A DNA stretch of 64,000 bases, taken from contig JAHIQM010000015.1 in the NCBI GenBank assembly GCA_018902545.1, positions 124,001 through 188,000 of the forward strand, read 5' to 3'. A program made the position numbers and the translations under genes. Source of the stretch: Pseudomonadota bacterium (GTDB taxonomy: Bacteria; Desulfobacterota; Desulfovibrionia; Desulfovibrionales; Desulfomicrobiaceae). Under the pieces are notes generated by a model. That model did not search any database. It was given only the letters and a program-made list of their open reading frames with translations, and was not told where the DNA came from. Below, piece by piece: positions 1-64,000 of the stretch; within the stretch, counting starts at the first letter, position 1; each line of letters begins with the position of its first letter.

Positions 1-305
1 TGCCAACGGGAAGCGCGCGCGGCGTTCTCGACCGGTGGTTTGCCGAGCACGGGATCCATCCGCATGTGGTGGGCGAGTTCGACGACACGGCGCTCTTAAA
101 AACCTTCGGCCAGGCTGGCCTTGGGCTCTTTCCGGCACCAAGCGTGATGAAGGAGGAGGTCCGCCGCTTATACGACGTGGACCTGGTGGGGGAAGCGGGA
201 GATGTAGATGTGCGCTATTTCGCAATTTCTGCGGAAAGACGCCTCACGCATCCGGCCGTCATGGCCGTAAGCGAGCACGCGCGGCAGAATCTCTTCGTCG
301 GCTGA
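1..305 (+). CDS. NhaR-like LysR-family regulator, C-terminal fragment
   Basis: Only the last 100 or so residues are present; the frame is open to the left edge (first full codon at base 3). The visible part is the end of a LysR effector-binding domain. The stretches HVVGEFDDTALLKTFGQAG and SAERRLTHPAV resemble the C-terminus of NhaR, the activator of the Na+/H+ antiporter gene nhaA in enterobacteria. The DNA-binding domain lies outside the window, so the regulon cannot be judged. The gene faces the TPR lipoprotein gene tail to tail. NhaR-like assignment is by remembered family similarity; LysR family is safer than the exact subgroup. Confidence 0.7.
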   Translation, partial: PTGSARGVLDRWFAEHGIHPHVVGEFDDTALLKTFGQAGLGLFPAPSVMKEEVRRLYDVDLVGEAGDVDVRYFAISAERRLTHPAVMAVSEHARQNLFVG

Positions 306-366
306 GCCCCCAGCCCCGCAATCCAAGGGGTCTTGGATCGCGGTGCTGCGGAGTCAGGGGCTGACA

Positions 367-391
367 CCGAGGATGCGCGGGGCATCCTCGG
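367..391. repeat. 10-bp perfect inverted repeat at a convergent gene end
   Basis: CCGAGGATGC and GCATCCTCGG pair perfectly around a 5-base loop between the NhaR-like stop and the lipoprotein stop. There is no T-run on either side, so it is not a classical intrinsic terminator; it could be a 3' mRNA stabiliser or a Rho-assisted end for either gene. Confidence 0.5.
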
Positions 392-395
392 GGCG

Positions 396-1160
396 TCACT
401 GCAGGAAGTCCAGGTAGTCGCGGGCCACTTTGGCTTCAGAGGAATTGGGGTATTGTTTGACGATGCGGTCGAAAAGCACTGCCGCCTCGGCCGTCTTGCC
501 CATGCGCATCTTGTGTTCAGCCAGCGCAAGGATGGTGGGGGTGCTGTTCATGTCCGCCTCCAGGCCGCTCCGCAGCACCGCTTCGGCGTCTTCGAGGCGA
601 TTCTGCGCCACGAAGGAGTCGGAGAGGAGCTTGTACGCCGGAATATACAGCCAGTTGCGGGCCAGCGCCTTGCGCCCGAACTCCTCGGCCTCCTTGACCC
701 GTCCCTGGCGCAGCAGCAACACGCCCAGATTGTAGGCCGAGAACTCCGGAGTGACGTAAGTCAGGATGCTGAACGCCTTGCGGTATGCGGCCTCCGCGTC
801 CTTGTCCCGTCCCAGTGCTTCCTCGATCTTGCCAAGATTGTTCCAGGCCTCGCCGAAGTCATCATCGATTTCTACGGCCCGGACAAAGCCTTCCCGGGAC
901 TCTTCAAGCTCCTGCAGACCAAGATAGATCATGCCTGAATCAAAATGAAAGCGGGACATGTGCTTGGCCGCAGCCTCCACTTTCAGGAGCTCCTGCAGGG
1001 CCAGCTGGTACTGGTTGTTGTTGATGTGCGACTCGACCAGGTTGAGTCGCAAGTCCACTTCCTTGGAGCCCATGTTCGAAGACCCGCCCCTGGAGGCGCC
1101 CTTGGCACCGCAGCCAGCCAGGGCAAGACATAAAACAAGTACAAACGCGCATGTTCTCAT
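396..1160 (-). CDS. TPR-repeat lipoprotein
   Basis: A 254-residue protein starting MRTCAFVLVLCLALAGCG: a lipoprotein signal peptide with lipobox LALAGC, so it should be lipid-anchored at the cell envelope. The rest is made of tetratricopeptide repeats (for example AWNNLGKIEEALGRDKDAE and SAYNLGVLLLRQGRVKEAE), a protein-binding scaffold. The start at 1160 has AAGGA eight bases upstream; a longer start at 1199, overlapping the hisG stop, would put 13 residues before the signal peptide and is less likely. It is the last gene after rlmN-hisI-hisG. The architecture resembles PilF/PilW pilotins of type IV pili, but that is a weak inference. Confidence 0.75.
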   Translation of the reverse strand: MRTCAFVLVLCLALAGCGAKGASRGGSSNMGSKEVDLRLNLVESHINNNQYQLALQELLKVEAAAKHMSRFHFDSGMIYLGLQELEESREGFVRAVEIDDDFGEAWNNLGKIEEALGRDKDAEAAYRKAFSILTYVTPEFSAYNLGVLLLRQGRVKEAEEFGRKALARNWLYIPAYKLLSDSFVAQNRLEDAEAVLRSGLEADMNSTPTILALAEHKMRMGKTAEAAVLFDRIVKQYPNSSEAKVARDYLDFLQ

Positions 1161-1177
1161 GTCCGTGTTCCTTGTCG

Positions 1178-1193
1178 GCCCCCGCAAGGGGGC
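1178..1193 (-). repeat. intercistronic hairpin between hisG and lipoprotein gene
   Basis: GCCCCC and GGGGGC form a perfect 6-bp stem with a 4-base loop, just after the hisG stop and before the lipoprotein ribosome-binding site. No U-tract follows. It could stabilise the his mRNA or moderate read-through. Confidence 0.4.
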
Positions 1194-1198
1194 GTTCA

Positions 1199-2080
1199 TT
1201 AGATGACCTTGTTCAGGGAGTACTCGATGATGGCCTGCGCTCCCACGGTCTGCAGCTTCGGCACCAGATCGCGGACCTGACAGATCTCGACCACCGTCTC
1301 GATGGACAGCCAGTCGGAATTGTGCAGATGGGCGATGGTCGGGGAGTTCATGCTCGGCAGAAGCGCCATGACCTTGTCCACGACATCGGCCGGAGCATTC
1401 ATTTTCAGAGCCACCAGCTTGTCGGCCCGCAGCGCCCCCTGCAGGAGGGTGTTCATGTTCTCGATCTTGGCCCGCTTCCATGGGTCCTTCCAGGACTCCT
1501 TGTTGGCGATGAGCTGGGTGTTGGTCTGCAGCAGCTCGGCGATGATACGCAGGCCGTGGGCCTTGATGGTCGTGCCAGTCTCGGTGATCTCGACGATGGC
1601 GTCCACCAGCCCTTCAACAACCTTGGCCTCGGTGGCACCCCAGGAATATTCCACCTCGACGGGAATTCCCGCTTCTTCGAAATAACGTTTGGTGAAGCTC
1701 AAAAATTCCGTGGCAATCTTCTTCCCGGCCAAGTCCTCAGGCCGCTTGTACGGAGAGTCACCGGCCACGGCCAGCACCCACTTGGCCGGACGATTGCTGG
1801 CCTTGGAATAGACCAGGTCGTCCACGATGACGACGTCCGACTGGTTCTCAAGGATCCAGTCCTTGCCCGTCAGTCCGGCGTCGAGCAGACCGTTTTCCAC
1901 GTAGCGAGCCATTTCCTGGGCCCGGCACAGGGAGCAGGTCAGTTCAGGGTCGTTTATTTCCGGGAAGTAGTTCCGGTGGTGCGAGGTCACCTTCCAGCCA
2001 GCCTTGGCGAAAAGCTTGACCGTGGCCTCTTCCAGGGAACCCTTCGGAATTCCGATGCGCATCTGTCTTCCATCAACCAT
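1199..2080 (-). CDS. hisG: ATP phosphoribosyltransferase (long form)
   Basis: Catalyses the first step of histidine synthesis, ATP + PRPP to phosphoribosyl-ATP. The 293-residue length is that of the long HisG form, with a catalytic domain followed by a C-terminal ACT-like regulatory domain where histidine feedback normally acts, so HisZ should not be needed. It opens [19 protein letters not shown], and GLTGKDWI belongs to the catalytic fold. The ATG overlaps the hisI stop by one base (TAATG), with AAGGAGG upstream, so the two are translationally coupled. Only hisI and hisG of the pathway are here; the other his genes must lie elsewhere. Confidence 0.93.
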
Positions 2081-2457
2081 TATTTGTAAACCTCCTTGGG
2101 ATCGAACACCATGGGGGAGCAATCCGTCCACTGCCCCTGTGCGTCTCGTTCACGAAAAAAACAGCTTCGGCGGCCCGTGTGACAGGCCGCCCCACCGACC
2201 TGCTCAATCTTAATCAGCACCGTGTCCCGGTCGCAATCCAGGCGGATGGAGCGGACCTTCTGCACATGCCCGGACGTGCCGCCCTTGTGCCACAGGGTCT
2301 TACGGCTTCGGCTGTAGTAATGGACCTCGCCGGTGCGCAAGGTCTCGTTCCAGGCGTCCTCGTTCATGTAGGCGAGCATGAGCACCTCGCCGGAGGTCTC
2401 GTCCTGGGCGATGGCCGGGATGAGGCCGCCGCATTTATCAAAATCAGGCTGTTCCAT
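2080..2457 (-). CDS. hisI: phosphoribosyl-AMP cyclohydrolase
   Basis: A 125-residue single-domain HisI that opens the adenine ring of phosphoribosyl-AMP, the third histidine step. Family motifs are visible: [27 protein letters not shown] and the metal-binding run [10 protein letters not shown] ... CHTGRRSCF. It lacks the HisE pyrophosphohydrolase domain found fused in many proteobacteria, so hisE must be a separate gene. The start overlaps the end of rlmN by 14 bases and the stop overlaps the hisG start, so rlmN-hisI-hisG read as one transcript. Confidence 0.95.
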
Positions 2458-3526
2458 TTTGCGGTCCTTCGTTGATCATCGTCGAATCCATGCGGCCCTG
2501 CACCTCGGTCTTGAGTTGACCACAGGCAGCCGCGATATCCTGCCCCTTGCTCTTGCGCAAGGTCACGGTAAAGCCCTTTTTGCGCAGAAGCTCCTCGAAG
2601 GCCAGCACATCCCCGGTTTCCGGGGCGGCATAGTCGATGCCCGGGCCGGGATTGTAGGCGATGAGGTTGATCTTGCATTTGAGGTGCGACAGCAGCCGCA
2701 CCAACTGCCTGGCGTGCTGAAGCGTGTCGTTGACGCCCTTGATCAGAATGTACTCGATGGTGACACGCTCCCGGGCCTTGAGCTCAAGGCCCTGGAGGGT
2801 CAAGATCAGGTCGTCGATGGGCCAGCGGGCCGCGCCGGGCATGAGCTTCTCCCGGATCTCCTGGGTCGGGGCGTGCAGGGAGATGGCTGGCAGGGCCAGA
2901 CCCTCGGCATCAAAGACACCAAGCTTGCCCCTAATGGCGCAGGTCGAGAGCGTGATGCGGCGGCGCGAAAATTCAAGCCCCTCCGGATGGGAAAGGATCT
3001 GCAGACTGCGCCGCACCTCTTCCCAGTTGGTCAGGGGCTCGCCCATGCCCATGTACACGAGATTCTTCACTTCATCGGCCAGGCCGTGCACACGCAGATA
3101 GTCCCTGGCCACGAGCACCTGGGCCGCGATCTCCCCGCCGGTCATGTTGCGCGAAAAACCCATCAGCCCCGTGCTGCAGAAGGTGCAGCCCATGGGACAG
3201 CCAATCTGGCACGACAGGCACTGGGTATAGCGTTCCCTGTCCGGAATGAGCACGGTCTCGACCAGGGCACCGTCAGCCAGACGCAGCAGCAGCTTGACCG
3301 TGCCGTCGCTGCTGGTCTGGACCTCGTGTACCTGCGGCCAATAAAGGGCCCACTCCCGCTCAAGCTGCTCCCTGAAATCCCGGGCCAGATTGGTCATGGC
3401 CGAAAACTCCCGCACACCCTTGCGCCACAGCCACTGCCACAGCTGCCGGGCCCGGAAGCTTTGGTGCCCCATGGCCTGCACAGCCGCTTCGAGTTCGAGG
3501 CAGGTCAACTCAAGAATATTGCGCAT
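2444..3526 (-). CDS. rlmN: dual-specificity 23S rRNA/tRNA C2-adenosine methyltransferase
   Basis: A 360-residue radical SAM enzyme that methylates A2503 of 23S rRNA (and A37 in some tRNAs) at C2. The radical SAM cluster motif is CPMGCTFC within [25 protein letters not shown] is the SAM-binding GEP region; the C-terminal Cys in AAACGQL fits the methyl-carrying cysteine. Start [13 protein letters not shown] at 3526 with GGAG just upstream; a longer reading would add an unrelated 11-residue leader. It overlaps hisI. RlmN typically has no functional link to histidine synthesis, so this is probably shared transcription only. Confidence 0.95.
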
Positions 3527-3552
3527 GACACTCCACTGTCCGGAATCGCAAA

Positions 3553-3587
3553 GGCACAAGGGGCTTCAAACAGCAACTCCTCGTGCC
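3553..3587 (-). repeat. hairpin upstream of rlmN
   Basis: GGCACGAGG and CCTTGTGCC (read on the minus strand) form a 9-bp stem with one G-U pair and a 17-base loop, between the stop of the HD-family pseudoenzyme and the rlmN start. It is followed only by TTT, so terminator strength would be weak. It may partly insulate the two genes. Confidence 0.35.
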
Positions 3588-3623
3588 TTCCACGGAAAAA
3601 AAACCAACACGGATCAACCCCGA

Positions 3624-4946
3624 CTAGAGCTGCTCCTTGGCCTTGTAGGCGGTCACAAAGCGCTCGGCCTCCTCCACGGTGTTCACGTCCCCGGCGATCT
3701 GGGCCTGGAGCAGGTTGTCGCGGATCAGACCCACGGCGGGACCGGGCTTTATCTTGGCGATGTCCATGATCTGCTTGCCGTTCAGCAGGGGTTCGAGCAG
3801 CTCTTCGCGGATATCGGCCCGTTCCAGCATCTTCATGTTGTGATTGAATTCGGTGTACTTGGCATTTCTGGCCTTGATGTCGGCCCGGGCCATCTCGATG
3901 AGGCGCGGATAGTCATCCACGGCCTTGAAACGGCGGATGCCCTTGTCTGTCAGCATGAAGTGGAAGCGCATGTGGTTGCGCACCAGATTGACGATCATGT
4001 CCACTTCTTCGGTGTTGAGGCGCAGGCGCTTTAAAATCTTGCGCGTGACCTTGGCCCCGATGCGGTGGTGCTGGTAGAAAGTTGTACGCCCGTCGTAGAC
4101 CTCGCCGGCGTAAAGCTTGCCGCAGTTGAGGAACAGGCAGCCCATGGTGCCGTACCAATCGTAGGGCAGTTCCTCGGGGTAGTGACTCATGACCTTCAGG
4201 GTGTGTGCCCAGATGGACACGGAGCCGGACTCCTCGTCAAAGACCTGGAAAATGCGGCTCAGGGCCGCGAGCTCCGGCACCAGCCCGTGCAGGATCATGG
4301 AGTTGAACAAGAGCTCCGCGAAACGCCACATGTTCTCGGCCTCGACCTTGCGCCACTCGTCCATGATGTCCGTGACCGAAACGTAATCGAGCACCCGGCG
4401 CGAGGCGCGGACAATGGACATCCAGGAATTTTCCTCGATGGGCAGATGATAGTTGGCCGAAAAACGCAGGGCGCGGATGGCCCGCAGGTAGTCGTGCTTG
4501 AGCGTCTCGTCGGGAATGCCCTGGAATTTGACCAGGCCGCCGGAGATGTTCTCGAACCCGTCGTACACGTCACGGGAGCGAGGGATAAAAGGGCAGGCCA
4601 AACTCACGGGAAAGCTGTCGTCCGCCTCCAGTTTCTTAAGCATATTGGCCGTGATCTGGGCCACGCAGGCCTCGGGATGCGACGCGTCGGCCATATCCCC
4701 GGGATGAAACAGAAAGGTCGTGTTGCTCTGGTCCATGCGGGCCACGATCTCCCCGCTGCCAGGAACCACTTCGGGAAAAAGATTTTTGAGGCCGGCAAGA
4801 TCGATATCCGTGCAGATCTCCACCTCGGCAGCCTTGGACGTGCCAAGAATCTTGCTCTGCAGCGCGGCATTGATGACGTAGGCGTCAAAGCCATTGCGCA
4901 TGATGGTTTTGCAGATGGAGGCGGCTTCTTTTATCGGCTGAGGCAT
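3624..4946 (-). CDS. degenerate CCA-adding/poly(A) polymerase-type nucleotidyltransferase with degenerate HD domain
   Basis: A 440-residue protein with the layout of the class II tRNA nucleotidyltransferase/HD family: N-terminal head (1-110), the RNA-binding neck (LRAIRALRFSA near 155-163), then an HD-type helical domain (245-310). Both catalytic centres look lost. The GGxVRD and DxD region reads NGFDAYVINAAL and VEICTDID (residues 18-49), and the metal-binding HD pair of the HD domain reads LFLNCGK (271-277), although the flanking histidines at 248 and 293-294 remain. It is therefore probably a pseudoenzyme, perhaps an RNA-binding or regulatory protein; the real CCA enzyme would be elsewhere. 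ATG at 4946 has AAGGAG six bases upstream. It sits between the PilR-like gene and rlmN. Confidence 0.8.
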   Translation of the reverse strand: MPQPIKEAASICKTIMRNGFDAYVINAALQSKILGTSKAAEVEICTDIDLAGLKNLFPEVVPGSGEIVARMDQSNTTFLFHPGDMADASHPEACVAQITANMLKKLEADDSFPVSLACPFIPRSRDVYDGFENISGGLVKFQGIPDETLKHDYLRAIRALRFSANYHLPIEENSWMSIVRASRRVLDYVSVTDIMDEWRKVEAENMWRFAELLFNSMILHGLVPELAALSRIFQVFDEESGSVSIWAHTLKVMSHYPEELPYDWYGTMGCLFLNCGKLYAGEVYDGRTTFYQHHRIGAKVTRKILKRLRLNTEEVDMIVNLVRNHMRFHFMLTDKGIRRFKAVDDYPRLIEMARADIKARNAKYTEFNHNMKMLERADIREELLEPLLNGKQIMDIAKIKPGPAVGLIRDNLLQAQIAGDVNTVEEAERFVTAYKAKEQL

Positions 4947-5004
4947 CAAGGTCTCCTTGAATGAGCGTGTTCGTTAAAGGCTGCGCCCGAGTATCGGATG
5001 CAAT

Positions 5005-6378
5005 TTAAATATCTTCATCTTTTTCCCCCGACTTGGTCAAGCGGTAGCGGAACTGCCGGAAGTTGAGGCCGACCATTTCCGCCGCCCGCCCCTTGTGTCC
5101 ACCGCAACGTCGCAGCGCCTCGGAAATGACTCTGTGCTCATGATCGGCCAGATACTCGTCGAGGGTCATCTGACCCGACAAGACCTTCTGGGATCCGCCG
5201 TCCTGATCGGTGGAGGAAATTTTCTCGTAGATGACCAGGGAATCCGCCGTGATCGTGTCTCCGGGCTCCAACGCCACAGCCCGCTCCACGATGTTTTCCA
5301 GTTCGCGGACATTGCCCGGGTACGTGTAGGCCAGAAGCTTCCTGCGCGCCTCGGCGGTGAAGCCGCGCAACAGGCGCTTCTGGGCGCGGCAGGCCTTCTC
5401 AAGAAAATGATCGGCCAGGGTCAGCGCGTCGTCGCCGCGTTCGCGCAGCGGGGGCAGATGCACCTTGACCCCGCTCAGGCGGTAATAGAGATCCTCGCGG
5501 AAATCGCCGTCGGCCACGCTTTGCTCCACATTGCGATTGGTGGCCGCGATGATGCGCACGTCCGAGCGCAGTTCCTCCGTGCCGCCAAGGGGAATGAAGC
5601 AGCGCTCCTGAACGTAACGCAAGAGCTTGACCTGGGTGGAATGGGCAAGCTCACCGACCTCGTCCAGAAAAAGGGTCCCACCCTCGGCCATTTCAAGGAG
5701 GCCCTTCTTGGCCCGGTCCGCGCTGGTGAAGGCGCCTTTGCGAAAGCCGAACAATTCGCTTTCAACCAGATTGTCGGGCAGCCCTCCACAGTTGATGGCC
5801 AGGAACGGTTGTTTCGCGCGTTGGCTCTGGCTGTGGATGCAGCGAGCGAAAAGCTCCTTGCCCGTGCCAGACTCGCCGGTCACCAGCACGCTGATGTTGG
5901 TCGGGGCGATGCGCCGGACCAGATCGAAGACGGCCTGCATCTGCTGGCTGCGACCGATGATCTCGCCGTACTGCTTGCTGATCTGTCCCTTGAGCCAGTC
6001 GTTCTCCTCCTTGAGACGGGCCGTCTCCAGAGTGCGTTCCACTGTATAGAGGAGGTCATCAAGCTCGAAGGGCTTTGAAATGTAGTCTTTGGCCCCGTGC
6101 TTCATGGCCGTGATGGCGCTCTTGGCGTCGGCATAGGCCGTGACCATGAGCACCGGCACGTCGGTCCAGGTCTCGCGGATGCGGATCAAGAGGTCGATGC
6201 CGCTTTCCCGGCCCAGACGCAGGTCCAGGAGGATGAGTGCAATGGACTGCTGCTGCATGACGGCCAAGGCCGCGGCCGAATCGGGCGCGGTCCAGACCGT
6301 GTGCCCCTTCTTGATCAGGGCGATCTCCAGCACCTCGCGCAGGCTGAGGTCGTCATCGACGATGAGTATGTTGGCCAT
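5005..6378 (-). CDS. PilR-like sigma54-dependent response regulator
   Basis: A 457-residue NtrC-family activator: receiver domain (1-120; ILIVDDD, phospho-acceptor in LLDLRLG, Lys in SKPFE), AAA+ domain (about 135-370; Walker A GESGTGKE, Walker B GGTLFLDE, PPLRER) and a C-terminal Fis-type helix-turn-helix. The HTH ends LNFRQFRYRL, close to the FRSMRYRL of PilR, the regulator of type IV pilin genes. The sigma54-contacting loop is GAFTSA rather than GAFTGA. No kinase gene is adjacent; the PilS-like kinase at 38796-40445 is a possible partner. Start MANILIVDDD was chosen over an upstream in-frame ATG. Confidence 0.85.
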   Translation of the reverse strand: MANILIVDDDLSLREVLEIALIKKGHTVWTAPDSAAALAVMQQQSIALILLDLRLGRESGIDLLIRIRETWTDVPVLMVTAYADAKSAITAMKHGAKDYISKPFELDDLLYTVERTLETARLKEENDWLKGQISKQYGEIIGRSQQMQAVFDLVRRIAPTNISVLVTGESGTGKELFARCIHSQSQRAKQPFLAINCGGLPDNLVESELFGFRKGAFTSADRAKKGLLEMAEGGTLFLDEVGELAHSTQVKLLRYVQERCFIPLGGTEELRSDVRIIAATNRNVEQSVADGDFREDLYYRLSGVKVHLPPLRERGDDALTLADHFLEKACRAQKRLLRGFTAEARRKLLAYTYPGNVRELENIVERAVALEPGDTITADSLVIYEKISSTDQDGGSQKVLSGQMTLDEYLADHEHRVISEALRRCGGHKGRAAEMVGLNFRQFRYRLTKSGEKDEDI

Positions 6379-6420
6379 ATCCTTTCCTTCTCCCGGCGTG
6401 ATCCGGGTCAAGTCCGTTTC

Positions 6421-7725
6421 TCAAGGCCGTTTCAGGGCGACTGCCTCCAGCCTGGAAAAGACGGCCCGGCCTCCCAGAAAATGCGCCATGACCCGCCCCG
6501 GCACTTCCTTGTCAAGGCAGGGCGTGTTCTTGCCCTTGGACAGGAGCGCCCCGGCACTGGCCACCCAGGCCAGATCCGGATCGAAGAGCACGAAATCAGC
6601 CGGGTCGCCGGGCTGCATGCGGTTGGCGGGAAGGCCGAAGATATCGGCCGTGTTCCAGCACCACAGGCGGCTTAAGTCGGCAAAATCGAGCTCCCCGCTG
6701 CGCACCAGCTCGTAGGTCAGAGACAGAGCAGTATCGAGCCCCGAGATGCCGTTTGGCGCGTCGGCGAAGGTCACTTCCTTCTCGTGGGCGGCGTGGGGGG
6801 CGTGGTCGGTGACCAGGATATCGATGACACCCGTGCGCACGGCCTGGCGCAGGGCGAGCACGTCGTCGCGGGTGCGCAGGGGCGGATTGACCCGCACGCT
6901 GGTGTCATAACCCTCCACCCGCGATTCGTCCCAGAGCAGGTAATGCGGGCAGGTCTCCGCGGTGACTCTGACCCCGCGCTCCTTGGCGGAGGCAATGAGT
7001 TCCACGGACTGCCGGCAGCTGATGTGGGCCAGGTGGATGGGCAGGTCCAGATAGGAGGCCAGCAGGATGTCACGGGCGACCTGCATGGCTTCCGACGCGG
7101 TGGGGATACCCTTCAACCCCAGACGGCTCGACACCTCGCCCTCGTTCATGACCCCGCCTTTGCCCAGCCACGGGTCCTCGCAGTGGTCGATGACCTTCAG
7201 GCCGAAATCCGCCGCGTATTCCACTGCCCGACGGAAAAGCTCCGTGTTCTCGACAGGCAGGCCGTCGTTGGACAGGGCCACGCACCCGGCCCGGGCCAGC
7301 TCTCCGGCCGGGGCCAACTCCTTGCCCAAAAGGCCCACGGTCAGGGCGCCTACCGGACGCACCCACGGGCCATGCGGGAAGGCCAGGGCCGCCTTCTGGA
7401 GCATGAAGCGTGTTACCGAGGCGTTGTCGTTGACGGGGATGGTGTTAGCCATGGCCATGACCTGGCCAAACCCTCCCCCGGCCGCGGCGGACAGGCCGGA
7501 TGCGATGTCTTCCTTGTACTCCTGGCCGGGCTCGCGCAGATGCACGTGGGCGTCGATGAGGCTCGGCAGGAGGGTCAGCCCTCCCGCGTCGACAACCTCT
7601 GCTCCGGAAGGTGCGGCGACGGTGCCGGCCTCGGCCAGCTCCAGAATGCGGCCTTCACCAACGAGCAGATCGCAGCTGCGGTCCTCCCACGAAACATTGC
7701 GAATCACACAGTCTACTTGTGCCAT
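6421..7725 (-). CDS. pyrC: dihydroorotase (class I)
   Basis: A 434-residue amidohydrolase that cyclises carbamoyl aspartate to dihydroorotate in pyrimidine synthesis. The metal-binding DAHVHLREPG near residue 58, NDGLPVEN, HLAHIS and VTDHAPH motifs are all present, so it should be active rather than the PyrX pseudo-enzyme type. It lies 22 bases after pyrB, the usual bacterial pairing, in which ATCase and DHOase often form a complex. It should share the attenuator upstream of pyrB. Confidence 0.95.
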   Translation of the reverse strand: MAQVDCVIRNVSWEDRSCDLLVGEGRILELAEAGTVAAPSGAEVVDAGGLTLLPSLIDAHVHLREPGQEYKEDIASGLSAAAGGGFGQVMAMANTIPVNDNASVTRFMLQKAALAFPHGPWVRPVGALTVGLLGKELAPAGELARAGCVALSNDGLPVENTELFRRAVEYAADFGLKVIDHCEDPWLGKGGVMNEGEVSSRLGLKGIPTASEAMQVARDILLASYLDLPIHLAHISCRQSVELIASAKERGVRVTAETCPHYLLWDESRVEGYDTSVRVNPPLRTRDDVLALRQAVRTGVIDILVTDHAPHAAHEKEVTFADAPNGISGLDTALSLTYELVRSGELDFADLSRLWCWNTADIFGLPANRMQPGDPADFVLFDPDLAWVASAGALLSKGKNTPCLDKEVPGRVMAHFLGGRAVFSRLEAVALKRP

Positions 7726-7747
7726 GATACCACCATGTTGAAATTTC

Positions 7748-8680
7748 TCATGCCGAAACCCGGGTCCTGGTCAGGTACAGATGCAGCAGGGTCATGCGCA
7801 CGGCCACGCCCGAGGCGACCTGATCCAGAATCAGGCTCGCACCGCAGTCGGCCAGTTCGGAAGCGATCTCAAGGCCACGATTCATGGGGCCGGGGTGCAT
7901 GATCTTTACATCCGGATTGGCCTTCTCCAGATGCCGGGGGGCGAGCCCGTAGGTGCAGGCGTATTCACGCAGATCCGGCAGCAATCCCGCCTGCTGCCGC
8001 TCCAGCTGCAGGCGCAGGCAGATCACCGCGTCCACTCCCTCGCAGGCTTTGGCCACATCGGAAAAAACCTCTACCGGCCAGGTCTGGACCTTGGTCGGCA
8101 GGAGGGTGCGGGGCGCGCAGAGTCGCACCCGCGCCCCGAGCATGGTCAGCAGTTCCACATCGGAGCGGGCCACCCGGCTGTGGGCGATGTCGCCCAGGAT
8201 GCAGACCGTCTTGCCCGCAAAGGAGCCCCAGACCTGATGCAGGGTGAACCCGTCCAGAAGAGCCTGGGTCGGGTGGGCATGCCAGCCGTCTCCGGCATTG
8301 ATGACGGAGCAGGCCAGCCGCTCGGCCAGAAACCTTGCCGCCCCGCTGTCCCAGTGCCGAATGACGATGGCGTCGGGATTCATGGCCTGCAGGGTCAGGG
8401 CCGTGTCTTTGAGGCTCTCCCCCTTTTGCAGGGAACTGCCCGACTTGGTCAGACTGAAGGTGTCGGCGGACAGGCGCTTGCCGGCCATGTCGAAAGAGGT
8501 CTTGGTGCGCGTGGAGGCCTCGGCGAAAAAGAGGACTACGCTCTTGCCCTTCAGGATGGGCACCTTCTTGATGGGCCGCTGGTTCACTTCCGCGAACCGG
8601 GCCGACGTCTCGAAAATATGGCCGATCTCATCCACGTCGAGCTGGGATATCTCCAACAAGTCCTTGTGCCGCCAGTTCAT
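7748..8680 (-). CDS. pyrB: aspartate carbamoyltransferase, catalytic chain
   Basis: A 310-residue ATCase that makes carbamoyl aspartate from carbamoyl phosphate and aspartate, the committed pyrimidine step. Motifs: STRTKTSF (carbamoyl phosphate), [16 protein letters not shown] and MHPGPMNRG. No pyrI regulatory chain is adjacent. The start at 8680 (MNWRHKDLL) follows AAGGCGGAG and overlaps the stop of a 40-codon leader ORF as ATGA. Control is probably by the attenuator at 8727-8760. Confidence 0.95.
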
Positions 8681-8799
8681 AGCTCCGCCTTGCCGCCCCT
8701 GCGGGGGTTGTGATTGCACCGTGACCAAAAAAAAGGGACTCGGCTGCTCGCCCGTCCCTTGCTACTTACGTACCGCACGGTTTTTCGTACACGTTTCAT
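8677..8799 (-). CDS. putative PyrL-like leader peptide of pyrBC
   Basis: A 40-codon reading frame, [14 protein letters not shown]..., that runs through the terminator hairpin ahead of pyrB, encodes Pro-Phe-Phe-Trp in the CCT-TTT-TTT-TGG of its U-run, and ends overlapping the pyrB ATG (ATGA). AAGG lies nine bases before its start. The layout is like E. coli pyrL, where the ribosome following RNA polymerase at low UTP blocks the attenuator. It is also rich in basic residues. Nothing proves it is translated; it could be a fortuitous frame. Confidence 0.5.
8727..8760 (-). terminator. intrinsic terminator/attenuator upstream of pyrB
   Basis: On the minus strand AAGGGAC pairs with GTCCCTT, with an inner GGC/GCC pair, followed by a run of eight Ts. 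It lies about 46 bases before the pyrB ATG and inside a leader reading frame. It is too far from gyrA, which has its own terminator at 8866-8895, so an attenuator of pyrBC is the best reading. Confidence 0.75.
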
Positions 8800-8865
8800 G
8801 CCAAGGGGCCTTACACGACCGGGCTCTTGACGTCCAGTACGACGGTGGATTCCGGCGGGTATCCT

Positions 8866-8895
8866 AAAAAAAGGCGCGCCCCAGCGGAGCGCGCC
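8866..8895 (-). terminator. intrinsic terminator of the dnaA-dnaN-gyrB-gyrA transcript
   Basis: On the minus strand GGCGCGC and GCGCGCC form a 7-bp GC-only stem with a 9-base loop followed by seven Ts, 27 bases after the gyrA stop. It separates the replication genes from the pyrimidine block. Confidence 0.85.
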
Positions 8896-8922
8896 CGAAT
8901 CAGCGTTCAAAAACCCACAGGT

Positions 8923-11475
8923 CTATTCCTGCGACTCCTCGGGTTCATCGAGCATCTCGTCATCATCGGGCAGATCCGCATCATCCAGACCGATGGGATC
9001 TTCCAGATCCAAATCCGCCGAAGGCACGATCGCACGCGGCACACCGCTTACTTCCGGAGCATCGGTCGGCACATGGTCGAAGCAGACCACGGTCTGTTCG
9101 TCTTCAAGGCGAACCAGCCGCACTCCCTGGGTGGCCCGCCCGACCAGACTGATGTCGGAGATGCCGATGCGGATGATCTTGCTGCCCGAGGTCAGGAGGA
9201 TGAGCTCATCCGTGGGATAGACCATCATGGCACCGACAACCTTGCCGGTCTTGGGGGTGATGCGCATGTTGATGATACCCTTGCCGCCGCGAGACTGGGC
9301 CCGGAAATGCTCGACCTGGGTGCGCTTGCCGTAGCCGTTCTCGGCGATGGTCAGAAGCTCCTGTTTGGTGTCCTTGTTGACCACCACTCCGGCCACGACC
9401 TGATCGCCCTTGCGCAGGGCCAGACCTTTCACGCCTGTCGCGGTACGACCCATGGCGCGCACATCGGAGCAGGCGAAACGAATGGAATAGCCGTCCACCG
9501 TGACCAGCACCATCTCGTCGCTGGTCTCCACCTCGCGCACGCCGATAAGCTCATCGTCGTCACGCATGCCAAGGGCAATGAGACCCACGGCGCGGATGTT
9601 GCGATAGAGATGGACGGAGCTGCGTTTGACCACGCCGAGCTTGGTGTAGAAGAAATAGAATTTCTCCTGGTCCAGATCGCGGCAGGTCATGGCCGCTGCG
9701 ATGTATTCGTTGCTGTCCAGCGGCAGCAGATTGGCCACGTGCTTGCCCCGGGCCGTGCGGCCGCCTTCGGGAATCTGGTGCACCTTGACCTGGTACATCT
9801 TGCCCTTGTTGCTGAACAGATTCATGTACTGGTGGTTGGAGGTCGTCAGGATGAAGGTGATGAAATCCTCCTCCGCGACCTGCACCCCGGTGATGCCCGT
9901 GCCGCCACGTCGCTGCTGGCGGTAGTTGTCGAGGCTGGTGCGCTTCAAGTACCCGTTGCGCGACAGGGTGATGACGACCGGCTCGTCGGGGATGATGTCC
10001 TCGATGTCGATGGAATCGGGATCATGGGCCAGAATTTCGGACTTGCGCGGCGTGGCGAAGTTGTCGCGCAGATCCTGCAGCTCCTGCCGGATGACGGATT
10101 TCAGGACTTCCGTGTTGTCGATGACGCTGGTCAGGTATTCGATCTGCTTCAAGAGCTCGGCATATTCCTCCAGGAGCTTTTCGCGCTCCAGGTTGGTCAG
10201 CCGCTGCAGACGCATGTCGAGAATGGCCTGAGCCTGGATCTCGGACAGGCCGAAGCGTTCACGCAGACGCTCCTTGGCCTCCTGCGGGGTCTTGGAGGCG
10301 CGGATGAGCGCGACCACTTCATCGATGAAATCAAGGGCGATGCGCAGACCTTCAAGGATGTGCGCCCGATGCTGGGCCTTCCTGAGGTCGAAGCGGGAGC
10401 GGCGGATGACCACCTCGCGGCGGTAGTCCAGAAAATACTCCAGCACCTGCTTCACGTTCAGCAGCTGGGGCCGGTTGTTGACGACCGCCATCATGTTGAT
10501 GCCAAAGCTGGTTTCGAGCGACGTGAACTTGAAGAGCTGATTGACGATCACATCGGAGAAGACACCCTTTTTGAGGTCCATGACGATGCGGATGCCCTTC
10601 ATGTCCGACTCGTCGCGCAGGTCGGAGATGCCCTCGATCTTGCGTTCGTTGACCAGCATGGCGATCTTTTCCACCAGGGTGGACTTGTTCAGGGCGTAGG
10701 GAATCTCTTTTACGACAATGGATTCCAGATCCCCTTTGCGCTTTTCGATCACAATACGCGAACGGATGCGCACCGAGCCGCGACCGGTGCGGTAGGCCTC
10801 GCGGATACCGGCCTTGCCGTAGATGAGCGCGCCCGTGGGGAAATCCGGGGCCTTGATGTACTGCATCAGCTCATCGATGGACGTCTGGGGATCGTCAAGC
10901 AGCCGCAGGGTCCCGTCGACCACCTCGCCCAGGTTGTGCGGCGGAATGTTGGTGGCCATGCCCACGGCGATGCCCGAGGAACCGTTGACCAGAAGATTCG
11001 GGACCTTGGTCGGCAGGACCGAGGGCTCCTGCAGGGAGTTGTCGTAGTTGGGACGAAACTCCACCGTGTCTTTTTCAATGTCGGCCAAAAAGGAGCTGGC
11101 CAGCTTTGACATGCGCACTTCGGTGTAACGCATGGCCGCCGCGGAGTCGCCGTCGATGGAACCGAAGTTGCCCTGGCCGTCGACCAGGGGATCACGCATG
11201 TTGAATTCCTGAGCCATGCGCACCAAGGCGTCGTACACGGCCGAGTCGCCATGAGGGTGAAACTTGCCGATAACGTCACCGACCACGCGGGCGGACTTCT
11301 TGTAAGCCCGGTTGTACGTGTTGCCGAGCTCATGCATGGCGAAAAGGATACGCCGGTGAACGGGCTTGAGGCCATCGCGCACATCCGGGATGGCCCGGCC
11401 GATGATGACGCTCAGTGAATATTCCAGATATGATTTCTGAAGTTCTTTTTCGATACTGATGTTGGACACATCCAC
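8923..11475 (-). CDS. gyrA: DNA gyrase subunit A
   Basis: The 850-residue DNA-cleaving subunit of gyrase, which introduces negative supercoils with GyrB. The catalytic tyrosine is in AAAMRYTEV; the quinolone-determining region reads [17 protein letters not shown] with the susceptible-type Ser and Asp; the GyrA box is QRRGGTG. The C-terminal beta-pinwheel is followed by a very acidic tail (residues about 820-850), a known modulator of supercoiling in other GyrA proteins. It follows gyrB by 32 bases. Confidence 0.98.
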
Positions 11476-11507
11476 CTCAATTTCTTGTAAAAGCTGTTGA
11501 ACCCGAG

Positions 11508-15115
<3,608 letters not shown>

Positions 15116-15134
15116 CGCCGACTCCTTTTCCTGA

Positions 15135-16406
15135 CTAGGCAAGGGTTGTTTCGTTCATGGCCAGGCACTTGTCGCTCAGCTCATGTAACATGTTTTTTAT
15201 GCTTTTATCATCTCTTTGCAATTGTTCGACTTTTCGGCAGCTGTAGAGGACCGTGGAATGGTCCCTTCCGCCAAAGGCCCGGCCGAGCTCCGGAAAGGAC
15301 AGTCCGAGGTGCTTGCGACACAGGTACATGGCCACCTGTCGGGCAAAAACAAGGTCGTGCCTGCGGCCGGGGGACAGGATCTCTTCGGGTTTGAGCTTGA
15401 ACTCGGCGCAAACCGCGTCCAGGATCTGTTCGACGCTCAGACTTGCCGAGGCGCGATCGTCCAGATAATTGAGAATATTGTCAAACTCCTCGTCGGAGAT
15501 CTGCTCGTGGACCAGCTCGCGGTAGGCCCACAGCTTTAAAAGACACCCTTCCAGATTGCGCAGATCGGCGAACCGCTGGGCGAGGAGCAGAATCCTGTCC
15601 CGGGAAAGCTCCAGGCGGCGCTCCCGGCAACGCGTCAGGGCGTATTGGGTGCGGATGTCAAGATCCGGGGCCTTGAGCATGACGCTCAGTCCCCATTCCA
15701 GGCGCGACTTGAGCTTGGGAGCCAGAAACGCGAACCCGCCGACCTTGCCCGTGCAGGCAAAAACCATCTGTTTGCGTTGCAGATGGAAGTGGTCAAAAAG
15801 CGCCAGGAGTTCGGCTTGCATATACCGGTAGCGGGCGATTTCCTGCAGGTCGTCCACCGCCAGAAGCTTCATGGACATGAGAAATTTTCGAGCGTCGGAC
15901 CGGGAGGAATACAGCTCGTGCAGGTCTTCTATGCCGCCTACATAGACCCTATCCCCGCCGAGTTCGCTGTGCGCGTTGGCGATGGCCCGCAACAGAAAGG
16001 ACTTCCCTGAGCCGCTGTCCCCGCAAAGCAGAAACGGGTTGTACGGGGCTTCCCGGCTCTGGGCCACTTCCTGGGCCGAGGCCAGGGGGAAATAGTTCTT
16101 GTTGTTGACCAGAAAGTTGTCGAAAATGAACTCGGACCCGAAAGGAAGCTCCTGCCCGGCAGGCCGTGACTCGCGCACGATGCGTGAGCGGCTGCTGTCG
16201 CGGCATTCGTAGGCAACGCTCAGGCCCGACCCGGTCAAGGCCTGCTCGAAACGCGCTCTGGCATGAAGCTCGAACCAATCCGCGAAATACCTGTGTGGAA
16301 AGCGCACCGTGAGCACCGAATTCTCGACGCTGAGGCCCAAGGACGAACGCCATTTGCCGAGCTCTTCGGCGGAAAATTCCCGCGCCAGGGCCGCATCGAC
16401 CTGCAT
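15135..16406 (-). CDS. dnaA: divergent chromosomal replication initiator DnaA
   Basis: A 423-residue DnaA: shortened domain I (FSAEELGKW, FPHRYFADWF), short linker, AAA+ domain and C-terminal HTH. The ATPase site is atypical: Walker A is GDSGSGKS (usually GGVGLGKT) and Walker B is LLAVDDLQ. The arginine-finger region KSRLEWGLSVML and the DNA-contact signature GRDHSTVLYS are kept, so origin binding should be retained. The first helix of domain I (usual tryptophan-leucine pattern) is missing. A TTG start at 16415 with GGAGG four bases upstream is an alternative. It heads the dnaN-gyrB-gyrA run. No DnaA boxes are visible in the 121-bp gap to the divergent gene, so oriC is not obviously here. Confidence 0.9.
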   Translation of the reverse strand: MQVDAALAREFSAEELGKWRSSLGLSVENSVLTVRFPHRYFADWFELHARARFEQALTGSGLSVAYECRDSSRSRIVRESRPAGQELPFGSEFIFDNFLVNNKNYFPLASAQEVAQSREAPYNPFLLCGDSGSGKSFLLRAIANAHSELGGDRVYVGGIEDLHELYSSRSDARKFLMSMKLLAVDDLQEIARYRYMQAELLALFDHFHLQRKQMVFACTGKVGGFAFLAPKLKSRLEWGLSVMLKAPDLDIRTQYALTRCRERRLELSRDRILLLAQRFADLRNLEGCLLKLWAYRELVHEQISDEEFDNILNYLDDRASASLSVEQILDAVCAEFKLKPEEILSPGRRHDLVFARQVAMYLCRKHLGLSFPELGRAFGGRDHSTVLYSCRKVEQLQRDDKSIKNMLHELSDKCLAMNETTLA

Positions 16407-16527
16407 GCCGTTCAACTGACCTCCGCAAGGACCGCAACCCGCGGCTGGTTTACTCCGGCGTACAAATCAGACATAGTCAACCTTTGCGGACCGACTGCGG
16501 CCCGATATCATATTTTGGAGGACATGC

Positions 16528-17700
16528 ATGAGCGCACCATTTGAAGTCCACAGAACCATCGCCGAAATCAACGAAAAAATCCGACAGGGAAAAGCAGTCG
16601 TCCTTAACGCAAGCGAAATGACCAGCTTAGTTCGCAAGGAAGGCAAGGTCAAGGCCGCCAGACAAGTCGATGTCGTCACCACCGGCACGTTCTCGCCCAT
16701 GTGCTCCTCCGGCCTGATCTTCAACATTGGGCAACAGCCTCCCACCATCAAGACCGCCAAGGTCTGGCTCAACGGCGTGCCCTGTTACGCGGGCCTGGCC
16801 GCCGTGGACTCCTACCTCGGTGTCACCGAACCGACGGAAGAGGACCCGCTGAACAAGGTCTACCCCGGCCAGTTCAAGTATGGCGGAGGCCACGTTATCG
16901 AAGACCTGGTCAAGGGCAAGCGCGTGCACCTCAAAGCCGAGGCCTACGGCACCGACTGCTACCCGCGCAAGGCCATCGAAAAGAAGGTCTCCCTGAGCGA
17001 GCTGCGCAACGCCATTCTCTTCAACCCGCGCAACTGTTACCAGAACTATAACTGCGCCATAAACCGCACCGACAAACTCAAATACACCTATATGGGCCCG
17101 CTCAAGTCGAATCTGGGCAACGCCAACTATGCCACGGCTGGCGAGCTGAGCCCATTACTGAATGACCCGTATTTTCGAACCATCGGACTGGGTACCCGTA
17201 TCTTCCTGGGCGGCGGCGTGGGCTACGTCATCGGCGAAGGCACCCAGCATGTCCCCGACCCCAAACGCAACGAGCGCGGCGTGCCCATGAGCGCCTCGGG
17301 CACCCTCATGGTCAAGGGCGATTTGAAAGGCATGAACGCCCGCTATCTGCGCGGAGTCAGTATCGTCGGCTACGGCTGCTCTCTGGCCGTGGGCCTGGGC
17401 ATCCCCATTCCCATTTTAAATGAGGAGATGGCCTGGTTCACCGGCGTGGCCGACGAGGACATTCAGGTGCCCGTGGTCGACTACGGCGAGGACTACCCGA
17501 ACGGATACCCCTCCAAATACGGGCACGTCTGCTTCGCCGATCTGAAGAAGGGCGTCATCACCGTAGAAGGCAAAGAGGTTCCCACCACTCCCCTGACCAG
17601 CTACACCCTGTCTCTGGAAGTGGCCGAGGAACTCAAGCGCTGGATCCAGGAAGGCAAATTCCTTCTGACCGAAGCCCAGGAACCCATCCCCGCGAGGTAA
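16528..17700 (+). CDS. DUF39 (COG1900) homocysteine biosynthesis protein
   Basis: A 390-residue member of the COG1900/DUF39 family. In methanogens and sulfate reducers this family is needed to make homocysteine from aspartate semialdehyde and sulfide, together with a ferredoxin-type partner. Conserved-looking cysteines occur in MCSSGLIF, VPCYAG, GTDCYPRK and RNCYQNYNCA. ATG at 16528 follows GGAGG by six bases. The next gene, four bases away, encodes a ferredoxin-containing DUF362 protein, a reasonable redox partner. It is transcribed divergently from dnaA. Confidence 0.88.
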   Translation: MSAPFEVHRTIAEINEKIRQGKAVVLNASEMTSLVRKEGKVKAARQVDVVTTGTFSPMCSSGLIFNIGQQPPTIKTAKVWLNGVPCYAGLAAVDSYLGVTEPTEEDPLNKVYPGQFKYGGGHVIEDLVKGKRVHLKAEAYGTDCYPRKAIEKKVSLSELRNAILFNPRNCYQNYNCAINRTDKLKYTYMGPLKSNLGNANYATAGELSPLLNDPYFRTIGLGTRIFLGGGVGYVIGEGTQHVPDPKRNERGVPMSASGTLMVKGDLKGMNARYLRGVSIVGYGCSLAVGLGIPIPILNEEMAWFTGVADEDIQVPVVDYGEDYPNGYPSKYGHVCFADLKKGVITVEGKEVPTTPLTSYTLSLEVAEELKRWIQEGKFLLTEAQEPIPAR

Positions 17701-17703
17701 ACC

Positions 17704-18813
17704 ATGACTGCGGCTGTTTATTTCTGGAACCTGCGCGCCTCGCGCAAGGCACCGTATGAAGCCAAGGTCAAGCGCCTGCTCAAACTGGCGGGCCTTGGCG
17801 CCACGCTTCGGTCCGGGGACTTGGCCGCGGTCAAGCTGCACTTCGGCGAAGGCGGGGGCACGACCCACATGCGCCCCCTGCAGCTCACGCCCATTCTGGC
17901 CTTTATCCGCAAATGCGGAGCCAAGCCCTTTCTGACCGACACCAACACCCTCTACGTGGGCCAGCGCGGCGAGTCCGTGTCCCACGCATTGCAGGCTGCG
18001 GCCCACGGGTTCGATCCCAACGTCCTGGGTGCGCCGGTCATCATCGCCGACGGTCTTAAAAGCGGTAACGAACGAGCCATCCCCTGTCCCGGACAACATT
18101 TCGACGCCGCCTATCTGGCCGGGGACATCGTCGATGCGGACATGCTGATCACGGTCAGCCACTTCAAGGGCCACGATCTGGCCGGGTTCGGCGGGGCCAT
18201 CAAGAACGTGGGCATGGGTTGCGCCACGCGCAGGGGCAAGATGCAGCAGCATTGCGGCCTGGGCCCCACGATCCACCCCGAGCACTGCACCGGATGCGGC
18301 CAGTGCGTGGAAGTCTGCAGCCACGGAGCGCTCAAACTGGATCTGGATAACAAGATATGGATCGACCGCGACAAATGCGCGGGCTGCGCGGCCTGTTTCC
18401 TGGTCTGCCGCTCAAGCGGTCTGGAAGTGGATTGGCGGGTGGATGTGAACACTTTTCTGGAACGCATGGCCGAATACGCGGCGGCCGCCCTGTTGACCAG
18501 AGCCAGGCAGACCTTTCACCTGAGCTTCATCCAGCAGGTCAGTCCTGGGTGCGACTGCATGGGCTTCTCCGACGCGCCCATCTGCCCGGATCTCGGGCTT
18601 TTGGCCTCCTGGGACCCGGTGGCCCTGGATCAGGCCTGCCTGGACATGGTCAACGGAGCCCAGCCCCTGCACCCCAGCGCCCTGCCAACCGGAATAAAAC
18701 CGGGCGAGGATAAATTCGAGGCTATCCACGGCCATGTACGGGGTGGATACCTGCTCGAGTACGCCCAGGGCCTGGGCTTGGGTTCGCGCGAGTACACGTT
18801 GCAACCGGTCTGA
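17704..18813 (+). CDS. DUF362 protein with two [4Fe-4S] ferredoxin motifs
   Basis: A 369-residue protein with a DUF362 domain (residues 1-180; LHFGEGGGTTHMRP, HFKGHDLAGFGGAIKNVGMG) and a dicluster ferredoxin insert around 190-240 (CTGCGQCVEVC and CAGCAACFLVC), then more DUF362 sequence (GCDCMG, DPVALDQA). Probably a cytoplasmic iron-sulfur electron carrier. Its immediate position after the DUF39 gene suggests it supplies electrons for homocysteine formation, but the partner described for DUF39 in other organisms is a NIL-domain ferredoxin, so this link is an inference from location. Confidence 0.82.
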   Translation: MTAAVYFWNLRASRKAPYEAKVKRLLKLAGLGATLRSGDLAAVKLHFGEGGGTTHMRPLQLTPILAFIRKCGAKPFLTDTNTLYVGQRGESVSHALQAAAHGFDPNVLGAPVIIADGLKSGNERAIPCPGQHFDAAYLAGDIVDADMLITVSHFKGHDLAGFGGAIKNVGMGCATRRGKMQQHCGLGPTIHPEHCTGCGQCVEVCSHGALKLDLDNKIWIDRDKCAGCAACFLVCRSSGLEVDWRVDVNTFLERMAEYAAAALLTRARQTFHLSFIQQVSPGCDCMGFSDAPICPDLGLLASWDPVALDQACLDMVNGAQPLHPSALPTGIKPGEDKFEAIHGHVRGGYLLEYAQGLGLGSREYTLQPV

Positions 18814-18917
18814 AGCGGCACTCCGGCCCACATTGATGCTGGACAAAGAGCCCGACGCTATTATATGTGGCCAATCTTTGAATCAGTGCTTAATTAATCC
18901 CATTGGAGGAATACATA

Positions 18918-19028
18918 ATGGCTCAGAAGAAAATCGAACGCAAAAAAGAGATTGATCGTCGCCGTAAACGTCGTGCCGAACGCATCAAGGAACGCATCAA
19001 GGAAGCCAAGGCCGCTGCCAAAAAGTAG
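18918..19028 (+). CDS. 36-residue basic small protein
   Basis: A short gene starting MAQKKIERKKEIDRRRKRRA; 36 residues in all, more than half Lys or Arg, with no hydrophobic stretch and probably one charged helix. It has a good ribosome-binding site (TTGGAGG, eight bases before ATG) and stops 22 bases before the FmdB-type gene, which supports it being real. Small proteins of this look, sometimes filed as DUF6800, recur in sulfate reducers; I cannot give a function. Nucleic-acid binding is only a guess from charge. Confidence 0.7.
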   Translation: MAQKKIERKKEIDRRRKRRAERIKERIKEAKAAAKK

Positions 19029-19050
19029 GCCTGCTTTTAGGGAGGGAACC

Positions 19051-19299
19051 ATGCCCATTTATGAATACTGCTGCGAAGACTGCCGTCAGATCTTCGAGGA
19101 ATGGCAGAAGGATTTCCAGGACAGGGAAAAAATCTGTCCGGTCTGCGGGGGCACGTCCCAGAGGCTTATCTCCAACACCTCCTTTGTACTGAAGGGAGGC
19201 GGCTGGTACGCATCCGGCTACAGCAAAGACTCCGGCGGCAACGGCAAGAAGGACACCCCGTCCACTCCGGCCCCGGACACAACCTCTTCGGCGTCCTGA
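19051..19299 (+). CDS. FmdB-family zinc ribbon protein
   Basis: An 82-residue protein beginning MPIYEYCCEDCRQIFEEWQ, with a CxxC pair at residues 7-10 and a second in CPVCGG near 30-33: the FmdB-type zinc ribbon, a putative regulatory protein whose biochemical role is unknown. The C-terminus is low-complexity Gly/Ser/Thr/Pro. A GGAGGG ribosome-binding site lies just upstream. It follows the tiny basic gene and ends at an intrinsic terminator. Confidence 0.9.
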   Translation: MPIYEYCCEDCRQIFEEWQKDFQDREKICPVCGGTSQRLISNTSFVLKGGGWYASGYSKDSGGNGKKDTPSTPAPDTTSSAS

Positions 19300-19304
19300 C
19301 AAGA

Positions 19305-19325
19305 GGCAGCTCCGGCTGCCTTTTT
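19305..19325 (+). terminator. intrinsic terminator after the FmdB-type gene
   Basis: GGCAGC and GCTGCC form a 6-bp stem with a 4-base loop followed by TTTTT, six bases after the stop codon. Confidence 0.8.
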
Positions 19326-19380
19326 CATTTCCGGCCGTGGAATTTCCCACGGCCCCGAACATTTACCCACCCGCACCACC

Positions 19381-20691
19381 ATGATCGATCGTTATACCCG
19401 CAAGGAAATGGGCGAGATCTGGACCCTGGAACACAAGTTCCGGGTCTGGCTCGAAGTTGAGCTGGCCATCTGTGAAGGCTGGCACGCCATGGGCGTCATC
19501 CCGGCCGCAGACATGAAGCCCATCAGAGAAAAGGCAGATTTCGAACTGGACCGGATCCTTGAACTTGAGGAAACCACCAAGCACGACGTCATCGCCTTTC
19601 TGACCGCCGTCGAAGAAAAGGTCGGCCCCTCGGCCAGATACATCCACCTCGGCTGCACGTCCTCGGACATTGTCGACACGGCCAACGCCGTGCTGCTGAC
19701 CAGGGCAGGAAAGATCATCCTGGCCGATCTGGACAGGCTGCTGGGCACCCTTGAGACGATGGCCAAGACCTACCAGGGCAGGCTGTGCATGGGCCGCACC
19801 CACGGCATCCACGCTGAACCGACCAGCTTTGGCCTGAAGATGGCCGTGTTCCATGCCGAGTTCCAGCGTCACAGACAGCGCTGGATCGACGCCCTGGAGA
19901 ACATCCGCTTTGGCAAGATCTCCGGCGCGGTAGGCACCTACGCCCAACTCGAACCAGAGCTTGAGGAGCGCGCCCTGACCATTCTCGGTCTTCAGGTCGA
20001 TCCCATCTCCACCCAGGTCATCCAGCGCGACCGCTACGCCCAGTATTTCACTACCCTCGCGCTCATCGCCGGCGGCATCGAACGCATCTGCGTGGAGCTT
20101 CGGCACCTGCAGCGCACCGAAGTGCTTGAAGTGGAAGAAGGGTTCGGCAAGGGACAGAAGGGCTCGTCGGCCATGCCGCACAAAAAGAACCCCATCTCGG
20201 CCGAGAACCTGACCGGACTCTCCCGCCTGGTACGCACCAACGCCGTGGCCGCCATGGAGAACATGGCCCTGTGGCACGAGCGCGACATCAGCCACTCCTC
20301 GGTGGAACGCGTCATCATGCCCGACTCGACGATCATGGTGAATTACATGCTCAACCGTTTGAACGGCCTGCTCGCGAACCTGCGCATCATCCCCGAGAAC
20401 ATGGAGCGCAACCTGATGGGCTCCTACGGCCTCTTCTTTTCCCAGCGCGTGCTCATCGCCCTGGTGGAGGCGGGTCTCCCGCGTCAGGAGGCGTATGTCA
20501 TGGTTCAGGCCGTGGCCATGGACTGCTGGCGGGACCGGACCTCGTTTGAGGCCGCCGTGCGCGACAACTCGGGCATCACCGCCCATCTGGGCGCCGCCCG
20601 CCTGGACCAGGCTTTTGATCTGAACTATTATCTGCGGCACGAACAGACCGTGTTCAACCGCGTTTTTTTGCAGGGGAAGAAAAATGATTGA
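19381..20691 (+). CDS. purB: adenylosuccinate lyase
   Basis: A 436-residue lyase that acts twice in purine synthesis, releasing fumarate from SAICAR and from adenylosuccinate. The fumarase/aspartase signature [11 protein letters not shown] near residue 260 and [11 protein letters not shown] are present, and the length fits the bacterial subgroup. Its ATG has no obvious Shine-Dalgarno. The last eight bases overlap pyrE, so a purine and a pyrimidine gene are coupled here. Confidence 0.96.
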
Positions 20692-21247
20692 TCTGAAGAG
20701 GCGCCTGGCCCGGCTGCTCATCGAAAAGTCCTACCTTGAAGGCGATTTTACCCTGACCTCGGGCAAGAAGAGCGACTACTACTTCGACTGCAAGCACACC
20801 GCCCTGCACCCCGAAGGGGCATGGCTCATCGGCAAGCTTTTTCTGGACATGATCCGCACCAAGGGCGGGATCAAGGGCGTGGGCGGCATGACGCTGGGGG
20901 CGGACCCTCTGGTATCAAGCGTGACCGTGGTCTCCCACCTGGAAGGCTACCCCCTGCCTGGGTTCATCATCCGCAAGCAGTCCAAGGGACACGGCACCAA
21001 TCAGTACCTGGAAGGACTCAAGAACTTCGCCCCGGGCCAGAACGTCTGCCTGCTCGAAGACGTCATCACCACCGGCGGCACGCTGCTCACGGCAGTTGAG
21101 CGCGTGCGCGACCAAGGCCTCAATATCGTCGCCATCATGGGCGTGCTCGACCGCGAACAGGGCGGCCGGGATAATCTGGAAAAGGCCGGATTCGACCTGC
21201 AGACCATCTTCACCCGCAAAGAACTGCTCGAAACCGCGCAAAGCTAG
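20684..21247 (+). CDS. pyrE: orotate phosphoribosyltransferase
   Basis: A 187-residue enzyme that joins orotate to PRPP to give OMP. The PRPP-binding motif VCLLEDVITTGGT is clear and GDFTLTSGKKSDYYFD is the usual N-terminal OPRT signature. It begins inside the end of purB (ATGATTGA), so it is translationally coupled. pyrB and pyrC lie 12 kb away on the other strand; pyrF and pyrD are not in the window. Confidence 0.96.
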   Translation: MIDLKRRLARLLIEKSYLEGDFTLTSGKKSDYYFDCKHTALHPEGAWLIGKLFLDMIRTKGGIKGVGGMTLGADPLVSSVTVVSHLEGYPLPGFIIRKQSKGHGTNQYLEGLKNFAPGQNVCLLEDVITTGGTLLTAVERVRDQGLNIVAIMGVLDREQGGRDNLEKAGFDLQTIFTRKELLETAQS

Positions 21248-21272
21248 GGAGGCTCCGGCCTTCCATTTCACC

Positions 21273-22502
21273 ATGGACACCCGCACCTTCATCTTCATCG
21301 CGGCGTTCCTGTCACTTCTGTTTGCCGCCCCAGCCCTTTCCCAGGGCTGGACTCCATCCTTTTCCGCGAATCCAAGCACCCCAGCACTGTTCATGGCCGT
21401 GGACATGGGTCGGCAACGCGCCTTTCTGGTCCGCAACAAGGACGGAGAGCTCAATAAAATCAAACATATGCCCTGCACGACAGGCATGCGCGGCGGCGGC
21501 AAGCTCCTTGAGGGGGACCGCAAAACTCCCGAGGGTGTCTATTTTCTGGAGGGCAAAGCCACGGGAGGCCTCGATTTCGACCTTTTCGGCAATACGGCCT
21601 ACCCCCTCAATTACCCCAATCCCGTGGACCGCATCCAGGGCAAGACCGGGAACGGGATCATGATCCACGGCCGTGGCCGCAGCTTCGGGCCGCGCCAGAC
21701 CCTTGGCTGCGTGGTCCTTGAAAACGACGACGTGGACACTCTGGACCGCCACGTGCGCATCAACGCCACTCCGATCGTCATCGCGGAATCGGTGAGCTTG
21801 ACGGGCAAGGCCGGGCCGCCCCCGGAGATCGTTCTCGGCACCTGGGGCTGGATCAAAGCCCGGGAGCGGCGCGAGAATGCGTTTTTCGAGATCTACGATC
21901 CCGTGCGCTTTGAAAAATCATCAAACATGAGCTTTGCCCGTTTTCGTCAGAAAACCCTGCAGGAATTCGCCAGCGCCGAATGGGTCGATATCCGCATAGA
22001 AAATCTGCAGGTCCTGCAGGGGCCGGATTACATGGTTTCGGTCTTTGCCCAGCGCACCTTTCCCCACGGGGAACAGGGTTGGCGCAGGCTGTACTGGATG
22101 CGCCAGGTGGAGCTGTGGAAGATCGTGGGCGAGGAGTGGATTCCGCAGAACCTGGGCGGCAGCGTGGACTACGCCCAGTTGGTCGGTAAGGAGATTCGCG
22201 AACGGTTGCGCGAATGCGCCCAGGCCTGGGACAAGGGTGATCTCAAAACCTTGCTACGGACCTACGACCGGACCGGCAGTCGCAATGGCGCCCAGGGCCG
22301 CGAAGCCATCGCCGCATCGCTTGAACGCGACAAGGCGGCCAAAAAGAAAAATCCCTACAGCGCCGAACCCAAGGTGCGCGTCACCAAACAAGGAGTTGAG
22401 GCCAACCTCCTGACGGACGGGCATTCCCGGACCATCCTCTTTCTGCCCGGGGCCTTTAACACCTGGCTCATTGCACGCGACGAGGCGGCGAAGCAGCCAT
22501 GA
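21273..22502 (+). CDS. secreted L,D-transpeptidase family protein with NTF2-like tail
   Basis: A 409-residue exported protein. It starts MDTRTFIFIAAFLSLLF with a signal peptide ending near PALSQG. A YkuD catalytic domain follows, with GIMIHGRGRSF and the active cysteine in TLGCVVLEN. After residue 210 are two regions like NTF2/SnoaL folds (the second contains AWDKGDLKTLLRTYDR), the Cds6-type arrangement. It should cross-link peptidoglycan or attach proteins to it in the periplasm. The usual SHGC motif is TLGC here. Its stop overlaps the start of the next gene by four bases. Confidence 0.85.
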   Translation: MDTRTFIFIAAFLSLLFAAPALSQGWTPSFSANPSTPALFMAVDMGRQRAFLVRNKDGELNKIKHMPCTTGMRGGGKLLEGDRKTPEGVYFLEGKATGGLDFDLFGNTAYPLNYPNPVDRIQGKTGNGIMIHGRGRSFGPRQTLGCVVLENDDVDTLDRHVRINATPIVIAESVSLTGKAGPPPEIVLGTWGWIKARERRENAFFEIYDPVRFEKSSNMSFARFRQKTLQEFASAEWVDIRIENLQVLQGPDYMVSVFAQRTFPHGEQGWRRLYWMRQVELWKIVGEEWIPQNLGGSVDYAQLVGKEIRERLRECAQAWDKGDLKTLLRTYDRTGSRNGAQGREAIAASLERDKAAKKKNPYSAEPKVRVTKQGVEANLLTDGHSRTILFLPGAFNTWLIARDEAAKQP

Positions 22503-23272
22503 CCTTCACCAACCTGCCCCTGCGATACGTTCAAGAGCACCCCCATTTTCTGGACCTCTTTTTGATCCGTGGGCTGAATCCCGAACTTGGCCTTGACGCC
22601 CTGGCGCTTGATACCTTTTCGCCCGATTGGCACAAAAAGATCGCCCGCATTTTTCATGATGCCGGGCTGACCTGCGCCGTGCACCTGCCCTTTTTCGACC
22701 TGCGTCCGGGAAGCCTGGACCTCATGATTCGCAAAGCGAGCAGGCAGCGCCTGCTGCAAGCCGTGGAAACGGCCCGAATTTACGACCCGGCGCATTTCAT
22801 CGCCCACCTGGACTACATCAGCGTCATCTATTCCCACTTCGAGGAAGCATGGCTTGAAAATTCCCTGCGCACCTGGGAGCTTGTGCTGGATCAGACGGCA
22901 GACGTGCCGCTCTACCTTGAAAACGTGTTTGAACTGAGCCCGGATCATCATGTGCGCGTGCTGCGGGGCCTTGGAGGCAAGGCCGGAGTCTGCCTGGATG
23001 TGGGGCACTGGCACTGTTTCGCCCAGGGGCGTAAGCGCGGAAATCTGACGGAGTGGCTTGCGGCCCTGTCCCCCTTCCGCCTGCACCTGCACCTGCACGA
23101 CAACGATGGCCAGTCCGACGCCCATCTTGGACTGGGCGAGGGGACGATCCCCTGGAACCACCTCTGGACCGGCCTGACCGGCAGGGAGGCCACGGCCACC
23201 TTCGAACCGCACACCGAGGCTGCCTTCCTGGCGACCCAGAACTACCTGCGCGATCACGGCCTGAAGCTCTGA
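22499..23272 (+). CDS. sugar phosphate isomerase/epimerase-type TIM barrel protein
   Basis: A 257-residue protein of the AP endonuclease 2/xylose isomerase-like TIM barrel superfamily. Metal-binding features are visible: AHLDY, the Glu in LYLENVFEL, CLDVGHWHCF, HLHLHDNDGQSDAHLGLGEG and a late Glu in TFEPHTE. The substrate is unknown. It is translationally coupled (ATGA) to the L,D-transpeptidase gene. It shares a fold with the CbiR-like protein at 43534-44244, but the two are not close copies. Confidence 0.8.
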   Translation: MTFTNLPLRYVQEHPHFLDLFLIRGLNPELGLDALALDTFSPDWHKKIARIFHDAGLTCAVHLPFFDLRPGSLDLMIRKASRQRLLQAVETARIYDPAHFIAHLDYISVIYSHFEEAWLENSLRTWELVLDQTADVPLYLENVFELSPDHHVRVLRGLGGKAGVCLDVGHWHCFAQGRKRGNLTEWLAALSPFRLHLHLHDNDGQSDAHLGLGEGTIPWNHLWTGLTGREATATFEPHTEAAFLATQNYLRDHGLKL

Positions 23273-23281
23273 ACCGGCGCA

Positions 23282-23338
23282 AATCGCGACACGAATCACG
23301 ACAGAAATCACGACACCAGCCTTGTCAATCGCGACAGA
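23282..23338. repeat. 12-bp degenerate tandem repeat
   Basis: Three back-to-back copies of AATC(G/A)CGACA(C/G)(A/C/G) at 23282, 23294 and 23306, and a fourth at 23327 after a 9-base gap; an inverted partial copy (TTGTCG) follows. It lies between two convergent genes. Function unknown; it may be slippage-derived or a protein-binding array. Confidence 0.7.
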
Positions 23339-23368
23339 GATTGTCGTCGATATCGTGCGCACAGTGCG

Positions 23369-23392
23369 GCAGGCATGAGAGCCTGCTCTTTT
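23369..23392 (+). terminator. intrinsic terminator for the purB-to-TIM-barrel transcript
   Basis: GCAGGC and GCCTGC pair with a 6-base loop and are followed by TCTTTT. It overlaps the last bases of the convergent glycosyltransferase gene. Confidence 0.75.
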
Positions 23393-24944
23393 AAAACGAC
23401 GTGCCCTCAAAGGCCGGCCATTCGCCCTTGTAGCCCCGGCACAGGAAAATGGTGAAGGTCTGGCCGGCGCGTTTACCGTGCGCGGTGGTCACGACCCTGG
23501 GCTCATCCACGCTTTCAAACAACTCCAGCACCATCTGCGAAACTTCACTCTTCTCACCCTTGACCACGAAGACAGCGCTTTGCATGCCCTGATCCGGACC
23601 GGGCCAGAGATCGTATTGGTTCATTTTGCGCCCTCCGGCCAGGCAGAATGCACGCTGCTGCCCCGGGACGTAAAAGGACAGCTCCGCCGTGACCCCGTAC
23701 TGACTGGCGAACACGAAAACCGAATCCTTGCCGCCAAGCTCGTCCCGGGCCTGGGCCACCTGCGCGCCCAGATCCTGCCAGCCCAGCAGGCGATGGACCG
23801 GGTTTTTGGGGCCGTCAAAAGGAATGAAGGCCTGCAGGTGCAGCAGAAGGAAAACCACCGCGCCCAGAGCGGGCCAGGCGAAGCGCCACTTGGGGCGCGG
23901 CTCGCGATGCACGAAGCGCTCCACGGCCAAGGCCGCGAGCAGGATGCCTGCGGGATAGGCCGTGGCCGACCAGTTGGCCTCGATCTTGGTGTGCAGACTC
24001 CAGAACAGGAAAAAAAGCCACACCGGCCAGAAAAAGACCGTCAGCATGATGCCCGTGGACCTTGGCAGCCAGGGGAAGACCGGCTCCGCGTTGCGCAGGA
24101 GCTGACGTCCGACCAGCCAGGCCCCGATGAACAGGAACACGAACCACCACGGGGTCAGCACGCCTACCTGGCTGCCCAGATATTCGGGAAAATTCTTCAG
24201 CTCGAAAAAGACCTTGGCCTTGTCCCCGGCCATGGCCCCGCGATAGAGGACATGCTTGATCCCGACCCAGCCGTTGGTGGCGTTCCAGATCAGGATGGGC
24301 AGCATGCCAAGAACGCCGCCAATTCCAAGGGTCTTGAGCAGCCTCGGCCAGAACAGCGCCGGCAACTCCTGTTTGCGCCCGATCCAGAACGCGGCCACGA
24401 GCGCCAGGGGGATGAAAAGCACCATGGTGTACTTGGAGGTGATCCCCAGGGCCAGACACAGGCCCAGCAGCACGAAAGCCGCGAGATGTCCCCTGTCCAC
24501 GGCCAGAGTCAGGCAGATCATGGCTCCGATCCAGCAGACCAAGAGCGGGTTGTCCGTGGTCATGAGCAGACCGCCGGCCATGAAAAGCATGGTCGTGTTG
24601 AGCACAAAGAGGGTCCAAAAAGCGGTGCGGATACGTTTCAAATAAACGCCGATCCAGCCCAGCACGACCAGCTGCATGATCAGTGCGCCGACCATGGCCC
24701 CGGAGCGCACCCCGAGTTCCGTGGCCCCCAGAAAGGCCGTGCCCACGTAATTGATGACCGCGATGAGCGGACCCTTTGAGTAGTAGGACCATTGCAGGGT
24801 CCGGCTCCAGTCCCAGTACTGGGCCTCGTCCGGGGCAAGGTTCAGCTGGCCGGAGACCACGAACCAGTATCTGGCCAGGGTCGTCCCGGTGATGATGAGC
24901 AGGCTCAAAACCCAAAAAAGCGCGGATTCTTGGCGATCGGTCAT
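23391..24944 (-). CDS. PMT/ArnT-type membrane glycosyltransferase (GT-C fold)
   Basis: A 517-residue integral membrane protein with about ten to twelve hydrophobic segments. The first external loop carries the catalytic-type acidic motif PDEAQYWDWS of lipid-linked-sugar glycosyltransferases (ArnT/PMT, glycosyltransferase family 39/83), followed by WSYYSKGP. It should move a sugar from a polyprenyl-phosphate donor to lipid A, protein or another acceptor outside the membrane; the acceptor cannot be read from sequence. Its ATG overlaps the stop of the pseudouridine synthase gene (ATGA). Confidence 0.88.
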   Translation of the reverse strand: MTDRQESALFWVLSLLIITGTTLARYWFVVSGQLNLAPDEAQYWDWSRTLQWSYYSKGPLIAVINYVGTAFLGATELGVRSGAMVGALIMQLVVLGWIGVYLKRIRTAFWTLFVLNTTMLFMAGGLLMTTDNPLLVCWIGAMICLTLAVDRGHLAAFVLLGLCLALGITSKYTMVLFIPLALVAAFWIGRKQELPALFWPRLLKTLGIGGVLGMLPILIWNATNGWVGIKHVLYRGAMAGDKAKVFFELKNFPEYLGSQVGVLTPWWFVFLFIGAWLVGRQLLRNAEPVFPWLPRSTGIMLTVFFWPVWLFFLFWSLHTKIEANWSATAYPAGILLAALAVERFVHREPRPKWRFAWPALGAVVFLLLHLQAFIPFDGPKNPVHRLLGWQDLGAQVAQARDELGGKDSVFVFASQYGVTAELSFYVPGQQRAFCLAGGRKMNQYDLWPGPDQGMQSAVFVVKGEKSEVSQMVLELFESVDEPRVVTTAHGKRAGQTFTIFLCRGYKGEWPAFEGTSF

Positions 24945-25861
24945 ATGGCCCCCTCCTTGGCGGGAGCAGTGGCGAGAATGCCTTTTATGTCTTGAGCGCT
25001 GATGCGCTCCATCGCAAAATCTTCCTGCCAGGGCGGCAGAACGAAAAATGAACGACCGGGCCAGGACAGGGCGGCGGCATGGAGCAAAAGCCCGCCGCCT
25101 CTTCCGTACCTGGGATCCCCGACAATGGGGTGCCCGCTGTCGGCCAGATGGACCCGTATCTGGTGGGTGCGGCCCGTACCGAGCACAACCAGCAGCAGGC
25201 TTCTTTGCCCGGCCGCGGACAAGGGATGCACGTGGGACACGGCCCGCTTGCCCTGTCCCGAGACCACCTGTTCGCCGCCCGCCGTCTTGACCTTGGCCAG
25301 CTCGGAAACAACGGTCCGCCACCCCGTTTCGGACCACTTTCCTTCGACCCAGCACAGATAGGCCTTGGTCACGGCCGGCCAGGAGGCGTGCATGGCGCGC
25401 AGAAAGTCGTGAGTTTTGGCGCAAAGCAGGATCCCGGAAGTGTCGCGATCCAGGCGATGCACCGGAACGGGCACAAAAATCTGACCCGCGGAGCGCTCCT
25501 TCAGACGGTCGTGCACGGAATCGGCCCAGCCCGTGCCTCCGTGAACCGGCAACCCGGCGGGCTTGTCGATGACCAGCATTTCCTCGTTCTCGAACGCGAC
25601 GTCAAGTCCGGGCAGAAGGCCCACGGCCTCTACCTTGCGCTGCACGGTGACGGGCGGAACGCGCACCATCTGGCCCGTCAGCACGCGGTCGAAGGGTTTG
25701 CAGCGGCGGCCATCCACACGCACCTGCCCGGTGCGCACCAGGCGCATGTAGAGGCCTGCCGGAAGAACGCCCAGACGCGCCTCCAGAAAGGAGGCGAGCT
25801 TGCGGCCGTTTTCCTCGGGTCCGACCTCCACCAATTGAACCGACGTCCTCTCCGACTGCAT
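24941..25861 (-). CDS. RluA-family RNA pseudouridine synthase
   Basis: A 306-residue enzyme that isomerises uridine to pseudouridine in rRNA or tRNA. An N-terminal S4-like RNA-binding domain (residues about 14-60) precedes the catalytic domain with HRLDRDTSGILL, the catalytic Asp, and RTHQIRVHLADSGHPIVGD. The subgroup (RluC or RluD) cannot be settled. Start at 25861 follows GGAGG by four bases. It is coupled to the glycosyltransferase gene, an odd functional pairing that probably reflects only shared transcription. Confidence 0.92.
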   Translation of the reverse strand: MQSERTSVQLVEVGPEENGRKLASFLEARLGVLPAGLYMRLVRTGQVRVDGRRCKPFDRVLTGQMVRVPPVTVQRKVEAVGLLPGLDVAFENEEMLVIDKPAGLPVHGGTGWADSVHDRLKERSAGQIFVPVPVHRLDRDTSGILLCAKTHDFLRAMHASWPAVTKAYLCWVEGKWSETGWRTVVSELAKVKTAGGEQVVSGQGKRAVSHVHPLSAAGQRSLLLVVLGTGRTHQIRVHLADSGHPIVGDPRYGRGGGLLLHAAALSWPGRSFFVLPPWQEDFAMERISAQDIKGILATAPAKEGAI

Positions 25862-25937
25862 GGCCCCTCCGCTTTGACAGGCCCTTTCTTGATGGCTACA
25901 GGGGCTCTTGTCAAACAACCCCTTTAGCCATCCCCCT

Positions 25938-27185
25938 ATGAAAAAAACCGCTCGTTCCTTCAGGCTGGTGTGCGCACAGAACCAGACCGCCGATGTGGAA
26001 GCCCTGCTTCATGCCGAAGGCTTCCGTTTTGAACCGCACCCCTGCTTCGCCCTGGCGCGGACGCTCACCGCCGAGCCCATGCCGCTGGGCCGAAGCGTCG
26101 CGGCCAGATTCGGTTACATCTACATCCAGGACAAGTCATCCATGCTGCCGCCTCTGGCCCTGGCCCCGAAGCCGGGAGACAAGGTCCTCGACTTCTGCGC
26201 CAGCCCCGGCAGCAAGACCGGGATTCTCTCCCAGCTTGTCGGGCCCACCGGACTGGTGCTGGCCAACGAACCCAGCCCGGACCGCCTGGCCACCTTGCGG
26301 GTAAACATGCGCCACCTCGGCTGCTTCAACGTGGGCACCTGTAAATACGAAGGCCAGTCCCTGCCGCTTGAAAATGATTCGTGGCCGCTCATCCTGCTTG
26401 ATGCGCCCTGCAGCGGCTGGGGCACGGTGGACAAGAACCCTAAAGCGGCGCAGATGTGGGCCGGAGAAAAAACAGCGCCCCTTGAATCCCTGCAGCGGGA
26501 ACTGCTTGCGAAGGCGGCGGATCTGCTTGCCCCGGGAGGGCGACTGCTTTATTCGACCTGCACCACAAACGTGCGCGAGAACGAGGAGCAGGTCCGTTTC
26601 GCCATGGAGAGTCTCGGCCTCGTGCCTGAGCCCTTGACCGAGTTCGCCGGGTTCACCTTCGACCCGTCCCTGCCCGGATGCCTTCTTGTGAACGGGGAAG
26701 ACAGCCAGGCACAGGGCTTTTTCCTGGCCGCCCTGGGCAAGCCGGGCAGAGAGGCGCTAAGCAAGCGCACTTCCAAGGCCGAATTCCCTGGCGAGCGTGT
26801 TTCACGCGAAGAATTTTCGGCCCGCACCGCACTGGACACCAGCTGGCTCCCGGAGCACTGTTTTCTGAACGTGGGCGGCCGCATCTACCTGATTCTGGAA
26901 CAGGCGGCCACTGAACTTCCGGGGGAACTCCGTTGGCAGGGTTTTGCCGTGGGCAAGAGCGCCAAGGATTCCATCCTGGCCGACGCCACGCTGCGCATGT
27001 TCGTCCCCCCTGTGCCGGATGACAAGAGCCTGGTTCTCGAACGGGTTCAGACCATCCGCGAACTCCTGTCCGGGCAGAGCCTGCCATGGACCGGAGGCAA
27101 AAAACGCCTGGCTTTTTATTTCAGAGGGCTTCCCCTTGGCTTCCTGACTATCAAAGGCAATCGCTGCCTGTGGTCGGATCGATAA
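25938..27185 (+). CDS. NOL1/NOP2/Sun-family RNA (cytosine-5) methyltransferase
   Basis: A 415-residue SAM-dependent methyltransferase. SAM motif I is LDFCASPGSKT; the two catalytic cysteines are in LDAPCSGWGT and YSTCTTNVRENEE. A C-terminal domain (residues 260-415) resembles the tail of RsmF/YebU-type 16S rRNA enzymes. An N-terminal PUA-like or Fmu-type domain is short. Start at ATG 25938 (MKKTARSFRL); an earlier TTG frame is not needed. It is transcribed away from the pseudouridine synthase, so two rRNA-modification genes share a short divergent region. Confidence 0.9.
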   Translation: MKKTARSFRLVCAQNQTADVEALLHAEGFRFEPHPCFALARTLTAEPMPLGRSVAARFGYIYIQDKSSMLPPLALAPKPGDKVLDFCASPGSKTGILSQLVGPTGLVLANEPSPDRLATLRVNMRHLGCFNVGTCKYEGQSLPLENDSWPLILLDAPCSGWGTVDKNPKAAQMWAGEKTAPLESLQRELLAKAADLLAPGGRLLYSTCTTNVRENEEQVRFAMESLGLVPEPLTEFAGFTFDPSLPGCLLVNGEDSQAQGFFLAALGKPGREALSKRTSKAEFPGERVSREEFSARTALDTSWLPEHCFLNVGGRIYLILEQAATELPGELRWQGFAVGKSAKDSILADATLRMFVPPVPDDKSLVLERVQTIRELLSGQSLPWTGGKKRLAFYFRGLPLGFLTIKGNRCLWSDR

Positions 27186-27203
27186 CACAAATAGGAGAGC
27201 ATC

Positions 27204-27965
27204 ATGATCGGATATCTGCGCAAGGCGGCCCGACTCTTTCACCCGGGTTCCAAGAGAACCATCATTCTGCCGCTTGATCATGGACTTTCCGAAGGGAACA
27301 TCCCCGGCCTTGAAGATCTGGGCAGTCTGTTGCGCGGAGTGCAGCACCTGCCCACCCAGGGCGTGATCCTGCACAAGGGCATGGTCATGGCCCACGCTGG
27401 CGAGATCCGGCTGGACCAGTCCCTTATAGTGCACCTCTCCGCAGGCACCCGGCACGGCCTGCCCTCGTACAACAAGGCCCTGGTCTGTTCGGTGCAGGAA
27501 GCCCTGCGCCTGGGTGCGGACATGGTCTCCATGCACATCAACATCGGCAACGATCTTGAGGACCGCATGCTCTCGGACCTCGGGGCCTGTGTGGAGGAAG
27601 CTCACCAGCTCGGCCTGCCGCTTCTGGCCATGATCTACGCCCGCGGCGGACAGATCGTGAACGAGAACGACCCGTCCCTGGTGGCGCACAGCGTCCGCAT
27701 CGGCGCGGAGCTTGGCGCGGACGTGGTCAAGGTGCCTTATTGCGGTCACAGCCAGAGCTTTGCGCGGGCCATCGCGGCCTGCCCGGTGCCCGTGGTCATG
27801 GGCGGAGGCCCGCGTAATGGCGATTTCCGCGCCTTTTTGCGCACCGTGCGAGAATCCCTGGATGCGGGGGTGGCGGGGATGTGCATCGGACGCAACATCT
27901 TCCAGCAGGATAACCCGGCCAAGGCCCTGGAAGAGATCTGTGGCCTGGTGCATGGGAAGGGGTAG
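27204..27965 (+). CDS. DhnA-type class I aldolase, candidate 2-amino-3,7-dideoxy-D-threo-hept-6-ulosonate synthase
   Basis: A 253-residue aldolase of the DeoC/FbaB family. LPLDHGLSEG, VHLSAGT, MIYARGGQ and the Schiff-base lysine region DVVKVPYCG are visible. Sulfate reducers of this group lack the usual first shikimate steps and use such an enzyme (ADH synthase) with a dehydroquinate synthase II, as archaea do; that fits, but a fructose-bisphosphate or other class I aldolase cannot be excluded since no dehydroquinate synthase II gene is adjacent. AGGAGA lies just upstream of the ATG. Confidence 0.75.
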   Translation: MIGYLRKAARLFHPGSKRTIILPLDHGLSEGNIPGLEDLGSLLRGVQHLPTQGVILHKGMVMAHAGEIRLDQSLIVHLSAGTRHGLPSYNKALVCSVQEALRLGADMVSMHINIGNDLEDRMLSDLGACVEEAHQLGLPLLAMIYARGGQIVNENDPSLVAHSVRIGAELGADVVKVPYCGHSQSFARAIAACPVPVVMGGGPRNGDFRAFLRTVRESLDAGVAGMCIGRNIFQQDNPAKALEEICGLVHGKG

Positions 27966-27967
27966 AG

Positions 27968-28693
27968 TCAGGTCGTGGGTTCGGTCTTCCAGGCGAGGAG
28001 CGGGGTCTGGGCTGGCTGAGCGGTGAGGTCGATGCGTACGGCCGTGAAGGCGCCCATCCAGGGCGGGACAGGCGTGCTGTTCAAATGGCGAATGCCCGGG
28101 GTCGGGATCCATGTGCAGGGCGGACCGAGCAGGATTGAGCGGGCTTCTATCCTCCCCGGCGAGAGGTTTTTCTGGATCATCCCGCGCATTTCTGGCCAGG
28201 AGAACCAACGCGCCCTGCTCAGGGTGGAATTTTTTTTCTCAAGCCGTACGGACAACCCGTAAAGGGACCAGCTGTTCAAAAATCCGATAACCAGGCCCTT
28301 GCGTGACACGCGCGCCGCTTCGCGCAGGGCCAGGTCCGGATCATCCACGAATTCCAGCACCGTCAGAAGCGAGACGTAATCGAACTCGCGGTCCTCGAAA
28401 GGCAGATGCTCGGCGCTGCCCAGATGCAGGTCGGCCCGGTGGCCGATCTTTTCCCTCGCCCGGGAGAGCATGTCCGGACTTTTGTCCAGGGCCGTCAGAT
28501 CAAATCCGCAGGACCAGAAAAACTCCAGGAACATGCCCGTGCCGCAGCCCACATCAAGCAGCTTCTGCTTGCGCCGGGGCCAGGAGGCGATGACGCTCTG
28601 CAGCAGCTTTTCCTCCTGCCGCAGGGCGAAACCGCCTCGTGTGCTTGTGGACCATTTGTCATAGCGGGCCGCGCTTTCGTGGTTCCAGGGCAT
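27968..28693 (-). CDS. class I SAM-dependent methyltransferase
   Basis: A 241-residue Methyltransf_11-type enzyme: SAM motif LLDVGCGTGMFLEFF, acidic strand LTALDKSPDM, and the DREFDYVSLLTVLEFVDD region. The substrate is not evident. Its ATG overlaps the ilvD stop (TGATG), so it is co-translated with dihydroxyacid dehydratase, and it converges on the aldolase gene with a two-base gap. Confidence 0.85.
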   Translation of the reverse strand: MPWNHESAARYDKWSTSTRGGFALRQEEKLLQSVIASWPRRKQKLLDVGCGTGMFLEFFWSCGFDLTALDKSPDMLSRAREKIGHRADLHLGSAEHLPFEDREFDYVSLLTVLEFVDDPDLALREAARVSRKGLVIGFLNSWSLYGLSVRLEKKNSTLSRARWFSWPEMRGMIQKNLSPGRIEARSILLGPPCTWIPTPGIRHLNSTPVPPWMGAFTAVRIDLTAQPAQTPLLAWKTEPTT

Positions 28694-30363
28694 CAGATTT
28701 TGGTCACCGCTCCCTTGGCCGCCGACGAAGCCATGCGGCTGTAGCGGCGCAGGATGGAGGAGCGGATTTCCTTGGGATAGGGTTTAAAATCCTTGCGCCG
28801 CTGTTCAAGTTCGGCCTCGTCCACCAAAAGCTCCAGGCTGCGGGCCGGGATGTCGATCCTGATCAGATCGCCTTCCCGCACAAGGCCGATGGTTCCCCCC
28901 TCGGCCGCCTCCGGGCTGATGTGCCCGATTGCTGCCCCGCGGGTGCCGCCACTGAACCGGCCGTCGGTCAAAAGCGCCACTTCGCCGCCAAGCCCAAGCC
29001 CGGAAATGGCCGCGGTCGGGGTCAGCATTTCGCGCATGCCGGGTCCGCCCACAGGGCCTTCATTGCGGATGACGACCACGTCTCCGGCTTTGATCCCGCC
29101 ATTCATGATGGAGGCTACCGCCTCTTCCTCGCCCTCGAAGACCCGGGCAACGCCCGTGCGTTGCATCATTTCAGGCGCCACGGCGGACTGCTTGACCACC
29201 GCGCCGTCCACAGCCAGATTGCCCTTCAGGATGGCGATGCCGCCCTCTTTGGAGTAGGGCTCGGCCACGGTGCGGATGACCTCTGGCCTCAGGATGCTCG
29301 GCTTTAAGGCCTCCAGGTTCTGACCCAGGGTCCGCCCGGTCACGGTCATGACATCGAGTTCGATGCGCCCGCTCGCCGCCAGTTCGTTCATGACGGCCGG
29401 GATGCCGCCCGCCTCGTGCAGATCCGAGATATGGTGCGGCCCGGCCGGGGACAGGCGGCACAGGTTGGGAGTCTTGCGGCTGATGCTGTCGAAAATGTCC
29501 AGGGTCAGATCGAGTTCAGCCTCGCGGAAGATGGCCGGCAGGTGCAACACCGTGTTGGTCGAGCAGCCCAGCGCCATGTCCATGGTCACACCGTTGGACA
29601 CGCTTTTTTCGGTGACGATGTCGCGCGGGCGGATGTTCTTCTCGACCAGGGTCATGACCTGCATGCCCGCGTCTTTGGCCAGGCGGATGCGCGCGCTGGT
29701 CGGAGCGGGGATGGTCCCGTTGCCGGGCAGGGCCAGGCCCAGAGCCTCGGACAGGCAGTTCATGGAGTTGGCCGTGAACATTCCAGCGCAGGAACCGCAG
29801 CCCGGACAGGCGCATTCTTCCATGCGCTCAAGGTCCGCTTCGGTCATGCTCCCGCTCTTGACCTTGCCCACGCCCTCGAAGACCGTGATCAGGTCAATGG
29901 CCTTGCCTTCGAACTTGCCGGGCAGCATGGGCCCGCCGCTGATCATGATGGAGGGGATATTAAGGCGCAGCATGGCCATGAGCATGCCGGGCACGATCTT
30001 GTCGCAGTTGGGGATGAAGACAAGGCCATCAAAGGGTACGGCCGTAGCCGAAATCTCGATGGAGTCGGCGATGAGTTCGCGGCTGGGCAGACTCATCTTC
30101 ATGCCTTCGTGGTTCATGGCCAGCCCGTCGCACACGCCGATGGTCGGAAACTCCATGGGCGTGCCGCCAGCCATGCGCACCCCGTCCTTGACGGCGCGGG
30201 CGATGATGTCGAGGTGCATGTGCCCCGGCACGATCTCGTTGGCCGAATTGACCACGCCGATGAGCGGGCGTTTCATCTCTTCCCGGGTCATACCCAGAGC
30301 AAAAAGCAGGGAGCGGTGCGGGGCCTTTTCCAAACCTTTGGTCATTTTATGGCTACGATTCAC
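28693..30363 (-). CDS. ilvD: dihydroxy-acid dehydratase
   Basis: A 556-residue iron-sulfur dehydratase of branched-chain amino acid synthesis. [42 protein letters not shown] and [12 protein letters not shown] are the family marks, with three cluster cysteines. The GTG start at 30363 ([16 protein letters not shown]) is preferred: GAGGA lies five bases upstream and the extra residues match the usual MRSD-type beginning; an internal ATG at 30345 has no ribosome-binding site. Confidence 0.95.
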
Positions 30364-30380
30364 GACGGTCCTCGAATGGT

Positions 30381-31253
30381 TTAATTTCGGATAGCCACAA
30401 GGGAGCTCAGCACCCCTACCACGGCCAGAATGGCGACAATGGCCAGGCTGTGTACCTGCGGCAGAAAGGAGATGGTGATCCACAAGGGCGGAACATTGAA
30501 CATGTCTTCGATGCCGTGGTGCAGGAGTTTTAAGAGCCCAAGAGCCAGGCTTGCGCCCAGCAGTCCCTGAAAGGCTCCGCCCACGAGCAGAGGAAACTGG
30601 ATATATGCGCGGCTTGCGCCCACGAAGCGCAGGATTTCAAGTTCGTCGCGCCTGGCCAAGAGGGCCAGCTTGATCGTGTTGCCCACAACCAGGGCCACGA
30701 CCACGAGCAGAAAACCCGTCACCGGCCAGAAAGCCATCTTGGTCAATCCAACCCAGGAGGTCAACAGATCGACCTGCAGCGGATTGAACGTCACCTTGTC
30801 GACTTTGGGCAGGCCTTCCAGTCGCTTGACCATTCCCGCAGCCCATTTCTTGCCTTCATCCTGGGGCAATTCACATTCGACCAGAGCCGTGGGCGGCAGG
30901 GGGCTTCTGCCTTTCATCCATTCCAGATCCACGTTCTTCTGGAACGATTCCGCGAGCACTCCCAAGGCCTGATCCGGGGTGTAGGTGCGCACGTTGACCA
31001 CGCCTTCCATGGAGGACAGGCCGGACCAGACCTCTTTGAGCTCCTCCGCCGTGACATCGCTCTTCCAGTAGACCTGGAACTGCACGTTGCCCTGCCGGCT
31101 GCCGATCTGCAGGTCGAGATTGTGCACGAGCATGAGAAATGCCCCGCCCAGAAAGGAAACCAGGGTGATGGCCGCGATGGTCATGCACAGGGACCACGGG
31201 GCTCGGAACAGGTCGCGCACACCCTGCCCGATGAGATGAAAAAATACGCTCAT
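30381..31253 (-). CDS. ftsX: cell division protein FtsX
   Basis: A 290-residue inner-membrane protein with four membrane segments (about residues 18-45, 175-200, 225-250 and 265-288) and an extracytoplasmic domain after the first, the FtsX layout. With FtsE it forms the ABC-like complex that controls septal peptidoglycan hydrolases. Its ATG overlaps the ftsE stop (ATGA). Confidence 0.93.
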
Positions 31254-31930
31254 GACTGACCTCCGCCAAGGGCGCAGCCCTCGCGCATGACCCCGTCCTC
31301 CAGGGTCACGATGCGTGCGTCGGCCATGCGTGCCATGATCTCACGGTTATGGGTGGCAATCATGATCGAAGTTCCGAATTTATGAAATTGCTGGAAAATA
31401 TCCATCATGCGCATGGACAGTTCATGGTCGAGGTTGCCCGTGGGTTCATCGGCGAGGAGCAGCTTGGGCTTGACGACCACGGCCCTGGCCACGGCCACGC
31501 GCTGCTGTTCGCCCCCGGAAAGCTCCTCGCAGGGAGCCCCGGCCTTCTTGTCCAGATGCAGGCTGCGCAAAACGGCGCGAACCCTTTTTTCGATGATGTG
31601 CTGCCCGATGCCACGCACTTTCAAAGGCAGAGCCACATTGGCGAAAACGGTCTGCTTGGTGAGTATTTTGAAATCCTGGAAGACCACACTCACGTCCCGG
31701 CGCAGCAGGTGCTTGCGGCTCTCGGGCAGGGTGTTCAGGTCATAGCCCGCCACATCGGCCTTGCCGCGTTGCACAGGCAGGGCGCCGTGCAGGAGGCGCA
31801 TGAAGGTCGTCTTGCCGGCTCCCGAGGGTCCGCACAGGAAAACGAATTCCCCCTGCTTCATGCAGAAATTGATGTCCTTTAAGGCCAGTTGGCGGCCAAA
31901 GGAATAGGAAAGTTTGGAAATACTGATCAT
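31250..31930 (-). CDS. ftsE: cell division ATP-binding protein FtsE
   Basis: A 226-residue ABC ATPase. Walker A GPSGAGKTT, signature LSGGEQQR, Walker B LLLADEPTGNLD and switch histidine IATHNR are intact, and DVSVVFQDFKIL is typical of FtsE. It starts inside the end of the response-regulator gene (ATGA) and is coupled to ftsX, so two signalling genes and ftsEX form one operon. Confidence 0.94.
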   Translation of the reverse strand: MISISKLSYSFGRQLALKDINFCMKQGEFVFLCGPSGAGKTTFMRLLHGALPVQRGKADVAGYDLNTLPESRKHLLRRDVSVVFQDFKILTKQTVFANVALPLKVRGIGQHIIEKRVRAVLRSLHLDKKAGAPCEELSGGEQQRVAVARAVVVKPKLLLADEPTGNLDHELSMRMMDIFQQFHKFGTSIMIATHNREIMARMADARIVTLEDGVMREGCALGGGQS

Positions 31931-33114
31931 GCTTTGTCCCCGGATTTTTCGCCGTCGTCGTGTTTGTGTTCCTGAGCGGCTATCTGCTTCAGGAGCGCCT
32001 TGGCTTTTTCAAAATCAGGATCATTGCCCAAAGCGTGAACCAAAAGCGATTTGGCCTTGCCGTATTGTTTTCTGTTCACGTAAGCCACGGCGGCATTGAA
32101 AAGAATTTTCGGATTGTCAGGTTCCTTGGCGAGGGCCGCGCGATAGATCTCGATCGCCCGGGACAATTCCCCCTTGCGCCGATAGGCCACAGCCATGTTG
32201 TTCAAGGTGTCGCAGGTCAGCGAAGAAAAAATGTATGATCCGAAATCGCGCTGCACTTCATCAACCATATCCAGATCGACATAGGCGTTCCAGATATCCT
32301 GCTTGATCTGATCATTCTTGCGGTCGATGTTTAAGGCCGTCATGAAATTCTTCCTGGCCTCGTGCAGATTTTCCCGATGCAGATTGATGGAGCCGCGCAG
32401 AATATAATATTCCGTGTTGTTGGGACTGATGGACACAGCCTTGTCCACGGCTTTAAGGGCCTGGTCCCACTTGGCCTGCCATGACTGAATCTTGGCCATG
32501 GTCTCCCAGCCTCTGGCAAAAAGGGAATTTGAGGCCAAAATGTCGCACAGGATTTCTTCGGCCTTTGAAAACTCCGAGAACTGCATGAGCACGCGCACAT
32601 GCTCCAAAGCGATCCTCTGCGCCTGGCCGGGGTAGAGAAGTTCGAAGCGACGCAGCAGATCCAGAGCCTTGGCCTGCTCCTTGGCATGACACAGAGTTTG
32701 AATTTCCACCTTGAGCAGTTCGAAATCCTGTTCAAAGCCTCCATCAAAAACAGTGTTCAGGGCCTCGGACAAGGCCTTGATCGTCACCGGCTTGACCAGA
32801 TACGCCGAAGCACCTCCATCCGAGGCCAGCGCCACGTCCTCCACCTCCGATTTGGACGTCAGAAAAATGAACGGCACATAGGGATAATCAGGCCTGGAAC
32901 GCACGGCACGGAGCAAGGAGAGCCCGTTCATTTTCGGCATGTTCCAATCGGAGATAATGAGCCCAGGGCTACTCCCGTTCATCTGCGCAAGGGCCGCCTC
33001 ACCGTTCTCCGCTTCCTGAAAATTGGAAAAGCCCAGAGCCCGCAACAGATTGACCACCGTTTCCCTGGCAGACAGAATGTCTTCGACCACCAATACGGTG
33101 ATGTTCTTGTCCAT
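31927..33114 (-). CDS. response regulator with TPR output
   Basis: A 395-residue protein: CheY-like receiver (1-125; VLVVEDILSA, phospho-acceptor in LIISDWNMPKMNG, FLTSKSE, VKPVT) followed by tetratricopeptide repeats (150-380), ending in a His/Asp/Lys-rich tail. There is no DNA-binding domain, so output is through protein contact. The kinase gene lies one base upstream and ftsE overlaps its end, suggesting a link to cell division. Such receiver-TPR proteins are common in deltaproteobacteria, with unknown targets. Confidence 0.85.
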   Translation of the reverse strand: MDKNITVLVVEDILSARETVVNLLRALGFSNFQEAENGEAALAQMNGSSPGLIISDWNMPKMNGLSLLRAVRSRPDYPYVPFIFLTSKSEVEDVALASDGGASAYLVKPVTIKALSEALNTVFDGGFEQDFELLKVEIQTLCHAKEQAKALDLLRRFELLYPGQAQRIALEHVRVLMQFSEFSKAEEILCDILASNSLFARGWETMAKIQSWQAKWDQALKAVDKAVSISPNNTEYYILRGSINLHRENLHEARKNFMTALNIDRKNDQIKQDIWNAYVDLDMVDEVQRDFGSYIFSSLTCDTLNNMAVAYRRKGELSRAIEIYRAALAKEPDNPKILFNAAVAYVNRKQYGKAKSLLVHALGNDPDFEKAKALLKQIAAQEHKHDDGEKSGDKA

Positions 33115-33115
33115 C

Positions 33116-34408
33116 TCAATTATCCTCGGGGATGAAAAGAATCACGCAAAACCTGCTGCCTTGAGGCGCCACATCCTCCACCCATATCTTGCCTTTAAAC
33201 ATGGTCACGATCTTGCGGCAGATGAAAAGACCTATCCCGGTTCCTTTTATCCCGCTTTCAAGGGACTTGTCCGTGCGGACAAATTTATCGAAAATGGATT
33301 CCTTGTAACGATCCTCAATTCCCTCGCCATTATCCTCGACCCAGAATTTGAGCACCGTGTGCGTGGGATCCCCGGTTCTGCGCGACTCCCAGGTTCCCAT
33401 CCCGATTTTGATCGCCCCGGTTGCCGGCGTGTATTTGATGGCGTTTGAAATCAGGTTCTGCACCAGATGGCAGAGCAGCATGGGATCACCGAGCACCTGT
33501 ACATTAAGCTTGCAACAGTTTTCGATGGTCATGTTCTTTTCGCGGGCCAGAGGCATCAGGGCTTCGATTTGTTCGCACACCAACGGCAACAAGGAAACCG
33601 GACGGATAATGACGCCCTTCTCTTCGCATTCGTCCACACGGGCGATGTGCAGAAACTCGTCGATCATTTCCAGCAGCTTGGACGCGCCCTTGAAAGCCGT
33701 CTCGATGATTGGTTTCTGGGACTCGCTTGGCCCCAGATAGGAGAGCAGGTCCATATTGGATATAACGGCCGAAAGAGGGCTTTTAAAATCGTGCACCACC
33801 ATCTGCACCAGTTCAGAGCGCTCGGTGGAGGCGATGATCAGTTCTTTCTGCTTGATTTCCAGTTCCTGGGCCAATTCCTGATAGCGGACCTTTTCGGTTT
33901 CCAATTTTTCGAAGATGGTGAGACTTTCGATCAAGGGGGTGATCCAGCCCGCGTATTCGAGTAGCGCAGCCAGATCCGCCTCGGTGAACGGCCCGCCTCC
34001 TTCCTTGTCGGATACGTTGATAACGCCGATAACCTGTCCCTGATCGGAAAACAGAGGTACTGAAATGAGCGATTTGGTCTTGTAACTGCCGCTTCGGCAG
34101 CAAAAACGACTGTCCGTATCAATATCCTTGATCAATAAAGGTGTCTTGTGCGTACAGACGTAGCCGGAGATGCTTTCCGGAGAAAGGGGCTGGGTCAGCC
34201 CCACTATCTCCTTGCGACTCGCGGCGACAACTTTGAGGCCCTGTTTGTTCTCGTCATAGAGCATGACCGAAGCATTGCGGCTATTGATCCTGGTCTGGAT
34301 GAGCATGCCGCCGCAATGCAGTTTTTCGGCCGCAGTCATGGACCTGCTGGCCAAAATGGTCATCATGCTCCGCAGAAACTGTTCTATGCTGCCAGATTGT
34401 ACCATCAT
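33116..34408 (-). CDS. GAF-domain sensor histidine kinase
   Basis: A 430-residue cytoplasmic kinase: GAF domain (about 25-165), coiled coil (165-200; EKLETEKVRYQELAQELEIK), HisKA with His in VVHDFKSPLSAV, and HATPase with NLISNAIKYTP, VEDNGEGI and GTGIGLFICRKI. No membrane segment, so it likely senses a small molecule or redox state through GAF. It ends one base before the receiver-TPR gene, its probable partner, upstream of ftsEX. Confidence 0.87.
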   Translation of the reverse strand: MMVQSGSIEQFLRSMMTILASRSMTAAEKLHCGGMLIQTRINSRNASVMLYDENKQGLKVVAASRKEIVGLTQPLSPESISGYVCTHKTPLLIKDIDTDSRFCCRSGSYKTKSLISVPLFSDQGQVIGVINVSDKEGGGPFTEADLAALLEYAGWITPLIESLTIFEKLETEKVRYQELAQELEIKQKELIIASTERSELVQMVVHDFKSPLSAVISNMDLLSYLGPSESQKPIIETAFKGASKLLEMIDEFLHIARVDECEEKGVIIRPVSLLPLVCEQIEALMPLAREKNMTIENCCKLNVQVLGDPMLLCHLVQNLISNAIKYTPATGAIKIGMGTWESRRTGDPTHTVLKFWVEDNGEGIEDRYKESIFDKFVRTDKSLESGIKGTGIGLFICRKIVTMFKGKIWVEDVAPQGSRFCVILFIPEDN

Positions 34409-34418
34409 CCGGCCCTAT

Positions 34419-36653
34419 CTACCCGCACTTGGTAAAGCCGCAGGACGGGCAGACAAAGCAGCCTTCCTGAAAGACCAGCTCCGTCGCGCATTCCGGGCAT
34501 TCGGTCTTGGACAGTGCTTTGTATGAATTTCGAGGAGTCGCTCCCTGCATGTACTTGTTTTCAAGGACCCAGGATACGGCATCGGGAATGGAGAGGAGCA
34601 TGCCCTTTTTCTGAAAGACCGGATGCTCTCCACCGATCCCTTTGAGCTGTGTCACTATTTCACGCACATGGACGCCCGAGCGCAAGACCAGGGAGACAAG
34701 CCGCCCGATGGCCTCGGCCTTGGCGGTGATGGATCTTCCCGAGCGACCGATGGTAGCGAAAACCTCGAAGGGCTTGCCGTTGACCTCGTTGACCGTCAGA
34801 TACAGATCCCCAAGGCCCGTGCGCACCTTCTGGGTGAATCCGTACACGATGTCGGGCCTATCCATGGGACGGCACCCATAATCTTTATTTTCTTCCTTTT
34901 TCCCGTCTCCGGTGCACAATACCTGCACGCTCTTGCAGCCGTCGCGGTAGACAGTGACACCCTTGCAGCCCTCTTCGTAGGCCATCCAGTAAATATTGTG
35001 AATGTCTTCCTGCTTGGCCGAATTGGGCAGGTTCACTGTCTTGGACACGGCATTGTCCGTGTACTTCTGGAAGGCCGCCTGCATCTTCAGGTGCCACTGC
35101 GCCTCGATGTCCATGGAGGTTACGTAAACGTTCCTGAGTTCTTCAGGAAGAAACTCCATGTTCCGGACCGATCCCTTTTCAATGACCTCGGCCATGAGTT
35201 TTTCGGAATAGCAGCCCTGGTCGTGCAAGGCCTGGACGAAGTAACTGTTGGCCTCGGTCAGCTTTTCTCCGTCCATGACCTGGCGCACGAAGCAGAGGGC
35301 AAAAAGCGGCTCCACCCCGGAGGAGCATCCGGCAATGATGGACAGAGTGCCCGTGGGGGCGATGGTCGTGGTGGTCGCATTGCGGAAGGGGCCCAGATTT
35401 TGTTCCTTGTAGACGGAGGTCTCGTAGGACGGAAAAGACCCGCGCTCGTCGGCAAGTTCCTTGGAAGCGGATTTGGATTCCTTTTGAATGAAATCCATCA
35501 GTTTTTCGGCAAGCAGGATGGCCCGGCGGCTGTCGTAGGGCAGCCCAAGCTGGTAGAGCAGATCGGCCCAGCCCATCACGCCAAGACCAATCTTGCGGTT
35601 CTTGCGGACGGTATCGGTGATGCGCTCCAGGGGATATTCGGAAGCGTCGATGACGTTGTCCAGAAAACGAACGCTCAGATGAACGATCTGGCGCAGCCTG
35701 TCCCAATCTACTTCCAATACTCCGTCTTTTTCGACGACGAAGCGGGCCAGATTGATGGACCCGAGGTTGCAGGCCTCATAGGGCAGCAGGGGCTGCTCGC
35801 CGCAGGGGTTGGTGCTCTCGATCTCGCCCTGGTCGGGGTTGGGGTTGTCGCGGTTGATGCGATCGATGAAGATGATGCCGGGGTCCCCGCTTTCCCACGC
35901 TTTGCGCACCAGCAATTCAAATACTTCACGGGCCTTTAAGTGCTCGATGATTTCCTTGGAATGAGGAGCAATGAGGGGATATTCCTCGTCGTTCTCCACA
36001 GCCTGCATGAATCTTTCGGTCAGGGCCACGGACAGGTTGAAATTATTGAGATCTCCCTCCCGCTCCTTGGCGCGGATGAATTCAAGAATGTCGGGATGAT
36101 CAACGCGCAGAATGCCCATATTGGCTCCGCGCCTGGTTCCGCCCTGTTTGACCTGCTCGGTCGCCGTGTTGAAAATTTTCAGAAAGGAAATGGGACCGGA
36201 AGCCACGCCGCCCGTGGATCCAACCCGGCTATCCTTGGGACGCAGGCGGGTGAAGGAAAAACCGGTGCCACCTCCGGATTTGTGGATCATGGCCGCGTTT
36301 TTTACCGCGTCAAAAATCTCGTCCATGGAGTCGCCCACAGGCAACACGAAGCAGGCCGCGAGCTGTCCGAGTTCGGTTCCTGCATTCATGAGCGTGGGCG
36401 AATTGGGCAGGAAATCGTACTCCGTCATCATGGTGTAGAACGTGCGGGCCAGATCCTGCGGCTTCCAGGGAGAGGAGGGGTAGTTTTTTTCCATGGATGC
36501 TATGTTTGCCGCCACTCTCCAGAACATTTCCTTCGGACTCTCAATAGGCGTCCCGTCCAGTCCTTTTCGCTGGTAACGTTTCTTGAGCACCAACTCGGAG
36601 TTGGGATTGAGGGTCACATCGGGCAGATCTGCCGGCACTTTCATAACACTCAT
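34419..36653 (-). CDS. nrdJ: vitamin B12-dependent ribonucleotide reductase (class II)
   Basis: A 744-residue enzyme making deoxyribonucleotides with adenosylcobalamin, independent of oxygen. GQLAACFVLPVGD, the NPCGEQPLLPYEACNLGS active-site run, and GCSSGVEPLFALCFVRQV identify it. A TSCPD domain (about 615-700) and a C-terminal zinc-ribbon/redox tail (CPECAT ... CVCPSCG) follow. Start at 36653 has GAGG five bases upstream. Cobamide genes cobU and a cbiR-like gene occur 7 kb away. No B12 riboswitch is recognisable in the AT-rich leader. Confidence 0.95.
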   Translation of the reverse strand: MSVMKVPADLPDVTLNPNSELVLKKRYQRKGLDGTPIESPKEMFWRVAANIASMEKNYPSSPWKPQDLARTFYTMMTEYDFLPNSPTLMNAGTELGQLAACFVLPVGDSMDEIFDAVKNAAMIHKSGGGTGFSFTRLRPKDSRVGSTGGVASGPISFLKIFNTATEQVKQGGTRRGANMGILRVDHPDILEFIRAKEREGDLNNFNLSVALTERFMQAVENDEEYPLIAPHSKEIIEHLKAREVFELLVRKAWESGDPGIIFIDRINRDNPNPDQGEIESTNPCGEQPLLPYEACNLGSINLARFVVEKDGVLEVDWDRLRQIVHLSVRFLDNVIDASEYPLERITDTVRKNRKIGLGVMGWADLLYQLGLPYDSRRAILLAEKLMDFIQKESKSASKELADERGSFPSYETSVYKEQNLGPFRNATTTTIAPTGTLSIIAGCSSGVEPLFALCFVRQVMDGEKLTEANSYFVQALHDQGCYSEKLMAEVIEKGSVRNMEFLPEELRNVYVTSMDIEAQWHLKMQAAFQKYTDNAVSKTVNLPNSAKQEDIHNIYWMAYEEGCKGVTVYRDGCKSVQVLCTGDGKKEENKDYGCRPMDRPDIVYGFTQKVRTGLGDLYLTVNEVNGKPFEVFATIGRSGRSITAKAEAIGRLVSLVLRSGVHVREIVTQLKGIGGEHPVFQKKGMLLSIPDAVSWVLENKYMQGATPRNSYKALSKTECPECATELVFQEGCFVCPSCGFTKCG

Positions 36654-37028
36654 GAATACCTCACTTTACTTGAAATTATTGTATAGCTATCGAAAATTAT
36701 TGGCTCTTCTTGATTGGTTTTTCTTTGTACTGGAGAAGACCCAAGACTTCAATCGCCAGAAATGGAACATGGTTTTTCAAGGCCTTTCCTGATTTATAAA
36801 TAAAGAGAATATTTGGTTATTAAAATTATTAGAGGGGGCATTATGTGCGTTTTGAATTTAATATTCTGAAATAATTATAAATTATAAGTTTGCAGTTGGT
36901 GCTGAAGGATGTGTTTCGCGTCGTTTGAAAGCAAAGCAATCAGACAAAACAAACAAACTGACATATTTCGAACAAAGTTTTCAACAGCTGTTCGTTTACT
37001 TTTTAAGATACTAATTTTTTTATTAAAA
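36654..37028. other. AT-rich intergenic region upstream of nrdJ
   Basis: About 375 bases far richer in A+T than the surroundings, between the nrdJ start and the rfbA stop (both minus strand). It should hold the nrdJ promoter; TATAAT-like words occur on the minus strand near 36874-36890, but no convincing -35 partner. I find no DnaA box, NrdR box, B12 riboswitch or credible gene. A 64-codon frame at 36875-37069 starts inside rfbA and is judged spurious. Confidence 0.6.
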
Positions 37029-37895
37029 TTACTCATTGGAGATTTCATCCAGATATTTTCCGTATTCATTTTTTCTGAATTTCGTGGCCAGAGTTTTTAA
37101 CTGTGCGCCATCAATAAATCCTTTTTTGTAGGCGATTTCCTCGATGCAGGCGATTTTGAATCCTTGGCGATCCTGGATGGCCTGCACAAAGCTTCCGGCC
37201 TGTTGCAGGGATTCGTGGGTTCCCGCGTCGAGCCAGGCGTATCCTCGTCCAAGCAGTTCGACCTTGAGGGTCCCGCTACGCAGGTATTCACGGTTCACAT
37301 CGGTGATTTCGAGTTCGCCGCGTTCAGAAGGCCGCAGATTGCGGGCAATCTCGATGACAGTGTTGTCATAGAAGTAAATACCTGGAATGACATATTTTGA
37401 TTTGGGATATTGCGGCTTTTCCTCGATGCTGACCACTTCGCCTGCGGCATTGAATTCAACGACCCCGTAGCGCTGAGGATCCTTGACCGGGTAGCCGAAG
37501 ACGATGCCGCCCTTTTCAAGTCTTGCGCATTCCTGCAGAACTTTTGAAAGGCCCACGCCGTAGATGATGTTGTCGCCCAGTACGAGGCAGACGCTGTCCG
37601 TGCCGATGAAATCCGCGCCAAGAACGAAGGCCTGGGCCAGTCCGTCGGGGGAGGGTTGGACGATGTAGAAAAAACGGACCCCGAGTTCGCTACCGTCGCC
37701 GAGCACGTCTTTAAAACGCGGCAGGTCTTGTGGGGTCGAAATAATGAGGATGTCCCTGATGCCGGCCAGCATGAGAATGGAGAGGGGATAATAGATGAGC
37801 GGCTTGTCGTAGACGGGAAGAAGCTGTTTGCTGGTGCCCAAAGTCAGGGGATAGAGCCTGGTGCCGGAGCCTCCGGCCAGAATGATTCCTTTCAT
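37029..37895 (-). CDS. rfbA: glucose-1-phosphate thymidylyltransferase
   Basis: A 288-residue nucleotidyltransferase making dTDP-glucose for rhamnose or other deoxysugars of surface polysaccharide. The N-terminal [25 protein letters not shown] signature region (residues 8-32) is intact, and [18 protein letters not shown] and [13 protein letters not shown] follow. rfbB, rfbC and rfbD are not nearby, so it is an orphan member of the set. ATG at 37895. Confidence 0.94.
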
Positions 37896-38050
37896 GGGAT
37901 GGTCCTTGTGGTGCTGTTTATTGAACACCAAACCAGTACTCCAGACCCGGTCCACGGACAAGTGTCGACTCATTGCAGTAATGACAACAGCGCCGGGCTT
38001 TGGTAGGCATAACAGGTCAATACAAATAAAACCAAGCAGAAGGGGCGGCC

Positions 38051-38806
38051 ATGCGCGTTACCTGGAAAGAAGCGAATCACCTCGATGCAGCCATTATTGG
38101 CCAGGGGCAGGATCATCCGTTGGCCCACGGTTGGATCGATGCGGACATGGATCTGCGGGTTGGAGAGATCATCGAGGATTCAAACTGCCGCGTGCAACTG
38201 GAAAACCGGATTCGCCTGTGCCGGGAAGACGGGCTTTTCATGCCCGCGTGGATCGTCCGCAGGCAAAAGGGTGTCCTGACCTCGGGAGAAGATTCCTGCG
38301 CGAGGTCCAGAACAGGTTTTTCTCTGGCCTGGATCACGCTGAGCGACAAGGGTTCGCGGGGCGAACGCGTTGATGCGAGCGGTCCGGCCATTCGCGATGC
38401 GGCCATGGGGTCCATGGAAATAAGCCTTGCCCGGGGCATGATCATTCCGGACGAACCTGAAATATTGAAAAGCGCCCTGGTCGACTGTTGCCTTTTCCAG
38501 GGATTTGACCTGGTCTTCACCACCGGCGGAACAGGGGTGGGGCCCCGTGATATCACGCCGGAGGTGACCCTGCCTTTGCTTGATAAGCGTTTGCCGGGGT
38601 TTGAGAGGGCCATGACCCAGACATCCCTGGCCAAAACCCCTCACGCCATGATTTCCCGCGCCGTGGCCGGGATCATGGGATTTTCCCTGGTGGTTAACCT
38701 GCCGGGCAGTCCCAAGGCCGTGCGCGAAAATCTGCACGCCATCCTGCCTGCGCTCAAGCACGCGGTGGAAAAACTGCAGGGAGACCAAAGGGATTGTGGA
38801 CAATAA
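38051..38806 (+). CDS. MogA/MoaB-family protein with N-terminal extension
   Basis: A 251-residue protein. Residues about 90-245 form a molybdopterin-binding MoaB/Mog domain ([43 protein letters not shown]), expected to adenylylate molybdopterin for molybdenum or tungsten cofactor. Residues 1-85 are an extension I cannot assign; a small MOSC-like or regulatory domain is possible. Mo/W cofactors serve formate dehydrogenases in sulfate reducers. AAGGGG lies five bases before the ATG. It overlaps the kinase gene downstream. Confidence 0.82.
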
Positions 38807-40445
38807 CCCCGAACTGAAACCTACGGAAGAATTCAAGAATTTTTATATCAAGTTTTCCGTGATTCGTCTCGGGATCATGGTTTTTCTTTTATTTCTGGCT
38901 ATATCTGATGTACTGAATATTTCAGACAGGGGTATGCGGCTGGATGTCAATCGTGATTTTCAGTATATTTTATTTTTCGTATGTGGTTTTTCTCTAAGCA
39001 TTGTTTATCTTCTGGCTGCAAAGAAATTTATTAGTTCTTTTTTGTTGTTCAGATTTCAGCTTTTTGCAGATATTATATTGACGACGTGGTGGGTTTTGTT
39101 GACAGGAGGATCTTTTAGCGCATTTGTTTTTCTTTACATATTGTGCCTGTTTTTTTACGGTCGAATAATTGGATTCAAAACAATAATAATTTCATCAATT
39201 CTTGTCTGGATCCTTCTTTTCTTTATCTCCTGCGTTCAATTCTATTATCCGCAGTATTGGGCTCAGACCCATATTCGCGGCTCCGATCTCGCCTATAATT
39301 ACAGTTTATTGACTCTGGCCCTCATTCTGGTCAGTTCCCTCGTTAAATTGAGCCGCATGGCGGAAAACCGTCTGCTGTACAGGATCATCGAACAGGAGGG
39401 GGCCCTGCGCAGGGCCGAGGAACTTAAATACCGTGTTTTCGACTGGATCGATGCGGGACTTCTTGTCCTGAACCACGACGGAAGAATCACGACGGTCAAT
39501 CAACGCACCCTTGACTGGCTTCCCGGACATGACCGCAATGAAATGATCGGATCCGGGTTTGACGCCTATTTTCCCGAATTTCTGCCTTTCTGGAAGGAGC
39601 GCGAGCTGGCCTGCCTGCGCCGTAACATGGTCGTCAGCACCCAGCGCGGGCTGGTTTTTGGATTCAAGATGACCGAGCTGCCCGAGAATCAGGGCTGGAT
39701 GATTCTTTTTTCCGACATCACCGAAGTGCAGAGGCTCGAAAGGCAGGTCAAGGAAATGGAGAAACTGGCCAGCGTCGGCGAACTGGCCGCCGGTCTGGCC
39801 CACGAGATGAAGAATCCACTGGCCGGGATCAAGACCAGCCTGCAGCTTCTCCTCTCCGACGACCTGGAAAAGGAATATTCCGAACGGCTCTCCCGGGTCA
39901 TCCTGCGCGACATTGACCGACTTGATTTTCTGCTTAAGGATTTTCTTATTTTCGCCCGGCCCAAGGCGCCGCAGCCCCAGGCTCTTGATCTGGTCAAGGA
40001 GCTCGACCATGTACTCATGCCCCTGCGCCTGCAGTACCCAGAAGTAATGATACACATTGAAGTCGGTCCGGAGCCGTTTTATTTTGACCGCAACCAGCTC
40101 CATCAGGTGCTTATAAATCTGGTAGTCAATGCCATGCAGGCCCTTGAAAATACGCAGAACCCGAAGATCAGCATTACCGATACAATCGAACGGAACACGA
40201 GAACTCTGGTCATTTCCGATAACGGCCCGGGACTGGCTTCGGAAATGGAGGGCAAGTGCTTTGATCCGTTCGTGACCAGCAAGGCCGTGGGTTCGGGCCT
40301 GGGACTGGCCATCGCCCGTCGGCTGGCGGTCCAGAACGGGACATTCATTGATCTTTCCAGTATCCCCACAGGGGGAACAACGGCCGTCATGGTTCAGAAC
40401 CTCTCGTTTTTCAGGACCGAAAAGGATTCCCAGGACACACCGTGA
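38796..40445 (+). CDS. membrane sensor histidine kinase, PilS/NtrB-like
   Basis: A 549-residue kinase starting at GTG 38796, with AAAGGG upstream and overlap with the mog gene. About six membrane helices fill residues 15-185, then a PAS domain (205-320; VFDWIDAGLLVLNHDGRITTVN), HisKA with His in GLAHEMKNPLAGIKTS, and HATPase (NLVVNAMQALEN, DNGPGL, GSGLGLAIARRL). Multi-helix N-terminus plus PAS resembles PilS. The adjacent genes are unrelated and no regulator is nearby; the PilR-like activator at 5005-6378 is a candidate partner. The first third is unusually AT-rich compared with its neighbours. Confidence 0.85.
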   Translation: MDNNPELKPTEEFKNFYIKFSVIRLGIMVFLLFLAISDVLNISDRGMRLDVNRDFQYILFFVCGFSLSIVYLLAAKKFISSFLLFRFQLFADIILTTWWVLLTGGSFSAFVFLYILCLFFYGRIIGFKTIIISSILVWILLFFISCVQFYYPQYWAQTHIRGSDLAYNYSLLTLALILVSSLVKLSRMAENRLLYRIIEQEGALRRAEELKYRVFDWIDAGLLVLNHDGRITTVNQRTLDWLPGHDRNEMIGSGFDAYFPEFLPFWKERELACLRRNMVVSTQRGLVFGFKMTELPENQGWMILFSDITEVQRLERQVKEMEKLASVGELAAGLAHEMKNPLAGIKTSLQLLLSDDLEKEYSERLSRVILRDIDRLDFLLKDFLIFARPKAPQPQALDLVKELDHVLMPLRLQYPEVMIHIEVGPEPFYFDRNQLHQVLINLVVNAMQALENTQNPKISITDTIERNTRTLVISDNGPGLASEMEGKCFDPFVTSKAVGSGLGLAIARRLAVQNGTFIDLSSIPTGGTTAVMVQNLSFFRTEKDSQDTP

Positions 40446-43400
40446 ACAGTTTCATCGCCGACCTGCACATTCATTCCAAGTTCTCCCGGGCCACGAGCAA
40501 GAATCTGACGCCCAGAAATCTGGTGGCCTGGGCCTCGGTCAAGGGTATAGACGTCCTGGCCACGGGCGACTTCACCCATCCGGGCTGGATGCAGATCGTC
40601 ACCGAGCAGTTGATCGCCGAGGAAAACGGACTGCTGCGCCTGCGCGACGACAGAGCGCTCGAACAGGAACTACCCTGGTTCTCCGGTAACATGAACGCGG
40701 CGGGTATCCGTTTTCTGCTCTGCACGGAGATCAGTTCCATCTATAAGAAGGCAGGCAAGGTCCGCAAAATCCACAATCTGGTCTTTATGCCGGGTATCGA
40801 CGCGGCCATGAAATTCAACACCCGCTTGGCGCAGGTCGGAAATCTGGCCTCGGACGGCCGCCCTATCCTTGGCCTTGATGCGCATGACCTTCTGGAGATG
40901 GTCCTTGAAACAGATCCCTTGGCCTACCTTGTCCCGGCCCACATCTGGACCCCCTGGTTTTCCCTTTTCGGTTCCAAATCCGGTTTCGATCGTATCGAAG
41001 ACTGTTTTGGAGATTTGAGCGGAGAAATTTTTGCCCTCGAGACCGGGCTTTCCTCCGACCCTGAAATGAACTGGATGCTGAGCGCCCTGGATCGTTTTTC
41101 GCTGATCTCCAATTCCGACGCCCATTCCGGGGAGAAGCTCGGCCGCGAAGCCAACGTTTTTGCGGGGGAGATGTCCTTTGCGGGTATCCGCAGCGCCTTG
41201 CGGCGCGAGAACGGCTCCACGCGCTTCGAGGGCACCCTCGAATTCTACCCCGAGGAAGGAAAATACCACCTCGACGGCCACCGCAAATGCGGGGTCATGC
41301 TCGAACCCGGGGAAACCTCTGTCCACCGGGGGCTCTGTCCGGTCTGCGGCAAACCCCTGACCATCGGGGTATTGAACCGCGTCTTGGCCCTCTCGGACCG
41401 TTCCGCGCCGGTGCGGCCTTCCGGGCATCCCGATTATTCCTCTCTGGTGCCGCTGAGCGAGGTTCTGTCCGAAATCCTCGGGGTCGGTCCCGGTACCAAA
41501 AAGGTACAGGGCATGTACAACCAGTTGGTGCAAGATTTCGGGTCGGAACTGAGTATCTTGCGCCACGTGCCCGAAGAGGACCTGCGCCGTTCCTCCAAAA
41601 TTCTGGCCGAAGCCGTGCGCAGGATGCGCTCGGGGGTCGTGCACAGGCATTCCGGTTACGACGGGGAATACGGCCGCATCTCCATGTTTACCGCCCAGGA
41701 ACTGCTTGAATTCAAGCATGGGCGCATGCTGTCCATGGCCGCACAGCCTCCGGCAGTCGCGGTGCCGGGGCAGCGCTGGCGAAAGACCACGGGCGAGGGT
41801 ACCACACCGGGACAGGAGGCTGTGCAGACCGCCAACGAGATGCAGATGGCCGCCATTCTGGCTGGTCCGGGTCCGGTGCTGGTCCTGGCCGGACCGGGCA
41901 CAGGCAAGACCCAGACCCTCATGGGCAGGGTGCGTCGCCTGCTTGAACAGGGCACCGACCCGGCCCGCATCCTGATCCTGACCTTCACCCGCAAGGCTGC
42001 CAGGGAACTCAAAGACCGCCTGCAGCGACTCTGTCCGGGATTGTCCGCATTGCCCAAGGCGGACACGCTGCATGCCCTGGGTCTTGAGTACTGGACCTCC
42101 GTCATGGGCGAGGCTCCAGTGCTGCTCTCCGAAGAGAGCAGCCGCAGGCTTTTCGCGGCGGCCAACCCGGATCTGCGGGGCAAAGAGCTTAAAACAGCCT
42201 GGAACGAGCAATCTCTGGCCCGCGAGAACGGGGTGCGCATCCCGGGCGAGCACACCCGGCGCTACCTGGATGACAAGGTCCGCTTCAATCTGGTGGATTA
42301 CACGGACCTGCTTGAGTTCTGGCTCGAACATCTCGAAATTGGTCAGTGCGTTCCCGGCTACGATCATGTGCTGGTCGACGAGGTGCAGGATCTTTCCGCG
42401 CTTCAACTTAAACTGGTCACGGCCCTTTGCCCCCAGGCGGGAAGGGGCTTTTTTGCCATCGGGGACCCCAACCAGGCCATCTACGGCTTTCGTGGGGCGG
42501 TGCGCGATGTCGAGCAGAGACTTCGCAATCTCTGGCCGGATCTCAAGCGGATCAGACTGGCGCGCAATTATCGTTCGGCGCAGCAGATTTTGACCCTTGC
42601 CGCCCACCTTTTTCCCGAAAAAGAGACCCTTGTGGCCGAGAAACCCTTGAGCGCGTCCCTGGTCCTGTTCGAAGCCCAGGGGGCCGAGCAGGAAGCGGGC
42701 TGGATCGCGGGGCGCGTGCGCGAACTGCTCGGCGGCACCGGGCACTGGCAGGCGGACACGCACGAGGGAAAAAGCCTTTCCCCCGGCGACATCGCCGTGC
42801 TGGTGCGTTTTAAAGCTCTCATCCCTCCCATCGCGAGGGCCCTTGAAGGAGCGGGGATCCCCGTGTCCGTGCCGGAGCAGGAATCCTTTTTCGTCGACGC
42901 AAGGGTGGAACTCCTGCTGCGCATTGCGGGGAACGTGCTCGGACTGCCCGACTTTCTGGACGGAGAAATTCCGTCCTGCCCGGAGAGAGCTGTGGAAAAG
43001 GGTCCCCTGGCCATGGCCGTGCATTTCGGCGAAACCCCGCCCTTTGATGCCCTGTTCTGGAAAAGCAAACCCTTTTTGGATCTGGTCAAGGCCTTCCAGA
43101 CCTGCTCGGGCTGGCGCGGGCTTCTGAACATGGTCAGGCTTGAGACCGAACTCTGCGCCATCAGGGCCAGAGCCCAGAAGGTGCAGGTCATGACCATGCA
43201 CGGGGCCAAGGGACTTGAATTCGAGGTCGTGTTTTTGCCCGGCCTTGAAGAGGGTATCCTGCCTTTTGCCGGAATGGACATGCTGCTGGGCAAGCCGGGG
43301 GATGAAGGAGGCATCGATCTGGACGAAGAGCGCCGGCTTTTTTACGTTGGCCTGACCCGGGCCAAGTCCATGCTTTTCCTGAGTCACTGCGCAAGCAGGC

Positions 43401-43528
43401 GCGTTTTCGGCAAAACTTTGAAACTCGCCCCGTCCTCCCTGGTGCGCCGTCTGCCCCAGGACATGCTGCGCAAGAGCGCCATCAAGCGCAACGTGCGCGT
43501 AAACGAACGGCAGCTGAGCCTTTTTTGA
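40442..43528 (+). CDS. PHP domain-UvrD/Rep helicase fusion protein
   Basis: A 1028-residue fusion. Residues 1-250 are a PHP metallo-phosphoesterase domain (DLHIHSKFS, GDFTHPGW, SNSDAHSGEK); a zinc-ribbon-like CPVCGKP near 300 and a helix-hairpin-helix-like ILGVGPGTKKVQG near 345 follow; from about 470 comes a superfamily 1 helicase with Walker A AGPGTGKTQ, DEVQDLSALQ, GDPNQAIYGFRG, MTMHGAKGLEFEVVF and LFYVGLTRAKS. The last residues RQLSLF match the bacterial sliding-clamp-binding consensus QL(S/D)LF. It probably couples DNA unwinding with nucleolytic processing at the replisome or in repair. It overlaps the kinase gene by four bases. Confidence 0.9.
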   Translation: MNSFIADLHIHSKFSRATSKNLTPRNLVAWASVKGIDVLATGDFTHPGWMQIVTEQLIAEENGLLRLRDDRALEQELPWFSGNMNAAGIRFLLCTEISSIYKKAGKVRKIHNLVFMPGIDAAMKFNTRLAQVGNLASDGRPILGLDAHDLLEMVLETDPLAYLVPAHIWTPWFSLFGSKSGFDRIEDCFGDLSGEIFALETGLSSDPEMNWMLSALDRFSLISNSDAHSGEKLGREANVFAGEMSFAGIRSALRRENGSTRFEGTLEFYPEEGKYHLDGHRKCGVMLEPGETSVHRGLCPVCGKPLTIGVLNRVLALSDRSAPVRPSGHPDYSSLVPLSEVLSEILGVGPGTKKVQGMYNQLVQDFGSELSILRHVPEEDLRRSSKILAEAVRRMRSGVVHRHSGYDGEYGRISMFTAQELLEFKHGRMLSMAAQPPAVAVPGQRWRKTTGEGTTPGQEAVQTANEMQMAAILAGPGPVLVLAGPGTGKTQTLMGRVRRLLEQGTDPARILILTFTRKAARELKDRLQRLCPGLSALPKADTLHALGLEYWTSVMGEAPVLLSEESSRRLFAAANPDLRGKELKTAWNEQSLARENGVRIPGEHTRRYLDDKVRFNLVDYTDLLEFWLEHLEIGQCVPGYDHVLVDEVQDLSALQLKLVTALCPQAGRGFFAIGDPNQAIYGFRGAVRDVEQRLRNLWPDLKRIRLARNYRSAQQILTLAAHLFPEKETLVAEKPLSASLVLFEAQGAEQEAGWIAGRVRELLGGTGHWQADTHEGKSLSPGDIAVLVRFKALIPPIARALEGAGIPVSVPEQESFFVDARVELLLRIAGNVLGLPDFLDGEIPSCPERAVEKGPLAMAVHFGETPPFDALFWKSKPFLDLVKAFQTCSGWRGLLNMVRLETELCAIRARAQKVQVMTMHGAKGLEFEVVFLPGLEEGILPFAGMDMLLGKPGDEGGIDLDEERRLFYVGLTRAKSMLFLSHCASRRVFGKTLKLAPSSLVRRLPQDMLRKSAIKRNVRVNERQLSLF

Positions 43529-43533
43529 CACGC

Positions 43534-44244
43534 ATGTGTTTTCGACTGGCCGCGCCTTCCTGCGTCATTCCCGACCGGGTCGGACACAATTGCCGGGCGC
43601 TTTCCCCCCTGGTGCGGGAGGTGGCGCTCATGCTGCTCGAGACACGCGGCTGCCTGGACTACGACCAGCGTGACCTGCCCGAAGACCTGCCCGCCCTGAA
43701 CCTCGCCTACCATGCCCATCTACCACTTGACCTGCCCTGGCAGGACGGTCCAGAGGCCGTTGCCGACGTCATTTCCGCGCTTGAGCAAAAAATTGCCTTT
43801 CTTTGCCCACGCGGTTATGTGCTCCATCCTCCAGCACCCGGTCAGCTCTCCGGTCTGCTCAAATGCCGTCCCGACCTGGCCACCATGCTTTGGCTCGAAA
43901 ACACGGGCCAGAGCGACCTGACCGGGATATGGGACGAGATGACGGCCCTTGGCCTTGGCGTCTGTCTGGATGTGGGGCACTTGGTCAGTTACGGTCAGGA
44001 GAGAATCATGAGCCTGCCGGGATTTTTCGACCGAGTACGCATTTTGCATATTTACGGGGCGGAGTCGAAACAGGGGCATGCGGGGCTGGAGCATCTGCCC
44101 GATCCGGAGTTGCTGCGGTACATACTGCGGCGTGTGCGGGGGGATGAGACGCTGGTGGTTGAAATCTTTTCTCTCAAAGAGCTTGAGCGCTCTCTTGGCA
44201 TGCTCAAGTCCTGGCTTCTTCTGTGGGGCATGGCCTATGATTGA
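43534..44244 (+). CDS. CbiR-like cobamide remodeling phosphodiesterase (TIM barrel)
   Basis: A 236-residue TIM-barrel protein of the AP endonuclease 2 superfamily (AYHAHLPLD, LENTGQSD, CLDVGHLVSYG, LHIYG, LVVEIFS). CbiR enzymes of this superfamily cleave cobamides within the nucleotide loop so that the lower ligand can be replaced. The call rests on the fold plus overlap with the cobU gene, whose product re-processes the cobinamide product. ATG 43534 was chosen; TTG 43525 overlapping the helicase stop is possible. A generic sugar isomerase remains an alternative. Confidence 0.68.
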   Translation: MCFRLAAPSCVIPDRVGHNCRALSPLVREVALMLLETRGCLDYDQRDLPEDLPALNLAYHAHLPLDLPWQDGPEAVADVISALEQKIAFLCPRGYVLHPPAPGQLSGLLKCRPDLATMLWLENTGQSDLTGIWDEMTALGLGVCLDVGHLVSYGQERIMSLPGFFDRVRILHIYGAESKQGHAGLEHLPDPELLRYILRRVRGDETLVVEIFSLKELERSLGMLKSWLLLWGMAYD

Positions 44245-44746
44245 TCTGGTGCTTGGCGGGAACAAATCCGGCAAATCCGACTTCGGGCTGGACCTCTTGT
44301 GCCGGGGACCACGTCCCTGGACGCTCGTGGCCACGGGCAAGTCCCGGGACCTTGCCTTCCGGGACCAGATCCTTGCCCACCGCCGCAGCAGGGATGCGGA
44401 CATCGTGGTGCGGGAAGAAAACACCGACCTGGCCGGGGCATTGCGCCTCCTGGCCCCTGCGCGCGGAAGCGTGCTGGTGGACAGCCTTGATTTCTGGATG
44501 TTTTCGCTCGTCGGCGCAAGCCAAGAGCACAGAGCGCGGATGCGGGAAGAATTTTTCGCCGGGCTAGCAGACTGGCGGGAGGGGAACCTGATTCTGGTTT
44601 CGACGGAAATGGGGCTTGGGCCCCTTGCGTTCGATGGTGAAGTACGGGCCTTTGCCCGCGATCTGGGGCAGCTTAACCGTGAAATTGCCAGTGTCAGCAC
44701 AAGTGTGTATCTGGTCGTTGCCGGTTTGGCCCAAAAACTCAAGTGA
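44237..44746 (+). CDS. cobU: adenosylcobinamide kinase/guanylyltransferase
   Basis: A 169-residue CobU/CobP family protein: P-loop GGNKSGKS at the N-terminus, ATGKSRDLAFRDQILAHRRS matching the family's second motif, LVDSLDFWM and LVSTEMGLGPL. It phosphorylates adenosylcobinamide and attaches GMP during assembly of the cobamide nucleotide loop. The usual ATG(x)D(x)E(M) region is somewhat diverged. It overlaps the CbiR-like gene by eight bases, pairing cleavage with rebuilding of the cobamide. Confidence 0.82.
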   Translation: MIDLVLGGNKSGKSDFGLDLLCRGPRPWTLVATGKSRDLAFRDQILAHRRSRDADIVVREENTDLAGALRLLAPARGSVLVDSLDFWMFSLVGASQEHRARMREEFFAGLADWREGNLILVSTEMGLGPLAFDGEVRAFARDLGQLNREIASVSTSVYLVVAGLAQKLK

Positions 44747-44753
44747 GAAGGTC

Positions 44754-45779
44754 ATGGCCTATTTTCGAAAGTTGGATCCCAGGCTCGCCAAGCTTCAGGA
44801 ATTGTTCAATAAGAATGAGCGCTGGCTGATCATCATCAATGCCGATCCCGACGCCCTGGCTTCAGCCATGGCTTTGAAACGCATCCTTGCCGGGCGTGTG
44901 GAACAGGTCGCTATCGCCCATGTCAATGAAATCACCAGGCCCGACAACCTGGCCATGATCCGCCTCTTGCGCATCGCCACCAAAAAATTGACTCCGCTCC
45001 TGGCGGCCCAGTACGACCGTTTCGCCCTGGTCGATTCCCAGCCGCACCATCACCCGGATTTCGCGAGCATCAAGTTTTCCGTGGTCATCGACCACCATCC
45101 CAAGGTCGCCGGCGCGCCCGTGGAGGCCGAGTTCGTGGAGATCGTGTCCGAGTACGGATCAAATTCGACCATCATGACCGAATATCTTTACAATCTGGGT
45201 CTGCGCCCGGGAAAGCTCCTGGCCACGGCCCTGTTGTACGGGATCAAGACCGACACCCAGAGCTTCGAGCGTGAGTTCCACGACAACGACATGAAGGCCT
45301 TCCGCTATCTCTCGAAGTTCTACAACAAGCCTCTGCTCCACAAGATCATCCGCTCGGAATTCCGCCTGGAGTGGCTCAAGTATTTCAGCCAGGCCTTCCG
45401 CAAGATGCGGGTCACGGGCAAGACCATCACCATCTTTATGGGCAAGGTCGATTCCTCCGACATCCTGGTCATCCTGGCCGATTTTTTCCTGCGCGTGCAC
45501 GGGCTGTCCACGACCATGGTCAGCGGCATCAGCGACGACAAGCTGGTCGTGGTTTTTCGCGGCGACGGCCTGCGCCGGGACATGGGCAAGTTTGCCAAGC
45601 GTCTTTTCGGCGACGTGGGTTCGGCCGGGGGGCACAAGTCCATGGCCCGGGCCGAAATTCCGATGGAGAAGCTGGGCTGTCAGCATGCGAGCCAGTTCGT
45701 GTGGGAGCGCCTGCATGGCGGCCCGGAAGTGAAAAAGAAGAAAAAGGAACTGGAGAATTGCCCCAACGGGGCCTCGTAA
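44754..45779 (+). CDS. DHH-family phosphoesterase (nanoRNase/pAp phosphatase-like)
   Basis: A 341-residue DHH/DHHA1 protein. IINADPDALASAMAL, DSQPHHHPDF and VVIDHHPK supply the metal-binding residues, and GSAGGHKSMARAE is the C-terminal DHHA1 GGGH-type motif. Members degrade short RNA oligonucleotides, pAp or cyclic dinucleotides. The first motif has lost the usual His (HxDxD reads NADPD), a known variation in some subgroups, so activity range is unclear. GAGAAGG precedes the ATG. It lies just before polA. Confidence 0.85.
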   Translation: MAYFRKLDPRLAKLQELFNKNERWLIIINADPDALASAMALKRILAGRVEQVAIAHVNEITRPDNLAMIRLLRIATKKLTPLLAAQYDRFALVDSQPHHHPDFASIKFSVVIDHHPKVAGAPVEAEFVEIVSEYGSNSTIMTEYLYNLGLRPGKLLATALLYGIKTDTQSFEREFHDNDMKAFRYLSKFYNKPLLHKIIRSEFRLEWLKYFSQAFRKMRVTGKTITIFMGKVDSSDILVILADFFLRVHGLSTTMVSGISDDKLVVVFRGDGLRRDMGKFAKRLFGDVGSAGGHKSMARAEIPMEKLGCQHASQFVWERLHGGPEVKKKKKELENCPNGAS

Positions 45780-45812
45780 GGGACACCCGTTTTCCCCCGC
45801 ACCGGAGGGCGC

Positions 45813-48401
45813 ATGAGTTTGCAGACAAGGCTCGGACTGAAAACCGAGCCGCTTTTTTTGATCGACGGCCACGCGTTCATCTATCGCGGTTTTTACGCCT
45901 ACCCCGATTTCAAGCGCTCCGACGGGTTTCCGACCAGCGCCATGTATATCGTCTTCAAGCTGGTTTTGAAGCTGCTGCGCGAAGAGAATCCCGCCCACCT
46001 TGTTTTTGTCACCGATGGCCGCGCCCCCACTTTTCGAAACGAGCTTCTGCCCACCTACAAGGCCAACCGCCCCCGCATGCCGGAAGGGCTGGCCGCGCAG
46101 CTCGAACCACTCAAAGCCGGACTACGCCTGCTGGGCATCCGCGTGCTTGAGGCCGAGGGCGGGGAAGCCGACGACTGCATCGCCTCTCTGGCGGGCCGTT
46201 TCAAGGATCGACGCAGCGTGGTCATTGTTGGTGCGGACAAGGATCTGCGCCAGTGCCTGGACGAGAACGTGGTCATGTGGGACCCGGCCCAGGGCAAGGA
46301 GAAGCTCGTCACCCGCGAAGGGTTCGTCCAGGAGACGGGTCTGCGACCCGATCAGTGGGCGGACTTCCAGGCCATGACCGGCGACTCGGCGGACAACATC
46401 CCCGGCATCCCCAAGGTTGGGCCCAAGACGGCCATGGGCTTTATGCGCCGTTTTCCGAGTCTGGACCTGCTCAAAGAGAATTTTCACCGCCTCACCGCCA
46501 AGGAGCAGACCCTGCTCGGGCCGCACATGGAGCAGGTCTTCGTGTATCGGCAGCTGACCACCCTGCGCACGGACATGTGCATGGAGTTCAGCCTGGACGA
46601 CCTGTCCGTGGGAGAGATCGACGCGGGCGCGCTTGATTTTTTCAAGGAATATGAGTTCCGCTCCCTGTTGTCCGAGTTTCAGGCCCTGGTCCGCAAAAAC
46701 GGGCCCGCCAAAAAGAGCGGTGTCCAGGCGGCCGCGGTCGCCGAAGCGGGCCCGGTCCCGGACGAGCCGGAAAAACCCGGCCCGCTGCGCATCGAGCCGC
46801 GCCTGGTGGCGACTCTTGAGCCCCTGGCCGGAATGGAAGTGGGCCTGCACGCCGACGGAGAAAAGTGGATTCTGGGCACGGACGGAAGCGAGCTTTTGTA
46901 CATGGGCGCGGTTTCGGAATTGAGCCGCGCACTCAAAGATGCCCGGGTATACCTGACCTCTTACAAGGACGTGCTCGAACAGGGCCGCCTTGATCTCCTG
47001 GGCTGCGCCGAGGTCTTTGACATCGAGCTTGCAGCCTATCTCTTAAGCCCCGAGGAACGGAACTATTCCCTGGAGCGGATTCGGGACGGGCTCGGCGACG
47101 AGATCGAGGTGCACCGCGAGAATCATGGCCAGGCGGTGCTGGCCATCGGGCGACTGTTGCGCACGCGGCTGGCCGGATCGGACCTGCTCGGACTCATGCA
47201 GAGCCTTGAGCTGCCTCTGACCGAGGTGCTGGTACGCATGCAAAAGCGTGGCATCCGCATCGACGAGGCCAAGTTCCGCGACTTTCTGTCCATGGTCCAG
47301 ACCGAGCTGGATCGGTTGACGCAAAAAATTCACGCCCAGGCCGGAGGGGAATTCAACATCCGCTCCAGCCAGCAGTTGGGGGAAGTGCTTTTTTCCAGGC
47401 TGGGCCTTAAAAGCAAGCAGAAGACCCCGGGCGGGGCGCAGTCCACGTCCAGCAGCGTGCTTGAGGGTCTGGCCGGGGAACATCCCATCGTGGCCGACAT
47501 CCTGGAGTTTCGGATGTACGAGAAGCTGCGCTCCACCTACCTTGAGCCCCTGCCACAGCTGGCAGGCAAGGATGGGCGCATCCACACCACCTTCAACCAG
47601 CTGGCCACGGCTACCGGCCGTCTTTCAAGCAGCAACCCCAATCTGCAGAACATTCCCATCCGCGGAGTGCTCGGCCCGCGCATGCGTTCCTGCTTCGTGG
47701 CCGCGCCCGGCAACATGCTCCTGGCTGCGGACTACTCGCAGATCGAGCTGCGGGTCCTGGCGCACATGTCCGGGGACCAGACCCTGCAGGATGCTTTTGC
47801 CGCCGGCGACGACATCCATGCACGCACGGCGAAGATCCTTTTTGAAAAGGCCGAGGTCAGCCCTGACGAGCGGCGCAAGGCCAAGACCATCAACTTCGGC
47901 CTGCTCTATGGCATGGGCCCGCAGAAATTGGGGCGGGAACTGGGCATCAGCCTCAAAGAGGCCAAGGAGTTCATCGCGGTCTACTTCAGCAAGCTTTCCC
48001 GCGTGCGGGAGTTCTACGAGGAGATCGAGGCCGGGGCCAAATCCCTGGGCTTTGTTACCACCCTGGCCGGGCGGCGGCGCATGCTGCCCGACATCAACTC
48101 ACGCAACGTGAACATGGCCCAGCAGGCCCGGCGTATGGCTATCAATACCGTGGTCCAGGGTTCTGCGGCGGACATCATCAAAAAGGCGATGCTCGAAGTG
48201 GACAAGAGCCCGGTTATTGGCGAATTAGGCGCGAGCCTGATCCTGCAGATCCACGACGAACTCCTGCTCGAAACCCCGCAGGCCAGCGCAGAGGATGTGG
48301 GCCGGGCCGTGGCCGGGATCATGGCCTCCGTGTACAGCCTCTCCGTGCCCCTGTCCGTGGACTGGGGCGCTGGCAGGGACTGGAGCCAGGCTCACCAATA
48401 A
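45813..48401 (+). CDS. polA: DNA polymerase I
   Basis: An 862-residue repair polymerase. The 5' nuclease domain (1-290; DGHAFIYRGFYA, EGGEADDCIASLA, GDSADNIPGIPKVGPKTA) and polymerase domain (470-862; DYSQIELRVLAHMSGD, RRKAKTINFGLLYG, LQIHDELLLE) are complete. The 3'-5' exonuclease domain (about 325-470) lacks recognisable catalytic acids: the DTET motif is replaced around MEVGLHADGEKW and the second motif reads LTSYKD. It is therefore probably proofreading-deficient, like Taq or Bst enzymes. GGAGG lies upstream of the ATG. Confidence 0.96.
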   Translation: MSLQTRLGLKTEPLFLIDGHAFIYRGFYAYPDFKRSDGFPTSAMYIVFKLVLKLLREENPAHLVFVTDGRAPTFRNELLPTYKANRPRMPEGLAAQLEPLKAGLRLLGIRVLEAEGGEADDCIASLAGRFKDRRSVVIVGADKDLRQCLDENVVMWDPAQGKEKLVTREGFVQETGLRPDQWADFQAMTGDSADNIPGIPKVGPKTAMGFMRRFPSLDLLKENFHRLTAKEQTLLGPHMEQVFVYRQLTTLRTDMCMEFSLDDLSVGEIDAGALDFFKEYEFRSLLSEFQALVRKNGPAKKSGVQAAAVAEAGPVPDEPEKPGPLRIEPRLVATLEPLAGMEVGLHADGEKWILGTDGSELLYMGAVSELSRALKDARVYLTSYKDVLEQGRLDLLGCAEVFDIELAAYLLSPEERNYSLERIRDGLGDEIEVHRENHGQAVLAIGRLLRTRLAGSDLLGLMQSLELPLTEVLVRMQKRGIRIDEAKFRDFLSMVQTELDRLTQKIHAQAGGEFNIRSSQQLGEVLFSRLGLKSKQKTPGGAQSTSSSVLEGLAGEHPIVADILEFRMYEKLRSTYLEPLPQLAGKDGRIHTTFNQLATATGRLSSSNPNLQNIPIRGVLGPRMRSCFVAAPGNMLLAADYSQIELRVLAHMSGDQTLQDAFAAGDDIHARTAKILFEKAEVSPDERRKAKTINFGLLYGMGPQKLGRELGISLKEAKEFIAVYFSKLSRVREFYEEIEAGAKSLGFVTTLAGRRRMLPDINSRNVNMAQQARRMAINTVVQGSAADIIKKAMLEVDKSPVIGELGASLILQIHDELLLETPQASAEDVGRAVAGIMASVYSLSVPLSVDWGAGRDWSQAHQ

Positions 48402-48421
48402 CCATCTTTTTCGGACACTAA

Positions 48422-49606
48422 ATGCTTAATAAACTTCGATTGCTCACTCCCGGGCCCACCCCTCTGCCCGAAGAGGTCCGCCTGGCTCTGGCCAAAGACA
48501 TGATCCACCACCGCAAGCAGGATTTCGTGCGGGTCATGGAGCGCATTCAGCCGGGTCTGCAATACCTTTTCGGCACCGCGCAGCAGGTCCTGCCTCTGAC
48601 CTGTTCGGGCACCGGCGCCATGCACGCCGCCGTGACCAATCTTTTTGCCCCGGGCGAGAAGGTGCTCGTGGTCGAGGGCGGCAAGTTCGGGGAGCGCTGG
48701 CGTGAGATCGCCCACGCCCATGGCCTCGTTGTCACCTCTCTGGTTCAGGAGAACGGCGTGGCCGTTTCGGCCGGGGATGTGCGTGCAGCCCTGCAGGCCG
48801 ATCCCGAACTGCGCGGGGTGCTGGTCCAGGCCTCGGAGACCTCCACCGGCGTGCTGCACCCGGTGCACGAGCTTGCGGCCGTGACCCGGGGCATAAACGT
48901 GCTCCTGGTGGTGGACGGCATTTCCGCCGTGGGCATCTCGCCCTGCCCCATGGATGCCTGGGGCATTGACTGCCTGCTGACGGGCTCCCAGAAGGGGCTC
49001 ATGCTCCCGCCGGGCCTGGCCCTTTTGGCCATGAGCGAACGTGCCTGGGACAAAGTCCGCAGCGTGGGTTCCACCAATTTCTATTTCAACCTGCTGGCTG
49101 AGCGGGACAAGAGCCTTAACCACCAGACGCTTTTCACCTCTCCGGTCAACCTTCTGCAGGGGCTGTCCGTGAGCCTCGACCTGTTCCGGGAGCAGACCCT
49201 TGAGGCCGTGTACGCCAAGCAGTGGGCCCTGACCTCCATGGCCCGGGCCGGGGCGGTGAGTCTGGGGCTTGAGCTGCTGGCCAGGACGCACTTCACCTGG
49301 GGGCTGACCTCCATCAGGTTGCCCGCAGGCATCGATGGCGGCGAGGTGCTCAAGGTCGCGGCGCAGCGCTGTGGTGTGGTCATGGCCGGGGGGCAGGGCG
49401 AGCTCAAGAAGTGCGTGGTCCGGCTCGGGCACATGGGCCATGTGGACTGGGCCGATGTCCTGGCGGGCCTTCATGCCCTGCAGGTAGGGTTGCACGCCGC
49501 CGGAGGGTATTGCGCCACGAATACATACATGGAAGACGCCGTGCGGGCTTATGAAGAGGCCCTGCGTGACGGCTGCCCCGAGATGCGGGATAAGGAGCAA
49601 GCATGA
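48422..49606 (+). CDS. class V aminotransferase (alanine-glyoxylate/serine-pyruvate type)
   Basis: A 394-residue PLP enzyme beginning with the family mark LLTPGPTPLPEEV. The PLP lysine is in LTGSQKGLMLPPG near residue 200, with VVDGISAVG carrying the PLP-ring aspartate. Members act as alanine-glyoxylate, serine-pyruvate or 2-aminoethylphosphonate transaminases or in serine synthesis; the substrate cannot be settled here. Its stop overlaps the DUF1844 start (ATGA). Confidence 0.88.
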   Translation: MLNKLRLLTPGPTPLPEEVRLALAKDMIHHRKQDFVRVMERIQPGLQYLFGTAQQVLPLTCSGTGAMHAAVTNLFAPGEKVLVVEGGKFGERWREIAHAHGLVVTSLVQENGVAVSAGDVRAALQADPELRGVLVQASETSTGVLHPVHELAAVTRGINVLLVVDGISAVGISPCPMDAWGIDCLLTGSQKGLMLPPGLALLAMSERAWDKVRSVGSTNFYFNLLAERDKSLNHQTLFTSPVNLLQGLSVSLDLFREQTLEAVYAKQWALTSMARAGAVSLGLELLARTHFTWGLTSIRLPAGIDGGEVLKVAAQRCGVVMAGGQGELKKCVVRLGHMGHVDWADVLAGLHALQVGLHAAGGYCATNTYMEDAVRAYEEALRDGCPEMRDKEQA

Positions 49607-49908
49607 GCGAAGAAAAGAAGATAGCCGAGGAATACGAGGAATTGTCCTGTTCCTGTCCGGAGATGCCGCAGCTGGATTTCGGGACATTTGTCCTGTCCAT
49701 GAGCTCTTCGGCCCTGGTTTATCTGGGCGAGGTGCCGGATCCCGAAAGCGGACTGACCATGGAAAACGCCTTGGCCGCCAAGCAGACCATCGACATCCTG
49801 TGCATGCTGCAGAGCAAGACCAAGGGCAATCTGACGGATCAGGAAGCCAGATTGCTGCGGGACATGCTTTTTGAATTGCGCATGAAATACGTGCAAAAGG
49901 CAAAGTAG
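49603..49908 (+). CDS. DUF1844 domain protein
   Basis: A 101-residue DUF1844 protein: the conserved block FGTFVLSMSSSALVYLGEVPDP followed by AKQTIDILCMLQSKTKGNL and a short helical end. The family is widespread and of unknown function. It overlaps the aminotransferase gene and lies eight bases before argC. Confidence 0.88.
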   Translation: MSEEKKIAEEYEELSCSCPEMPQLDFGTFVLSMSSSALVYLGEVPDPESGLTMENALAAKQTIDILCMLQSKTKGNLTDQEARLLRDMLFELRMKYVQKAK

Positions 49909-49916
49909 GGGGCCAT

Positions 49917-50966
49917 ATGGTGAAACGCGTCGGGCTGGTCGGAGTGACCGGCTACACGGGTATGGAGCTGACCCGCATCCTGCTTGGCCATCCGGGCCTG
50001 CGCCTGACTCAGGTCACGTCGCGCAAGGAGGCCGGACAGCCCCTGCAAGGGATTTATCCGTTCCTGCAGGGGACTGAGCTTGGCGAACTGAAAATCACGA
50101 CGCCGGACACCGCCTTTCTGGCCGCGAACTGCGATCTGGTCTTTCTGGCCGTGCCCCATTGCACGGCCATGGAAATGGCTGCGGAGCTGCGCGGGCACGG
50201 GACCAAGGTCGTGGATTTGAGCGCCGACTTTCGCCTGCGCGACGTTAAGATCTACGAGAGCTGGTACGGCGTGCCCCATACCCGGGCCGCCCTCCTGAAC
50301 GAGGCGGTTTACGGCCTGCCCGAGCTGTATGCCGAGCGCATCGCCGGGGCCTCCCTGGTGGCCAATCCCGGCTGTTATCCGACCTCGGCCATCCTGGCGC
50401 TGTATCCGGCGCTGGCCGCCGGGCTCATCTCCCCCGAAGACCTGGTCATCGATTCCAAGTCCGGAACCTCCGGGGCCGGGCGCAAGGCGGGCGTGGGCAC
50501 CCTTTTCTGCGAGGTTTCGGATACATTCAGGGCCTACAACCTGACCAGGCATCGCCACACCCCGGAAATCGAACAGGAGCTGGGCCTGGCCGCAGGCCGG
50601 GAGATCCGTCTGTCTTTCAACACACACCTCTTGCCTATCAATCGCGGCATTCTGACCACGGCCTACGCCAAACTTTCATCCGGCGTCGGTCTGGAGCAGA
50701 TCCGGGATTGCTACGAGGCTTTTTACCGCGGAAAGCGCTGGGTACGCATCCTGCCCCAGGGCACGCTGCCCGAAACGCGCTGGGTGCGCGGCACCAATTT
50801 CTGCGACCTCGGGCTGGTCACGGACCCGCGCACGGACCGGCTCATCGTGGTTTCGACCATCGACAACCTCTGTCGGGGCGCTTCGGGCCAGGCCGTGGCC
50901 AACGCCAATCTCATGCTGGGGCTGAGCGAGGATGCGGGTTTACCGTTTGCCCCGCTCATGCCTTAG
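49917..50966 (+). CDS. argC: N-acetyl-gamma-glutamyl-phosphate reductase
   Basis: A 349-residue NADPH-dependent enzyme of arginine synthesis. VGVTGYTGMELTRIL is the nucleotide-binding start, NPGCYPTS holds the catalytic cysteine, and GRKAGVGTLFCEV and HRHTPEIEQEL are typical. Other arg genes are absent. ATG at 49917 follows a G-rich ribosome-binding site after DUF1844. Confidence 0.95.
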   Translation: MVKRVGLVGVTGYTGMELTRILLGHPGLRLTQVTSRKEAGQPLQGIYPFLQGTELGELKITTPDTAFLAANCDLVFLAVPHCTAMEMAAELRGHGTKVVDLSADFRLRDVKIYESWYGVPHTRAALLNEAVYGLPELYAERIAGASLVANPGCYPTSAILALYPALAAGLISPEDLVIDSKSGTSGAGRKAGVGTLFCEVSDTFRAYNLTRHRHTPEIEQELGLAAGREIRLSFNTHLLPINRGILTTAYAKLSSGVGLEQIRDCYEAFYRGKRWVRILPQGTLPETRWVRGTNFCDLGLVTDPRTDRLIVVSTIDNLCRGASGQAVANANLMLGLSEDAGLPFAPLMP

Positions 50967-50975
50967 AGAACGAGG

Positions 50976-52223
50976 ATGACCGAACACGAAACGCAGCAAT
51001 GTTACGACAGGATTTTCGTCGCCCGACAGCCCATCTTCACCGCGCAGATGAACATCTGGGGCTACGAGCTGCTTTTCCGGCACGGGGAGACCCAGGCCGC
51101 CGTGTTCACGGACGGGGACCAGGCCACGACCCAGGTCATTGCCGACGGGTTCGCCCTGGGCACCCGGGGCATAAATGGCAAGATCAAGGCCCTGATCAAT
51201 TTTCCGCGCAATGTCCTTGTCGGGGCGGCGCCGTACGTGCTTCCAGCGGACCGCTCAGTGGTGGAGATTCTGGAGACGGTGCTGCCCGAGGACGAGGTCA
51301 TGGAAGCCTGCCGGGAGCTCAAGAATCAGGGCTACACTCTGGCCCTGGACGATTTCGTGGGCGAGCCGGGCTTCGAGCCCCTGTGCGAGATCGCGGACAT
51401 CGTCAAGGTCGACATCCTGGGCAAGTCCCCGGTCGAAGTCCTGGCCATCGTCAAGGGGCTGCGGGGGTACAAGGCTCGTCTGCTGGCCGAGAAGGTCGAG
51501 AATCTGGACATGTTCAACGTCTGCAAGAAGCTCGGTTTTGAATTGTTTCAGGGGTACTTCTTCAGCAAACCGGAGATCGTTCCCGGCCGAAAGCTCTCCG
51601 CCAGCCAGACCACCAAGATCAAGCTTCTAAAAGAACTCAACGAGTCCGAAGCGGAGCTGTCCCGGCTGGTGGAAATCATCCAGACCGACCTGTCCATCTC
51701 CTACCGCCTGCTCAAGTATATCAATTCCGCACGGTTCAGCCTGCGCGGCAAGATCGAATCCATCCCGCGCGCCGTGAACATGCTCGGGCGTCAGAACCTG
51801 CGCCAATGGCTGCAGGTGGTCATTCTGTCCGACATCAATTCCACGGACAAGGGCCAGGAACTGCTGCGCATTTCCGTGCTGCGCGGCCGTTTTCTGCAGC
51901 TTCTGGCGGCGGTCCACCCCGCGCCATTTCACCCGGACAGCATGTTTGTGCTGGGCTTTTTCTCCGTGCTCGACGCTATCCTTGACCAGCATATGGATCA
52001 GGTCCTCGACGAGATATCCCTTGATCCGGACATCAAGGGTGCTTTGATCGACCCGCACGGCCCCAATTCCGCATGGCTCGAATTGCTGAAGGAGCTTGAT
52101 CGTGGCAGATGGACCGATCTCGAACAAAAGGCTACCCAGATGTCCATCCCCATGAACCTTATCGACAGCGTCGCTATCGAGGCCGCCATGTGGACCGATG
52201 AGGTCATGGGTTGCGCGTCCTGA
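50976..52223 (+). CDS. EAL-HDOD signalling protein (YuxH-like), copy 1
   Basis: A 415-residue protein: EAL-like domain (8-205) and HDOD domain (about 210-400). EAL motif is ELL in GYELLFRHG; further EAL-type residues remain (LINFPRN, LALDDF, DIVKVDIL, LLAEKVEN, FQGYFF), but the loop normally reading DDFGTGYSS is DDFVGEPGF, so c-di-GMP hydrolysis is doubtful and binding more likely. HDOD domains signal in chemotaxis or second-messenger pathways. A second copy follows 79 bases downstream. Confidence 0.88.
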   Translation: MTEHETQQCYDRIFVARQPIFTAQMNIWGYELLFRHGETQAAVFTDGDQATTQVIADGFALGTRGINGKIKALINFPRNVLVGAAPYVLPADRSVVEILETVLPEDEVMEACRELKNQGYTLALDDFVGEPGFEPLCEIADIVKVDILGKSPVEVLAIVKGLRGYKARLLAEKVENLDMFNVCKKLGFELFQGYFFSKPEIVPGRKLSASQTTKIKLLKELNESEAELSRLVEIIQTDLSISYRLLKYINSARFSLRGKIESIPRAVNMLGRQNLRQWLQVVILSDINSTDKGQELLRISVLRGRFLQLLAAVHPAPFHPDSMFVLGFFSVLDAILDQHMDQVLDEISLDPDIKGALIDPHGPNSAWLELLKELDRGRWTDLEQKATQMSIPMNLIDSVAIEAAMWTDEVMGCAS

Positions 52224-52302
52224 AGGGTACGTCCGCGCGTTTTTGTTGTTTTGGGTGTTGAATTTTGGGCTGTGCGTTGTGTTCAAGTGACAGGACCCGG
52301 TG

Positions 52303-53544
52303 ATGGAAGAAACATATCCGGAACAACTCTACGACAAGTTTTTTGTCGCCCGACAGCCCATCTTCACCGCGCAGATGCGCTTATGGGGCTATGAGCTTCT
52401 TTTCCGTCACGGGGAAGACATCGAGGAGGCTGTGTTCGCGGACGGAGACCAGGCCACGACCCAGCTCATCGCCGACGGCTATAACCTTGCGGTGCGAGGA
52501 ATGCGCCAGGGAGCAAAGGTACTGGTCAATTTTCCCCGTAGGATGCTCGTCGGCGAAGCGCCGTATGTATTGCCTGCGGACCAGTGCGTGGTGGAGATTC
52601 TGGAGACGGTCACGCCCGAGCCTGAAGTGATAGACGCCTGCCTTGAACTCAAGAAGCGGGGTTACGCTCTGGCCCTGGATGATTTCGAAGGCGGACCGGG
52701 CTTTGAGGCCCTGTGCGAACTGGTCGACATCATCAAGGTTGATGTTTTGGGCAAGACTCCGGAGCAGGTCCGCGCCATCACCCGGGATGTCAAAAAATTC
52801 AACGCCACGCTGCTGGCTGAAAAAGTGGAAAACTACGACGTTTTCAAGGTCTGCAGCAATCTCGGGTTCACGTATTTTCAGGGTTTTTTCTTCAATCGTC
52901 CTGAGATCATTCCCGGGAGAAAACTTTCCGCAAGTCAAGTCAATAAGTTCAAGCTGCTACGCGAGCTAAGCGCCCCGGAAGTGGATTCCTCCCGCTTGGT
53001 GGAAATCATTCAGACCGACCTGTCCATTTCCTATCGGTTGCTCAAGTATATCAATTCCGCGTTTTTCGGATTGCAGATAAGGATCACCTCCATCCCGCGC
53101 GCGGTGTCCATGCTCGGGTGCCGCAATCTGCGGCAATGGTTGCAGGTGGTCATCCTCTCCGACGTGAACACGGAGGACAAGGCCCAGGAACTGGTCCGCC
53201 TTTCCGTGCAACGGGCCCGCTTTCTGCAACTCCTGGCGGCCAGACATCCTGTGCCCTTCGACCAGGACGGCATGTTCCTGCTGGGCTTTTTTTCCCTGCT
53301 TGACGCCATACTGGATCAGTCCATGGGTTTGGTGCTGGAGGGGATTCCTCTTGATCCCGCCATCAAGCGGGCCCTGGTCGATCAGGACGATCCCAACGCG
53401 GTCTGGATCGATCTCCTGGACGAACTCGACCGGTGCAACTGGTCTCGCCTGACCAGAAAGTCGGAACAGATCGGAGTGCCCATCACCCTGGTCAACAGGC
53501 TTGCCGCCGAGTCTTCGATCTGGGCGACGTGGGTCATGACTTGA
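52303..53544 (+). CDS. EAL-HDOD signalling protein (YuxH-like), copy 2
   Basis: A 413-residue paralogue of the preceding gene with the same domain order and collinear motifs (FFVARQPIFTAQM, GYELLFRHGE, LALDDFEGGPGF, DLSISYRLLKYINSA, SIPRAV). The protein is alike over nearly the full length, so this is a tandem duplication; a 22-base identical DNA stretch remains near both 5' ends. The start ATG 52303 has AGGA seven bases upstream; an adjacent GTG at 52300 is possible. Confidence 0.88.
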   Translation: MEETYPEQLYDKFFVARQPIFTAQMRLWGYELLFRHGEDIEEAVFADGDQATTQLIADGYNLAVRGMRQGAKVLVNFPRRMLVGEAPYVLPADQCVVEILETVTPEPEVIDACLELKKRGYALALDDFEGGPGFEALCELVDIIKVDVLGKTPEQVRAITRDVKKFNATLLAEKVENYDVFKVCSNLGFTYFQGFFFNRPEIIPGRKLSASQVNKFKLLRELSAPEVDSSRLVEIIQTDLSISYRLLKYINSAFFGLQIRITSIPRAVSMLGCRNLRQWLQVVILSDVNTEDKAQELVRLSVQRARFLQLLAARHPVPFDQDGMFLLGFFSLLDAILDQSMGLVLEGIPLDPAIKRALVDQDDPNAVWIDLLDELDRCNWSRLTRKSEQIGVPITLVNRLAAESSIWATWVMT

Positions 53545-53626
53545 GTGGGCAAGGAGTTCTTGATGTTTTGAGTTCTGTTTTATAACATATTGAAATTAAA
53601 TTATAAGTAACTTTCAGGGCACCCGC

Positions 53627-54409
53627 ATGGCAGAACTCCTGTTTCATCCCGTATTTTTCAATTCCCTGGCTTTTGTTTTGGGTTTGTGCCTGGGCAGTTT
53701 CTACAACGTCTGCGTGCACCGTTATCTGGTGGGGCAGTCCGTGGTCCGTCCCGGTTCGCATTGCCCGGCCTGCGGTCATGTTCTGTCATGGTGGGAGAAC
53801 ATTCCGGTGTTGTCCTATGTCCTGCTCGGGGCCAAGTGCCACTCCTGCAAGGGAAAGATTCATTGGCGGTATCCCGCAGTGGAGCTTCTTTCCGGTATCC
53901 TGGCCCTGCTTTTCGCGATCAAATTCGGGCCCACGGCGCAGTGGCTGACCTACATGGTTTTTCTGGGAATTTTTCTGGTAGCCAGCTTCATCGACCTGGA
54001 CTCTTTCATCCTGCCCGACATCCTGACCTATCCGGCGGCCATTCTGGCCATGTCCACCCCGCTTTTTCTGCCCGTGGACTGGTTTGAGACCGTGCTTGGA
54101 GGCTTGTGCGGCGCGGGCATCTTCCTCGTGCTGCAGCAGGGCTACCTGCGTTTGCGCGGCATCGACGCCCTGGGTACCGGCGACATCAAGCTCATGCTCA
54201 GCCTCGGGGCCCTGGTGGGCCTGTCTCTGTTGCCGCTCATGATCCTGCTCTCGGCCCTCACGGCCCTGCTCGTGGCCGTTGTCTACCTGCGCAGGCCCGA
54301 AGGGCAGGGGATGCGCACGGCCGTGCCTTTCGGGCCCTTCCTGTGTCTCGGGGCCGTGCTGACGCTGCTCTGGGGAGACAGGATTCTGAACTGGATTTTT
54401 CTCTTCTGA
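53627..54409 (+). CDS. pilD: type IV prepilin leader peptidase/N-methyltransferase
   Basis: A 260-residue membrane aspartic protease with about seven to eight membrane segments. The N-terminal methyltransferase part has the CPACG ... CHSCKG zinc-binding cysteines; the two catalytic aspartates are in SFIDLDSFILPD and LGTGDIKLMLS. It trims and N-methylates type IV prepilins and related pseudopilins. No pilin gene is in the window. The short upstream gap (53545-53626) is AT-rich and may contain its promoter. Confidence 0.93.
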   Translation: MAELLFHPVFFNSLAFVLGLCLGSFYNVCVHRYLVGQSVVRPGSHCPACGHVLSWWENIPVLSYVLLGAKCHSCKGKIHWRYPAVELLSGILALLFAIKFGPTAQWLTYMVFLGIFLVASFIDLDSFILPDILTYPAAILAMSTPLFLPVDWFETVLGGLCGAGIFLVLQQGYLRLRGIDALGTGDIKLMLSLGALVGLSLLPLMILLSALTALLVAVVYLRRPEGQGMRTAVPFGPFLCLGAVLTLLWGDRILNWIFLF

Positions 54410-54460
54410 GTCTGCAAGCCACGCTTTGCTCTCCCCCTTCCTGATCTATGTCTGCGCGCA

Positions 54461-54494
54461 TTGGTTGATCAGTCAATGTATTGCTTGGTTGACC
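54461..54494. repeat. two TTGGTTGAYC direct repeats, 24 bp apart
   Basis: TTGGTTGATC at 54461 and TTGGTTGACC at 54485; each starts a small near-palindrome (TTGATCAGTCAA and TTGGTTGACCAA). Spacing of about two helical turns is typical of a tandem operator. The regulator is unknown. Confidence 0.4.
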
Positions 54495-54558
54495 AACAAG
54501 TGCACTGCGCTGCACATCTTTGCACTCTTTCCAGTTGAGAACCTCTTTTATATTGACC

Positions 54559-54592
54559 TGTTGCTTGTCTTTGGATAGCAACAGCGTTTTTT
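54559..54592 (+). terminator. intrinsic terminator between pilD and ech
   Basis: TGTTGCT and AGCAACA form a perfect 7-bp stem with an 11-base loop, followed by GCG and TTTTTT. It ends the pilD transcript or attenuates transcripts entering ech. Confidence 0.65.
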
Positions 54593-54596
54593 AATT

Positions 54597-54613
54597 CGTA
54601 CTAAACAAGTACG
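54597..54613. promoter_or_regulatory. 17-bp palindrome, candidate operator of ech
   Basis: CGTACT-AAACA-AGTACG: perfect 6-bp arms with a 5-base spacer, 113 bases before the echA ATG. Looks like a dimeric regulator site; no regulator can be named. Confidence 0.4.
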
Positions 54614-54651
54614 TATTTTCCTTGTTTCTTCGCATCCCGAGGCACATCTTC

Positions 54652-54668
54652 AGCCGGCCCTGCCGGCT
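54652..54668. repeat. GC-rich 7-bp inverted repeat upstream of echA
   Basis: AGCCGGC-CCT-GCCGGCT, perfect arms with a 3-base loop, between the 17-bp palindrome and the echA ribosome-binding site. It could fold in the 5' leader. Confidence 0.4.
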
Positions 54669-54725
54669 CAAGCGTATATTGGTGTCGTTGGTGGCTGGAC
54701 AAATTTGCAAGGAGGTTTTTTGCCT

Positions 54726-56660
54726 ATGCTGGCCCCGCAGATGTTAGGGATTAGCATCATCCTGCCGTTCATTGCGGCAGCGCTGTGTCTGATCAATGTT
54801 CCAACCCTGAGGTCCGCGCTGGTGATTGGCACCGGCGTGGTCGTTTCCCTCGCATCGCTCTTGCTGGTGCAGTCGGGGACGTTTTCTCTTACACCCGAGA
54901 GCATTCTCGGGATCAACCCCGACGGTTTGATAGCGGTCCTTGATTTCGCGCTCCTGTTCGTCATCCTGGGCATCGCCTACCGGCTCAAGAACAAGCTCAT
55001 CGCGGGCTTGACCCTGCTGCAGATCGTGCCCCTGGCGGTTCTCGAACTGTTCATGAACCCTGGCGAAAACATGGGCCCGGCCCTGTACGTGGACCAGTTC
55101 TCCATGATCATGTGCATGGTCATTTCCATCGTCGGCTCCCTGATCTGCCTGTACGGCTTGCCCTACATGCGGGAGCACGAGCATCACCTGAAGCTTGAAA
55201 AATCCAAACAGGGAAGATTCTTCTTTTTCATGGTCCTCTTTCTGGGAGCCATGAACGGTCTGGTCTTCTCCAACAACCTGCTGTGGCTCTATTTCTTCTG
55301 GGAGGTGACCACCCTGTGTTCGTTCATGCTCATCAAGCATGATGGCACCGAGATTGCGGTCAAAAACGCAACCCGCGCCCTGTGGATGAACATGCTCGGC
55401 GGCGTGGCCTTTGTTTTTGCCCTGATCATCTTCCGTTCCCAGGGTCTGCCCCTGTCGCTGCAGGAGATCATCACCGCCGAATCCGCCTCCAAGCTGGCCC
55501 TGCTGCCGGTCGGCCTGCTGTGCTTCGCCGGTTTCACCAAGGCGGCCCAGATGCCCTTCCAGAGCTGGCTGTGCGGGGCCATGGTCGCGCCCACGCCCAT
55601 CTCCGCGCTGCTGCACTCAAGCACCATGGTCAAGGCGGGAGTGTATTTGGTCATCCGTCTGGCCCCGGCCTTCGCCGGAACTCTGTTCAGCAACTACGTG
55701 GCCCTGTTCGGCGCCTTCACCTTCCTGGCTGCGGCTGTCCTGGCCCTGTCCCAGAGCAACGGAAAGAAAATCCTGGCCTATTCGACCATCAGCAACCTCG
55801 GCATGATCGTGGCCTGCGCGGGCATCAACACGCCGGCGGCCATATCTGCGGCAGTGCTGCTGATCGTCTTCCACGCCATATCAAAGGCTCTCATGTTCCT
55901 GTGTGTGGGCAGCATCGAACAGAAGATCGGCAGTCGCGACATCGAGGACATGCGCGGCCTAGTCGACATCATGCCCCGCACGACCATGATGGCCGCGTTA
56001 GGCATGGTGACCTTGTTCTTGCCGCCCTTCGGAGCCCTGCTCTCCAAGTGGATGGCGGTGGAGGCCTCGGCCCATCTGCCCCTGGTGGTCATCATGCTGG
56101 CTCTGGGCTCGGCCCTGACCATGGTCTTCTGGGGGCGCTGGCTCGGCATGATCATGACCTCCGTGGTACCGGACAAGGTCCTGCCGACCGAGAGAATGCC
56201 TCTGTTCTTCAGCGTGCCGCTGTGGACCCTGGCCGTGTCCGCCGTGGTGATCAGCTTCACCGCCCCGGGGCTGTACACCTCCATGGTGCTGCCGGTCCTG
56301 GAGCGCTTCTACTCCGCTGACCTCTACACTGCGGCTCGCGGCGTCATCTCCAACAACATCGGCATGTTCGCCATCTACCCCGTGTTCGTGGTCATGGCTC
56401 TGGGCGTCATCTACGCGGTGCGCGCCTCGTCGGCCAAGCGCTTCTTCCGGCGCGGCGACTACGTCACCCCGTACGTCTGCGGGCTGCAGGATCCTGCCGA
56501 TCCCCGCAGGCTCGGATTCAAGGGACCCCTTGGCGTGTGGTCCGAATTCAAGACTACCAACTACTACATGGAAAACATCATTGGCGAATCCAGGATCACC
56601 GGATGGATCAACCTGATCGCCATCGGCATCCTGATCATCTTGCTGGCGGGGGTGTTTTAA
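54726..56660 (+). CDS. echA: Ech-type hydrogenase membrane subunit A (NuoL/M-like)
   Basis: A 644-residue polytopic protein with about 14-16 membrane segments of the proton-translocating NuoL/Mrp antiporter family; HDGTEIAVKNATRALWMN, AAQMPFQSWLCGAMVAPTPISALLHSSTMVKAG regions (about 200-320) carry the conserved glutamate and lysines. It is the likely ion-pumping subunit of an energy-converting [NiFe] hydrogenase. AAGGAGG lies ten bases before ATG 54726. First gene of echABCDEF. Confidence 0.9.
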   Translation: MLAPQMLGISIILPFIAAALCLINVPTLRSALVIGTGVVVSLASLLLVQSGTFSLTPESILGINPDGLIAVLDFALLFVILGIAYRLKNKLIAGLTLLQIVPLAVLELFMNPGENMGPALYVDQFSMIMCMVISIVGSLICLYGLPYMREHEHHLKLEKSKQGRFFFFMVLFLGAMNGLVFSNNLLWLYFFWEVTTLCSFMLIKHDGTEIAVKNATRALWMNMLGGVAFVFALIIFRSQGLPLSLQEIITAESASKLALLPVGLLCFAGFTKAAQMPFQSWLCGAMVAPTPISALLHSSTMVKAGVYLVIRLAPAFAGTLFSNYVALFGAFTFLAAAVLALSQSNGKKILAYSTISNLGMIVACAGINTPAAISAAVLLIVFHAISKALMFLCVGSIEQKIGSRDIEDMRGLVDIMPRTTMMAALGMVTLFLPPFGALLSKWMAVEASAHLPLVVIMLALGSALTMVFWGRWLGMIMTSVVPDKVLPTERMPLFFSVPLWTLAVSAVVISFTAPGLYTSMVLPVLERFYSADLYTAARGVISNNIGMFAIYPVFVVMALGVIYAVRASSAKRFFRRGDYVTPYVCGLQDPADPRRLGFKGPLGVWSEFKTTNYYMENIIGESRITGWINLIAIGILIILLAGVF

Positions 56661-57521
56661 ATGGACTTCAAGACATTCAGCTTCGTTATCCTGGCAGTCA
56701 TCCTTGCTCCCTTCGCCGGCGGCCTGCTGGCCGGCATCGACCGCCGTCTCACCGCCTGGTTCCAGGGGCGTTCCGGCCCGCCCATCCTGCAGCCCTTCTA
56801 CGACGTGATAAAACTCCTGGGCAAGGATCGCCAGGTGGTCAACTACTGGCAGATCTTCTGCGTGCACATCTACCTGATCTCCTCGGTGCTGTGCGTGGCC
56901 CTGTTTGCCATGCAGGCCGACCTGCTCATGATCTTCTTCGTCATGACCATCGGGGCGGTGTTCATGGTCGTGGGCGCCATGGCCGTGCCGTCGCCCTATT
57001 CCCAGTTGGGCGCCCAGCGCGAGCTGATTCAGATGCTGACCTACGAGCCGCTTCTGATCATTGTCTTCGTCGGCATCTATCTGGTCACCGGCAGCTTCAA
57101 GATCGACGACATCCTGAGTTACGAGCGTCCGATCTTCCTCATGCTCCCGCTTCTCTACCTGGTGCTGACCTTTGCCCTGACCATCAAGCTGCGAAAATCA
57201 CCTTTTGACATCTCGACCAGCCACCACGCCCACCAGGAAGTGGTCCGCGGTGTGCTGACGGAGTATTCCGGCCCCTATCTGGCCATCCTGGAAATCGCTC
57301 ACTGGTACGAAATCGTGCTCATCCTGGCCATCTGCGGCCTGTTCTGGAGCACGAGTTGGATCGGTTTGGTGTTGCTCTTGGCCCTGACCTACATGGCCGA
57401 GATCGTCATCGACAACGTGACGCCCAGAATGACCTGGAAGTGGATGCTGACGTACGTGTGGGCGGTGGGCATCAGCCTGTCCTTTTTCAACATGGCGCTT
57501 CTTTACGCCAATTCCTTCTAA
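56661..57521 (+). CDS. echB: Ech-type hydrogenase membrane subunit B (NuoH-like)
   Basis: A 286-residue protein with about eight membrane segments. It has the NuoH/EchB marks GPPILQPFYDVIKLLGK, FDISTSHHAHQEVVRG and TPRMTWKW. It links the hydrogenase head to the pumping module and forms the quinone-site-like cavity seen in complex I. It starts on the base after the echA stop. Confidence 0.93.
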   Translation: MDFKTFSFVILAVILAPFAGGLLAGIDRRLTAWFQGRSGPPILQPFYDVIKLLGKDRQVVNYWQIFCVHIYLISSVLCVALFAMQADLLMIFFVMTIGAVFMVVGAMAVPSPYSQLGAQRELIQMLTYEPLLIIVFVGIYLVTGSFKIDDILSYERPIFLMLPLLYLVLTFALTIKLRKSPFDISTSHHAHQEVVRGVLTEYSGPYLAILEIAHWYEIVLILAICGLFWSTSWIGLVLLLALTYMAEIVIDNVTPRMTWKWMLTYVWAVGISLSFFNMALLYANSF

Positions 57522-57545
57522 GCACTTAAAGAACGGAGTTCAGAT

Positions 57546-58070
57546 ATGGGCTTTTTTCAAGAACTGCTGCACAAATCCCGGATGAAGTCCCCGTGGCTCA
57601 TCCATTTCGATTGTGGAAGCTGCAACGGGTGCGACATCGAGGTTCTGGCCTGTCTCACCCCTGTCTATGACGTCGAACGGTTCGGCGTGCTCAACATCGG
57701 CAATCCGAAACACGCCGACATCCTCGTCGTGTCGGGTACGGTCAATCCCAGAAACGCCAAGGTCCTCAAAAACATCTATGACCAGATGCCCGAACCCAAG
57801 GCCGTCATCGCCATCGGCGCGTGCGGCACCTCGGGCGGTGTCTTCCGCGAGGCCTACAATGTGCTTGGCGGCGTGGACAAGGTCATCCCCGTGGATGTCT
57901 ATGTGCCGGGCTGCCCCTCCAAGCCCGAGGCGATCATCGACGGCGTCGTGCTGGCTCTCGAGAAGCTTAAAGTGCGCAAGCCCGAAAAGGACACGGAGCC
58001 GCTGGTGGCCGATCTCAAGAAGGCCAGGGAGTTTTACGAAAACCGCGAAGAGCGTCAGGTAACGGGGTAA
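57546..58070 (+). CDS. echC: Ech-type hydrogenase small subunit (NuoB-like)
   Basis: A 174-residue iron-sulfur subunit binding the proximal [4Fe-4S] cluster. Its cysteines are in DCGSCNGCDIE, IGACGTSGG and VPGCPSKPEAI, the NuoB/EchC pattern. It passes electrons between the NiFe subunit and EchF. Confidence 0.95.
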   Translation: MGFFQELLHKSRMKSPWLIHFDCGSCNGCDIEVLACLTPVYDVERFGVLNIGNPKHADILVVSGTVNPRNAKVLKNIYDQMPEPKAVIAIGACGTSGGVFREAYNVLGGVDKVIPVDVYVPGCPSKPEAIIDGVVLALEKLKVRKPEKDTEPLVADLKKAREFYENREERQVTG

Positions 58071-58073
58071 AAT

Positions 58074-58454
58074 ATGGCATTTGAAACCAAGAATGTAGAG
58101 AAAAACCAGCTCGCGGCCGAAGTGCAGGCCCTGAAAAACGGGGGCCAGCGGCTGCTGACCATGACCTGCGTCGACCTGGGCGAGAGTTTTGACCTGCTGT
58201 ACCATTTCGACCTGGATCTGCAGATGACGCATCTGCGCCTCACTGTACCCAAAGGCGAGTCTGTGCCGAGCATCTCCGGCATCTACTTCGCCGCCCTTGT
58301 TATCGAGAACGAGACCCAGGATCTTTTCGGCATCAAGTTTGAAGGCCTGGCCCTTGATTTCGGAGGGCATTTCTATCTGGAGGAAGAGGTGAAGAAATAC
58401 CCCTTCTGCAAAGTCACTGTCGGAAAGACCGAAAAAGCCGGGGAGGGAGCATAA
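58074..58454 (+). CDS. echD: Ech-type hydrogenase subunit D (NuoC-like)
   Basis: A 126-residue protein like the 30-kDa NuoC subunit; ETQDLFGIKFEGLALDF matches the conserved C-terminal NuoC region (ExxDxFG). It carries no cofactor and scaffolds the hydrogenase head. It is three bases after echC and one before echE. Confidence 0.88.
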   Translation: MAFETKNVEKNQLAAEVQALKNGGQRLLTMTCVDLGESFDLLYHFDLDLQMTHLRLTVPKGESVPSISGIYFAALVIENETQDLFGIKFEGLALDFGGHFYLEEEVKKYPFCKVTVGKTEKAGEGA

Positions 58455-58455
58455 C

Positions 58456-59529
58456 ATGGCCACCATAGTACCTTTCGGTCCCCAGCATCCGGTTCTGCCC
58501 GAACCGCTGCACCTGCGGCTCGTCCTCGAGGACGAGATCGTCAAGGAAGCCCTGCCGACGCTGGGTTATGTGCACCGAGGCCTGGAGACCCTGGCCTCCA
58601 TCCGCGACATGGACCAGATGGTTCAGATCGTGGAGCGCGTCTGCGGCATCTGCAGCTGCATCCACGCCCACACCTACTGCATGTGCATCGAGGGCCTCAT
58701 GGGCATCGAAGTGCCAAAGCGCGCCGACTACCTGCGCGTCATCTGGTCCGAGCTGCACCGCATGCACTCGCACCTACTGTGGCTCGGCCTTCTGGCCGAC
58801 GCTTTTGGCATGGAGAGCATGTTCATGCACGCCTGGCGCATCCGCGAACGTGTCATGGACGTGCTGGAGGCCACGGCGGGCAACCGCGTCATCATCTCCG
58901 TCAACAAGATCGGCGGCGTGCGCCGCGACATGAGCCCGGATCAGCTGCGTTGGGTGCTGCAGGTTGCCGACGAACTGGAGAAGGAACTGGATCTCATCAA
59001 GCCCGTGCTGACCAATGACTACTCCGTCAAGAAGCGCACCGTGGGCGTCGGCGTGCTGACCTACCAGCAGGCCTACGAACTCGGCGCGGCCGGTCCGCAG
59101 CTGCGCGGATCGGGCGTGGCCCAGGACATTCGCATGACCGGCTACGGCGCCTACAAATACATCGACTTCGCCCCGGTGGTGGAGAAGGACGGGGACAGCT
59201 GGGCCCGCACCATGGTCCGCTTCCGCGAGCTGTATCAGTCCATCGACATCGTCCGTCAGCTCGTTTCCAGCATCCCGGACGGCGAACTCGCCGCCAAGGT
59301 CAAGGGCAAGCCCATGGGCGAGATCGCCTGCCGCTCCGAGCAGCCCAGAGGCGAACTGATGTACTACGTCAAAGCGACCGGCGACAAGTATCTGGACCGC
59401 GTGCGCATCCGCACCCCCACGTTCGCCAACGTCCCGCCGCTTCTGGTCATGTTGCCCGGCTGCGAGATGGCCGACGTGCCGATTATCGCTCTGTCCATCG
59501 ATCCCTGCATCAGCTGTACGGAACGCTAA
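58456..59529 (+). CDS. echE: Ech-type [NiFe] hydrogenase large subunit (NuoD-like)
   Basis: A 357-residue catalytic subunit. Both NiFe-binding CxxC motifs are intact: ERVCGICSCIHAH near residue 60 and DPCISC four residues from the end. This marks an active hydrogenase, unlike NuoD of complex I. The C-terminus ends five residues after the second motif's start with no long cleavable extension, so maturation by a C-terminal endopeptidase may not be needed, as in other Ech enzymes. Confidence 0.96.
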   Translation: MATIVPFGPQHPVLPEPLHLRLVLEDEIVKEALPTLGYVHRGLETLASIRDMDQMVQIVERVCGICSCIHAHTYCMCIEGLMGIEVPKRADYLRVIWSELHRMHSHLLWLGLLADAFGMESMFMHAWRIRERVMDVLEATAGNRVIISVNKIGGVRRDMSPDQLRWVLQVADELEKELDLIKPVLTNDYSVKKRTVGVGVLTYQQAYELGAAGPQLRGSGVAQDIRMTGYGAYKYIDFAPVVEKDGDSWARTMVRFRELYQSIDIVRQLVSSIPDGELAAKVKGKPMGEIACRSEQPRGELMYYVKATGDKYLDRVRIRTPTFANVPPLLVMLPGCEMADVPIIALSIDPCISCTER

Positions 59530-59540
59530 GGAGGCCCATC

Positions 59541-59906
59541 ATGTTAGATATGACAGCAACGGTGCTCAGGAACTTCCTGAGCAAGACGCACACGCGGCTC
59601 TATCCTTTCCAGGTCCGGGAGACCTTCGAGAATGTGCGGGGCAATCTCGACATCAGGATCGAAGAGTGCATCATGTGCGGCATGTGCCAGAAGAAATGCC
59701 CCTCCCAGTGCATCACCGTGAACAAGGAAGCAAAGACCTGGGAAGTCGACCCCTATGCCTGCGTGTACTGCGGCATCTGCGAGGAGTGCTGCCCCACGCA
59801 CTGCCTGTTCATGCCCAAGGATTACCGCAAGCCTGCGAGGACAAAGGAGCTCAACCAGCAGCTCCAGCTCAAGGGGCCAGAAAAGAAAAAGAAAGCCAAG
59901 GAATGA
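59541..59906 (+). CDS. echF: Ech-type hydrogenase ferredoxin subunit F (NuoI-like)
   Basis: A 121-residue dicluster ferredoxin subunit: CIMCGMCQKKCPSQC and CVYCGICEECCPTHC bind two [4Fe-4S] clusters and accept or donate electrons to soluble ferredoxin. Last gene of the operon, ended by a strong terminator. Confidence 0.95.
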   Translation: MLDMTATVLRNFLSKTHTRLYPFQVRETFENVRGNLDIRIEECIMCGMCQKKCPSQCITVNKEAKTWEVDPYACVYCGICEECCPTHCLFMPKDYRKPARTKELNQQLQLKGPEKKKKAKE

Positions 59907-59931
59907 TTCCTCGGCTGCGTTAAGCATTCAG

Positions 59932-59961
59932 GCCGCTCCCTTATGGGGGGCGGCTTTTTTT
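59932..59961 (+). terminator. intrinsic terminator of the ech operon
   Basis: GCCGCTCCC and GGGGGCGGC form a 9-bp stem (one G-U pair) with a 5-base loop followed by seven Ts. It sits right at the end of the convergent gene. Confidence 0.9.
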
Positions 59962-60775
59962 ACGGCAAGTAGGCCTTGGCGACGAGGTAGAGATCGTGAA
60001 AAGGGGTATCGGACTTGATGGCCGACATCATCTGCATGGACAGGTCCATCTTCATCTCCGTGGCCTCCAGGATTTCCTTTTTGACGAGGTTGAGCCTGAA
60101 TTTGACGAAGTCGTAGTCGAACCCGTCGCAGATGAGGGCCAGGCCGTCCTTGAAGTACTGCGACGAGATGTACTCCTGGTAGTCCAGCAGGGAGTCGGGG
60201 CCGTTGCGCCGGGCCAGCATGCAGTAGAAGATGAGGTTGATGATCAGCGCCTCGATCTTGAGCTTGTGGTCGATATTCAAAAACTTGGTTTTGTTCAGTT
60301 CTGCGTTGTCCAGGTTTTTGAGCATGACCTGGGCGACCTCGAAGACCTGCTTTTCGAAGATGGGCGCGATGTGGAACTTGGACAAAAACCGGATCATGAC
60401 CTTCTGCGGGTTTTCCTTGGACACGATGCCCAAAAGGCCGATGGCCATGAGCACGTATTTGCGGTGCAGTTCGGCCAGGATGTTTTTCTTGCGCACCTGG
60501 GCCAGCTCCTCACAGCGTGTGGGAGTAAAGGAAGAGGCCGCCAGTTCGAGCAGAAACCTGACGTGCGGTTCACGGGTGTGCTTTGCCTCTTCGAGCAGGA
60601 ATTCATCGCCCTTTTTCTTGGAGTCCATGGTTTTCTTCACGGACAGCCAGAACGCGGCAACGCCCTCAAGGGGCATCTCCATGAGGTCGAAGTCCTTGGG
60701 GGGCGAGGGCGATTTGACGAGGGCCCCAAGCAGCAACTCCGAAACCTGTTCGTTGATGTTTCCTGCGCTGTTCAT
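59960..60775 (-). CDS. uncharacterised soluble protein downstream of a CheX-like gene
   Basis: A 271-residue protein without recognisable domain, signal peptide or membrane helix; predicted mostly alpha-helical and charged (for example EKQVFEVAQVMLKNLDNAELNK). It begins four bases after the stop of the CheX-like gene, so the two are co-transcribed. The association suggests a role in chemotaxis-like or two-component control, but nothing in the sequence names it. Confidence 0.7.
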   Translation of the reverse strand: MNSAGNINEQVSELLLGALVKSPSPPKDFDLMEMPLEGVAAFWLSVKKTMDSKKKGDEFLLEEAKHTREPHVRFLLELAASSFTPTRCEELAQVRKKNILAELHRKYVLMAIGLLGIVSKENPQKVMIRFLSKFHIAPIFEKQVFEVAQVMLKNLDNAELNKTKFLNIDHKLKIEALIINLIFYCMLARRNGPDSLLDYQEYISSQYFKDGLALICDGFDYDFVKFRLNLVKKEILEATEMKMDLSMQMMSAIKSDTPFHDLYLVAKAYLP

Positions 60776-60779
60776 GAGT

Positions 60780-61238
60780 CTAGTCGAAACAGAATTCCAA
60801 GGTAAAGGTGCCGGCCTCGCAGGAGAAGGGGATGGCGATGGCCACGGCCGAGGTCATGTGTGCGATGGTGTGTCCGTCGCCCATGATGACCGAAGGTGTG
60901 GAGCCCTGAAGCTTTAATCCCATGTCGACCAGGCCGACCCGGGCCTGGCCGGAGATCATGTTCGTGATCTCGCCCATGGCGTCCTGCACGTCCTGCAGGA
61001 TATCCTCGATGTCGTCGCCGAGCATCTGCTTGACGATGTGCACAGCTGTCTTGCGGTCAAAGGAGATGGAGAAGGTGCCCTGCTTGTCGCCGGTGATGCC
61101 AATGACGGCGGAGACGTCGCCTCGGGCTGATTTGTCTTTCTTGACATAAGGCGTTCCGGCCGAGACTTCGAGGGCGGCCATGGCGGAGAGAACGTCTTTG
61201 GTTGCTTTGATAAAGGGTTTGGCCAACGAAGGGTCCAT
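60780..61238 (-). CDS. CheX-like chemotaxis phosphatase
   Basis: A 152-residue CheC/CheX/FliY family protein. DAMGEITNMISGQAR carries the ExxN phosphatase motif, and the fold repeats around KLQGSTPSVIMG. CheX dimers dephosphorylate CheY-P type receivers. Start MDPSLAKPF at 61238 follows AAGGAG; a longer frame is not needed. No che operon is nearby. Confidence 0.85.
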   Translation of the reverse strand: MDPSLAKPFIKATKDVLSAMAALEVSAGTPYVKKDKSARGDVSAVIGITGDKQGTFSISFDRKTAVHIVKQMLGDDIEDILQDVQDAMGEITNMISGQARVGLVDMGLKLQGSTPSVIMGDGHTIAHMTSAVAIAIPFSCEAGTFTLEFCFD

Positions 61239-61543
61239 GGGGTTCTCCTTGGGTCGTGCGTGGGTAGAAATCGTCGCACCTTGGAATTTCATAAATAATA
61301 TTTGTGCCCTGGGTCAACCACAAGACGACTGCAAGTCATTAATTTCCTGCCAGGCCTTGCTCTGCGCCAATGCCGTCGTGCGGGGGGCCGGACGCGTCTT
61401 GTCAAGTTGGCGCATAGAGCACCGCGACTGTGTTCAAAAGAGGTGCTTGCCAGCCGCACCGGGGCTCTCTACAGGAAGCTCATTCAACCCTTCCGGACGG
61501 CAACGCGAAATTTGCCGAAAACAAGCAGCTTGTGGAGAAAAGC
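61239..61543. other. divergent intergenic region between the CheX-like and Hpt genes
   Basis: About 305 bases between divergently read genes. The CheX-side half is AT-richer and contains a likely promoter (listed); the rest shows no gene, repeat or strong hairpin that I can support. Confidence 0.5.
61288..61317 (-). promoter_or_regulatory. candidate sigma70 promoter of the CheX-like operon
   Basis: On the minus strand TTGACC and TATGAA are 18 bases apart, about 45 bases before the ribosome-binding site of the CheX-like gene. Reasonable fit to -35/-10, not proven. Confidence 0.4.
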
Positions 61544-61852
61544 ATGGAGCAGCGGGTCAAGGAGCATTTGTGCCACGTCTACGGCCTCGGCATAGATGAT
61601 GTCGAAGAACTTTACGGACTTGGCCGCCAGACCATCAGGGAAACGCTTTGTCGCCTCAATGATGCCTTTGCGCGGTCCGACGCGCAGGAGGTGACCGACG
61701 CGGGGCATATGCTCAAAGGGGCGCTTTTCAACATGGGGCTGGCCGAGCTCGCAGAGCAGGCCAAGGCGCTGGAACTGGCCGGCAAGTCCGGCCGGCTGCA
61801 GGAGGCCCGTACCGTCTATGCGGCTCTTTTTCCTGTTCTTTCCAGCTTTTGA
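61544..61852 (+). CDS. histidine phosphotransfer (Hpt) domain protein
   Basis: A 102-residue single Hpt domain: the phospho-accepting His is in DAGHMLKGALFNMGL, followed by the usual helix. It relays phosphate between receivers and kinases. ATG 61544 has GGAG six bases upstream. The partner kinase is unknown; the divergent CheX-like gene may belong to the same signalling route. No other phosphorelay gene is adjacent. Confidence 0.85.
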   Translation: MEQRVKEHLCHVYGLGIDDVEELYGLGRQTIRETLCRLNDAFARSDAQEVTDAGHMLKGALFNMGLAELAEQAKALELAGKSGRLQEARTVYAALFPVLSSF

Positions 61853-61934
61853 CGTATTCCGCTCCCGCTTGCGATTCCAGCGTCTCTCTCCCTCCATATC
61901 CATGAATCTTCCAAAGCTGATTGCGCGGCATCCA

Positions 61935-62663
61935 TCAGTCGTGATGGTGGTGCGGCTCGTCGCCGAGGGGATGGGCGTGGACATGGCGGTGCGGCAGGTG
62001 CGGCACGTTTGTCACGAGTCGTCCATCTTTTATTGTCATGAACTGCGTTGTTGTCTGCGCCAGAAAGTCCCAGTCGTGGGAGATGATGATGCGAGCCGTG
62101 GGCAGGAGGTTCAGAATTTCGATGATGCGCTCCCTGGTCTGCGGGTCCAGGCCGTTGGTGGGCTCGTCCAGAAGCAGGACGCTGGGCTGCATGGACAGGA
62201 TGGTGGCCAGTGAGACCAGCTTTTTTTCCCCTCCGGACAGGCGGTGGGTCAGGCGACCTTCAAAGCCGTCCAGGCCCAGCTCATGCAGGGTTCGCAGCGA
62301 CCGCTCCCGCGCTTCATCCACGGACAGCCCCAGATTCAAGGGGCCAAAGGCCACATCATCAAGAACCGTGGGGTTGAAGAGCTGGTCTTCCGCGTTCTGG
62401 AGCACCATGCCCACCTCGCGGCGCAGAGACCGGAACTCCTTTTCGCCGCGCACCGGTTCACCATGGAAGAGGACACGGCCATTTCGCGGGGCGAGGAGGC
62501 CCATGATGATGTGGAAGAGGGTGGTCTTGCCGCTGCCGTTGGTGCCGTAAAGTCCGATCTGCTGCCCGGGGACAAAGGCGAAGCTCACATCGTGCAGGAC
62601 TTCGCGACCCGACGGGTAGGAGAAGGAGACATTCTCCAGGGCGAAAATGGGAGATTCAGACAA
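61935..62663 (-). CDS. nickel/cobalt ECF transporter ATP-binding protein with His-rich C-terminus
   Basis: A 242-residue CbiO/NikO-type ATPase: YGTNGSGKTT, LSGGEKKL, VLLLDEPTNGLD and ISHDWDF. The last 25 residues are unusually His-rich (HLPHRHVHAHPLG, HHHHD), suggesting metal binding. The start is taken as TTG 62663 (MSESPIFALENV) with GGAGG six bases upstream; it overlaps cbiQ. It energises uptake of Ni2+ or Co2+ by the membrane protein encoded next to it. Confidence 0.85.
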   Translation of the reverse strand: MSESPIFALENVSFSYPSGREVLHDVSFAFVPGQQIGLYGTNGSGKTTLFHIIMGLLAPRNGRVLFHGEPVRGEKEFRSLRREVGMVLQNAEDQLFNPTVLDDVAFGPLNLGLSVDEARERSLRTLHELGLDGFEGRLTHRLSGGEKKLVSLATILSMQPSVLLLDEPTNGLDPQTRERIIEILNLLPTARIIISHDWDFLAQTTTQFMTIKDGRLVTNVPHLPHRHVHAHPLGDEPHHHHD

Positions 62664-63423
62664 AAAAAGCCTCCGGGAAAAGATCCATGAGCACGAGGCC
62701 TGCCGTGGCAATCAGCCACAGGGCGGCAAAAAGGGCGTCCTGCCGCCGCGCCTTGAAGCGGACCACGGAGGCGAAACGCCCCTGGAACCCGCGCAGAAGC
62801 ATGGCCTGATAGACCCGGCCCGAGCGGTCGAAACTGTTGACCAAAACCATGGCCAGCAGATTTCCGATGGTGCGGTAGGTATGCATGCCGGTGCGAAGTG
62901 CGAAGCCGCGAAGCCGCGCAGCCGTGAGCAGGCGTTGCCATTCGTCGGCGATGACGTGCAGGTAGCGGTAGGTGAAAAGGAAGAGAAACACCAGCTTGGA
63001 TGGCGCGCCGAGGCGGTTCAGGGCGTGGCCCATGGTCGGGGAATCCATGGATGTGACCAGGGCCAGAAAGGTCAGGAGGATGGCGTTGGATTTGAGGGTC
63101 GCAAGCCAGACCAGCTCCACGCCTTCTCGGCTGGCCGTCAGGGGGCCCAGCGTCAGAACTGGCGCACCGGGCATGGTCAGGGGCACGGTCAGCCACAGGA
63201 AGACGATGAAGACGTTGACCAGAGCCACGCGCTTGCACAACTGTTTCATGGGCGGGGCGCTGAGGGCCAGGATCACCACCGCCAGCAGCAGGGCCGCACC
63301 GGCAGCCGCGGGTTCCCTGAGCATGGCCACGCAGACGGAGAAAATTCCCGCCATGGCCAGGCGCACCCTGGGGTCGAGTCCGTGCACCGGGGAACTGCCA
63401 TGGGCAAAGGGTTCGTCAAACAC
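62656..63423 (-). CDS. nickel/cobalt ECF transporter transmembrane protein (CbiQ/NikQ)
   Basis: A 255-residue energy-coupling-factor T-component with about five to six membrane segments and the cytosolic coupling motif ARLRGF and LLRGFQGRF (the A-R-G pairs). It joins the ATPase to the substrate-specific component, which should lie beyond the window edge. It starts at GTG 63423, overlapping the end of the NikL-like gene by eight bases. Confidence 0.85.
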   Translation of the reverse strand: MFDEPFAHGSSPVHGLDPRVRLAMAGIFSVCVAMLREPAAAGAALLLAVVILALSAPPMKQLCKRVALVNVFIVFLWLTVPLTMPGAPVLTLGPLTASREGVELVWLATLKSNAILLTFLALVTSMDSPTMGHALNRLGAPSKLVFLFLFTYRYLHVIADEWQRLLTAARLRGFALRTGMHTYRTIGNLLAMVLVNSFDRSGRVYQAMLLRGFQGRFASVVRFKARRQDALFAALWLIATAGLVLMDLFPEAFFV

Positions 63424-64000
63424 GCGGGCGGCTCTTGAAATAGGCGGCCACGCCGATCAGTCCGAAAATCCAGCCGATGCCCCCCACGATTTCCTGCACC
63501 CCCGGCCCCTTTAAACCCTGCTCACGCAGTTCGCGCTGAATGGGCGCGAGCTTGGCGTCAAGGGCGGCGGCCACCACCTCCTCCACGTCGGACCGGGTCA
63601 GGCCTGGAACGTGCGACGCCGCCACGTTTCCGCCGGAAACGGAGCCCGCCGCCGTATCGGACTGCGGCGCTGAGGGCGCGGGGGCTGCGGTAATGGGCGC
63701 ACCCAGGAATTCCGCCGCGTCCACAATCCACTCGTTCTGATGCCCTTCCCCGGCCTGCAGCAGGATGCGCAGGCCCGAGCCGGATGTCCGCGCCTGTTCG
63801 GGAACCGGGAAGCGGAAGAGCCCTTCCGCGTCGGTCGTCCCTTGCAGCAGCGTCTCGCCACTCACCGCGTCCCGAACTTCAATATGGCCATGCCTGACCC
63901 TTTTGGATTTGCTGAAGCTGCACTCAACGACAACCTCGCCCCCTTCCACATAGGCGAATATATTGACCCGATGGGCCAGGGCCGGGGACGAGACGAGCAG
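63416..64000 (-). CDS. NikL-like accessory protein of a nickel ECF transporter, partial
   Basis: The 5' end is cut by the window; 194 residues remain. Visible order: end of a signal peptide (SSPALAHRVNIFAYVE), a transthyretin-like/carboxypeptidase-regulatory-like beta domain with a late GEG..NEWIVDA, a low-complexity Ala/Pro linker, an alpha-helical coiled region and one C-terminal membrane helix (GIGWIFGLIGVAAYF). This is the NikL-type component that accompanies NikM/K, Q and O in deltaproteobacteria. A conserved His follows the predicted cleavage site, as in other nickel-system proteins. Confidence 0.75.
   Translation of the reverse strand: MLVSSPALAHRVNIFAYVEGGEVVVECSFSKSKRVRHGHIEVRDAVSGETLLQGTTDAEGLFRFPVPEQARTSGSGLRILLQAGEGHQNEWIVDAAEFLGAPITAAPAPSAPQSDTAAGSVSGGNVAASHVPGLTRSDVEEVVAAALDAKLAPIQRELREQGLKGPGVQEIVGGIGWIFGLIGVAAYFKSRPRV

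Follow-up and report, generated by a model that had tools for sequence, protein, structure and literature searches.

A class II tRNA nucleotidyltransferase paralogue of Desulfovibrionales without the nucleotidyltransferase motifs, and the repeated loss of its HD dyad

Two described enzymes are the nearest reference points for the gene reported here. In the Aquifex CC-adding enzyme AaS, Asp58, Asp60 and Asp112 are catalytic, Asp182 and Arg185 recognise the base, and the tail binds the tRNA at its T-psi-C and D loops (PMC3925840). In the CCA enzyme of Mycobacterium tuberculosis, the change DLD57-59ALA affects nucleotidyltransfer and H298A removes the phosphatase activity (PMC10673834).

The window (the whole stretch of 64,000 nucleotides that was analysed) carries on its minus strand a gene that starts with ATG at 4946 and stops at 3624. 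It encodes an intact frame of 440 residues with AAGGAG upstream, so the first-pass annotation was right to treat it as a real gene. The parts of the gene are the following.

3624 to 4946, minus strand: whole gene, a predicted nucleotidyltransferase-dead paralogue of HD-type class II tRNA nucleotidyltransferases, 440 aa (open reading frame; orthologues in 184/199 genomes of the order)
4953 to 4958, minus strand: Shine-Dalgarno-like AAGGAG just upstream of the ATG (read from the sequence)
4527 to 4946, minus strand: head, residues 1-140, remodelled nucleotidyltransferase domain with an approximate boundary (motif alignment)
4227 to 4526, minus strand: neck and upper body, residues 141-240 (alignment to 3wfo)
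3852 to 4226, minus strand: HD domain, residues 241-365, with H248, L273-N274, H293, H294, H325 and D356 (alignment)
4125 to 4130, minus strand: lost HD dyad, residues 273-274, LN (counted from the ATG at 4946)
3627 to 3851, minus strand: tail, residues 366-440, with the signatures FNHNxK (367-372) and P.GP.VG.IR..LL.AQ..G.V (alignment; weak Pfam tRNA_NucTran2_2)

In the head, NAALQS stood at the place of GGxVRD and E41-V-E43 at the place of DxD, and RRDFTIN was missing. The metal site had earlier been called replaced; this is slightly too strong, since the acids E41 and E43 survive at the DxD positions. Shifted acidic residues rebuilding the site had been named as the point to check by alignment, and on this point the two acids are still there while the remaining motifs have gone. 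In the HD domain we found LNCGK where HDxGK was expected, while H248, H293, H294, H325 and D356 were kept, and the neck motif D152..R155..RALRF and the tail were also retained. Thus the earlier description of a dyad replaced by LFLNCGK, with HD-domain histidines and neck motif kept, was accurate. D152 and R155 occupy the base-recognition positions Asp182 and Arg185 of AaS in the alignment to 3wfo. As judged from the aligned residues, we take the window protein to be altered at the places corresponding to the M. tuberculosis DLD and dyad histidine.

The best sequence and structure match in PDB was 3wfo (profile E 3e-41), with homology spanning neck, body and tail. We take 3wfo to be AaS, because the review PMC3925840, which gives no PDB code, covers the AaS structures from 2014 with residue numbers (Asp182, Arg185) that fit the 3wfo sequence. 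The AlphaFold model (mean pLDDT 85, pTM 0.59) matched 3wfo with Z 23.8 and 2.2 A over 236 residues, and the HD fold matched PhnZ 4n6w with Z 12.0 and 2.3 A over 123 residues. The protein has the class II tRNA nucleotidyltransferase fold by descent. Whole-chain superpositions were poor (Foldseek TM ~0.47), so the relative placing of the domains is uncertain. Pfam gave HD at 19 bits (cut-off 22) and tRNA_NucTran2_2 at 16.9 bits, both weak or sub-threshold, and no Pfam model recognised the head. The top NCBIfam model was TIGR02692 for actinobacterial CCA enzymes, which scored 110.8 bits against a cut-off of 438.8, matched from residue 125 on, and was found in 45/45 scanned members. The claim that the whole fold is kept therefore stands for neck, HD domain and tail, with the AlphaFold model in agreement, but the head is unseen by Pfam and the model has poor or low confidence around residues 87-90 and 114-127. 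Neither Pfam nor NCBIfam had a model naming this family, and a literature search found no description of it. The main text of a D. vulgaris mutant paper contained no matching term.

Orthologues were identified in 184 of 199 Desulfovibrionales genomes, representing 37 of 43 genera. A profile search of 149 genomes sampled from the class, all of them members of this same order, detected them in 144. In a sample of 198 genomes from the phylum, matches from outside the order reached ~147 bits at most. Twenty-three of these out-of-order matches were read, and they carried canonical GG, DxD-type and RDFT-type motifs, except for one in which the glycine-rich part is masked. The scope of the profile search was the phylum Desulfobacterota, and an additional scan of 85k species picks up close relatives only. 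Several genomes of 96-100% completeness were without the gene; it means that the gene is dispensable in some lineages and not universally essential. Two metagenome-assembled genomes had two family members each (L077 with L086, and L092 with L096), by duplication or mixed bins. Beside the dead paralogue, a canonical HD-type CCA enzyme (L161, L162) also occurred in certain genomes from another family of the order. One member (L187, genome G159) had a TAA stop inside the profile match and had also lost the HD dyad, leaving a 438-residue open frame.

We compared 130 distinct orthologues at the nucleotidyltransferase centre. None had GG at the glycine-rich motif (residues 22-32), where a conserved [VI]N[AT]xLQ was present instead (N26, L29 and Q30 conserved at 93-95%). 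RRDFT(IN) was found nowhere in any of the 130, and DxD was kept in two. Sixteen orthologues matched a GGx[VI]R pattern, but this is a different loop near residue 136 and was rejected as the glycine-rich motif. An acid (D/E) was present at position 43 in 128/130 and acid-x-acid in 82/130, while D152 and R155 occurred together in 39/130, including the window protein, and were changed to N/L in many others. For the third carboxylate there was no conserved acid at the likely strand (residues 76-82), a stretch where gaps interrupt the alignment of the head with active enzymes. The same motif loss was seen in L191 and L192, from another family of the order and outside the 130. The best explanation of these patterns would be a single loss of nucleotidyltransferase that predates or coincides with the root of the sampled Desulfovibrionales. 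Because of the acid at position 43 and the D152/R155 pair, some nucleotide or metal binding may remain.

The HD dyad was intact in 109 of the 130 orthologues and was LN in nine, and the remaining 12 had HA, HN, LD, SN, CN, MD or HG. HD loss as a family-wide trait was thus rejected, and the pseudoenzyme clade sharing both losses that the first-pass annotation proposed was not found; the dyad was lost repeatedly and recently. Nine distinct Desulfomicrobium orthologues share the LN dyad, and two of these come from single-contig genomes, so sequencing error, chance or a lone pseudogene was rejected. HDCGK, HACGK, HNCGK and LNCGK were all present among close relatives in Desulfomicrobium. H248, H293, H325 and D356 were all kept across the LN clade, and the Halodesulfovibrio CN/SN group had lost more HD ligands. 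A maximum likelihood tree of 99 orthologues and 10 canonical enzymes (quick search, SH-aLRT only, some open forks) placed the family as one clade with support 100, with the canonical Desulfobacterota enzymes as outgroup. By parsimony on this quick tree the dyad changed seven times or more, including once in the clade of the window, and the four-ligand set 13 times or more; these counts are approximate. We read the dyad changes as losses, since HD is present in the canonical relatives and over most of the tree. The LFLNCGK form arose by a recent loss within crown Desulfomicrobium. The HD domain kept 16 of 22 canonical-conserved columns, the most of any domain, which suggests that HD catalysis matters in most species, where the domain may still be a phosphohydrolase.

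Selection on the gene was estimated as dN/dS by the Nei-Gojobori method. The LN clade, with nine sequences, had 0.073 overall, divided into 0.136 for the head, 0.020 for neck and body, 0.054 for the HD domain and 0.072 for the tail. For the HD domain the value was 0.076 in the four nearest relatives, a mixed set of one HN, one HA and two HD-intact sequences, and the Halodesulfovibrio CN/SN group had 0.061 overall; across the groups tested the values were about 0.06-0.16. With a matched set of four sequences from Desulfomicrobium, dN/dS was 0.105 for the gene and 0.098-0.146 for hisG, ntrC, pyrC and rlmN, so the protein is held about as tightly as its neighbours. These selection data give good support to a selected role in Desulfomicrobium that does not involve the usual catalysis. 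The earlier proposal of a selected non-enzymatic role is well founded as far as polymerisation goes, given the intact frame, this strong purifying selection and a nucleotidyltransferase loss common to the whole order. The Desulfomicrobium protein is probably non-catalytic.

The neighbours of the gene were a sigma-54 response regulator of NtrC/PilR type (5005-6378) and rlmN (2444-3526), as already annotated. They belong to a same-strand run hisG-hisI-rlmN-gene-ntrC-pyrC-pyrB-gyrA at window positions 1199-11475. The part pyrB-pyrC-gene-rlmN-hisI-hisG recurs in many Desulfovibrionales, and among the loci examined only those of Desulfomicrobium and its close relatives have ntrC placed between pyrC and the gene. 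A functional hint from this context was rejected, because the recurring pyrB-pyrC-(ntrC)-gene-rlmN-hisI-hisG block consists of housekeeping genes and varies in its make-up. Scans for promoters and terminators did not exceed the level of shuffled sequence, and no tRNA gene was found within the window. The source genome had three canonical paralogues: a PcnB-like protein, a CBS-DHH-PolyA_pol protein and a short HD-containing CCA-like protein. PolyA_pol proteins were present in 81/81 genomes examined. With these proteins present, the cell need not rely on this gene for adding CCA or poly(A).

Some residues are conserved in this family only. FNHNxK (residues 367-372; window 3831-3848) was nearly invariant in the 130 orthologues, including the HD-lost ones, and was missing from the aligned active relatives. 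Together with D263-W264, W198-R199 and R409, it persists in the lineages where HD is lost, which points to a separate functional surface. The tail residues P386, G390, G402, P403, G406, A415, Q416 and G419 occur in active relatives as well. The net charge of the family was about -11.6, versus -2.9 for active relatives. Strong RNA binding is disfavoured by this more acidic character, while RNA binding as such is plausible by analogy of fold, the nearest solved relative being a tRNA binder; the earlier suggestion of "RNA binding or sensing" was a guess.

So we propose that a paralogue of class II tRNA nucleotidyltransferase with an HD domain lost nucleotide addition and was then kept for another job. 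Neck, body and tail could serve as a surface on which the top half of tRNA, or a tRNA-maturation partner, docks, and the remodelled head pocket (N26, L29, Q30, D/E43) might bind a ligand with no polymerising. In most species the HD domain would probably add phosphohydrolase activity of the kind found in CCA enzymes, and in Desulfomicrobium the protein would work without it. Taken as a whole, a nucleotidyltransferase-dead paralogue with a conserved job, whose non-catalytic nature we infer, and with HD activity as an extra in most species, has about an even chance of being the right account. The family might instead be primarily an HD phosphohydrolase (for example clearing 2',3'-cyclic or 3'-phosphates from RNA ends) with the dead head as scaffold, Desulfomicrobium being an exception that survives on a secondary role. 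The intact dyad of most orthologues, the good preservation of the HD domain and the known activity of such domains in CCA enzymes (PMC10673834) are in its favour, but the dyad changed at least seven times without gene loss and the HD domain of the LN clade is strongly constrained, and we consider it somewhat unlikely. In the Desulfomicrobium protein itself, catalysis by the HD domain through H248, H293, H325 and D356 is very improbable: all four residues are kept and the domain is constrained, but both dyad residues are gone, a related enzyme lost its phosphatase activity with the dyad histidine alone (PMC10673834), and the constraint is just as strong in Halodesulfovibrio, where more ligands are gone.

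An altered nucleotidyltransferase or nucleotide-binding activity through E41/E43 and D152/R155 would agree with the acid that is nearly always present at position 43, with the acid-x-acid of 82 orthologues and with the D152 and R155 pair of 39, including the window protein. It seems improbable, for the glycine-rich motif and RRDFT are lost everywhere, the third carboxylate is apparently lost, and D152/R155 became N/L in many orthologues. As for a decaying gene without function, the loss of two catalytic centres and its absence from some genomes could be explained in that way, but retention in 184/199 genomes, dN/dS far below 1 and invariant family motifs leave this next to no probability. A bolder reading is an order-wide regulator derived from a tRNA nucleotidyltransferase, with the NTP pocket rebuilt as a conserved ligand-sensing site for non-catalytic control of tRNA maturation or another partner. 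If the protein were such a regulator, the HD hydrolase could be lost repeatedly; we regard this idea as speculative and unlikely.

The family offers a natural series: of the two activities of the enzyme, one disappeared once and the other on repeated occasions, and HD, HN, HA and LN intermediates occur in closely related bacteria with selection ongoing. This makes the non-catalytic value of the CCA-enzyme scaffold testable in genetically tractable sulfate reducers. Automatic annotation as CCA enzyme would be wrong across the whole order.

Compared with known systems, AaS is alike in neck, body/HD and tail, but it has the catalytic Asp residues of the head and FHDIGK, whereas the window protein is without the head motifs and the HD dyad. 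The canonical Desulfobacterota HD-type CCA enzymes (L128, L130-L136, L140) share the full-length architecture and are the nearest in the phylum (about 124-155 bits), but they have their own GGxVRD, acidic DxD-type pair, RRDFTIN and HD dyad, and a long stem separates them from this family. The actinobacterial CCA tRNA nucleotidyltransferase (TIGR02692; M. tuberculosis Rv3907c) is alike as the top NCBIfam model, but the match is far below its cut-off and covers residue 125 onward only. Pseudo-nucleotidyltransferases such as NF45 resemble the state proposed here in having a nucleotidyltransferase fold without catalysis, but they belong to another family, the DZF proteins of eukaryotes, which have no HD domain.
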